A stretch of DNA of 38,786 bases, from the NCBI GenBank assembly GCA_030625565.1, contig DAOUQO010000003.1, positions 1 to 38,786 of the forward strand, given 5' to 3'. The notes under the pieces are model-generated. The model did no database searches. It was not told where the DNA came from and saw only the letters and a list, made by a program, of their open reading frames with translations. Source of the stretch: Aliiroseovarius sp. GTDB lineage: Bacteria; Pseudomonadota; Alphaproteobacteria; Rhodobacterales; Rhodobacteraceae. Below are positions 1 through 38,786 of the stretch, piece by piece. A program made the position numbers and the translations under genes. The stretch's first letter is position 1. Every line of letters begins with the position of its first letter.

Positions 1-1
1 G

Positions 2-934
2 AAATTTAACCTTCCCCCAGTGCGCGGCACGTTAAGTGTTGATCGCGATTTATCTGTCCTGACATGGCTGCGGGTTGGTGGGCCGGCGGATGTATTGTTT
101 CAGCCGGCAGACGAGGCTGACCTTGCCGCTTTTCTTTCCCGACTTGATGGCGCGATTAAAGTTTTTCCCATGGGCGTTGGCTCGAACCTGATTGTGCGCG
201 ATGGCGGTATTCGCGGTGTTGTGGTCCGGCTGGGGCGCGGGTTTAACGCGATTTCCATAACCGGCAACACGGTCACGGCGGGCGCGGCTGCGCTTGGGGC
301 GCATGTGGCGCGCAAGGCGGCGCAGGCGGGGCTGGATTTGACGTTTTTGCGCACTATTCCCGGTACAATTGGCGGCGCGGTCCGGATGAATGCCGGCTGT
401 TACGGGGCTTATGTTGCCGATGTTTTCACCTCGGCCCAAGTGGTCAGTCGCGATGGGCGTATATTGACGCTTTCGGCCGATGATCTGGACTTTGCCTATC
501 GCCACAGCACGCTGGATGATGGCTGGATTTTGACCTCGGCGACATTCACCGCGCCTGTGGGCGTGCCTGATGAGCTTGACGCCAAAATGACCGACCAGAT
601 TGCCAAACGTGATGCGACCCAGCCAACCAAAGACCGCACCGCTGGCAGCACTTTCAGAAATCCGGCTGGCTTTAGCTCGACCGGGCAGGCCGATGATGTG
701 CATGACCTGAAGGCGTGGAAGGTGATCGAAGATGCTGGAATGCGCGGCGCACAATTGGGCGGGGCGCAAATGAACCTGATGCATTCCAACTTTTTAACCA
801 ATACAGGCGGTGCCAGCGCCAGTGATTTGGAAGAACTTGGTGAAATGGTACGAAAAAAGGTTTACGAAACCAGCGGCTTGCGGCTAGTATGGGAAATTAT
901 GAGGGTCGGCGAACCGGCCCCGAATGAGAAATAA
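2..934 (+). CDS. murB: UDP-N-acetylenolpyruvoylglucosamine reductase MurB (5'-partial)
   Basis: MurB is the cytoplasmic FAD enzyme that uses NADPH to reduce UDP-GlcNAc-enolpyruvate to UDP-MurNAc, the second committed step of peptidoglycan synthesis. Numbering from the GTG at base 20, the FAD-binding region has [12 protein letters not shown] (52-63) and [16 protein letters not shown] (111-126). YRHS (160-163), the active-site AGSTFRNP with the proton-donor Ser210, and Glu292 in EIMRVG are all in place. The frame stays open from base 2 upstream of that GTG (reading KFNLPP then VRGTL), and family members usually have a few residues before RGTL. The true start is therefore probably left of the window and the GTG is an internal Val. 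It is followed by ddl after 8 bp, as in the conserved murC-murB-ddl-ftsQ order. Identity is secure; only the 5' end is uncertain. Confidence 0.95.
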
Positions 935-942
935 CAAAGAAA

Positions 943-1908
943 ATGACAGAAGGGCCGGCAAAAGGCCCTCGGATCGAGGCAGAAGTGGCGGGCAAGTCGA
1001 GCAAGACAGCCCCAAAAGTCGTTGTTTTATTGGGTGGCCCTTCGTCTGAGCGCGAAGTTTCACTAAGTACAGGGCGCGAATGCGCTGCGGCTTTACGGGG
1101 CGAAGGGTACGATGTGGTTGAGGTCGATGCAGGCCCTAACCTTGCCGTGCGTTTGGCTGAAATTAACCCTGATGTTGTGTTTAATGCGCTCCACGGTCGC
1201 TGGGGCGAAGATGGCTGCGTGCAGGGTTTGTTGGAGTGGATGCGCATTCCCTACACCCATTCCGGGGTGCTTTCATCGGCTTTGGCGATGGATAAAGAAC
1301 GCGCCAAGGCGGCGTTTCGCAGTGTTGGCCTGCCGGTGGTCGACAGTATTTTGGCGCGCGCGGATGATGTGCGCAAAGGCCATGTCATGACCCCGCCATA
1401 TGTGGTTAAGCCTAATAATGAAGGGTCGTCTGTCGGTATATATATCGTGAACGAGGCTGCGAATGCCCCGCCTGCGCTGTCCGATGATATGCCCGAAACT
1501 GTTATGGTCGAGGCCTTCGCGCCGGGCCGCGAACTGACCACAACCGTGATTGGCGACAAGGCCCTTGGCGTCACTGATATCATCACCGATGGCTGGTATG
1601 ACTATGCGGCCAAGTACGAAACGGGTGGATCGCGCCATGTTGTGCCCGCCGATATTCCTACTGAAATCCAAATTCATTGTCTTGATTATGCCCTGCGTGC
1701 CCATGAAGTTCTGGGCTGTCGCGGGGTAAGCCGGACCGATTTTCGCTGGGATGAAACCCGTGGTCTGGACGGGCTGATCTTGCTGGAAACCAACACGCAG
1801 CCCGGCATGACGCCGACGTCTTTAGTGCCTGAACAGGCCGCGGCGCTGGGGTTGCCATTTGGTAAGCTTTGCGCCTGGATGGTGGAGGATGCCACATGCG
1901 ATCGTTAA
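943..1908 (+). CDS. ddl: D-alanine--D-alanine ligase
   Basis: This ATP-grasp ligase makes D-Ala-D-Ala, the terminal dipeptide of the peptidoglycan stem peptide, in the cytoplasm. The family motifs appear in order: GGPSSEREVSL (31-41), the HGRWGEDGCVQG loop (84-95), the ATP-grasp KPNNEGSSVG (156-165), RTDF (264-267) and the Mg/substrate site LETNTQPGMT (281-290). At 321 residues it is slightly longer than DdlB enzymes. The extra length is a non-conserved N-terminal stretch of about 24 residues, so a start at the in-frame GTG of codon 15 is possible. It lies 8 bp after murB, and its last 13 bases overlap the start of ftsQ, which implies translational coupling inside the division cluster. Confidence 0.96.
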   Translation: MTEGPAKGPRIEAEVAGKSSKTAPKVVVLLGGPSSEREVSLSTGRECAAALRGEGYDVVEVDAGPNLAVRLAEINPDVVFNALHGRWGEDGCVQGLLEWMRIPYTHSGVLSSALAMDKERAKAAFRSVGLPVVDSILARADDVRKGHVMTPPYVVKPNNEGSSVGIYIVNEAANAPPALSDDMPETVMVEAFAPGRELTTTVIGDKALGVTDIITDGWYDYAAKYETGGSRHVVPADIPTEIQIHCLDYALRAHEVLGCRGVSRTDFRWDETRGLDGLILLETNTQPGMTPTSLVPEQAAALGLPFGKLCAWMVEDATCDR

Positions 1909-2909
1909 TTTTTCGTGCAAAAACACAGCCAGAAAACCAGGATTCTATTCTGGACGAGGCCGAGCCAAGCATCGCAGTAAAAGCGGCCCGCGCAGCAATG
2001 GCCGCCCGCGCGCCAAGCGCGCCATCGGCCCCAAATTCTGCAGCAATTCCTAAGCGTGATCCGTCGCCATCACGGGCGGCGTACCGAATTAACCGATTGA
2101 TGCTAACTCCTTTTTTCAGAATGTTCTTGCGGGTTGGCGCGCCTTTGGTCGTAAGTTTTGCTGTTGGGTTCTGGTATTTTGGCGATGAAGAACGGCGGAT
2201 GGCCGTTATGTCTGGCATTGCAGATATTCGCCGCTCTATTGAAACGCGGCCCGAATTTATGGTGCAACTTGTTGCCATTAACGGCGCCAGCCCCGAGGTC
2301 GACAAGGTTCTGCGCCAGACATTTCCCTTAAGTCTTCCGGTTAGTTCGTTTGATCTGGATCTTAACCTGATGCAGGCTGAAATGGCGGAACTGGATGTGA
2401 TCGAAAGCGTTTCGCTGCGTATTCGTCCGGGCGGGGTGCTTGAGGTTAACCTGACTGAACGCCAGCCTGTTGTGGTCTGGCGATCGCGCGCGGGTGTCGT
2501 TTTGCTGGATCAGCGCGGCATATATATCCGCGCGGTTGACCGGCGTGATCTGCGTTCGGACTTGCCGCTTTTGGCAGGCGAAGGCGCGCAGGACCATGTG
2601 GCCGAAGCCTTGGCCTTAATCAAAATCGCGGCCCCCCTGGGCTTGCGCCTTCGCGGAATTGTGCGTGTCGGGCAGCGGCGCTGGGATATTGAACTGACCC
2701 GCAATCAACGCCTGATGCTGCCTGAACGTGATCCCGTTTCCGCCCTTCAGCAGGTGATCGCGCTTGATCAGGCGCAGGATCTTCTGGCCCGTAATCTGGT
2801 TGCAATAGATATGCGTAACCCCCTGAGACCGACGCTGCGAATGGCCGATGCCGCCATTGTTGAAATGCGCCGAATTAAAGCCATTGAATTAGGAGAGCCC
2901 CTGCGATGA
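1896..2909 (+). CDS. ftsQ: Cell division protein FtsQ
   Basis: FtsQ is the bitopic divisome protein that links the cytoplasmic Z-ring apparatus to FtsB/FtsL and septal peptidoglycan synthesis. The 337-residue product has a long low-complexity, Ala/Pro-rich cytoplasmic tail (1-70), one membrane segment (about 74-95) and a POTRA domain (about 121-188). A beta-rich domain then includes VVLLDQRGIYI (201-211). The ATG at 1896 was chosen because GGAGG (1884-1888) sits 7 bases upstream; a more upstream TTG at 1869 lacks such a site. The start lies inside the end of ddl, and the stop overlaps the ftsA start by 4 bp (ATGA), so the genes are probably co-translated. Confidence 0.95.
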   Translation: MRSLIFRAKTQPENQDSILDEAEPSIAVKAARAAMAARAPSAPSAPNSAAIPKRDPSPSRAAYRINRLMLTPFFRMFLRVGAPLVVSFAVGFWYFGDEERRMAVMSGIADIRRSIETRPEFMVQLVAINGASPEVDKVLRQTFPLSLPVSSFDLDLNLMQAEMAELDVIESVSLRIRPGGVLEVNLTERQPVVVWRSRAGVVLLDQRGIYIRAVDRRDLRSDLPLLAGEGAQDHVAEALALIKIAAPLGLRLRGIVRVGQRRWDIELTRNQRLMLPERDPVSALQQVIALDQAQDLLARNLVAIDMRNPLRPTLRMADAAIVEMRRIKAIELGEPLR

Positions 2910-4240
2910 CTAATCTTTATGAACAACAGCGCGCCATGCGTTCCGTGCGCCAAGCCGCCATGCAGCGCGGTGTTATTGCCATTTTGGACGTCGGTACATC
3001 AAAAATTTCCTGCCTTGTTTTGCGCTTTGAGGGCCCCGACAGGTTTCGCGAACATGATGGTATCGGCACAATGGCCGGGCAGGGTAATTTCCGCGTTATA
3101 GGGGCCGCAACCACACGTTCACGCGGCGTGCATTTTGGCGAAATTACTGCGATGCGCGAAACCGAACGCGCCATCCGCACTGCTGTTCAGGCTGCGCAAA
3201 AAATGGCAAATATCCGGGTTGATCATGTGATTGCCAGTTTTTCGGGTGGCCAGGCGCGATCTTATGGCTTGGCGGGGCAGGTTGATCTGTACGGCGAGGC
3301 CGTCAGGGAAGATGATATTGCCCGCGTTTTAAGTGCCTGTGATGTACCTGATTTTGGCGAGGGTCGCGAAGTTTTACATGCGCAGCCGGTGAATTTTGCT
3401 CTGGATCACCGCACCGGTCTGGGGGATCCCCGCGGCCAAATGGGCACTTCTTTAGCCGTCGATTTGCATCTGTTAACCGTTGATGCTGGGGTTATTCATA
3501 ACCTGTTATATTGTATTAAACGGTGTGATCTTGAACTGGCTGGTCTTGTCAATTCTGCCTATATGTCCGGTATTTCCAGTCTTGTGGAGGATGAGCAAGA
3601 GCTGGGTGCCGCCTGTGTCGATCTGGGCGGAGGCACGACCGGCGTTTCAATTTTCATGAAACGCCACATGATTTATGGCGATAGCATTTGCATGGGGGGC
3701 GATGACGTGACTTCGGATATTTCCAAGGGGTTGGGCGTGCCTTTGGCAACGGCGGAACGGATCAAAACCTTTTATGGCGGCGTTGTTGCCACGGGCATGG
3801 ATGACCGTGAAATGATTGAAATAGGCGGCGATACCGGCGATTGGGAACATGACCGCCGCACAGTTTCACGCGCTGAAATTATCGGCATTATGCGGCCGCG
3901 GGTTGAAGAAATTCTAGAGGAAGTTCGCGCCCGTCTTGACGCAGCTGGCTTTGACCATTTGCCAAGCCAGCAGATTGTGCTGACTGGTGGCGCCAGCCAA
4001 ATTCCGGGCCTTGATGGTCTTGCGCCAAAGATTTTGGGTCAACAGGTGCGTATTGGCCGCCCGCTCCGGGTTCAAGGTTTGCCGCAATCAGTGACGTCCC
4101 CGGCATTCGCGGCTTCGGTCGGGTTGTGCTTGTTTGCCGCTAATCCACAAGATGAGTGGTGGGATTTTGACATTCCGGCAGAAGGCTACCCCGCGCGGTC
4201 CCTTCGCCGTGCGGTGAAATGGTTTAAAGACAATTGGTAA
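2906..4240 (+). CDS. ftsA: Cell division protein FtsA
   Basis: FtsA is the actin-like ATPase that tethers FtsZ filaments to the inner membrane and recruits later division proteins. It has phosphate-1 loop ILDVGTSKIS (26-35), phosphate-2 loop VDLGGGTTGVSIF (238-250) and the adenosine motif LTGGASQIPGL (about 360-370). It ends in a basic amphipathic helix (RRAVKWFKDNW) that fits the membrane-targeting sequence. The 444 residues include an alphaproteobacterial N-terminal extension of about 20 residues. AGGAGA (2891-2896) precedes the ATG, which overlaps the ftsQ stop by 4 bp. A 230-bp gap with its own regulatory signals separates it from ftsZ. Confidence 0.97.
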   Translation: MTNLYEQQRAMRSVRQAAMQRGVIAILDVGTSKISCLVLRFEGPDRFREHDGIGTMAGQGNFRVIGAATTRSRGVHFGEITAMRETERAIRTAVQAAQKMANIRVDHVIASFSGGQARSYGLAGQVDLYGEAVREDDIARVLSACDVPDFGEGREVLHAQPVNFALDHRTGLGDPRGQMGTSLAVDLHLLTVDAGVIHNLLYCIKRCDLELAGLVNSAYMSGISSLVEDEQELGAACVDLGGGTTGVSIFMKRHMIYGDSICMGGDDVTSDISKGLGVPLATAERIKTFYGGVVATGMDDREMIEIGGDTGDWEHDRRTVSRAEIIGIMRPRVEEILEEVRARLDAAGFDHLPSQQIVLTGGASQIPGLDGLAPKILGQQVRIGRPLRVQGLPQSVTSPAFAASVGLCLFAANPQDEWWDFDIPAEGYPARSLRRAVKWFKDNW

Positions 4241-4344
4241 CCCCTAAATCTGCCTGTTTCGGCGATATAGCGCTGAAAAGTGTAACTAAATGACCATATT
4301 TAGATCATATTTGGCAGTTTTCGCGTGACGTATTGGGCAATTAC

Positions 4345-4359
4345 CGTTAAAAATTAACG
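4345..4359. promoter_or_regulatory. Perfect inverted repeat upstream of ftsZ
   Basis: CGTTAA-AAA-TTAACG is a perfect 6-bp inverted repeat with a 3-bp centre, about 110 bp before the ftsZ start. It contains TTAA half-sites like those bound by the cell-cycle regulator CtrA, but their spacing (3 bp between TTAA units) differs from the canonical TTAA-N7-TTAA. A regulator-binding site is an inference only; AT-rich DNA yields short palindromes by chance. Confidence 0.35.
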
Positions 4360-4429
4360 TGAGTAGGCAAATCCGGCATAAAAATCGCTGGAAAAAATGA
4401 AACAGCTAAATGCGTAATTGGCGGGGGTC

Positions 4430-4450
4430 ATACGCAAAATAGCGTATAAT
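4430..4450 (+). promoter_or_regulatory. Putative ftsZ -10 element overlapped by inverted repeat
   Basis: A perfect TATAAT (4445-4450) lies 20 bp before the ftsZ ATG and overlaps the right arm of the inverted repeat ATACGC-AAAATA-GCGTAT (4430-4447). No good -35 hexamer is seen at 16-18 bp; TTGGCG lies 21 bp upstream. The overlap of a -10 with a palindrome suggests a repressible or factor-dependent promoter, but the short untranslated leader this would give is a caution. Confidence 0.35.
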
Positions 4451-4470
4451 TAAAAGACAGGCGGACGATC

Positions 4471-6027
4471 ATGACATTGAACCTTAACATGCCCGGACAA
4501 GAAGACTTAAAGCCACGCATTACCGTATTTGGTGTCGGTGGCGCCGGCGGGAACGCAGTCGACAACATGATCGAAATGAACCTTGATGGCGTCGAATTTG
4601 TCGTTGCCAATACCGATGCGCAAGCTTTGCAGCAGTCAAAATCTACTGCTAAAGTTCAAATGGGCGTCAAGGTAACCGAAGGTCTTGGTGCTGGTGCGCG
4701 ACCAATAGTTGGCGCCCAATCTGCGGAAGAAAGCATCGAAGAAATTGTTGAACATCTGGCTGGTGCACATATGTGCTTTATTACCGCGGGTATGGGTGGT
4801 GGCACAGGCACAGGTGCTGCCCCGATTATTGCCCAAGCGGCGCGCGAACTTGGTGTCCTGACCGTTGGTGTCGTCACTAAACCTTTCCAGTTCGAGGGCG
4901 GCAAACGTATGCGCCAAGCTGAAGAGGGCATTGAGGCACTTCAGAAAATGGTCGATACACTGATCATTATTCCAAACCAAAATCTATTTCGCCTGGCGAA
5001 TGAAAAAACCACTTTTACCGAAGCCTTTTCCATGGCTGATGATGTTCTTTACCAAGGTGTGAAGGGCGTTACAGATCTGATGGTTCGCCCCGGCCTTATT
5101 AACCTTGATTTTGCCGATGTCCGCGCCGTAATGGACGAAATGGGCAAGGCTATGATGGGCACAGGCGAAGGCGAAGGCGAAGATCGCGCTATTCAGGCAG
5201 CCGAGAAGGCCATCGCCAATCCATTGCTGGATGAAATATCCTTGGGTGGTGCGCGTGGCGTGCTGATCAATATTACTGGTGGCTATGATCTGACATTGTT
5301 TGAACTTGATGAGGCCGCAAACCGCATTCGCGAAGAGGTCGATCCAGAAGCAAACATTATTGTCGGGAGCACACTTGATACCAACATGGAAGGCGCGATG
5401 CGCGTTAGCGTTGTTGCAACCGGGATCGATGCTGCTGAAACTGTGCAAGATATTCCTGTGCCGCGCCGCCGGATGGGGGAACCTTTGGCCGCTATTGAGG
5501 ATCCAGTTGCTGCAGAGCCGGGCTTGTTTGATGCTACCGGTGCCGCTGCTGATGAACAGCTAGAAGGCCTGTTCCCAAGTCAAGAGGCCGGTCACGACCT
5601 GCCACCGCCTGCTTACCAGCATCGTGCCGCGCCTGATCATGTTGAAATGGCCCATGTTGTTGATGAATATGTTGATGAGGGTGGCGAAGTTACCCAATTC
5701 GTGGCCCCGCAGCCGCGCATGCCGGGCACCCCTTCTGATGAAGCAATGGCCCGCTTGCAGGCCGCTGTTCAAAGTCAGCCTGGTGCAGGAAGCCCCGCTT
5801 CAGCCCCATTGCAAAATCCTGTGTCACATGCGCCCCAAGAAAGTGAAAAATCACGGTTTGGGATTAACTCGTTAATAAATCGTATGACCGGGCATGACGC
5901 AACAGAAGCCCGCGCAGAATCTCCCCGCATGCAGCCTTCCGTACAGGGGCATGCGGTGGATCCGGTTGCTGATCCGCACGAAGAAAAGCTGGAAATCCCC
6001 GCTTTTTTGCGACGTCAAGCTAACTGA
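4471..6027 (+). CDS. ftsZ: Cell division protein FtsZ
   Basis: FtsZ is the tubulin-like GTPase that forms the cytokinetic Z ring. The 518-residue protein has the nucleotide-binding [13 protein letters not shown] (21-33), the tubulin signature [10 protein letters not shown] (109-118) and the T7-loop region [15 protein letters not shown] (211-225), where catalysis at the polymer interface occurs. After about residue 325 comes a roughly 180-residue Pro/Ala/Glu-rich disordered linker. The C-terminal peptide [10 protein letters not shown] is the docking site for FtsA and other partners. The long linker is typical of alphaproteobacteria. A promoter-containing gap precedes the gene and a strong intrinsic terminator follows, so it can be expressed on its own. 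Confidence 0.98.
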
Positions 6028-6046
6028 ATCTAACAAAACACTTTGA

Positions 6047-6079
6047 AAAAGGCCGGCATATGCTGGCCTTTTTTTTATT
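6047..6079 (+). terminator. Intrinsic terminator after ftsZ
   Basis: AAGGCCGGC pairs with GCTGGCCTT around an ATAT loop (one G-U pair), followed by an uninterrupted run of eight T (the last T pair of the stem plus six more). It starts about 20 bp after the ftsZ stop. It should separate the division cluster from lpxC. Confidence 0.88.
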
Positions 6080-6215
6080 TGTAACAGTATGTTAGCCGCG
6101 TCCTTGAACCAAATTGGCAAAAAATGGCCTGCTATTATTTGCCATGTTTCAAACGGTTACAAAGTTTGAGTTGAGCTTGAGCCACCACACCTTTACCCCT
6201 TGGTCACAATCAAAA

Positions 6216-6230
6216 CTAACACTTCGTTAA
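6216..6230 (+). promoter_or_regulatory. Weak CtrA-like site upstream of lpxC
   Basis: CTAA-N7-TTAA, one mismatch from the CtrA consensus TTAA-N7-TTAA, lies 25 bp before the lpxC start. In an AT-rich leader such a match is expected fairly often, so this is a low-confidence suggestion. No convincing sigma70 promoter was found in the 228-bp leader. Confidence 0.2.
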
Positions 6231-6255
6231 TAACAGACTGCTCTGGTTACCATTT

Positions 6256-7176
6256 ATGCAAAACACCGTATCAAAACCCGTCTTGTTTTCAGGCATTGGC
6301 CTGCATACTGGGCAGCCGGTGCGGATGAATGTTTTGCCAGCTTCTGCCGAATATGGAATTTGGTTTAAGCGGACTGATCTGCAAGCCGGGGATGCTTTGA
6401 TCGCAGCGCGGTGGGATAATGTTGAACCGTCACGCCTTTGTACCCTGATCAAGAATGAATCCGGTGCATCGGTTTCAACTATCGAACATATCATGGCCGC
6501 GCTTGCCGGGTGTGGCATTCATAATGCCCTTATCGAAATAGATGGCCCCGAAGTGCCAATTCTTGATGGCTCATCAGTTCGTTTTGTAAGCGGAATTCTG
6601 AATGCCGGCATTCGGCCGCTACATACCCCTGTTCGGGTGTTTGAGCTTTGCAAAACAGTTGAAGTTCATGAAGGCGAAGCTTGGGCGCGCCTTGAACCGG
6701 GCACCGGATTTGAAATCAGCTTTCATATCAATTTTGAGGCGGCGGCCATTGGCCGTCAGGATCGTATTTTGAATATGGCGAATGGGGCGTTTGTGCGTGA
6801 ACTTTCAACGTCACGTACTTTCTGCCGGCTTGAAGATGTTAACGCAATGCAGGCCGGTGGGCTGGCCCTTGGCGGGACCTATGAAAATGCGGTTGTTGTT
6901 GATGGCGCCAAAATTTTGTCACCAGGGGGATTGCGCCATTCAGATGAGCCAGTGCGCCACAAAATGCTGGATGCCTTGGGCGACTTGGCCTTGGCTGGCG
7001 CGCCGCTTATTGGTCACTTTACCGGCTATCGTGCTGGCCATGCCCTGACCAACCGCCTGTTGCGCGCCGTTTTTGCAGATTCTGCTGCAACACAAATGGT
7101 CACCTGCAATAGTGAAATGGCAAACCATTTACCTGGTGTTGGTGTAAGTCACCGTGATTTGCCGTTAATTGCCTAA
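6256..7176 (+). CDS. lpxC: UDP-3-O-acyl-N-acetylglucosamine deacetylase LpxC
   Basis: LpxC is the zinc-dependent, committed step of lipid A synthesis; it removes the N-acetyl group from UDP-3-O-acyl-GlcNAc in the cytoplasm. The Zn ligands are recognisable as His78 (in STIEHIMAAL), His235 and Asp239 (in RHKMLDALGDL). The general base Glu77 and the catalytic His262 (in YRAGHALTN) are also present, each a few residues offset from the E. coli positions. The 306 residues match the family length. In alphaproteobacteria lpxC commonly follows ftsZ, as here, but a terminator and a 228-bp leader indicate separate transcription. Confidence 0.97.
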   Translation: MQNTVSKPVLFSGIGLHTGQPVRMNVLPASAEYGIWFKRTDLQAGDALIAARWDNVEPSRLCTLIKNESGASVSTIEHIMAALAGCGIHNALIEIDGPEVPILDGSSVRFVSGILNAGIRPLHTPVRVFELCKTVEVHEGEAWARLEPGTGFEISFHINFEAAAIGRQDRILNMANGAFVRELSTSRTFCRLEDVNAMQAGGLALGGTYENAVVVDGAKILSPGGLRHSDEPVRHKMLDALGDLALAGAPLIGHFTGYRAGHALTNRLLRAVFADSAATQMVTCNSEMANHLPGVGVSHRDLPLIA

Positions 7177-7404
7177 AGCCATTACCTGTTTGCGATTTTC
7201 TACAATTTTTTTCGGCAAGATTTACGCAGCTCTGCGAAAACTCGTGAAAAACCCAAGCAAAGCCATTTTGCCCAGATATTTTATGTGATACGAAGGTAGG
7301 GAACAAGCGGCCTCTGGGGGCTGGGCAGATTCTATTGTGGCCTGCATTCGGCTTGAAATACGAGTTGAATGTTGGTGATTTAATAAAACGGGGTAGGCGC
7401 AAGA

Positions 7405-8298
7405 ATGCAGCGCAGCAGGTTCAAAACACGAATTTTTCTTGGTGCAGCCATGGTTGCGCTTATGTCTGGCTGCTCGACTTTTGATAGTTTGGGTGGTGTT
7501 TCTGGCGGGTTGGCAGGTTTTTTTGGCGCAGGCGGTCGCGCCGATGAAAGACCTATTGAAGCATACACTGCCGAGGATATTTTCAAGCGCGGCGAATATG
7601 AACTAAGTCAGGGCAACCCCAAAGAAGCCGCTGGCTTTTTTGGCGAAGTTGAGCGGCTTTACCCCTATAGCGAATGGGCTAAACGTGGCCTGATCATGCA
7701 GGCATTTTCCTATCATAAAGAAGGTGAATATGTCGATGCGCGCGGGGCGGCACAACGGTTTCTTGATTTCTACCCAGCCGATGAAGATGCGGCATATGCG
7801 CAGTATCTTTTGGCGCTCAGCTACTATGATCAAATTGATGAAATTGGCCGTGATCAGGGGTTAACTTTTCAAGCATTACAAGCACTTCGCGTTGTGATTG
7901 AACGTTATCCAAATACTGAATATGCGCGCTCTGCTATCCTTAAATTCGATCTGGCATTCGATCATCTTGCTGCCAAGGAAATGGAAATTGGCCGTTATTA
8001 TCTGAAACGGGATCACTTTGCCTCAGCGGCAAACCGGTTTCGGGTTGTTGTGGAAAATTTCCAAACCACAAGCCATGTTGCGGAAGCCTTGCACCGTTTA
8101 GTTGAAAGCTATTTGTCGTTAGGCCTAACCGAAGAAGCCCAGACTGCGGGTGCCATCTTGGGGCATAATTTCCAGTCCAGTGAATGGTATGAAGAAAGCC
8201 ATAAATTGTTAACCGGCCGCGGGCTTGCGCTTGAGGTTAAAGGTGACAATTGGTTGTCAAATGTCTACCGCCAGCTGGTCAAGGGGGATTGGCTGTAA
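7405..8298 (+). CDS. bamD: Outer membrane assembly lipoprotein BamD
   Basis: BamD is the essential lipoprotein of the BAM complex that folds beta-barrel proteins into the outer membrane. The N-terminus is a lipoprotein signal peptide, with basic RSRFKTR, a hydrophobic stretch, and lipobox LMSGC giving lipidated Cys23. After a short Gly-rich linker come tetratricopeptide-type helical repeats from about residue 55 (the FKRGEYELSQGNPKEAAGFF segment is TPR-1). At 297 residues it is somewhat longer than E. coli BamD. It lies between lpxC and recN, a conserved alphaproteobacterial order, and supplies the machinery needed by LptD, encoded later in the window. Confidence 0.95.
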   Translation: MQRSRFKTRIFLGAAMVALMSGCSTFDSLGGVSGGLAGFFGAGGRADERPIEAYTAEDIFKRGEYELSQGNPKEAAGFFGEVERLYPYSEWAKRGLIMQAFSYHKEGEYVDARGAAQRFLDFYPADEDAAYAQYLLALSYYDQIDEIGRDQGLTFQALQALRVVIERYPNTEYARSAILKFDLAFDHLAAKEMEIGRYYLKRDHFASAANRFRVVVENFQTTSHVAEALHRLVESYLSLGLTEEAQTAGAILGHNFQSSEWYEESHKLLTGRGLALEVKGDNWLSNVYRQLVKGDWL

Positions 8299-8335
8299 CC
8301 CTGCGTGCGATCACGCAATACCCCGGATAATACCG

Positions 8336-10000
8336 ATGCTGCGCAGCCTTGAAATTCGCGATATGCTAATTATTGATCACTTGGTGTTTGAGCCGGGCGA
8401 TGAATTAAACGTGCTTACTGGCGAAACCGGCGCAGGTAAATCTATCTTACTTGATTCGCTTGGTTTTGTGCTGGGCTGGCGCGGGCGCAGTGACATGGTC
8501 CGTAAAGGTTGTGACCAAGGCGAGGTGGAGGCGGTTTTTCACCTTTCCCCGGATCACCCTGCGCGCGCTGTTTTGGATCAAGCGGGTATTTCGTGTGAAG
8601 ATGATGATCTGATCTTGCGGCGTGTGAACCAGCGTGATGGGCGCAAAAGTGCGTGGGCAAATGGGCGCCGTGCTTCGGGCGAAGTGCTGCGCGCGCTATC
8701 TGAAACCTTGGTTGAACTGCACGGCCAACAAGATGATCGTGGTCTGCTAAACCCCCGTGTTCACCGTAAATTACTGGATGAATTTGGCCAACTTGGGCCG
8801 CTGGAAACCAGCTGCCGGACAGGTTGGCGCGCGCTGGCCGAGGCTGCAAAAACCTTGGAAAATGCCCATGCCCGCCTTGCCAAGGTGCAGGCGGAAGAAG
8901 AATTTCTGCGCCATTCTGTGGCTGAGCTGGACGCGCTTGCGCCCGAGGCGGGGGAAGAGGCCACGTTGGATGCCCACCGCCGGTTGATGCAGGCCTCTGA
9001 ACGAATAAGCAGCGATATTGCTAAGGCATTTCAAACACTTGGATCCGGAGAAGGGGCCGAGGGCCGTATTTCAGATGCGCTACGCTGGCTTGAAGATGCG
9101 CAGGATCATGCGGGTGAAATTGTTGCTGCACCAATTGAAAACCTGCACAAGGTTCTGGATAATCTGGGCGATGCCTTGGCCGGAGTCGAAGCCGCGCTTC
9201 AAGCGCTCAGCTTTAACCCGCATGAATTGGAGCAGGCTGAAGAACGGCTTTTTGCGATTAGGGCCTTGGCGCGCAAACACAATGTCACGCCCGATGCTTT
9301 GGGTGATTTCGCGGCTGGTCTGCGTGACCGTCTTCGGGCGCTGGACCAAAGCGCCGAAGAAATTTCTGGGCTTGAGGCGGCGCAGGCGCAGGCGCTTGCC
9401 ACCTATGAAAAATCCGCAACCCGGCTGACTGCTGCACGTAAAAAAGCGGCCAAGGCGCTTGATAAGGCCATGGCGGGCGAACTTGCCCCACTGAAAATGG
9501 AGCGCGCGGTTTTTTTGACAGAAGTCAGTGCGGCGCAGCCTGGCCCTGAGGGGCAGGATAATGTTTGTTTTCAAGTGGCAACAAATGTTGGCGCTGCTTC
9601 TGGGCCGCTGAATAAAATTGCCTCGGGGGGCGAATTAAGCCGGTTTTTACTGGCGTTAAAGGTCTGTCTAACCCGCGATGCTGCTGGGTTAACCATGATT
9701 TTCGATGAGATTGACCGGGGCGTCGGAGGGGCAACGGCTGACGCCGTCGGGCGACGTCTGGCCGATTTGGCCGTCGGCGGGCAGGTGCTGGTTGTTACCC
9801 ATTCGCCGCAAGTTGCCGCATGCGGTGCAGTGCATTGGCAGGTGGCCAAACAGGTTAAGGACGGGGTGACGTTGTCAAATGTAACCGCGCTGTCCAAACT
9901 TGAGCGGGTTGATGAAATAGCCCGCATGTTGGCAGGCGATACCGTGACCGAAGCCGCGCGCGCTGCTGCTCGCGAACTTTTGAAAAAAGGACAGGGATGA
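8336..10000 (+). CDS. recN: DNA repair protein RecN
   Basis: RecN is an SMC-like ATPase that acts on double-strand breaks during RecA-dependent recombination. The 554-residue protein has Walker A GETGAGKS (29-36), a long coiled-coil middle, the ABC signature SGGELSRF (from about 430) and Walker B TMIFDEID (about 453-460), then a D-loop/H-loop region (VLVVTHSP). The ATG at 8336 begins the family-typical LRSLEIRDMLIIDHL; a longer reading frame starting inside bamD has no family similarity. It is 37 bp after bamD. Its stop overlaps the next gene by 4 bp (ATGA). No LexA box was recognised. Confidence 0.95.
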   Translation: MLRSLEIRDMLIIDHLVFEPGDELNVLTGETGAGKSILLDSLGFVLGWRGRSDMVRKGCDQGEVEAVFHLSPDHPARAVLDQAGISCEDDDLILRRVNQRDGRKSAWANGRRASGEVLRALSETLVELHGQQDDRGLLNPRVHRKLLDEFGQLGPLETSCRTGWRALAEAAKTLENAHARLAKVQAEEEFLRHSVAELDALAPEAGEEATLDAHRRLMQASERISSDIAKAFQTLGSGEGAEGRISDALRWLEDAQDHAGEIVAAPIENLHKVLDNLGDALAGVEAALQALSFNPHELEQAEERLFAIRALARKHNVTPDALGDFAAGLRDRLRALDQSAEEISGLEAAQAQALATYEKSATRLTAARKKAAKALDKAMAGELAPLKMERAVFLTEVSAAQPGPEGQDNVCFQVATNVGAASGPLNKIASGGELSRFLLALKVCLTRDAAGLTMIFDEIDRGVGGATADAVGRRLADLAVGGQVLVVTHSPQVAACGAVHWQVAKQVKDGVTLSNVTALSKLERVDEIARMLAGDTVTEAARAAARELLKKGQG

Positions 10001-10656
10001 TGCAACGGCAGCAGGTGGAAAAACAGGCATTTGGGTTTTTTATTTTTGCATTGATGGCCTTTGGCCTAATGCAAATTCTTGTTTTCATAACTAAAGGCGC
10101 GGCCTCACAAGAGGTGTTCGAGGTTTTTTCTGCCCCCCAAACCTATACCGAAGCCCTTGTAAATTCAGGAAATTCCTTGCGAATTATGCTGTTTTTGGAT
10201 GTGTTTTTCATGATTGGCTATGGCGGCGGCTTGTCCCTTACCGCTTATGCAAATGCGCCGCGCAATCCGGTTTTTGGCTGGGTCACCGGAATTGGTATTG
10301 CAGGCTTGCTTTTGTTAGATCTGTCAGAAAACCTGATCATGTTGCATGCGCTGGATTTGGCGCAGCTGGGGGGCACTTTGGATGCCGCCCAAATTGGTTG
10401 GCAGGTCGGAATTTCCGGGGCTAAATGGTTAATTGCTGCGCTTTCCGTCGTGGCATTGACGTTCATTTTACCACAAAACACCTTGTTTGAACGTCTTCTA
10501 GTGTGGTCTGCGCGCATCGCCTTGCCCATTGGCACCGGTCTGTTTGTAACAGGTGCATTTGATGCGCGCCTTTTGGGCGGATTGTTCATTCTTGTTGGCA
10601 TGGGCGGCGGATTTGGCCTGCTTGCCCTAACTATTTGGCAACGGCGCGCCCTATAA
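9997..10656 (+). CDS. Unknown six-helix membrane protein coupled to recN
   Basis: I do not recognise the family. The 219-residue product has about six hydrophobic segments (roughly 11-32, 61-85, 92-115, 138-158, 166-188 and 192-214). The first loop (33-60) is probably outside and relatively polar. There is no signal peptide, catalytic motif or cysteine cluster. A DLSENLIMLHAL segment carries charged residues in or next to helix 3. The start overlaps the recN stop as ATGA, implying co-translation; a second ATG at 10000 is an alternative start. It ends 14 bp from the convergent dehydrogenase gene. It occupies the place where I would expect ligA in many Rhodobacterales. Function is unknown. Confidence 0.8.
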   Translation: MMQRQQVEKQAFGFFIFALMAFGLMQILVFITKGAASQEVFEVFSAPQTYTEALVNSGNSLRIMLFLDVFFMIGYGGGLSLTAYANAPRNPVFGWVTGIGIAGLLLLDLSENLIMLHALDLAQLGGTLDAAQIGWQVGISGAKWLIAALSVVALTFILPQNTLFERLLVWSARIALPIGTGLFVTGAFDARLLGGLFILVGMGGGFGLLALTIWQRRAL

Positions 10657-10670
10657 TTAATGGCGTATAA

Positions 10671-12044
10671 CTAATTACCCCGAATCAGTTTTCCGGGGTT
10701 CATAATTCCGACCGGATCCAGCGTGCGCTTAATATCACCCATTACATCCCAGCTTGCGCCATGTTCTGCGTCCATCAAATCAAGTTTTCCTATGCCGATC
10801 CCGTGTTCTCCGGTGATTGTGCCACCAAGGCGCAGCGCGCGTTCGCTCATGCGTTTGGCAAGGTTTTTGGCCTCGGCCAACTCGGCCGCATTGCCAGGCT
10901 CAATCAGTAAAACAGCATGGAAGTTTCCGTCCCCCATATGGCCCAAAATGGGGCCGGGAATCGATGCTGCTTCAATATCGGCGCGGGTTTCTTCGAAGGC
11001 CTCGGGCAGTTTTGATATTGGCACGCAAATGTCGGTTACCACGGCAGTCGCGCCCGGACGCAGGGAAAGGCAGGCGTAATATGCTTTGTGGCGCATGGTC
11101 CATAGCGCGGTGCGCTCTTCGGCCTTCGTGGTGGACATGTAATCTAGTCCATTGAAATCATCGGAGATTTCCCCAAATCGCCTAACATCTTCGGCGACGG
11201 CCTTTTCAGAGCCATGAAACTCTAATAATAAATGCGTGCGTTCGGCAAAATCCATCCCAGTATATTGGTTAATTGCGCGGACAGTATCTGTGTCAACAAA
11301 TTCAATCCGTGCCACGGGAATGCCCATTTGGATGGTTTGAATTACCGCATCTACCGCATCTTTCATCCGGTCGAATCCACAGAATGCGGCAGAAATGACC
11401 TCCGGTTGGCCAGATAAACGCAGGGTCAGGCGGGTGATGATGCCTAGCGTGCCTTCGGAGCCTAAAAATAGCGCGGTCATATCATAGCCGGATGCCGATT
11501 TTCGGGCGCGCGATCCGGTTTGGATAATGCGCCCATCGGCCAGAACCACTTCTAACCCCAGAACATTTTCGCGCATATTGCCATACCGCACAGCGGTTGT
11601 GCCTGATGCACGGGTTGAGGCCATCCCCCCGATTGAGGCATTTGCACCGGGATCGACCGGAAAAAACAACCCTGTTGCCCGCAATTCCCGGTTCAGTTCC
11701 TCGCGCGTTAATCCCGGCTGCACATCGACGTCCACATCGCCGGGATCAAGGCGCAGAATTTTGTTCATCCGCCCAAAATTGACACTAACGCCGCCGTTGA
11801 TAGCACTGGTATGCCCTTCGAGAGAGGTGCCCGCACCATAAGGAATAACCGGACATTCATGCCGGTTGCATATCGTTAAAATTTTAGAGACTTCGGCAGT
11901 GTTTTCAGGCCAGACCACCGCATCGGGTGGAAAGGCGGCAAAATGTGTCTCGCTCGTGCCATGTTGGTCCAGATCAGACTTGGAGCGACTGCAACGATCG
12001 CCTAGAAAAGAATCAAGCTCGGCTATAGCGGCGTCAATATTCAT
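10671..12044 (-). CDS. FAD-linked D-lactate/glycolate-type dehydrogenase
   Basis: This is a flavoprotein of the PCMH-type FAD family (D-lactate dehydrogenase (cytochrome), GlcD and relatives) that oxidises a 2-hydroxy acid to a 2-oxo acid and passes electrons to the respiratory chain. The FAD domain has PYGAGTSLEGH (68-78) and GSEGTLGI (195-202). The C-terminal cap carries the metal/substrate motifs GHMGDGNFH (368-376) and GEHGIG (412-417), then NPGKL (449-453). The 457-residue length and the presence of both His motifs favour a D-lactate dehydrogenase over a pure oxidase, but the substrate (D-lactate, glycolate or D-2-hydroxyglutarate) cannot be fixed from sequence. No glcE/glcF partner is adjacent. 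It is divergent from the ClC gene across 78 bp. Confidence 0.88.
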   Translation of the reverse strand: MNIDAAIAELDSFLGDRCSRSKSDLDQHGTSETHFAAFPPDAVVWPENTAEVSKILTICNRHECPVIPYGAGTSLEGHTSAINGGVSVNFGRMNKILRLDPGDVDVDVQPGLTREELNRELRATGLFFPVDPGANASIGGMASTRASGTTAVRYGNMRENVLGLEVVLADGRIIQTGSRARKSASGYDMTALFLGSEGTLGIITRLTLRLSGQPEVISAAFCGFDRMKDAVDAVIQTIQMGIPVARIEFVDTDTVRAINQYTGMDFAERTHLLLEFHGSEKAVAEDVRRFGEISDDFNGLDYMSTTKAEERTALWTMRHKAYYACLSLRPGATAVVTDICVPISKLPEAFEETRADIEAASIPGPILGHMGDGNFHAVLLIEPGNAAELAEAKNLAKRMSERALRLGGTITGEHGIGIGKLDLMDAEHGASWDVMGDIKRTLDPVGIMNPGKLIRGN

Positions 12045-12122
12045 GCCACGTTGTCCCCCGTAAAACCCGAGCTAGATTAGCGATGCGGGCAAGTAATGTT
12101 AGCCCCCATATAAGGGCAGAAT

Positions 12123-13811
12123 ATGGCAAAAAGGTTAAAATTATTTCTATCCCATCAGGCGCGCGGCGCAAAGGTGGAATTTGCAAATATGTGGGGAACT
12201 TTTCGTAAAAAAGCGCCAAAATTGGCGCTGTTTTGGCTGGTTGCTTTGGCGATCGGCATTGCGGCGGGCATTGCGGCGCTATTGTTCCGTCTGGGTATCG
12301 GTCAGGTGCAAACATTTTTGTACGGAGTTGATGATCCACGGCACTTACATTCCTTTGCTGAAAACCTGCAATGGTACTGGATTTTATTAATTCCAGCCTG
12401 TGGCGGGCTGTTGGTTGGGGCGGTCTTGAACTGGTTCACCAATGACGGACGGGTGCGTTCGGTTGCCGATGTCATCGAAGGGGCGGCGCTGCACGAAGGA
12501 CGGGTTGAACGGCGCGCCGGCATCGGTTCGGCAATTGCATCTTTTATTACCCTAAGCGCGGGTGGGTCCACCGGGCGCGAAGGGCCGGTTGTGCATTTGG
12601 CAGCAGTGATGGCGGCGTGGGCATCCGAGCGGCTGAAGGCCAACGGTATCACAGCGCGTGATCTGATGGGGTGCGCGGTTGCGGCGGCGGTTTCTGCCAG
12701 CTTTAACGCACCAATTGCCGGTGCTATTTTCGCGCTTGAGGTGGTATTGCGCCACTTTGCCGTGCGCGCCTATGCGCCTATCGCCATTGCCTCGATCGCG
12801 GGAACGGTGATTAGCCGTTTGGAATTTGGCAATGTCACCGAATTTCGCCTTGCTGTCGATGAAACACTGGCCTTTCATATCGAGCTTCCGGCATTTTTGC
12901 TGCTGGGGCTGGTCTGCGGATTGGTTGCGGTTGTTTTTGTGCGGGTGGTATTTTGGAGCGACGATATAGCCACAAAATTCTATGCCTATATCCGGCTGCC
13001 CCGAATGTTTCGCCCGGCTTTGGCTGGCTTAATACTGGGCGGCGTGGCCATTTTTTACCCGCATATTATCGGAATTGGATATGAAACCACTTCGGCAGCG
13101 CTGACCGGTGAATTGCTGTTATACGAGGCGATTATTTTTGCCGTTCTGAAAGTGCTCGCAGTGGCGATCACCATGGCCGGACGCATGGGCGGCGGTATTT
13201 TTTCGCCCAGCCTGATGATCGGGGCCTTAACAGGTCTGGCTTTTGGCCTGATTGCCACGGCCGTTTTCCCAAGCGTTTCCGGGTCGGTAACCCTGTATGC
13301 ATTGGCGGGAATGGGGGCAGTTGCAGCGGCAGTTCTGGGCGCGCCGATTTCAACCACGTTGATTGTGTTCGAATTAACAGGGGACTGGCAAACCGGGCTT
13401 GCGGTGATGGCGGCGGTGTCGCTGTCGTCGGCCTTGGCCAGTCGGATGATGCACGGATCGTTCTTTTTAAGCCTGCTTGAGCGGAAAAATGTGCATCTGT
13501 CGGCAGGCCCGCAGGCCTATCTTTTGTCGACCATGCGGGTTGCTGGATATATGCGCGAAACAGGCGGGGCCAAGGCAGCCAGCGAGGCCAGTTGTTGGGA
13601 CCTTATTGCTGACGGCATTTATGTGGATGGCAATGCATCGCTTGAGGTGGTGATGGCGGTGTTTGAAGATAAAGGTCTGGATTTCATCCCTGTTGTTACG
13701 CTGGGCGGCGAAGGGGATCCGCCTGAATTATGGGGGGCATTGTTTCAAGTTGATGCTTTGCGCGCTTATAACAAGGTGCTGTCGGATGTCGCGGCCGAAG
13801 AACATTCTTAA
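12123..13811 (+). CDS. ClC-family chloride transporter/channel with C-terminal CBS-like region
   Basis: This is a homodimeric inner-membrane protein of the ClC family, moving chloride through its own pore in each subunit. The 562-residue product keeps GREGP (151-155), including the gating glutamate Glu153, then SFNAPIAGAIFALE (193-206) and the third anion-site motif GGGIFSP (356-362). The first motif, GSGIP in E. coli ClcA, is not conserved: the aligned segment reads VRSVA (111-115). The residue following Glu206 is Val207, where the proton-coupling Glu203 of ClcA would sit. Residues from about 505 resemble a degenerate CBS-type regulatory tail. Whether it is an exchanger or a channel cannot be decided, though Val at that site is what channel-type ClCs have. 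Confidence 0.92.
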   Translation: MAKRLKLFLSHQARGAKVEFANMWGTFRKKAPKLALFWLVALAIGIAAGIAALLFRLGIGQVQTFLYGVDDPRHLHSFAENLQWYWILLIPACGGLLVGAVLNWFTNDGRVRSVADVIEGAALHEGRVERRAGIGSAIASFITLSAGGSTGREGPVVHLAAVMAAWASERLKANGITARDLMGCAVAAAVSASFNAPIAGAIFALEVVLRHFAVRAYAPIAIASIAGTVISRLEFGNVTEFRLAVDETLAFHIELPAFLLLGLVCGLVAVVFVRVVFWSDDIATKFYAYIRLPRMFRPALAGLILGGVAIFYPHIIGIGYETTSAALTGELLLYEAIIFAVLKVLAVAITMAGRMGGGIFSPSLMIGALTGLAFGLIATAVFPSVSGSVTLYALAGMGAVAAAVLGAPISTTLIVFELTGDWQTGLAVMAAVSLSSALASRMMHGSFFLSLLERKNVHLSAGPQAYLLSTMRVAGYMRETGGAKAASEASCWDLIADGIYVDGNASLEVVMAVFEDKGLDFIPVVTLGGEGDPPELWGALFQVDALRAYNKVLSDVAAEEHS

Positions 13812-13829
13812 GCGCCGTTTTCATAAAAT

Positions 13830-13860
13830 GTGTGCCTGCGGCACGCTTTATAGTGATTTT
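13830..13860 (+). terminator. Bidirectional terminator between ClC gene and rsmA
   Basis: GTGTGCC pairs with GGCACGC across a TGC loop (one G-U pair), followed on the plus strand by TTTATAGTGATTTTTT. On the minus strand the hairpin is followed by a broken T-rich stretch. It lies between the convergent ClC and rsmA genes and could serve both. Confidence 0.55.
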
Positions 13861-13878
13861 TTGCGCTTTAGCTTGGGG

Positions 13879-14715
13879 CTAGTCCAAGGCCCGCGATAGG
13901 GCGCACCATGCTTCCAGCCCGATTTCTTCGGGGCGCTGGGTTGGCTTAATGCCGACCGAGGTCAGAATGTCCTCCATGTCCGGTGACAGGGGTTTAAGGC
14001 TGGCGCGCAGCATTTTGCGGCGTTGTTGAAAGGCGCGCGCCGTCAGGGCTTGCAATTTTTTTGCATCAGCTGGAAAACGTGGCTGGGGCAGGGCTGTTAG
14101 ATGCACCACGGCTGACGATACCTTGGGGGGCGGCGAAAATGCTTCGGGCGGCAACTCCATCACAATGCGTGCATCGGCGCGCCATTGTGATAAAATCGCC
14201 AGTCGCCCATAGGCCTTGCTGCGTGGTTTTGCGACAATGCGTTGGGCAACTTCGCGTTGAAACATCAAGGTTAGGCTGGTCCAGAATGGCGGCCATTCGC
14301 GCGGGGTTAGCCAGCGGATCAACAGTTCGGTCCCGATATTATAGGGCAGGTTGGCGCAAACCCGAATTGGCGGGGTCAGTTGCGCCAGCGGATCAATCGC
14401 CAGCGCATCACCGTTTATTAACGAAAGCCGGTTTGGATAGGCCGCCGCAATTTCATTTAACGCGCCCATTGCCCGACTATCTTTTTCAACCGCCAGCACG
14501 TGGCGCGCCCCTTCCGCCAGCAAACCACGGGTCAAACCACCGGGGCCGGGGCCGATTTCAAGCACGTCACATTTTGATAAATCCCCGGCTGCGCGGGCGA
14601 TTTTGGCTGTCAGGTTCAGATCAAGCAGAAAATTCTGACCCAGCGATTTTTTCGCCGTTAGGTCGTGGTCCATAATGACCTGCCGCAGCGGGGGGAGAGT
14701 ATCAATGGCGCTCAT
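13879..14715 (-). CDS. rsmA: 16S rRNA (adenine1518/1519-N6)-dimethyltransferase RsmA
   Basis: RsmA (KsgA) dimethylates the two adjacent adenines in helix 45 of 16S rRNA using S-adenosylmethionine, a late 30S assembly checkpoint. The 278-residue product has [11 protein letters not shown] (22-32), the SAM motif [11 protein letters not shown] (53-62), the acidic motif EKDSRAM (77-83) and the target-adenine pocket NLPYN (122-126). A C-terminal helical domain follows. Its ATG overlaps the pdxA stop by 4 bp, so it is the last gene of the lptF-lptG-lptD-surA-pdxA-rsmA unit. The surA-pdxA-rsmA order is also found in gammaproteobacteria. Confidence 0.96.
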
Positions 14716-15686
14716 GTTGTTCGCTCGTTCGATAGGTTGCGCGCCATTTTCAGGGCTGCAATCAGGGATGCGGGATTGGCCTTGTCGCTGCCTGCCAGAT
14801 CAAAAGCGGTGCCGTGATCTGGCGATGTACGCACAAAGGGCAGGCCAAGGGTGATGTTCACCCCGCTGGCAAAATCAAGGGTTTTGATCGGAATCAGGGC
14901 TTGGTCATGGTACATGCAAATCGCCACGTCATAGGTTGCGCGGGCCTCGGGGTGGAACATGGTGTCGGCAGCAAGGGGGCCGGTAATTGTCAGCCCTTCG
15001 GCGCGCAAATCATCCAAAAGGGGGGTAATCATGGTGATTTCTTCGTGGCCCATTGCGCCGTCTTCGCCAGCATGGGGGTTCAGCCCCGCCACCGCAATGC
15101 GCGGCGCGCTTAGGCCAAAGTTGCGGCGCATGGCGGCATCTGTTGTGCGAATTGTGGCGGCAAGGCTTTCGCGGCTTAGACAGCTTGGTACATCGGCAAT
15201 GGGGATGTGGATTGTGGCGGGCACAACGCGCAACGCATCACAGGCCAGCATCATCACCACGTCGTTTGTTGCGCCAAGATGGGCCAGAAATTCGGTATGG
15301 CCGGGATGGGCGAAACCGCCGCCATCCTGCAGTGCTTTCTTGTGGATAGGGTTGGTGGTCAGTGCTGCTGCTTTGCCCGCCTGAACCAGTTCCACCGCCT
15401 CACGAATAGAGGCAATAATATGAGGCGCATGTGTGGAATTTGGCTGGCCCGGCTGGCGGGGGGCCGCAAAATCACGCTGCAAAACCGGCAGGGCGTTGGG
15501 CATGATGGCGGCGGCTTCGGACGGGTCTGTGATGATCTGAACCGGAACATTTGTGGGCAGCAATGCCACATCGCCAATCAGAAAAAAACAATCGGTATCG
15601 CGCAAGGCTTGCCATGCGGCGCCGGTAATGTCGGCGCCAATGCCCGCAGGTTCCCCCATGGTCAATGCTATTGGTTTTATGTTCAT
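14712..15686 (-). CDS. pdxA: 4-hydroxythreonine-4-phosphate dehydrogenase PdxA
   Basis: PdxA oxidises 4-phosphohydroxy-L-threonine with NAD in the DXP-dependent pyridoxal 5'-phosphate pathway. The 324-residue product opens with [10 protein letters not shown] (8-17). It has the three metal-site regions HPGHTE (127-132), [10 protein letters not shown] (201-210, His205) and [11 protein letters not shown] (258-268, His260). Length is normal for the family. It is translationally coupled to rsmA and starts 68 bp after surA. A periplasmic chaperone gene beside a B6 enzyme and an rRNA methylase is an old conserved neighbourhood and does not imply a shared function. Confidence 0.96.
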
Positions 15687-15754
15687 TTACAGGGTCTTAC
15701 CGTTTGTAATCTTACATTTATGCTGCAAAAACCTTGTGCCTATAGGCAGGGTCA

Positions 15755-17041
15755 TCAGTACATTTCAATGTACGCATTGGCCCGTAATTCTGCCAAAAGG
15801 TGATTTGCCAGCATGCCGATGCGTTGATTGCGCAACTGCGCCAGAACATTTTCGCGCGAAACACTTTCCGCCAGCACACGCGACCGGCTGCACAGCATCA
15901 AGAACACCAGCGTTTCACCATTGTTGCGGGTTAGATCAAGCGACACTTCGCCCTTATCAAGGCCGGCAAGTTGCAGCGCAATATCTGTCGGAACCTCGGC
16001 AAGCGGAAGCGTTTGACGGCTAAGGCGATCATCGGGCTGGCCGTTTGCGACGGTATAAAGATCATCGCAAGTATCAATGCGGGTTTTGATTTTAGCAGCC
16101 TCGGCAAGGGCCGCTGCATTGCGACCACCGGGGATGAAATATTGGGCAAAATCCAGCTTTACCGATTGTGCAGCTGGCCCGCCAGTGCGCCGGATTTCAA
16201 GCAACTGAAACAGCGCAACGCCATTGCGAACTGAAACCGGATCCGTAACATCGCCCGGAGATAATGACTGGATTTGTGATGCAACCGCTGCAGGTAAATC
16301 AGACAGCAAGCGCCATTCAAGCCTGCCGCCGCGCTCTTTTGATGGGGCAACGGAATACCGCTGCGCGGCCGAGGCAAACGCTGATTGCGAAGTGATTTCG
16401 CTAAGCTGTGCTGCGCGTTGGTTCGACGCTGTCCGCGATGCAGAAGTGTTTGCTGGCAGGACGATTTCGGCCAAAAGCACCTGTGTGCCTTCGCTGCTTG
16501 GTTCCGCCTGTTCAATAGCGCGGTCAATTTCAGCTTCGGTAATATTTACCTGACTGACAAATTTTGCGCGAACGACTTCGCGCCAAATCATACCCGCGGC
16601 GACGAAATCACGAAATGTTTCCCCGGCAACCCCGCCTTGGGCGATTGCCTCGATAAATTTATCGGTTTCCATATTTGCCCGCGCGGCAAATTCCGCCATG
16701 CCCTCGGCAATTTTTTCATCGCTTAACGCCAACCCTATGGCGTCAGCTTCACGCATTTGCAGGCGTTCGCCAATCAATTGGTCCAGGGCCAGAGCCTGAA
16801 TGTCGCCCGGTGCGCGCAACAGGGTCAGAAAGGCAGTGCGCTGGGACAGCTCATAGGCCGATACAACTGCGTTATTGACCTTGGCAACTGGCGCAAAAAG
16901 GTTCTGTGCTGAAAGGCTGTTTGGCGAAATAGCCATTAATCCCAAGCCTATAAACACCGTTGAAATAAGATTCTGTCGGGCCAGCTGAGTCCATTTGCGG
17001 AACAAGTTTTTTGTCATTGTATTTGTCCGTTCTTCCTGCAT
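15755..17041 (-). CDS. surA: Periplasmic chaperone / peptidyl-prolyl isomerase SurA
   Basis: SurA escorts unfolded outer-membrane proteins, LptD among them, through the periplasm to the BAM complex. The 428-residue product has a signal peptide ending near ISPNSLSA-QNLF, a SurA N-terminal chaperone domain (about 50-190) and one parvulin-type PPIase domain (about 205-310, including SVAPSKERGGRLEW). A further C-terminal segment follows. E. coli SurA has two parvulin domains; here the second is absent or too diverged to see, as in other alphaproteobacteria. The start could be the ATG at 17041 or the one eight codons later at 17017. It lies just downstream of lptD in the same operon, which fits its client relationship. 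Confidence 0.9.
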   Translation of the reverse strand: MQEERTNTMTKNLFRKWTQLARQNLISTVFIGLGLMAISPNSLSAQNLFAPVAKVNNAVVSAYELSQRTAFLTLLRAPGDIQALALDQLIGERLQMREADAIGLALSDEKIAEGMAEFAARANMETDKFIEAIAQGGVAGETFRDFVAAGMIWREVVRAKFVSQVNITEAEIDRAIEQAEPSSEGTQVLLAEIVLPANTSASRTASNQRAAQLSEITSQSAFASAAQRYSVAPSKERGGRLEWRLLSDLPAAVASQIQSLSPGDVTDPVSVRNGVALFQLLEIRRTGGPAAQSVKLDFAQYFIPGGRNAAALAEAAKIKTRIDTCDDLYTVANGQPDDRLSRQTLPLAEVPTDIALQLAGLDKGEVSLDLTRNNGETLVFLMLCSRSRVLAESVSRENVLAQLRNQRIGMLANHLLAELRANAYIEMY

Positions 17042-17065
17042 CTTTATTCTTCTTCTAAATTTGAA

Positions 17066-19177
17066 TTATCCAGAGCATTTATGAGAACGCCCACCGTCGC
17101 CATTTCCAAAACCTGTTAGGGTGACGCCAAAGCCCACATCCGTCGTTGGTGTTATACTACCTGACGAAGTAAAGCGGCGCGAGAGGGAAAGGTCAAGGAT
17201 GACGCATTCATTACGATATTCTATTGCTAAATCGGCCTTTGTGGCATCACCGGCAGCCGCATCATAGTGCGCGCTAAAGCCTGCCGTCCAAAAGTCATCA
17301 AATTCATAAGTGGTATCCAAAGTCCATTCGTGGGTTGGATCAGTGCGGCCTTCGGTGGCATCCGCGATCACCCAAACTTGCCCCGCAGACAGGGCCAGGC
17401 GATCATTATGCCATGTGGCAAGGGTTTCGGCCTTGGTAATTGAAAAATCATCGCCAATCAATGCACGGGACTGCGCGAACAGGTTCGAGCCAAGCTGTAC
17501 CTGCCCGCCGACAAGCCAATCCGAATGCGCCCCGTTCAGGCCCGAAGCCTCTGAAAACTGGCCTAAAGCCGCTTGGCGGAACACTTTTCCCGCCGCCAAT
17601 GTGAACGAAAGCCCGTCGGGGTTGGTGCGTGTCCATGTTGCCCCCAGATTTGCGCGCAGCCCGCTTTCAGTCGCATCGGCGCCGGGGAAACGCGACAAAT
17701 CAAACAGGTTTGCCATGTCAAATTCAACCATCCGGCTGTCTTCGTTTGCCGGGGTTGCGCCGTTTTGACCGACCCATGCCAATTGCACGACCGGCTCTAA
17801 TACATCGCTGACACCATTGCCGTTATGGCGCATTAACGGCCAAGCAAGGCCAAGGGCTGCCGCGTGGCTGACGCGCAAAATTTCAGGTGCAAAATTAGTA
17901 TCTTGCCGGATATGAAAGAAATCGGCGGCAAACATGGCTTCGGCGCTGGCAATCATACCGTTATTCAGGGTCCAGTTGCGTTGCCAGTTCAGGCCAGCAC
18001 CAATGCGGGCCTGATCGCGGCCTAATATATCCAAGGTTGAGGCGCGCGCATGGCCTTGGGCCGAAAATTGCAATGCTATCTCACCGCCCAAGGTCCCCGG
18101 TTGAAAGCGTTGTTCGTACAGGAAATCCGCTTGGGCAAACGGTAATTGGTCGGCAATTAACAGTTCATTTGTGCGCAAGGTTTCCCAATTGCCAAGTTCG
18201 CCATTTATGTATTGATCGCGTCGGGTGCGGGTTAGGGATACAAGGTTGCGCAGCCTGTCACGCGATGAATAACTGTAATCCGACAAATAGGCCGTGTCTG
18301 AAACCTGCTCAAGGTGGAAATCAAGGGTGAAATCGCGTGGCAAATTAAATGTGCCGTCTCCAAACAGGTAATAACGCATGATACCGGGCTGCAGGGTGTC
18401 GCGTGAAACTGCCCCGTTAAACGCCAGATTGCCATAGCTGAATTCTTGACGAAAGCGCGCTTCTAAAGTGGTGGTTCTTTGCGAAACAAAGGGGGCAAGC
18501 AGCAGGTCGGCATGGTCCCCGATTGTAATGAAATACGGCATATAAAGGCCGGTTCCAACTTGAGTGTTCGCGCGGATACGAGGTGCTAAAAATCCTGTGG
18601 CGCGCTGAACTGTAGGATCAGGCAGGCGTAGGCGCGGCAGGTAAAAAACCGGGATATCCATAACCCGCAATTGTGCATCATAAAAATATAATTGCCGTTC
18701 TTGTTGGTCATGAATGACCCGGCTGGCGCGAATTGCCCAAAGCGGCACAGGCCGGTTGATACACACCTGACACGAAGAGGCCACAACTTGCGTTGCCTGT
18801 GTATATCTGCCGCTAACCCGGTTAATTTCGACAGCGGCGATTTGCAGCTTTTGGTCCAGAACCATGCGTGCCGATTGCAAAATTCCGTTTTGCAAATCCG
18901 ATGATAACTGCGCTGCATCGGCAATGATAAACGTACCATTGCCGTCGGTCAGTGTAATCGGGCCGCCAATATCCAAAAGTCCGGTGCTTTGATTATATGA
19001 AATGCTTGTGGCGCTTAGGCGTGTCTGGCCAAATATAACAACGACATTGCCGCTTGCTACAAGGTTTTCGCGCCCAACAACCTGCACTTGGTCGGCCACA
19101 AGGCTGGCCATTTGTGCCGCCGCAAAACCCGGTATCAGCACAAAGGCGATGGTTGCTAGGGCACGAAGAAAACGCAT
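17066..19177 (-). CDS. lptD: LPS-assembly protein LptD
   Basis: LptD is the outer-membrane beta-barrel that, with LptE, inserts lipopolysaccharide into the outer leaflet. The 703-residue product has a signal peptide (1-21, ending FAAAQ), an OstA/LptA-like beta-jellyroll domain (about 25-130), then a long barrel region rich in aromatic/polar alternation. A Cys pair lies in SSCQVC near the jellyroll-barrel junction, and two more Cys are near the C-terminus (NECVI and HKCSG), so an inter-domain disulfide arrangement like that of E. coli is plausible. The ATG at 19177 is preceded by GGAGG and overlaps the lptG stop (TAATG); a longer frame starting inside lptG has no signal peptide. Confidence 0.94.
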   Translation of the reverse strand: MRFLRALATIAFVLIPGFAAAQMASLVADQVQVVGRENLVASGNVVVIFGQTRLSATSISYNQSTGLLDIGGPITLTDGNGTFIIADAAQLSSDLQNGILQSARMVLDQKLQIAAVEINRVSGRYTQATQVVASSCQVCINRPVPLWAIRASRVIHDQQERQLYFYDAQLRVMDIPVFYLPRLRLPDPTVQRATGFLAPRIRANTQVGTGLYMPYFITIGDHADLLLAPFVSQRTTTLEARFRQEFSYGNLAFNGAVSRDTLQPGIMRYYLFGDGTFNLPRDFTLDFHLEQVSDTAYLSDYSYSSRDRLRNLVSLTRTRRDQYINGELGNWETLRTNELLIADQLPFAQADFLYEQRFQPGTLGGEIALQFSAQGHARASTLDILGRDQARIGAGLNWQRNWTLNNGMIASAEAMFAADFFHIRQDTNFAPEILRVSHAAALGLAWPLMRHNGNGVSDVLEPVVQLAWVGQNGATPANEDSRMVEFDMANLFDLSRFPGADATESGLRANLGATWTRTNPDGLSFTLAAGKVFRQAALGQFSEASGLNGAHSDWLVGGQVQLGSNLFAQSRALIGDDFSITKAETLATWHNDRLALSAGQVWVIADATEGRTDPTHEWTLDTTYEFDDFWTAGFSAHYDAAAGDATKADLAIEYRNECVILDLSLSRRFTSSGSITPTTDVGFGVTLTGFGNGDGGRSHKCSG

Positions 19178-20271
19178 TAGCCATCCTCCAGGTGCAAAAT
19201 AATGCCCAGCGCCAGAAAAATGGCCGCAATCGGCGGTGTCCATGCGGCCGCAATAACCGGTATTTGGCCGTTTTCGCCCAGAATAGATGCGAAATTTCGG
19301 ATAAAAAAGATGCCAAAGCCGCTAAGAATTGCAAAAAGCGCCATAAGGCCGGTTTTGCCTAGCCTTGTATGGCGCATGGTAAATCCTGCGCCGATCAAAA
19401 CCATTGCAATAAGGAAAAAAGGCGAAGCCAGTTCTGATTGAAACCATACTTGGTGACGTCGCGGGGAAAACCCTGCTTGTTCTAACTGCCTGATAAAGCT
19501 TGGTAATTGCCAGATTGGAATGGTCGATGGGTGGCCGAAACTGTCCTGAATCTGGTCGACCGTAAGGGTCGACCCGATCCAGTAGGCGCGGGTCGAAAAG
19601 GATTCATGTTCAGGGTTGGTCAGGTCGCTTAGGTCCCATACCTTGGCATTTTTTAGGGCCCAGCGACCATCTTCCAAAATGGCTTGGGCCGCATCGATAC
19701 GTGATCTTGGCTGGCCGTCTTTCGTGTACGAAAAGAAAGATACATCAAACAATTTGGTACCATCTGGCGCAGTTGTGTTTGCGCGGATCACGGTCTGGCC
19801 GTTGGCATCGCCTTGGCGCAGCCAAAACCCTTCGCTGGAAAACGACATTACCGATTGTGTTTGGCCGGAATATAATTGTGACAAGCGTTGATGCTGTTTC
19901 AATGTTGCCGCCGAAATCGGGTTCAAAACCAACAATCCCAGTATTCCGAACATGAAAACAACCAGTACAGGGGCCACCAATGTTGCCAAAGCAGGCCGCC
20001 CGGCGGCGCGTGTCACAACCATTTCTGATGATCGTGAAAAACTTAGGAACATGGATAAAGTTGATAAAACCACCACCAAAGGCAGGATTTTGTACATCCA
20101 GCTGGGCATATTCAAAAGGGTCAGGTGTGTGATCTCAAAAATATTGATTTTATCGCCAAACCGGCGCAGGTTTTCAACGGAATCCAGCATGATAAACAAC
20201 CCCGAAAGGCTGCCCAGCACAATCAGAAAAGCGCGTGAAAACCGGCGTGCAAGATACAAGTGAAGCGTCAT
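19177..20271 (-). CDS. lptG: LPS export ABC transporter permease LptG
   Basis: LptG is one of two inner-membrane permeases of the LptB2FG transporter that extracts LPS from the inner membrane and feeds it to LptC-LptA-LptD. The 364-residue product has the family layout: an N-terminal helix starting LYLARRFSRAFL, helices 2-3, a large periplasmic beta-jellyroll (about 130-270), then three C-terminal helices. It is distinguished from LptF by order and by the GGDMTLHLYLARRF start. The ATG at 20271 overlaps the lptF stop by 4 bp; its own stop overlaps the lptD ATG by 1 bp, so translation of F, G and D is coupled. Confidence 0.94.
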   Translation of the reverse strand: MTLHLYLARRFSRAFLIVLGSLSGLFIMLDSVENLRRFGDKINIFEITHLTLLNMPSWMYKILPLVVVLSTLSMFLSFSRSSEMVVTRAAGRPALATLVAPVLVVFMFGILGLLVLNPISAATLKQHQRLSQLYSGQTQSVMSFSSEGFWLRQGDANGQTVIRANTTAPDGTKLFDVSFFSYTKDGQPRSRIDAAQAILEDGRWALKNAKVWDLSDLTNPEHESFSTRAYWIGSTLTVDQIQDSFGHPSTIPIWQLPSFIRQLEQAGFSPRRHQVWFQSELASPFFLIAMVLIGAGFTMRHTRLGKTGLMALFAILSGFGIFFIRNFASILGENGQIPVIAAAWTPPIAAIFLALGIILHLEDG

Positions 20272-21398
20272 GTCGCCCCCCCCGTTCTGGTGCGCGGTGG
20301 AAACAGGGTCATGCGCGGCGAAAGCCAAAGGATAAACGCCATAAGCGCGCCGCCAATCAGGGTTGGAACATACACCAACCCAACCAGAGCCTCGCGCTGC
20401 TGCGCTGCATTTGCCATGGTGTTATCAAGAAATTTAAGCACAACCAGAATAAGCACAGCGCCAAAAATCTGACGCCACAGGCCAAAGCGGCTGAACCCAC
20501 CCAAAAGCAAACTGGCAAAACCGATCATGGCGGCAATAGGTGACAACAGGGCTGCGGCATTGCGTGAATGTGCCTCGTATAAAAATTGAATCCGTGTGGC
20601 ATTTCGTTCGGCTAAAACCCTTGGTGATGCCCGCAATAATTCCATGGTCGAAAGATAACGGTATGACCCGCGCGCCAGCAACGCCCCCGAACTTAGCGCT
20701 GACAGGTCATAGTTGAAGTCATCAAAGGCGGTCACAATCAACCGGTCGCTTTCGGTTTGCAGGACTTGCATCAGACCTTTGAACATAATCAAACGTGGCC
20801 CTGAATCAGCACGGGCAATCAGCGCGCGTTCAGCCGAATAGACAAAATGTTGTTCAGGGCTACGTGTGTCCGAAAGGAAAATATCGCGCATTTCGCCATC
20901 ACGGCTGATTTCGCGAATATAAATGGTGATGCCATCGGCCGGATGCACAAAGGTGCCTTCGGTCAGAAAACGTGCAGTGACGTTATCAGCAATTTCTGCT
21001 TGGCGTTGGGCAAGGCGTTCTTGGCTAAGGGGCACAAGCACGTGGTTCAGTACCAGTAAAAACGCGCCTGTCAGTAGCCCGAAAACCAAAACCGGGCGCG
21101 CCATGCGAAACGGGCCAAATCCGGTGGACTGCGCAACCACCAATTCGTTTTCAGCGCTCAGCCGGTTTGTGACGAAAATAGATGCGGCAAAAGCAGCGAT
21201 CGGCATTACAATTGCGATCATCAGCGGTAATGTCAGGATGGATAATTCGGCAAAAACCATGGTGCTTTGGCCGTTGGCAATTAGTTGATCAAACAGCAAA
21301 ACTGCCCGGTTGATCCAGTAAACCAATACCAGAACCAGTGCGAAAAACCCGAAGGCCAGCAAAAGCTGCCTGAGCATATATCGGTCAAACCGTGCCAA
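20268..21398 (-). CDS. lptF: LPS export ABC transporter permease LptF
   Basis: LptF is the partner permease of LptG in the LptB2FG lipopolysaccharide exporter. The 376-residue protein begins MARFDRYMLRQLLLAF, has three N-terminal helices (the third with SIFVTNRLSAENELVVAQS, a coupling segment facing the LptB ATPase), a periplasmic jellyroll (about 135-270) and three C-terminal helices. It is the first gene of the envelope operon, and its promoter should lie in the 146-bp divergent gap shared with pepA, though no clear hexamers were recognised there. LptB and LptC are not in this window, as is usual. Confidence 0.94.
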   Translation of the reverse strand: MARFDRYMLRQLLLAFGFFALVLVLVYWINRAVLLFDQLIANGQSTMVFAELSILTLPLMIAIVMPIAAFAASIFVTNRLSAENELVVAQSTGFGPFRMARPVLVFGLLTGAFLLVLNHVLVPLSQERLAQRQAEIADNVTARFLTEGTFVHPADGITIYIREISRDGEMRDIFLSDTRSPEQHFVYSAERALIARADSGPRLIMFKGLMQVLQTESDRLIVTAFDDFNYDLSALSSGALLARGSYRYLSTMELLRASPRVLAERNATRIQFLYEAHSRNAAALLSPIAAMIGFASLLLGGFSRFGLWRQIFGAVLILVVLKFLDNTMANAAQQREALVGLVYVPTLIGGALMAFILWLSPRMTLFPPRTRTGGAT

Positions 21399-21544
21399 AT
21401 CCCCCCCACAAGTATCTATATCTTGTTGTTGAGTGTAGCCTATCGCGCAGATCGGGAAAACTCCTAACTGGTCATTTTCGCTGCTCAGGGCTAGGAATGA
21501 TGCACCAACGCTGAATATTACCGTTAAATCTGGAAAGGTTCCCT

Positions 21545-23014
21545 ATGACGTGCCCCGTTTCGCCTGAATTTGTTGAAATTAACATCGACACCATCGCCAC
21601 CGCCCCTGGCCGAGTCGTTGTGTTCGTGCCGGCAGATGGCCGGCTTGATAAAGGCGCGCGCCGGGTCAATCGCCTGAACAAGGGCGGGCTGGCGCGCTTT
21701 GTCGCCAGCGAAGCGTTTGAAAAAATGAAACAGGGCGATGCTTGCGATCTGGCATGGCCCGCCGGCATGGTGGCCGAGGCCATTCAGGTGATCCGCCTTG
21801 ACCGTACCCGCAATGATGCAAATGCCCGCAAGGCAGGGGCGGCAATTGGTGCCGCAGGGGCAGGAAAACCGGTTCTTGTCTTGGCCGGAAGCCTGCGTGG
21901 CACACCAGATATCGCCCTTGGGGCCAGCCTGCGTGGCTATGACTTCAGCGATCACAAAACAGCCGATTCTGATGCCCCCGGCAGCCTGACCATCGCCGTT
22001 ACCCGACCCGAAGAATTCACCGATACCGCGGCCCAGATTGCCGCTTTGGCCGAAGGGGTGTTTTTCACCCGTGATTTGGTAAATGAACCTTCAAACATCC
22101 TGACCACCTCAGAATTTGCTGCCCGCCTTGAAGCCCTTTCCAGCCTTGGCCTTAAGGTCAAAACGCTGGACGAGGCAGAACTGGAAAAACTGGGCATGCG
22201 CACGCTGCTGGCGGTTGGACAAGGCTCGCGCAGCCCGTCAAAAGTGGTGATCATGGAATGGATGGGGGGCGAAAAAGGCGCCGCACCGCTGGCGCTTGTC
22301 GGCAAGGGCGTGGTGTTTGACACTGGCGGCATCAGCCTGAAACCTCCGGCTGGCATGGAAGACATGACCATGGATATGGGCGGGGCAGGTACCGTTGCAG
22401 GCGTGATGAAAACGCTGGCAATGCGCAAGGCCAAGGCCAACGTGGTGGCCATTGTCGGGCTGGTGGAAAACATGCCGGACGGCCAAGCCACACGCCCAGG
22501 CGATGTGGTCGCCTCGATGAAAGGTGACACCGTTGAAATCATCAATACCGACGCCGAAGGGCGACTGGTTCTGTGTGATATCATGTGGCACGTTCAACAA
22601 GAATATAAGCCCGCAGGTATGATTGATTTGGCCACCCTGACCGGGGCAATAATCGTTGGCCTTGGCCATGAAAATGCCGGTGTTTTTTCCAATAATGACG
22701 CGCTGTGTAACGGCTTTTTACGTGCCGCCGAAAACGAAGGCGAAGGCGCGTGGCGCATGCCACTGGGGGCCGCCTATGATAAAATGCTCGACAGCCGGAT
22801 TGCCGACATGAAAAACGTCGGCGGGCGTGATGCTGGCTCAATCACAGCGGCGCAATTTTTGCAGCGCTTTGTCAAGGACGACACCCCGTGGATCCACCTG
22901 GATATTGCGGGCGTTGCCCTGACCAAAGGTCCAACAAAGCTGGCTCCAAAAGGCGCAACAGGCTGGGGTGTGCTGGCGCTAAATCGCTTGGTCTCTGACC
23001 GGTTTGAGGGCTAA
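21545..23014 (+). CDS. pepA: Leucyl aminopeptidase (M17)
   Basis: This is a cytoplasmic hexameric di-zinc/manganese aminopeptidase that releases N-terminal residues in peptide turnover; E. coli PepA also binds DNA. The 489-residue product has an N-terminal macro-like domain (1-160). The catalytic domain has GKGVVFDTGGISLK (253-266, metal-binding Asp and Lys), MDMGGAGTVAG just after it, and the family signature NTDAEGRL (334-341). GGAAAG-like purines (GGAAAGG, 21531-21537) precede the ATG. It is divergent from lptF and 94 bp before holC. The pepA-holC pairing is conserved and points to co-transcription. Confidence 0.96.
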   Translation: MTCPVSPEFVEINIDTIATAPGRVVVFVPADGRLDKGARRVNRLNKGGLARFVASEAFEKMKQGDACDLAWPAGMVAEAIQVIRLDRTRNDANARKAGAAIGAAGAGKPVLVLAGSLRGTPDIALGASLRGYDFSDHKTADSDAPGSLTIAVTRPEEFTDTAAQIAALAEGVFFTRDLVNEPSNILTTSEFAARLEALSSLGLKVKTLDEAELEKLGMRTLLAVGQGSRSPSKVVIMEWMGGEKGAAPLALVGKGVVFDTGGISLKPPAGMEDMTMDMGGAGTVAGVMKTLAMRKAKANVVAIVGLVENMPDGQATRPGDVVASMKGDTVEIINTDAEGRLVLCDIMWHVQQEYKPAGMIDLATLTGAIIVGLGHENAGVFSNNDALCNGFLRAAENEGEGAWRMPLGAAYDKMLDSRIADMKNVGGRDAGSITAAQFLQRFVKDDTPWIHLDIAGVALTKGPTKLAPKGATGWGVLALNRLVSDRFEG

Positions 23015-23061
23015 GATATTGTTCCTCTTGCCATAAATATCCTCGCCGAAGGCGTAAACGC

Positions 23062-23088
23062 AAGCAAGCGGGTCCACCCCGCTTGCTT
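23062..23088 (+). repeat. Strong hairpin between pepA and holC
   Basis: AAGCAAGCGGG and CCCGCTTGCTT form a perfect 11-bp inverted repeat around a 5-base loop (TCCAC), ending 20 bp before the holC ATG. No T-run follows, so this is not a standard intrinsic terminator. It may stabilise or process the pepA-holC mRNA, or limit holC translation. Confidence 0.6.
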
Positions 23089-23108
23089 CTAAGGACAATA
23101 CACCCACT

Positions 23109-23567
23109 ATGAGCGAAGTGTTTTTCTACCACATGACCCGCACGCCGCTTGAGGCGACCTTGCCGCTTTTGCTGACCAAATCAGTCGCCGCAGGCTGGCG
23201 GGTTCTGGTGCGTGGAACCGAACGCGCGCATATGGAATGGCTGGATGAAAAACTGTGGCTGGGGGTGAATGACAGCTTTTTGCCACACGGCCTGATCGGG
23301 GGCGCACATGATGCGGATCAGCCGGTTTTACTTAGCCATCAGGGCGGAAATCCGCACGCAGCAGATGCCATATTGCTGGTCGGAGGGGCCGAAATAGATG
23401 CTACTGAAGTGGCCCAAATCACCCGTGCCTCAATCTTGTTTGATGGCAATGACGAAGCTGCGGTTGCCGCTGCGCGCGTCCAGTGGAAAACCCTGACCGG
23501 TGCAGGAATATCAGCGCAGTACTGGAGCCAAGCTGACGGAAACTGGCAAAAAAAGGCCGAGGCGTAA
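23109..23567 (+). CDS. holC: DNA polymerase III chi subunit
   Basis: The chi subunit links the clamp loader of DNA polymerase III to single-strand-binding protein. The 152-residue product shows the family start EVFFYHMTRTPLEATLPLL, the RGTERAHMEWLDEKLW segment, FLPHG, and a C-terminal Rossmann-like half including RASILFDGND. Length is typical of alphaproteobacterial chi. It follows pepA by 94 bp with a hairpin between them. It converges on the protease gene across about 98 bp of GC-rich inverted repeats. Confidence 0.9.
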   Translation: MSEVFFYHMTRTPLEATLPLLLTKSVAAGWRVLVRGTERAHMEWLDEKLWLGVNDSFLPHGLIGGAHDADQPVLLSHQGGNPHAADAILLVGGAEIDATEVAQITRASILFDGNDEAAVAAARVQWKTLTGAGISAQYWSQADGNWQKKAEA

Positions 23568-23589
23568 TTTGAAGAAAATGCTCCCGCTT

Positions 23590-23660
23590 AAAGCCGGCCC
23601 TTCGGGCGCGTTTTAATTGGGCCAGGCCTCGCTTCGCTCGGGTTCAGCCGGCCAATTTGC
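23590..23660. other. GC-rich convergent intergenic region, possible terminator
   Basis: Between the convergent holC and protease genes lies GC-rich DNA with a short hairpin (GCCC-TTC-GGGC) followed by GCG and TTTT (23611-23614). Two copies of AGCCGGCC flank a segment containing TTGGGCC and GGCCAA, which can pair imperfectly. Termination for both genes probably happens here, but no single stem is strong enough to name. Confidence 0.35.
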
Positions 23661-23665
23661 GTGGC

Positions 23666-24247
23666 CTATCTGGTTAGAACTAGCATGTCATTGCTAATTT
23701 CAATACGTGAAAATCTGCGCAAATAGGTCATCCCCAACAGCGATCCCTGCATTTCGCCGCCATTCACCCGCACCCGAAAATTCTGATCGGTAATACCCGA
23801 AAGCTCAATCAGATTAATGCGGGCAGGGGCGGTGCGCACCTGGCCATTAGCGGTATTTGCAATGCCGCTATAGATCAGCAAATCAAGGTTAATACCAACG
23901 CGCTTGGCGTCCTCGCGGCTCAGCACAACTTCGGTTGCGCCGGTATCAACCACAAACTCCACGGGGGTGCCATTTAGCTGCAATATAAGGTAATAATGCC
24001 CGTCCGCGCGTCGGGGGGCGGTGATTTGCCCAGTTTCAGCCAGCACCGATTGGCGCGGGGCGCTGGCTTGGCGAATGTCGCTCCACAGCCCGAAACCAAT
24101 GATAACAACCACGAAAATAACCACCCATGCTGATGCTTGCTTAAGCATCGTGCCAAGGCGTTGCCTGTTGCGCACCAAAAGTGATGCGCCAATAAGCACT
24201 ACCAAAACAATCAAATAGGTCAGCCGTGTGCCATCAAAATTTTCCAT
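23666..24247 (-). CDS. Membrane-anchored retropepsin-like aspartic protease (TIGR02281-type)
   Basis: This is a clan AA aspartic protease tethered to the inner membrane. The 193-residue product has two N-terminal hydrophobic segments (about 9-25 and 40-55), a short linker, and a single retropepsin-like lobe with the catalytic FVVDTGATEVVLS (98-110, Asp101). A second conserved stretch, GSLLGMTYLRRF, is near the C-terminus. One lobe per chain means it should act as a dimer. The family is common in alphaproteobacteria and its physiological substrates are largely unknown. It is in a minus-strand run with marC upstream. Confidence 0.85.
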   Translation of the reverse strand: MENFDGTRLTYLIVLVVLIGASLLVRNRQRLGTMLKQASAWVVIFVVVIIGFGLWSDIRQASAPRQSVLAETGQITAPRRADGHYYLILQLNGTPVEFVVDTGATEVVLSREDAKRVGINLDLLIYSGIANTANGQVRTAPARINLIELSGITDQNFRVRVNGGEMQGSLLGMTYLRRFSRIEISNDMLVLTR

Positions 24248-24279
24248 ATCTTATCATATAGGTGCGCGGGGCGTGCTTG

Positions 24280-24894
24280 TCAGCCAGCGAAGCTGAAATC
24301 GCGTAAACCATCCAGCACAAATTGCACGGCAAGGGCCGCAAGCAACATACCTAACAGGCGTGTAACGACGTTAATTCCGGTTTCGCCCAGTAGTTTTTCC
24401 AACCGCCCACCGATGAAAAATGCGATGAAAACCAAGGCCAGGACGCAAAACATTACCCCCCAGACAGTGGCAAATTTCAACCAGTCGTCACCGGTTTCGC
24501 CAGTTAGCAAGATCATCGTGGCAATCGCGCCAGGTCCGGCAATTAACGGGGTCGCCAGCGGAAAAATTGACGGGTCATTATCTGAATGTGCTTGGCCCTT
24601 GCGCCGTTTGGTGCGCCGTTCAAACAGCATATCCAGCGCTGTTAAAAACAGCAAAACCCCGCCAGCAATTCGAAATGCCGACAAAGAAATCCCCATAAAA
24701 TCAAGAACCGCTTGGCCAAATAATGCAAATATGGTCAAAACGCCAAGGCCTGTTACCGTTGCACGAATGGCAACGCCGTGGCGTTCTTTTGGGGTCATAC
24801 CCTTGGTCAGGGCCACAAAAAGCGGGGCCAGACCGATGGGGTCAATAATCACCAACAGGGTGAAAAACGCTGATATCAGAAAGGCTTGGTCCAA
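24280..24894 (-). CDS. MarC family integral membrane protein
   Basis: MarC/UPF0056 proteins are six-helix inner-membrane proteins of unconfirmed function. The 204-residue product shows the signature LLVIIDPIGLAPLFVALTKGM near the N-terminus, LIAGPGAIATMILL in the middle, and the terminal half GINVVTRLLGMLLAALAVQFVLDGL. The start is a TTG (24894) with AGGGG six bases upstream; no ATG is available at the family-typical position. It lies between the protease gene and a PH-like membrane protein gene, probably in one transcription unit. Confidence 0.88.
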   Translation of the reverse strand: MDQAFLISAFFTLLVIIDPIGLAPLFVALTKGMTPKERHGVAIRATVTGLGVLTIFALFGQAVLDFMGISLSAFRIAGGVLLFLTALDMLFERRTKRRKGQAHSDNDPSIFPLATPLIAGPGAIATMILLTGETGDDWLKFATVWGVMFCVLALVFIAFFIGGRLEKLLGETGINVVTRLLGMLLAALAVQFVLDGLRDFSFAG

Positions 24895-24907
24895 TTTTGA
24901 CCCCTAA

Positions 24908-25450
24908 TTATTCGTTATAAAACCGATTGCCGGTATTGCCGATTGTCATCATAATTTGCACCACTTCGTCAACGGGTTTTTCCAATATGTGCTTTGAAAT
25001 TACGATGGGGTTGCCATAAATCCTGCGATTAATCCCGCCCTTGAACGAACGTTTGACGGTCCTGAGCTTCATAAATTCCGCGTCCTTGTTGAACACGGGC
25101 ACAAGCATGTAATCCTTATGCCAAGTTTGGGCTTCAATCGTTAACAGTTCGCTCCAGGCAACCCGCCCCTTGGGCTGAACACGGCTGTTAAAGCCATCCT
25201 TGTCCAGAATCAAAAGCACCTTGGGATGCCGGAACTGATACACAGCGATGGCGGTTAATATCGCAAAGAAAAGCGCCAGAAATGCCATCACTTCTTCGCC
25301 TTTAGTGCCGGTATTCAGCCTAAGAAAATGCCAGCCGCGCCCAAGTTCGGTGTGATAAAGCGCCAGAATGGAAAAGAGCGAAAGCAAAACAATTGCCGGA
25401 ATGTTTTTGGCAGCCTTGGCATATATTTTCACTTTGCCTGTATCATCCAT
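24908..25450 (-). CDS. PH-like domain membrane protein (STM3941-like)
   Basis: The 180-residue product has two hydrophobic segments (about 17-33 and 55-72) and then a cytoplasmic beta-rich domain. That domain starts LLILDKDGFNSR and includes RVAWSELLTIEAQTW, with a C-terminal helix (KPVDEVVQIMMTI). This two-helix plus PH-fold layout resembles the STM3941 family of uncharacterised proteins; that is an assignment from memory of the pattern, not a search. Only one base separates its start from the stop of the ABC-F gene, so the two are probably co-transcribed. Function is unknown. Confidence 0.7.
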   Translation of the reverse strand: MDDTGKVKIYAKAAKNIPAIVLLSLFSILALYHTELGRGWHFLRLNTGTKGEEVMAFLALFFAILTAIAVYQFRHPKVLLILDKDGFNSRVQPKGRVAWSELLTIEAQTWHKDYMLVPVFNKDAEFMKLRTVKRSFKGGINRRIYGNPIVISKHILEKPVDEVVQIMMTIGNTGNRFYNE

Positions 25451-25451
25451 C

Positions 25452-27320
25452 TTAACTACCTGTGCTTTTCAGGACTTTTTCCAGCTTGGCCTCGGCCTCC
25501 ATCCACATGGTTTCGGCGCGGTCCAGTGCGTTCATCACCTCGGCATATTTCTTTTGCCAAACTTCCATTTCGCCCAGTTTATCGTTTTCATAAAGCGCGG
25601 GGTTAGCCAGTTTTTTGGCCAGCTTGTCGCGCATTATATTCAGCTTGGTCACCCGCTCTTCGGATTTTTTCGCCTCGACACGCAGCGTTTTCACCTGATC
25701 GCGCGAAGGCGGTTTGGCCTTGGGTTTTTGCTTGGACAGCTTGCCCGGTTTTTGCGGTGTATCTTTGGACAAAAGGTGTTTGCGATATGCCTCAAGATCT
25801 TCTTCAAATACCGTGACGCGGCCCTTGTTAACCAGCCACAAACGATCTGCCACCAGCCCCAGCAGGTGCATGTCATGGCTGACCAAAATAACCGCGCCGC
25901 TATAGGCAGTCAGCGCGTCAACAAGTGCTTCGCGGCTTTCCATATCAAGGTGGTTTGTCGGCTCATCCAAGATCAAAAGATGCGGGGCTTCCAGCGTGGC
26001 CAAAAGCAGGGTCAGTCGGGCCTTTTGGCCACCCGAAAGACGCGACACAATGGTTTCGGCCTGATCGGCCATAAGCCCAAAACCCGACAGGCGCGCGCGC
26101 AGGCGGGCGGGCGTTTCCAGCGGGCGTTCACGGCGCAGGTGTTCAATCGGGGTTTCTTCGGGGTGCAATTCATCCATCTGGTGCTGGGCGAAATAGCCAA
26201 TTCGCAGCTTGCGCGCACTGGTCATACGCCCTGAAATGGTTTCAAGGCGACCGGCTAACATCTTGGAAAGGGTGGATTTTCCTTCGCCGTTCTTGCCCAG
26301 TAACGCGATGCGGTCATCTTGGTCAATGCGCAGGGTCATGTGGCTTAAAATGGCCTTGCCATCATAGCCCACGGACGCGCTTTCCATCGATATAATTGGG
26401 GGGGAAAGCTCTTCGGGTGTGGGGAAAGAAAAGGCGCGCAAAGCGGCCTCTTGCGGGGTGTTGATCGGCTTGAGTTTTTCGATCATTTTGATGCGTGATT
26501 GCGCCTGCACCGCCTTGGATGCGGTATAGCGGAACCGGTCAACGAATTTTTGCAAATGTTCGCGCTTGGCTTCAACCTTTTTGTTCTCGGCTTCGGCCAC
26601 GGCAATGCGCGCGGCGCGGGTTTCGGCGAAGGTGTCGTAATTACCCTGATACAGCGTCAATTTTCGATCTTCTAGGTGCAAAATCGCCCCCACAGATCGG
26701 TTCAAAAGCCCGCGGTCGTGGCTGATAATCAGCACCGAATGCGGATAGCGCGTCAGGTAATTTTCAAGCCACAGCGCGCCTTCCAGATCCAGATAGTTTG
26801 TCGGCTCATCCAGCAGCAGCAAATCAGGTTGCGAAAACAGCACCGCCGCTAGTGCGACGCGCATCCGCCAGCCGCCGGAAAAATCCGAACAGGGCAGGGC
26901 GTGCTGGTGGTCATCAAAGCCAAGCCCCTTCAGGATCATGCTGGCGCGCGCTTCGGCGGACCATGCGTCAATATCGGCCAGTCGGGTCTGGATATCGGCA
27001 ATGCGGGCGGGGTTGGTGGCGGTTTCGGATTCGCTCAGCAGGTCTGTGCGTTCAACATCAGCCGCCAAAACTGTATCCAGCAATGACACTTCGGATGCGG
27101 GTGCTTCTTGTGCCACGCCGCCAATGCGTGCGCCTTTGGGCACGGAAATTTCGCCGCCTTCCAGTGCAAGTTCGCCGCGAATAATGCGGAAAAGCGTGGT
27201 TTTACCGGTGCCATTACGCCCCACCATGCCCACCTTGTGACCGGTGGGGATGTTGACGCTTGCCTCAACGAAAAGCGGGCGGCCTTCCATGGCGAATGTG
27301 ATCTGTTTGATTTTTAACAT
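25452..27320 (-). CDS. ABC-F family ATPase (YheS/Uup-like)
   Basis: ABC-F proteins are soluble twin-ATPase factors that bind the ribosomal E site and modulate translation; they lack membrane domains. The 622-residue product has domain 1 Walker A GRNGTGKT (34-41), signature FSGGW (147-151) and Walker B LLLLDEPTN (167-175). An interdomain linker follows (about 235-290, with HLQKFVDRFRYTASKAVQAQSR). Domain 2 has GKNGEGKST (342-350), LSGGQ (428-432) and LLILDEPTNHLD (448-459). A C-terminal Lys/Glu-rich coiled coil (about 530-620) resembles the Uup tail. It may be a translation factor rather than a resistance protein; no antibiotic-resistance context is seen. Confidence 0.92.
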   Translation of the reverse strand: MLKIKQITFAMEGRPLFVEASVNIPTGHKVGMVGRNGTGKTTLFRIIRGELALEGGEISVPKGARIGGVAQEAPASEVSLLDTVLAADVERTDLLSESETATNPARIADIQTRLADIDAWSAEARASMILKGLGFDDHQHALPCSDFSGGWRMRVALAAVLFSQPDLLLLDEPTNYLDLEGALWLENYLTRYPHSVLIISHDRGLLNRSVGAILHLEDRKLTLYQGNYDTFAETRAARIAVAEAENKKVEAKREHLQKFVDRFRYTASKAVQAQSRIKMIEKLKPINTPQEAALRAFSFPTPEELSPPIISMESASVGYDGKAILSHMTLRIDQDDRIALLGKNGEGKSTLSKMLAGRLETISGRMTSARKLRIGYFAQHQMDELHPEETPIEHLRRERPLETPARLRARLSGFGLMADQAETIVSRLSGGQKARLTLLLATLEAPHLLILDEPTNHLDMESREALVDALTAYSGAVILVSHDMHLLGLVADRLWLVNKGRVTVFEEDLEAYRKHLLSKDTPQKPGKLSKQKPKAKPPSRDQVKTLRVEAKKSEERVTKLNIMRDKLAKKLANPALYENDKLGEMEVWQKKYAEVMNALDRAETMWMEAEAKLEKVLKSTGS

Positions 27321-27447
27321 TGGGCGGGTTTGCCCCGTTTAGAGGCCCCCGTCAATCGCCGCTTTTCAATGGGGCGTGCGCGTGTTAGGCGGCGGGCGTA
27401 ATTCATTGGGGGCCAAGCCCGGCCCAGATCACAGAAAGAGAACCGAC

Positions 27448-27870
27448 ATGGCACTTCAACGTACCTTTTCCATCATTAAACCAGACGCCACAAAACGCAA
27501 CCTGACAGGCGCAATCGTCGCCAAATTCGAGGCCGCTGGCCTGCGCGTCGTTGCATCAAAACGCATCCAAATGACACTGGCCCAAGCCCAGCAATTTTAC
27601 GGCGTCCATTCCGAACGTCCGTTCTTTGGTGAGCTGTGTGAATTCATGATTTCCGAACCTATCGTTGTGCAGGTTCTGGAAGGCGAAGACGCGATTGCGA
27701 AAAACCGCGAAGTCATGGGCGCAACCAACCCAGCCGACGCTGATGCAGGCACAATCCGCAAAGAATTCGCCCTGTCGATTGGCGAAAATTCTGTGCATGG
27801 CTCAGACGCCCCGGAAACAGCAGCCGAAGAAATTGCATTCTTCTTTTCCGGTCTTGAACTGGTTGGCTAA
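27448..27870 (+). CDS. ndk: Nucleoside diphosphate kinase
   Basis: Ndk balances nucleoside triphosphate pools by moving the gamma-phosphate through a phosphohistidine. The 140-residue product has the family start [20 protein letters not shown] and the active-site ENSVHGSD (113-120, His117). Length is exact for the family. The ATG at 27448 follows AAAGAG-rich sequence; a longer upstream frame is non-conserved. It is transcribed alone, divergent from the ABC-F gene and closed by a terminator. Confidence 0.98.
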
Positions 27871-27892
27871 GCCATTTTTGGCATTAAATTCA

Positions 27893-27921
27893 GGGCCGTG
27901 CGGGAAACTGCGCGGCCTTTT
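27893..27921 (+). terminator. Intrinsic terminator after ndk
   Basis: GGCCGTGC pairs with GCGCGGCC (one G-U) around an 8-base loop and is followed by TTTTCTATTT. It lies 23 bp after the ndk stop and directly abuts the stop codon of the convergent TfoX-like gene (27922), whose transcripts would also pass through it. Confidence 0.8.
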
Positions 27922-28254
27922 CTATTTCGGGGCAATAATTCCGATCCGGTCCAATACCTGTTCTATCCTGCTATCAAACTTTTCGGGTTCCGTTTGGGCC
28001 TTTAGGGCATCAAACCGCAGGCGCAGCTTTGCCTTTTCGGCTCCCTGACAGTCATTCCAAGGTCGGCCTTGCAGGCCCATTACCAGTGCGTAATAGCCAA
28101 TGAAATGTGGACGTTCGCCGTTTTTCAGCAACTTGGCATAGGCCGCATCGGCACCGATTTTGCGCAGGGTTTCAGCGTCAAAAATACCCGCGCGCGCAAA
28201 GGATTTATCCGATGCAGGGCCAAGATTTCGAATGCTGGAAACCGAGTTTTTCAT
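27922..28254 (-). CDS. Stand-alone TfoX C-terminal domain protein
   Basis: The 110-residue product matches the TfoX C-terminal helical domain: SIRNLGPASDKSFARAGI (6-23) followed by DAETLRKIGADAAYAKLL (26-43), a helix-hairpin-helix-like arrangement. TfoX (Sxy) regulates competence genes in gammaproteobacteria using an N-terminal plus this C-terminal domain. The N-terminal domain is missing here, as in many stand-alone homologs, so a competence role should not be assumed. The C-terminal 40 residues are charged and unassigned. It follows ychF (61 bp apart) on the same strand and ends at the shared ndk terminator. Confidence 0.8.
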   Translation of the reverse strand: MKNSVSSIRNLGPASDKSFARAGIFDAETLRKIGADAAYAKLLKNGERPHFIGYYALVMGLQGRPWNDCQGAEKAKLRLRFDALKAQTEPEKFDSRIEQVLDRIGIIAPK

Positions 28255-28315
28255 GGCCCAAGTTTACAGCCCGGACCATGTATTTCAAGTGCTTGATCTG
28301 GTGCGCCGTTGGGAT

Positions 28316-29413
28316 TTATGAGCTGAACAGGAAATGCAGTACATCGCCGTCTTTTACTTCATAGGTCTTACCTTCGGCGCGCATTTTGCCGGCTTCTTTT
28401 GCCGGTTGTTCGCCGCCAAGCGTAACAAAATCGTCATAAGCAATAGTTTCGGCGCGAATAAAGCCGCGTTCAAAATCGCCGTGGATCACGCCTGCGGCTT
28501 GTGGTGCTTTAGTGCCGTGGCGGATGGTCCAAGCGCGGGCCTCTTTTGGGCCGACGGTGAAATATGTTTCCAGATGCAATAATTCATAGCCCGCACGAAT
28601 AAGGCGATCCAACCCGGCCTCGTCCAGCCCCATTTCGCTTAGGAACATTTCTTGTTCATCGGCGTCTAGCTGGCTGATTTCTTCTTCAATTCTGGCGGAA
28701 ATCACCACAGATCCGTTGCCTTCGGCGGCGGCCATTTTGGCCACGGCTTTGGAATATTCATTGCCGTTGGCGGCGTTGTCTTCGTCAACATTGCAAACAT
28801 ACAAAATTGGCTTGCTGGTCAAAAGTTGCAGCATTTTCCATGCCTTAAGGTCGTCTTCGTCTACGTCAACCACGCGCGCGGGCTTGCCGTCTTCCAAAAC
28901 TTCCAGCGCGGCTTTCAGCAGGCTTTCTTGTTGCATGGCCTCTTTGTCGCCGCCGCGCACTTTGCGCACCAGCCCCTTAAGGCGCTTTTCGATCGATTCC
29001 ATATCAGCCAGCATCAATTCGGTTTCAATGATTTCGGCGTCTTCAACGGGGTTTACGCGGTCTTCCACATGGGTGACGTCGCCGTCATCAAAACAGCGCA
29101 GCACGTGGGCGATGGCGTCGACCTCGCGAATATTGGCCAGAAACTGGTTGCCCAGACCCTCGCCCTTGCTGGCACCTTTGACCAGACCGGCGATATCGAC
29201 AAACGTCATGCGGGTCGGGATTATTTCCTTGGAGCCAGCGATTTCAGCCAGTTTATCAAGGCGCGCGTCAGGCACGCCGACTTCGCCGACATTTGGCTCG
29301 ATCGTGCAGAAGGGAAAGTTAGCGGCCTGCGCGGCGGCCGTGCGTGTCAGCGCGTTAAAAAGTGTGGATTTGCCAACATTCGGCAAGCCAACGATGCCCA
29401 TTTTAAAGCCCAT
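28316..29413 (-). CDS. ychF: Ribosome-binding ATPase YchF
   Basis: YchF is an Obg-class P-loop protein that prefers ATP over GTP, binds ribosomes and responds to oxidative stress. The 365-residue product has G1 GLPNVGKST (9-17), TFVDIAGLVKGAS (G3 region) with GEGLGNQFL, and the modified G4 CNVDE that explains the ATP preference. A coiled-coil insertion and a C-terminal TGS domain (about 280-363) follow. AGGAGG lies 6 bases before the ATG. It is divergent from the glycosylase gene. Confidence 0.97.
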   Translation of the reverse strand: MGFKMGIVGLPNVGKSTLFNALTRTAAAQAANFPFCTIEPNVGEVGVPDARLDKLAEIAGSKEIIPTRMTFVDIAGLVKGASKGEGLGNQFLANIREVDAIAHVLRCFDDGDVTHVEDRVNPVEDAEIIETELMLADMESIEKRLKGLVRKVRGGDKEAMQQESLLKAALEVLEDGKPARVVDVDEDDLKAWKMLQLLTSKPILYVCNVDEDNAANGNEYSKAVAKMAAAEGNGSVVISARIEEEISQLDADEQEMFLSEMGLDEAGLDRLIRAGYELLHLETYFTVGPKEARAWTIRHGTKAPQAAGVIHGDFERGFIRAETIAYDDFVTLGGEQPAKEAGKMRAEGKTYEVKDGDVLHFLFSS

Positions 29414-29489
29414 GCGGCCCTCCTGAAACTGTGTTGGTGCGTTCTAGGGGTTTGCGGCTGGCGGCGCAAGCGTGCTAGGGGCGCAAGGT

Positions 29490-30113
29490 ATGAAATGTAT
29501 TGATACACAGGCAGATGTGGACAGGGGTGCGGCATGGCTGGCGGGGTTTGACGCGCGCTTTGGTGTGGCACTTGCCCAGACCGGCCCCTTGCCGCTTAGG
29601 CGCAAACCTGACGGGTTCGCGGCTTTGGTTGATGCAATTGTCAGCCAGCAGGTTAGTGTGGCTTCGGCCGCTGCGATCTGGAAACGCGTGTCAGAGGCGG
29701 GGTTTACACAGGTAGGCAGGGTTTTGGCCGCCAGTGATGATGATTTGCAAAATGTCGGCCTGTCGCGCCCCAAAGTGCGTTATATCAAGGCGTTGGCGGC
29801 GGCTGATTTGCCCTATGATGATTTCCACAACATGACTGACGCCACGGTTACAGCGGCGTTAACCAAGGTGCTTGGCATCGGGGTTTGGAGCGCTGAAATT
29901 TACCTGTTGTCCTCATTAGGTCGGGCAGATGTGTTTCCGGCGGGCGATATTGCCTTGCAGGAATCGGCGGCGCAATTGTTTCAACTGCCTGCGCGCCCCG
30001 ACGAAAAAGCCATGCGCGCCTTGGCCGCAGCATGGGCACCACACAGAAGCGTTGCAGCCCGGCTGCTCTGGGCCTATTACCGGGTTTTGAAGTCACGCGA
30101 AGGGATCAGATGA
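29490..30113 (+). CDS. DNA-3-methyladenine glycosylase II-type (HhH-GPD, AlkA-like)
   Basis: This base-excision repair enzyme removes alkylated purines. The 207-residue product is a HhH-GPD domain: FAALVDAIVSQQVS (43-56), the helix-hairpin-helix LTKVLGIGVWSAEI (124-137), and the catalytic loop DVFPAGDIAL (147-156) in which Asp153 aligns with the catalytic Asp of AlkA. It is short compared with E. coli AlkA because the N-terminal TBP-like domain is absent. The ATG at 29490 is preferred (AGGGG 8 bases upstream) over a GTG at 29472. Its stop overlaps the next gene by 4 bp. Confidence 0.88.
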   Translation: MKCIDTQADVDRGAAWLAGFDARFGVALAQTGPLPLRRKPDGFAALVDAIVSQQVSVASAAAIWKRVSEAGFTQVGRVLAASDDDLQNVGLSRPKVRYIKALAAADLPYDDFHNMTDATVTAALTKVLGIGVWSAEIYLLSSLGRADVFPAGDIALQESAAQLFQLPARPDEKAMRALAAAWAPHRSVAARLLWAYYRVLKSREGIR

Positions 30114-30790
30114 TGGCACGAGTACTGGATATGAAACGCCGCCCGGCAGCATCGGGCAACACGAAATCTGTTGTGCTGTTTTTGCACGGCTACGGCGCGG
30201 ATGGCGGTGACCTTTTGGGCCTTGCGGATCCGCTGGCGCCATTGATGCGCGACACGGTTTTTATTGCGCCTGATGCGCCTGAAAAAAGCATGGGAAACCC
30301 GAATGGATTTCAGTGGTTTCCTATTCCGTGGCTGGACGGATCCACCGAAGAAGATTCAGCGCGTGGCATGGATGACGCCGCCGAAGATGTCGATGCCTTG
30401 ATCGATCAAGTGCTTGAACAAGAGGGCATAAGCCCTTCTGAACTAATTATTTTCGGGTTTTCCCAAGGTACGATGATGGCCCTAATGGTTGTGCCGCAAC
30501 GTGATGAACCTATCGCTGGTATCGTCGGTATTTCGGGCCGCTTGATGGAGCCTGACGGCTTTGGGGATCTGGTGGTTTCGCGCCCACCCATTCTGTTAAT
30601 CCATGGCGATCAGGACGACATGGTGCCGATCGAACATTTCCACGAAGCAGGTCAGGCGCTTGAGGCAGCTGAATTTGATGTTTACGCCCATGTTATGAAG
30701 GGCACAGGCCACGGCATTGCCCAAGACGGGCTTTCGGTTGCGTTTACCTTTATGGCGCAGCGTTTGGGGATTGATTTGCCCGAACAGTAA
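30110..30790 (+). CDS. Phospholipase/carboxylesterase-family alpha/beta hydrolase
   Basis: This is a small cytoplasmic serine esterase of the carboxylesterase II / acyl-protein thioesterase-like family. The 226-residue product has the oxyanion-hole LFLHGYGADGGDL (23-35), nucleophile elbow GFSQG (116-120, Ser118), the acid at HGDQDDMVP (165-173, Asp170 likely) and the catalytic His201 in GTGHGI. The start at 30110 overlaps the glycosylase stop; the next ATG at 30113 has better spacing from AGGGA (30101-30105). Substrate is unknown. Confidence 0.88.
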   Translation: MMARVLDMKRRPAASGNTKSVVLFLHGYGADGGDLLGLADPLAPLMRDTVFIAPDAPEKSMGNPNGFQWFPIPWLDGSTEEDSARGMDDAAEDVDALIDQVLEQEGISPSELIIFGFSQGTMMALMVVPQRDEPIAGIVGISGRLMEPDGFGDLVVSRPPILLIHGDQDDMVPIEHFHEAGQALEAAEFDVYAHVMKGTGHGIAQDGLSVAFTFMAQRLGIDLPEQ

Positions 30791-30835
30791 GTTGGTGCCA
30801 GATTCGATCTGCGGATAAACTTAGAGAGGCAACAA

Positions 30836-31783
30836 ATGTCGGATGATTTTTTTATACCGGTTTCCGGAATGGATTTGCCGCGCTTTGCAGGGGTTCCAAC
30901 CTTTATGCGTCTGCCGCATGTTGAATTTGATCACCCCCGTTTTCAGGATGTTCAGGTTGGTCTGATTGGTGCCCCTTGGGATAGTGGCACCACCAATCGG
31001 CCGGGGCCGCGCCACGGGCCACGTCAGGTGCGCGATGCCTCAACCATGATACGTGCGCAAAACGGCATAACCGGCGTGCGGCCTTTTGAGGTTTTGAATT
31101 GCGCTGATTTGGGCGATGTTGCCCCGAACCCTGCTGATATAACTGACAGCCTTGCGCGGTTTACCGCCTTTTATACCAAGGTTAAGGCCGCAGGGATTAA
31201 GCCCCTGACAGCAGGCGGGGACCATCTGGTTAGCCTGCCGATTTTACGCGCTATGGCTGTGGATGCCCCGCTGGGCATGGTGCATTTTGATAGCCACACA
31301 GACCTGTTTCATTCCTATTTTGGCGGGCAGATGTACACCCATGGCACCCCCTTTCGCCGCGCGATCGAGGAAGAATTACTGGACCCGAAACGCGTGGTTC
31401 AAATCGGAATTCGCGGCACTGCCTATGATACCGAGGATCGTGATTTTGCCAAAGCAGTAGGCATTCGGATAATCCCGATTGAGGAATGTTTTCACCGTGG
31501 CTGGGCCGATGTGATGGCCGAGGCGCGTGAAATTGTTGGCACACAACCGGCCTATGTCAGCTATGACATCGACTTTGTTGATCCGGCTTTTGCGCCGGGT
31601 ACTGGCACGCCCGAAATTGGCGGGCCCAACAGTTTTCAGGCGTTGGAAGTGGTGCGCGCCTTGCAGGGGCTAAATATTGTCGGGGCCGATATGGTCGAGG
31701 TTTCACCGCCCTTTGACACCTCGGGCGCGACTGCATATCTGGGCGCGTCAGTGATGTTTGAACTGCTTTGCGTGATGGTCTAG
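30836..31783 (+). CDS. Agmatinase-family ureohydrolase
   Basis: This is a binuclear manganese hydrolase that cleaves a guanidino compound to urea plus amine. The 315-residue product shows all metal ligands: GGDH (127-130, His130), DSHTD (152-156) and SYDIDFVDP (242-250, Asp244/Asp246). The family includes agmatinase (SpeB), guanidinobutyrase, guanidinopropionase and the recently described guanidine hydrolases, and the sequence alone does not settle the substrate. No arginine decarboxylase or urease genes lie nearby. GAGAGG precedes the ATG. The last four bases overlap the end of the convergent radical SAM gene. Confidence 0.88.
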   Translation: MSDDFFIPVSGMDLPRFAGVPTFMRLPHVEFDHPRFQDVQVGLIGAPWDSGTTNRPGPRHGPRQVRDASTMIRAQNGITGVRPFEVLNCADLGDVAPNPADITDSLARFTAFYTKVKAAGIKPLTAGGDHLVSLPILRAMAVDAPLGMVHFDSHTDLFHSYFGGQMYTHGTPFRRAIEEELLDPKRVVQIGIRGTAYDTEDRDFAKAVGIRIIPIEECFHRGWADVMAEAREIVGTQPAYVSYDIDFVDPAFAPGTGTPEIGGPNSFQALEVVRALQGLNIVGADMVEVSPPFDTSGATAYLGASVMFELLCVMV

Positions 31784-32730
31784 GCCGAACAGCTTGCCCC
31801 GCCTAAAACGCAGAATTTTGCGCAATGTGCATGGTTCAGCGACACATCTTTTTCGGCCTCTTCTAGGGTCGCGCCCATTTCAAATTCGGGCGTATAGGCC
31901 AACAGGGTGCAGGCCAAAACGGCGGGGCTGTCGGCGCCTTTGCGTTTGACCACCATGCGCGCACTGGCACACATGATTTCATCAGGGGATTTGCCCAAAA
32001 TGCCCCAGCAGGATGTAGTGATTTCTGGCACCTCAATGGTTTCATCCATTTCAGGGAAAATTACAGTCATTGCAGGGTCTTGCGCATCAAGCTTAAAGTC
32101 ATTTTTTGCAAAAAATGCGCCGTACCCAGCCCGCGCTATGGTATCATCCTCTGCCCATAATGCACGCCCGGCAACGGCCATGCGAAAGCCGTTATCGCGC
32201 AAAAATTGCATGCCCTTTAAGGTTGAGGCAAAGCTACCAGCGCCACGAATACCATCGTGAAGCACGCCTTGCCAGTGATCCAAAGATACCCGTAACGTCA
32301 GTTTATCACCATATTCGGCCTGCAGCTTTAGCAGCCCTTCCTGCATGGATTTCCGCATCATCGGGCGCATGGCATTTGTTAGTACCAGCACGTCAAATCC
32401 GCGTGCCAAGGCGGCGTTCAGCATGGGGATTATTTGGGGGTTTAAAAACGGCTCTCCACCAGTGAAACCGATTTCGGTGACGGGCCACTTGCGGGCCGCC
32501 AACTGATCCAGATATGTGGTGACCTCGTCGGCCGTGATGTAGGCCAGCCGGTCGTTAATTGGCGAACTTTCGATATAGCAATTCATGCAAGTAATGTTGC
32601 ATAGCGTGCCGGTATTAAACCAAAGAATGCGCGGATTGCTAAGCGGCACACGCGCCCGCGCGCTGCCGTCTGCTGTCACTAACGGATCACTGAATTTGCC
32701 GATATTTGCCTTTGGTACCAATTGGTCCAT
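31780..32730 (-). CDS. Cysteine-rich radical SAM protein of unknown function
   Basis: This is a radical S-adenosylmethionine enzyme. The 316-residue product has the cluster motif CNITCMNC (Cys44, 48, 51), GGEPF (91-95) and a partial TIM barrel continuing through RVSLDHW (147-153). Six further cysteines lie in the C-terminal part (241, 254, 274, 303, 307, 314), the last three as C-x3-C-x6-C close to the end. That pattern suggests an auxiliary iron-sulfur cluster of the SPASM/twitch kind, though I cannot name the subfamily. No peptide substrate gene is seen beside it. It is divergent from zwf and overlaps the ureohydrolase gene tail-to-tail by 4 bp. Confidence 0.85.
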   Translation of the reverse strand: MDQLVPKANIGKFSDPLVTADGSARARVPLSNPRILWFNTGTLCNITCMNCYIESSPINDRLAYITADEVTTYLDQLAARKWPVTEIGFTGGEPFLNPQIIPMLNAALARGFDVLVLTNAMRPMMRKSMQEGLLKLQAEYGDKLTLRVSLDHWQGVLHDGIRGAGSFASTLKGMQFLRDNGFRMAVAGRALWAEDDTIARAGYGAFFAKNDFKLDAQDPAMTVIFPEMDETIEVPEITTSCWGILGKSPDEIMCASARMVVKRKGADSPAVLACTLLAYTPEFEMGATLEEAEKDVSLNHAHCAKFCVLGGASCSA

Positions 32731-32760
32731 GCTTTAGCCTCGAATTGTTGTTACATTGTG

Positions 32761-32848
32761 CTACCGCATAGGGATGGCTTGAAAAAGCCCCAACATTACC
32801 CCTGACAAATATGTGAAGGCAGGTTATGGCGGTAATGTGCGGTAGACA
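32761..32848. promoter_or_regulatory. Repeated GCGGTA elements in the radSAM-zwf divergent region
   Basis: CTACCGCA (32761-32768) and its perfect inverse TGCGGTAG (32838-32845) are 69 bp apart. A further direct copy, GCGGTA at 32829-32834, is spaced exactly one helical turn (10 bp) from GCGGTA at 32839-32844, which overlaps the candidate zwf -35. Repeated, phased elements between divergent promoters are consistent with a regulator acting on one or both genes; this is inferred from pattern only. Confidence 0.4.
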
Positions 32849-32871
32849 TATCCTGCTATGCTGGGTATGAG
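32843..32871 (+). promoter_or_regulatory. Candidate zwf promoter
   Basis: TAGACA (32843-32848) and TATGAG (32866-32871) are separated by 17 bp, placing the transcription start at about 32878, inside the palindrome at 32877-32888 and about 45 bp before the zwf ATG. The hexamers match sigma70 only moderately. Confidence 0.35.
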
Positions 32872-32876
32872 AGGCT

Positions 32877-32888
32877 GTTAGCGCTAAC
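32877..32888. promoter_or_regulatory. LacI-type operator palindrome upstream of zwf
   Basis: GTTAGCGCTAAC is a perfect 12-bp palindrome with the central CG typical of LacI/GalR-family operators. It starts 5 bp after the candidate -10 and ends 35 bp before the zwf ATG, so a bound repressor would block initiation. The regulator itself is not in the window. Control by a sugar-responsive LacI-family protein fits the glucose-6-phosphate operon downstream. Confidence 0.65.
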
Positions 32889-32923
32889 GATGTCCGATTT
32901 GCGGATTAAAACGAGAGGTTTTC

Positions 32924-34390
32924 ATGGTTTCACGCGTCATTCCGGTTGAGCCCTTTGATCTGGTCATTTTCGGTGGCACAGGTGACCTTGCCCGCCGTAA
33001 AATCCTGCCCAGTTTGTTTCGTCGTTTTTGTGATGGGCAAATGCCTGATCAGGCGCGCATAATCGGCGCGGCACGTTCGGATTTAACTGTATCGCAATAT
33101 CGTGACCTGATTGGCCAAGCGCTGCAAGATGCCCTTGATAAATGCGACTGTTCCGATGAAAATTTGGCGGCCTTTCTGGCGTGCCTAAACTACATCCCCA
33201 TTGATGCAAAGGGCACTAACGGCTGGGATGATCTGGCGGCAATAATGCGCCCGGATGTGGTGCAGGCCTATTACTTTTCAGTTGGGCCCAGCCTGTTTGG
33301 CGACATCGCCAAGCGTTTGAAAAAGCACAAGATTGCAGGCAAGGACGCGCGCATTGTGGTTGAAAAACCCTTTGGCCATGACCTGCCTTCTGCCCGCGAT
33401 TTGAATGCGACATTGGCCAAGCACTTTGAGGAACATTGTATCTATCGGATTGACCATTATCTGGGCAAGGAAACAGTGCAAAACCTGATGGCGCTACGCT
33501 TTGGTAATATGCTGTTTGAACCGCTTTGGAATGCGCAATATGTTGACCATGTCCAGATCACTGTTGCCGAAGATATCGGCGTGGACGGGCGTGGGGCGTA
33601 TTACGATAATTCCGGTGCGATGCGTGATATGGTGCAGAACCATTTGATGCAACTTTTGTGCCTGACCGCGATGGAGCCCCCTTCAAAATTTGACCCCGAC
33701 GCCGTGCGCGATGAAAAGCTTAAGGTCATTCGCGCGCTTGAGGCCCCGCATCCCAGCGATATCGTGCGCGGGCAATACTTAGCGAGCGAAGATAAGACCT
33801 CATACCTTGAAGATTGCGAAAATCCCGACAGCAAAACCGAAAGCTTCATTGCCCTGCGCCTGCATATTGCCAATTGGCGCTGGAATGGCACGCCGTTTTA
33901 TTTGCGCACCGGCAAGCGCCTGAAATCGCGGATGAGCGAAATTGTTATCCAGTTCAAAGAACCGCCGCATTCGATATTCGAAAGCGCGCCGGGTCAAGGT
34001 GGCGGGCAGGGGGCGAATGAACTTTCGATCCGCCTGCAACCTGACGAAGGCATGGATTTGAAGGTCACTATAAAAGAGCCGGGCATGGGCGGCATGCGCC
34101 TGATCGACGTGCCGCTGGACATGACTTTTGCCGAGGCCTTGGGTGAACAGGCCACCGATGCGCCCGATGCCTATGAACGCCTGATTATGGATGTCATTCG
34201 TGGCAACCAAACCCTGTTCATGCGCGGCGACGAAGTCGAAGCCGCCTGGGCCTGGACTGATCCAATTATTGACACTTGGAAGGCAGCGGATGAACGCCCT
34301 TACACCTATGAAACAGGATCAACCGGACCAGAAGAGGCCCTGATCCTTATGCATCAAGACGGGCGTCGCTGGAGGGATCTAAAGGTATGA
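32924..34390 (+). CDS. zwf: Glucose-6-phosphate 1-dehydrogenase
   Basis: Zwf oxidises glucose-6-phosphate to 6-phosphogluconolactone with NAD(P), feeding the pentose phosphate and Entner-Doudoroff routes. The 488-residue product has the dinucleotide motif GGTGDLARRK (17-26), EKPFG (147-151) and the substrate/catalytic signature RIDHYLGKE (175-183). GAGAGG lies a few bases before the ATG. Its stop overlaps pgl by 4 bp (ATGA). In marine Rhodobacterales glucose is mostly degraded by Entner-Doudoroff; edd and eda are not in the window. Confidence 0.98.
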   Translation: MVSRVIPVEPFDLVIFGGTGDLARRKILPSLFRRFCDGQMPDQARIIGAARSDLTVSQYRDLIGQALQDALDKCDCSDENLAAFLACLNYIPIDAKGTNGWDDLAAIMRPDVVQAYYFSVGPSLFGDIAKRLKKHKIAGKDARIVVEKPFGHDLPSARDLNATLAKHFEEHCIYRIDHYLGKETVQNLMALRFGNMLFEPLWNAQYVDHVQITVAEDIGVDGRGAYYDNSGAMRDMVQNHLMQLLCLTAMEPPSKFDPDAVRDEKLKVIRALEAPHPSDIVRGQYLASEDKTSYLEDCENPDSKTESFIALRLHIANWRWNGTPFYLRTGKRLKSRMSEIVIQFKEPPHSIFESAPGQGGGQGANELSIRLQPDEGMDLKVTIKEPGMGGMRLIDVPLDMTFAEALGEQATDAPDAYERLIMDVIRGNQTLFMRGDEVEAAWAWTDPIIDTWKAADERPYTYETGSTGPEEALILMHQDGRRWRDLKV

Positions 34391-35058
34391 TTTTTAACGA
34401 ATATACTGATCGTGAACAGATGTTCCTTGAACTTGCCCAGGTGATTTCAACAGCCCTGATTGATATGCTGGGCCATGCGCCGCGTGCTTCGCTTGCGGTC
34501 GCGGGCGGCACAACACCGGGTCCGGTTTTTGATGTCTTGTGCGGGGTTGATCTGGATTGGTCACGGGTTGATATTTTGCTGACTGATGAACGCTGGGTGC
34601 CCGAAGGAAACCCGCGCTCGAACACCAAACTTTTGCGGGAACGTTTGCTGGTCGACAAGGCCAAAGATGCCAATCTGATCCCGCTTTATGGTGGCACTGA
34701 ACTGCCTGAGGAAAGCCTTGGAATGCTGGGCGACGGGGTGCGTGCGGCCCTGCCACTTAGCGTGGTTTTGCTGGGTATGGGCGAAGATATGCACACCGCT
34801 TCATTATTTCCGGGTGCCGACAAGTTGGAACATGCCCTGTCGGCGTCCGCGCCACCGCTTTTGGCCATGCGCGCGCCCGGTGCGGATGAACCGCGCGTTA
34901 CCCTGACAGCCCCCGTTTTGAACGGGGCCATGTCCAAACATCTGATTATTACAGGAACGGCCAAACGCGCAGCCTTTGCGCGCGCCGAAAGCCAACCTGC
35001 ACACATCGCCCCGATACGTGCTATCATGCGCGAACTTAACGTACATTGGGCACCGTAA
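34387..35058 (+). CDS. pgl: 6-phosphogluconolactonase
   Basis: Pgl hydrolyses the lactone made by Zwf to 6-phosphogluconate. The 223-residue DevB/SOL-type product has [11 protein letters not shown] (38-48), LTDERWVP (65-72) with the following [14 protein letters not shown], and [16 protein letters not shown] around 135-150, matching the sugar-isomerase-like fold of the family. It is translationally coupled to zwf and followed by pgi after 11 bp. It is the middle gene of a three-gene unit. Confidence 0.95.
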
Positions 35059-35069
35059 ACGAGGGCAAT

Positions 35070-36701
35070 ATGGCCGATTTTCTGAATGATGAATGGCAAA
35101 CTCTGGATGCCTTGAAGGGCAAGAACCAGAACCGGCATATGCTTGAATTATTTGATGATTCCGGTCGCGCGCAGGATTTTTCAATTCGCCATGGCGGGCT
35201 GCTTTTTGATTATTCCAAAACCAATATCGGCCCGGTTACCCGTTCGGCGTTGCTGGCGCTTTCGCGCGCGGCTGATCTGCCAAAGAAGCGCGCAGCAATG
35301 TTTAGCGGCGCGCGGATCAACACCACCGAAGACCGCGCCGTTTTACACACAGCCCTTCGTGTCCCCATGGGGGGGGAGGTCATGGTTGATGGGCGAAATG
35401 TAATGCCAGAAATCCACCAAACCCTTGAACGGATGGAGAAGTTCTCCAATGATCTGCGTTTTGGTGTAATACGCACGCCCGCTGGTGCACGCTATAGCGA
35501 CGTGGTGAATATCGGCATTGGAGGCTCGGATCTTGGCCCAGTTATGGCCACTCGCGCCCTTGCGCCGTACCATGATGGCCCTAGGGTTCATTACGTTTCA
35601 AATATCGATGGCGCACATTTTAGCGACGTGGTGCGCGGGCTGGATCCGGCAACAACGCTGGTGATAATTGCCTCAAAAACCTTCACCACGATTGAAACCA
35701 TGACCAACGCCCAAACCGCGCTTGCATGGCTGCGGGCCTCGGTTGGAGAGGCCGCGTCGGGCCATTTCGTGGCGCTTTCGTCAGCGGTGGATAAAACCGC
35801 CGCCTTTGGCATTCCGCCCGCGCGGGTTTTTGGTTTCGAAGACTGGGTCGGCGGGCGGTATTCGCTGTGGGGACCAATTGGTTTGGGCCTGATGCTGGCG
35901 ATTGGGCCGCAGAATTTTCGCGCCATGCTGTCTGGTGCTCACGCAATGGATATGCATTTTCAAACCGCGCAGGGTGCTGAAAACATGCCCTTAATGCTGG
36001 CACTGGTGGGGATGTGGCACCGTCAGGTCATGGGGTATTCCAGCCGCGCGGTGCTGCCTTATGAGGAACGGCTTTCACGCCTGCCTGCGTATTTGCAACA
36101 GCTGGAAATGGAAAGCAACGGCAAGGGTGTCGGGATGGACGGAAGTGCACTGGTGCGCCCGTCTGGCCCCGTGGTTTGGGGTGAGCCGGGCACAGGTGGC
36201 CAACACGCATTTTACCAGCTGATCCATCAGGGAACCGACGTGATCCCGTGTGAGTTTATGCTGGGCAGCGAAGGGTTTGAGCCTGAATTAGCCCATCAGC
36301 ATCAGTTACTTGCCGCCAATTGCCTTGCCCAAAGCGAAGCCCTGATGCGGGGCCGTGACCTGGATGAAGCCCGTGCAATGATGGCCGCCAAGGGGCTGGA
36401 TGGTGATGAGCTGGAGCGCCAAGCACGCCATCGGGTCTTTACGGGGAACCGCCCATCGACAACGTTGATTTATCCGCGCCTTACCCCGTATGTTTTAGGC
36501 CAGATTATTGCGCTGTATGAACATCGCGTGTTCTGCGAAGGGGTGATTTTAGGCATAAATAGTTTTGACCAATGGGGGGTTGAACTGGGCAAAGAACTGG
36601 CCACGGCCCTGCTGCCGGTGCTGCAAGGTGGCGCACCTGATGACGGCAAAGATGGCTCAACCCAAATGCTGGTGGCTGCACTTGGGAGCAATAAAAGTTA
36701 A
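35070..36701 (+). CDS. pgi: Glucose-6-phosphate isomerase
   Basis: Pgi interconverts glucose-6-phosphate and fructose-6-phosphate; in an Entner-Doudoroff organism it mostly runs towards glucose-6-phosphate, recycling carbon to Zwf. The 543-residue product has [14 protein letters not shown] (84-97), [11 protein letters not shown] (147-157), the signature [16 protein letters not shown], and the C-terminal [14 protein letters not shown] with the catalytic Lys. The ATG at 35070 follows GAGGG; a TTG 24 bases upstream lies inside pgl and is not conserved. It is the last gene of zwf-pgl-pgi; no clear terminator follows. Confidence 0.97.
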
Positions 36702-36705
36702 AGAC

Positions 36706-36733
36706 TTGCATCACGCTTTACGGCTAATATTAA
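36706..36733 (+). promoter_or_regulatory. Candidate promoter for the secreted-protein gene
   Basis: TTGCAT (36706-36711) and TATTAA (36728-36733) are 16 bp apart, in the AT-rich 64-bp gap after pgi. They would start transcription about 25 bp before the next gene. Read-through from pgi is equally possible. Confidence 0.35.
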
Positions 36734-36765
36734 GAGTATTTATATTTTTCAGAGGTGTTTTGACG

Positions 36766-37818
36766 GTGCGAATTTTTGTGTTTTTAGGCATAGCGCTAAT
36801 TGCAGTTTCATTTTTTTCGGGCCAGGCGCAGGCTCAGAGCCAAAACCAAGGCTGGCGTCATCAACCGTACTTGGTGGACGGGATATTTTTTGAAACCCTA
36901 AGCGCGATGGACGGCAAGGCATCCTTTGTCTGCGCCGGATATTACCCCCCCGCGGACCCCATCCAGTTGGAAGGGGACGGGATCACCCAGCCTTATACAA
37001 TCGAACTACGGTTTTCGGGCAATCAGGTCATTAGCGAGGGACAGGGCGGCGAATGGTATCTGCGCCGTGATATCGCAATCGTGTCCGGCGGCAAAGGATT
37101 TCGTGTTCCCGAATTTATGTATAATGAAATGATTGGTGAATGGCAGGCCATTTTACCGTTTTCTGACCCGCTTATTTTGGAAATTCTGAATAATGGTGGC
37201 TTTCGCGCGCAGAACCAAACCACGGTTCTGGCACGTTTTCCAGATACGGGTTTGGCCTTGGGATTAGCATCGGTATTGCGGGCATGTGATGCCCATTGGG
37301 GCCGGTTGGGTCACCGAATTCCGCAAGGTCAGGTTGGGTTTATCAATGCGCTTCGGGCCGGAATTGCCCCGCCTGTGGTCAGCCAGCATGCGCCAGTTCC
37401 CCAACCTGAGGGGGCAGTGATGCGCGCCTTGGTGAGCGAGGCAAACCGCGTATGCCAGTCCCGTGCGCTTATTGGTCCACACACAATTTTACAAAGCGAT
37501 TTTGACGGGGATGGGCGCAGGGACCTTGTGCTGGATTGGTCTGGCGTAAGCTGCCAAAGCGGCCCAATGTCGAGCCTTTATGGTGGCGGACAATGCGGTG
37601 CATCCCAATGTTCAAAACTGGTTTTCATATCCAGCCGGGTTGCAAAGGGGCTACCTGCAATTGATTTTTTGGGCCAAGGCGTGGTTCTTGATCCGGCAAA
37701 ACCATCTGACCTTTTGGTTGGAATAGGGCTTTCGGATTGTCATTATCAAGGGCTTGAACCAACATGCCTTTTACGCTGGCGCTGGAATGGCACCGATTTT
37801 GCAATAGCCCCCAGATGA
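36766..37818 (+). CDS. Secreted two-domain protein of unknown function
   Basis: The 350-residue product has a signal peptide (RIFVFLGIALIAVSFFSGQAQA, cut after about residue 23). The first domain (about 25-190) is beta-rich, with FRVPEFMYNEMIGEW (112-126) and an ALASVLRAC-like end. It recalls the invasion-associated-locus-B-like hypothetical proteins of Rhodobacterales (resemblance from memory only). The second domain (about 215-350) contains DFDGDGRRDLVLDW (245-258), a calcium-loop FG-GAP-like motif. Eight cysteines (56, 174, 230, 263, 277, 282, 325, 334) could form disulfides. The GTG start was chosen for GAGGTG (36752-36757) upstream; a TTG two codons earlier is an alternative. It is convergent with the following gene. 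Confidence 0.7.
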   Translation: MRIFVFLGIALIAVSFFSGQAQAQSQNQGWRHQPYLVDGIFFETLSAMDGKASFVCAGYYPPADPIQLEGDGITQPYTIELRFSGNQVISEGQGGEWYLRRDIAIVSGGKGFRVPEFMYNEMIGEWQAILPFSDPLILEILNNGGFRAQNQTTVLARFPDTGLALGLASVLRACDAHWGRLGHRIPQGQVGFINALRAGIAPPVVSQHAPVPQPEGAVMRALVSEANRVCQSRALIGPHTILQSDFDGDGRRDLVLDWSGVSCQSGPMSSLYGGGQCGASQCSKLVFISSRVAKGLPAIDFLGQGVVLDPAKPSDLLVGIGLSDCHYQGLEPTCLLRWRWNGTDFAIAPR

Positions 37819-37840
37819 GCGTGTATTTGGGCCAAAAGCC

Positions 37841-38575
37841 TTAGCGCAAGCGCATAAACCTATCCCAAATTTGTGGATTTAACCTTTTGTAAAACCACAA
37901 GCATCCCGCATCAAAGCCAAAGTAAAACACCGCGATCCCTGCGGGCGGGTTGGCGCTGGAAACCCATGTGAATTTTCCAAACCATATTTCCGGCCATGCC
38001 CAGCACTGAAAATATGTACCTAGAATTTCCAAAACCACGACGGCGAAAAACATCGCTAAAAAATATGGCTTGGTATGGGGCCGCCTGTGAAAAACCCACA
38101 AAATCAACAATGTACAGGCAAAGCCAAACAGATCACGGGCAAAAATCAGCCATCCGGCGGAATAAAGGATCATCGCCCAAAATAGCACCTTGGTAAGGGC
38201 CGGCTGCATCGCTTTGATGCGCGGTTCTTTGATAAGGTAATAAACGGCGGTGTAGATCAGGGTGTGGCCAAGCGGCACGTAAATAGGCAGGTTGTGCAGC
38301 CGGTATGTATACATCCCCAGCCCCAGAGAAAATACCAGCTCTCCGCCTAAGGCAATGACCAGCCCGTAAAGTATCAGTTTCTTAAGGCGGGGCGATACTT
38401 GGCTATAGACCCATATGAATACCATAAAGGTAAGCGCATTGGTTACCCATTGGCTATGTGGCATTATGTTTGAAATCCAAACGCCATCAATAAACAGCCC
38501 GATCAGCAAGGTCACCAATACGGTCAGATATATGTGGGCATATCGCAACGAAGGCAGGCAGGGTGCTGTATTCAT
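37841..38575 (-). CDS. Polytopic membrane protein of unknown function
   Basis: The 244-residue product has about seven to eight hydrophobic segments, beginning near residue 13. Two conserved-looking polar motifs are GELVFSLGLGMYTYRLHNLP followed closely by VPLGH (about residues 78-104), and ANPPAGIAVFYFGFDAGC near the C-terminus. The pattern of an acidic residue, a Tyr-rich stretch and VPLGH is loosely like integral-membrane carotenoid-modifying (CruF-type) proteins, but I cannot assign the family. No cofactor site is evident. It is a single minus-strand gene between the secreted-protein gene and tRNA-Gly, with 22 bp to the former. Confidence 0.75.
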   Translation of the reverse strand: MNTAPCLPSLRYAHIYLTVLVTLLIGLFIDGVWISNIMPHSQWVTNALTFMVFIWVYSQVSPRLKKLILYGLVIALGGELVFSLGLGMYTYRLHNLPIYVPLGHTLIYTAVYYLIKEPRIKAMQPALTKVLFWAMILYSAGWLIFARDLFGFACTLLILWVFHRRPHTKPYFLAMFFAVVVLEILGTYFQCWAWPEIWFGKFTWVSSANPPAGIAVFYFGFDAGCLWFYKRLNPQIWDRFMRLR

Positions 38576-38624
38576 GGCCCCGTTATTTAGTTTAACAGCT
38601 GCTGGATTGCAATATTTCGAAAGG

Positions 38625-38698
38625 TGGAGCGGGTGAAGGGAATCGAACCCTCGTATTCAGCTTGGGAAGCTGCTGCTCTACCATTGAGCTACACCCGC
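38625..38698 (-). tRNA. tRNA-Gly (anticodon CCC)
   Basis: The minus strand folds as a full cloverleaf: acceptor GCGGGTG/CACCCGC, D-arm GCTC-AATGGTA-GAGC, anticodon loop TTCCCAA (CCC, reading GGG), and T-arm GAGGG-TTCGATT-CCCTT. The 3' TCCA is encoded. The anticodon stem has a G-A mismatch at its top pair (27-43), as I recall for other alphaproteobacterial tRNA-Gly(CCC). The acceptor end points towards the membrane-protein gene, 49 bp away. Confidence 0.95.
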
Positions 38699-38741
38699 AA
38701 TGGCGCGAGGATTAGCGCGTCGTAATCGTGGCGTCAAGCTG

Positions 38742-38778
38742 CTGAAACAAAAGGAAGGCCGCGTTTTGGCGGCCTTCC
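38742..38778 (-). terminator. Intrinsic terminator for a minus-strand gene right of the window
   Basis: GGAAGGCCGC and GCGGCCTTCC form a perfect 10-bp stem with a 6-base loop. Read on the minus strand it is followed by TTTTGTTT, so it should end a transcript entering from beyond the right edge, before tRNA-Gly. On the plus strand no T-run follows. Confidence 0.75.
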
Positions 38779-38786
38779 TGAATGGT

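Follow-up and report, generated by a model that had tools for sequence, protein, structure and literature searches.

The radical SAM gene and its neighbours

The DNA analysed here, referred to as the window, is a 38,786 nt stretch from Aliiroseovarius sp. (contig DAOUQO010000003.1). It includes a gene for a radical SAM protein that lies between an agmatinase-like gene and zwf (Table 1). The radical SAM gene and the agmatinase-like gene overlap by 4 bases at their stop codons (31780–31783). Beside zwf are genes that we take to be pgl and pgi, named by reading and not by search. As zwf-pgl-pgi is divergent from the radical SAM gene and the agmatinase-like gene is convergent, an operon at this locus was ruled out. 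A first-pass annotation had listed a CX3CX2C cluster in the protein and further cysteines at 241, 254, 274, 303, 307 and 314. These positions are exact in the open reading frame, where the cluster is formed by Cys44, 48 and 51.

Table 1. Features of the radical SAM locus, with positions in the window
Feature	Position	Strand	Basis or remark
Radical SAM protein gene, unnamed family	31780..32730	minus	ORF, 316 aa, ATG start
CX3CX2C radical SAM cluster motif, residues 44–51 (Cys44, 48, 51)	32578..32601	minus	Sequence; invariant in alignment
Cys241, Cys254, Cys274	31909..32010	minus	Conservation; Cys254 and Cys274 flank a predicted hairpin (strands 257–261 and 270–273; model)
C-terminal CX3CX6C (Cys303, 307, 314)	31789..31824	minus	Resembles the ArsS ending CX2CX7C
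Ureohydrolase (agmatinase-like) gene, convergent neighbour, outside the proposed system	30836..31783	plus	Profile matches
Glucose-6-phosphate dehydrogenase gene (zwf), divergent neighbour, outside the proposed system	32924..34390	plus	Pfam; at this place in 18/78 loci

Assignment by curated models

The same annotation had found no recognised subfamily for the protein, and profile searches bear this out, as no curated family accepts it. In Pfam, Radical_SAM and, marginally, Fer4_12 were above cut-off, and SPASM was absent from the matches at E ≤ 1. The best 25 of the 61 NCBIfam matches were weak, confined to the radical SAM core and nowhere near cut-off; they are led by Rv1681 (NF049973; 88 bits, cut-off 380), AlbA (56.5 bits, cut-off 850) and ArsS (TIGR04167; 55 bits, cut-off 300). 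A true Rv1681 member, encoded at locus L185, scored 536 bits on NF049973. Two distant members of the family described below scored 48 and 50 bits on the ArsS model. PF12345 (DUF3641) had no match in the window protein at E ≤ 1, nor in the two distant members at E ≤ 0.01, and gave 185 bits with an ArsS run alongside them. A prokaryotic viperin was ruled out (NF038283, 39 bits against a cut-off of 180), and the PADLOC viperin model pVip gave 41 bits over residues 43–129, in the core only.

Judged by sequence, the window protein is a member of a distinct, unnamed and widespread radical SAM family. A literature search, whose coverage mostly excluded subscription journals, returned no paper recognisable as describing it.

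Distribution of the family

The family was found in 115 of the 385 sampled genomes of the window's class (match E ≤ 1e-20), or about 30%. Most of these matches are full-length and 46–70% identical to the window protein, with the match in one genome (G140) at 36%. When the phylum was sampled, 37 of 398 genomes gave a match, and seven of these belong to other classes (33–38% identity). The other class that holds this distant branch is probably the Gammaproteobacteria, since a relative of similar distance (32% identity) sits on a Marinobacter plasmid. On the Marinobacter adhaerens plasmid pHP-187 (L182, about 6001–6874), a distant copy is split over two frames and is unannotated in the gene table.

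Family holders include near-complete single-contig genomes of 1.2–1.3 Mb (G122, G399 and G321). The gene adjoins a VTT/TVP38-type gene in all three (L092, L093 and L094), and each genome has a weak TIGR04283 match and no ArsM match that we could find.

Cysteine conservation and predicted fold

We aligned 118 distinct sequences, made up of 112 close members (at least 44% identity, window protein included) and six distant members (32–35% identity). Cys44, 48, 51, 241 and 254 are present in all 112 close members and Cys274, 303 and 307 in 111, with one gap; Cys314 is present in 111, with one replacement by R. All nine cysteines are found in the six distant members. Cysteines 241–314, on whose conservation among orthologues the first-pass proposal of auxiliary clusters depended, are therefore near-invariant in the 118 sequences.

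An AlphaFold model built from an 18-sequence alignment had a mean pLDDT of 79.1 and a pTM of 0.82, with residues 1–4, 42–61 and 311–316 below 50. Its best PDB matches in Foldseek were SuiB and SkfB. In VIA-align, SuiB (Z 16.3, rmsd 3.6, 228 aligned), BlsE (Z 16.3, rmsd 3.8, 244 aligned), PqqE (Z 15.3), MoaA (Z 15.1) and a viperin (Z 14.9) scored so closely that the fold comparison singles out no one family. The predicted fold resembles those of the SPASM/twitch enzymes SuiB, SkfB, BlsE, PqqE and MoaA over about residues 29–308. In twitch and SPASM domains the first pair of auxiliary-cluster cysteines is placed around a hairpin of the kind flanked here by Cys254 and Cys274, and the modelled hairpin would thus match the position of that pair.

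The extra cysteines had been taken to suggest one or more auxiliary iron-sulfur clusters of the sort found in SPASM enzymes that modify peptides or carbohydrates. Because these cysteines are conserved and the C-terminal part of the model aligns with SuiB, BlsE, SkfB, PqqE and MoaA, it is plausible that the protein has an auxiliary cluster, or more than one; peptide modification did not find the same support. The protein differs from SPASM enzymes in its lack of a Pfam SPASM match and in its closing cysteines, which are spaced CX3CX6C against the CX2CX5CX3C of SPASM, and the ending had rightly been called non-standard.

Genomic neighbourhoods

Neighbouring open reading frames were called and clustered in 78 loci, and a later HMM search covered the 6.5 kb around the gene on either side in 140 loci. 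In 18 of the 78 the gene is next to zwf and the genes that come after it, and all 18 come, judged by origin, from the window's own taxonomic family, where close homologues are named Rhodobacteraceae or Paracoccaceae. Many other members lie near what are presumably metZ, apaG, folE and trkH, names read from cluster representatives rather than searched. Both kinds of neighbourhood look like housekeeping synteny, and an ApaG-like gene, used as a control, was near 46 of the 140 loci.

Neighbours resembling arsenosugar genes were found at four distant loci (L086, L088, L089 and L091) and seven close ones (L097, L098, L111, L116, L120, L121 and L143). They include TIGR04282 and TIGR04283, for which the arsenosugar label is NCBI naming and not one drawn from a test known to us. 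Four of these loci were scanned with the curated models. At L111, both TIGR04282 (176.6 bits) and TIGR04283 (276.6 bits) are above cut-off, and ArsM scored 203. L143 has TIGR04282 (170.9) and MTAP (NF006492; 462, cut-off 437) above cut-off and TIGR04283 (161) and ArsM (151) below. The distant locus L086 has TIGR04283 at 196.8 bits (cut-off 182), TIGR04282 at 101.5 (cut-off 134) and ArsM (NF008823) at 181 (cut-off 263). In L116, consecutive genes match TIGR04282 (126.5), TIGR04283 (130.8), MTAP (NF006492; 289.5) and ArsM (202), all below cut-off.

Over the 140 loci, TIGR04282 was found 19 times, TIGR04283 16, an FAD oxidoreductase 13, VTT/TVP38 nine, a metallophosphoesterase nine, ArsM eight, MTAP six and DUF547 three; these counts are descriptive, as some of the proteins behind the HMMs came from these very loci and the score thresholds were set by hand. 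Of six kinds of neighbour (ArsM, MTAP, TIGR04282, TIGR04283, VTT and the FAD oxidoreductase), 29 loci have at least one, 22 at least two, and 111, the window's own locus among them, none. Clustering with arsenosugar genes, as a mark of ArsS-type membership, was thus seen in part of the loci and not in the window's own.

A FastTree tree was made from 139 of the 140 loci, the frame-broken copy L182 being left out. Linkage to ArsM, MTAP, TIGR04282 or TIGR04283 is found in 19 of the 139 and requires a minimum of 11 changes on the tree; therefore it has been gained or lost repeatedly. Linked genes of the arsenosugar type occur in varied orders and orientations. The nine loci with a metallophosphoesterase (L122, L136, L139, L140, L181, L191, L215, L222 and L237) require at least nine changes, which suggests that the Metallophos_2 phosphoesterase is a recurrent functional partner. 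In L122, a single open reading frame (8157–10310, minus strand) contains both Metallophos_2 and Radical_SAM.

At L181, on plasmid p546-1 of Roseomonas haemaphysalidis, the gene is preceded by TIGR04282 and another radical SAM gene, for a 459 aa protein that scored best on TrsS (100 of 490 bits), and followed by genes for a phosphonate-type transporter (PhnD, PhnE and an ATPase). The Rv1681-family gene at L185, on a Mycolicibacterium plasmid, also adjoins a PhnD-type gene.

The first-pass annotation had pointed to tiny open reading frames near orthologues as possible peptide substrates. We clustered 3187 open reading frames of 20–90 aa from around the 140 loci and, in a selective reading of the clusters from which a rare or lineage-specific peptide could escape, noticed none that formed a conserved gene in its own right. 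The upstream stretch searched reaches into the radical SAM gene, and the widest clusters were taken for frames antisense to, or overlapping, the gene and its neighbours, and one for a tRNA derivative. A peptide substrate is unlikely.

Co-occurrence across genomes

TIGR04283 was found in 149 of the 385 class genomes (E ≤ 1e-25), and in 125 of them it is above the curated cut-off. It is present in 111 of the 115 genomes that have the radical SAM family and in 38 of the 270 that do not, with neither in 232 (Fisher p 1e-57, phylogeny ignored). Only four genomes (G060, G219, G252 and G311) have the family without TIGR04283. To limit the effect of shared ancestry, the test was also made within the window's own taxonomic family (51 genomes), where TIGR04283 is present in 23 of the 24 genomes with the radical SAM family and 2 of the 27 without it (Fisher 3e-11). 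Of the 38 class genomes in which TIGR04283 occurs without the family, 36 also lack canonical ArsS. TIGR04283 must therefore have other partners or roles, and its arsenosugar label may be too narrow.

The window genome carries, on other contigs, an ArsM of the linked type (C239, 375 aa) that is 65% identical to that of the cluster in G140 (L091), together with TIGR04283 (C98) and, both above cut-off, TIGR04282 (C260) and MTAP (C205). No ArsS match was found in this genome. As MTAP is common in nucleoside salvage, its presence says little.

ArsM matches counted as strong (E below 1e-90 against the ArsM of the window genome) were found in 6 of 40 family-positive genomes and 0 of 40 others, both sets hand-picked and 21 of the 40 others having TIGR04283. 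Within the window's own taxonomic family the corresponding figures are 7/24 and 0/27. Merged without repeats, these come to 12/61 against 0/65 (Fisher 9e-5), a count for which the cut was chosen after the scores had been seen and from which seven family holders of other classes are left out; four of those seven are positive for this ArsM. Looser criteria gave 12/40 against 4/40 (NF008823 at E ≤ 1e-25) and 9/40 against 3/40 (E ≤ 1e-15 to the ArsM of the window genome). ArsM of the linked type goes with the family, though most holders are without it: a strong match is absent from 49 of the 61 family-positive genomes tested, and four of five genomes of the window's genus (G001–G004) have the family and TIGR04283 and no ArsM match. 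ArsM as a universal partner is ruled out by the 12 of 61 holders and the weak looser contrasts. Holders that lack ArsM may obtain methylated arsenic in some other way or, as a matching ArsM is found in only those 12, arsenic may not be the usual acceptor.

Comparison with ArsS and other radical SAM families

Canonical ArsS was found in only 2 of the 385 class genomes (E ≤ 1e-30). Both are without the window's family and both have TIGR04283. The two ArsS genes are preceded by an FAD oxidoreductase gene and followed by MTAP, with TIGR04283 next in L146. On a Pseudanabaena plasmid the order is TVP38, mercuric reductase, ArsM, TVP38 and ArsS; on a Hymenobacter plasmid TIGR04283 is accompanied by an epimerase/dehydratase, an SDR protein and ArsS, and a DUF547 protein is encoded close by. 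The company shared with ArsS comprises the FAD oxidoreductase, MTAP, TIGR04283, ArsM and VTT/TVP38, and in the linked loci the family occupies the ArsS position.

When a profile of 20 family members was compared with three ArsS proteins, they matched over 263 columns (probability 98.5, E 2e-15) with the closing cysteines in register. The same family profile matched an Rv1681-family protein (1.2e-28), MftC (5e-18) and NirJ (2e-14) in the core only. On these scores, the radical SAM core carries most of the full-length ArsS match, and that the core is nearer to Rv1681 and MftC than to ArsS counts against an ArsS reading. The Rv1681 family (NF049973) has the closest core by profile; the one member examined (L185) lacks the C-terminal cysteine array. 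With C-terminal parts alone, the match to a four-sequence ArsS profile had an E of 6.6e-5 (28 columns, probability 64), or 0.0082 with the distant members alone. The controls, each a single sequence, gave 0.026 (MftC), 0.071 (Rv1681 family), 0.62 (the other radical SAM protein encoded at L181) and 0.65 (NirJ). These values are suggestive, short of proof, of a cysteine domain shared with ArsS.

The CX3CX2C motif is common to both proteins and the closing cysteines are similar (CX2CX7C in ArsS, CX3CX6C here). However, the window's family has the extra Cys241, is without PF12345 and has few residues identical to those of ArsS outside the motifs. A sequence search of the PDB found no ArsS structure.

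Possible function

Radical SAM enzymes adenosylate arsenic in the synthesis of oxo-arsenosugars, and in that of arsinothricin a radical SAM enzyme transfers an aminocarboxypropyl group, according to the passages of PMC12159101 that treat them. As the family fills the place of ArsS in linked loci, arsenosugars, or chemically similar compounds, are possibly made through an enzyme that has not been described. Our leading interpretation, to which we give slightly less than an even chance (about 0.48), is that the family is a functional analogue of ArsS that adds a 5'-deoxyadenosyl group to a methylated arsenical. It is probably also a distant relative of ArsS. In favour are the linked loci, the similar gene set around canonical ArsS, the pairing with TIGR04283, the rarity of ArsS in the class, the strict ArsM contrast, the ArsM, TIGR04283, TIGR04282 and MTAP of the window genome and the ArsS-like closing cysteines. 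Weighing against it, besides the core scores, are the 49 of 61 holders with no strong ArsM match, the 111 of 140 loci with none of the six kinds of neighbour, the 36 class genomes with TIGR04283 and neither radical SAM gene, and the fall of the C-terminal match to 0.0082 when only distant members are used.

In such a pathway, the site cluster would cleave SAM to a 5'-deoxyadenosyl radical, which would combine with a trivalent methylated arsenical to give a 5'-deoxyadenosyl-arsenic compound. The acceptor in the known arsenosugar pathway is dimethylarsinous acid. Adenine would next be released by an MTAP-type phosphorylase, after which TIGR04282 (CofC-like) and TIGR04283 would transfer the pentose with its arsenic to glycerol or a lipid. 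A twitch-like auxiliary cluster domain would be made up by the six cysteines of the C-terminal part. We infer the substrate, radical chemistry, order of steps and number of clusters from the company of the gene and by analogy with known arsenosugar chemistry.

The same chemistry could be directed at another acceptor. In most holders the 5'-deoxyadenosyl group would then go onto something other than arsenic and TIGR04282 and TIGR04283 would build a pentosyl-glycerol or glycolipid, with arsenic a side branch where ArsM is present. We consider this less likely, though credible: the family pairs with TIGR04283 far more than with ArsM, the gene persists in the streamlined 1.2–1.3 Mb genomes alongside a weak TIGR04283 match and with no ArsM found, and at one locus the gene has a phosphonate-type transporter after it. 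Against this, no gene for an alternative acceptor was identified, and among the sampled genomes a strong ArsM match was confined to those with the family. Put in its broadest form, this would make the enzyme, TIGR04282 and TIGR04283 an undescribed adenosyl-transfer pathway, present in about 30% of sampled class genomes including those of 1.2 Mb, to heteroatom-bearing deoxypentose glycerols or lipids, with the usual acceptor not arsenic and arsenosugars a specialised branch that recruited ArsM; that we think more doubtful still.

It is improbable that the function of the family is unrelated and that it travels with TIGR04283 by mostly vertical inheritance, the clusters being due to chance or local. 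Plain synteny is common, as the ApaG-like gene illustrates, and the class-wide Fisher test takes no account of phylogeny. However, the pairing with TIGR04283 persists inside one taxonomic family, and the linkage, found in varied orders and orientations, implies 11 or more changes across the tree.

Chemistry like that of ArsL, in which the 3-amino-3-carboxypropyl group of SAM would be placed on arsenic and a neighbouring MTAP would clear methylthioadenosine, is very improbable. ArsL is likewise a radical SAM enzyme working with an ArsM, the family has ArsM and MTAP neighbours, and the ArsM proteins at linked loci reach 152–191 of 500 bits on the arsinothricin ArsM model as well. Glycosyltransferase partners, though, have no role in such a product, and the passages of PMC8552651 that describe ArsL, by which the two were compared, set it apart as a 428 aa protein with only three conserved cysteines, from an arsQML context, that pairs with ArsQ. 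Least probable of all is a peptide (RiPP) maturase with auxiliary clusters, for while the predicted fold is close to those of SuiB and SkfB, the neighbours are small-molecule enzymes and no conserved small open reading frame was noticed beside the 140 loci.

If the family is indeed an analogue of ArsS, arsenosugar-type chemistry in many Alphaproteobacteria would begin with an enzyme left unnamed by every annotation model searched here, and the canonical form, ArsS, found in 2 of 385 genomes, would be the rare one in this class. The expected sources of bacterial arsenosugars and arsenolipids would change accordingly. The family would then represent a second, sequence-distant way of forming a carbon-arsenic bond by radical adenosylation, or a sister reaction on a different acceptor.
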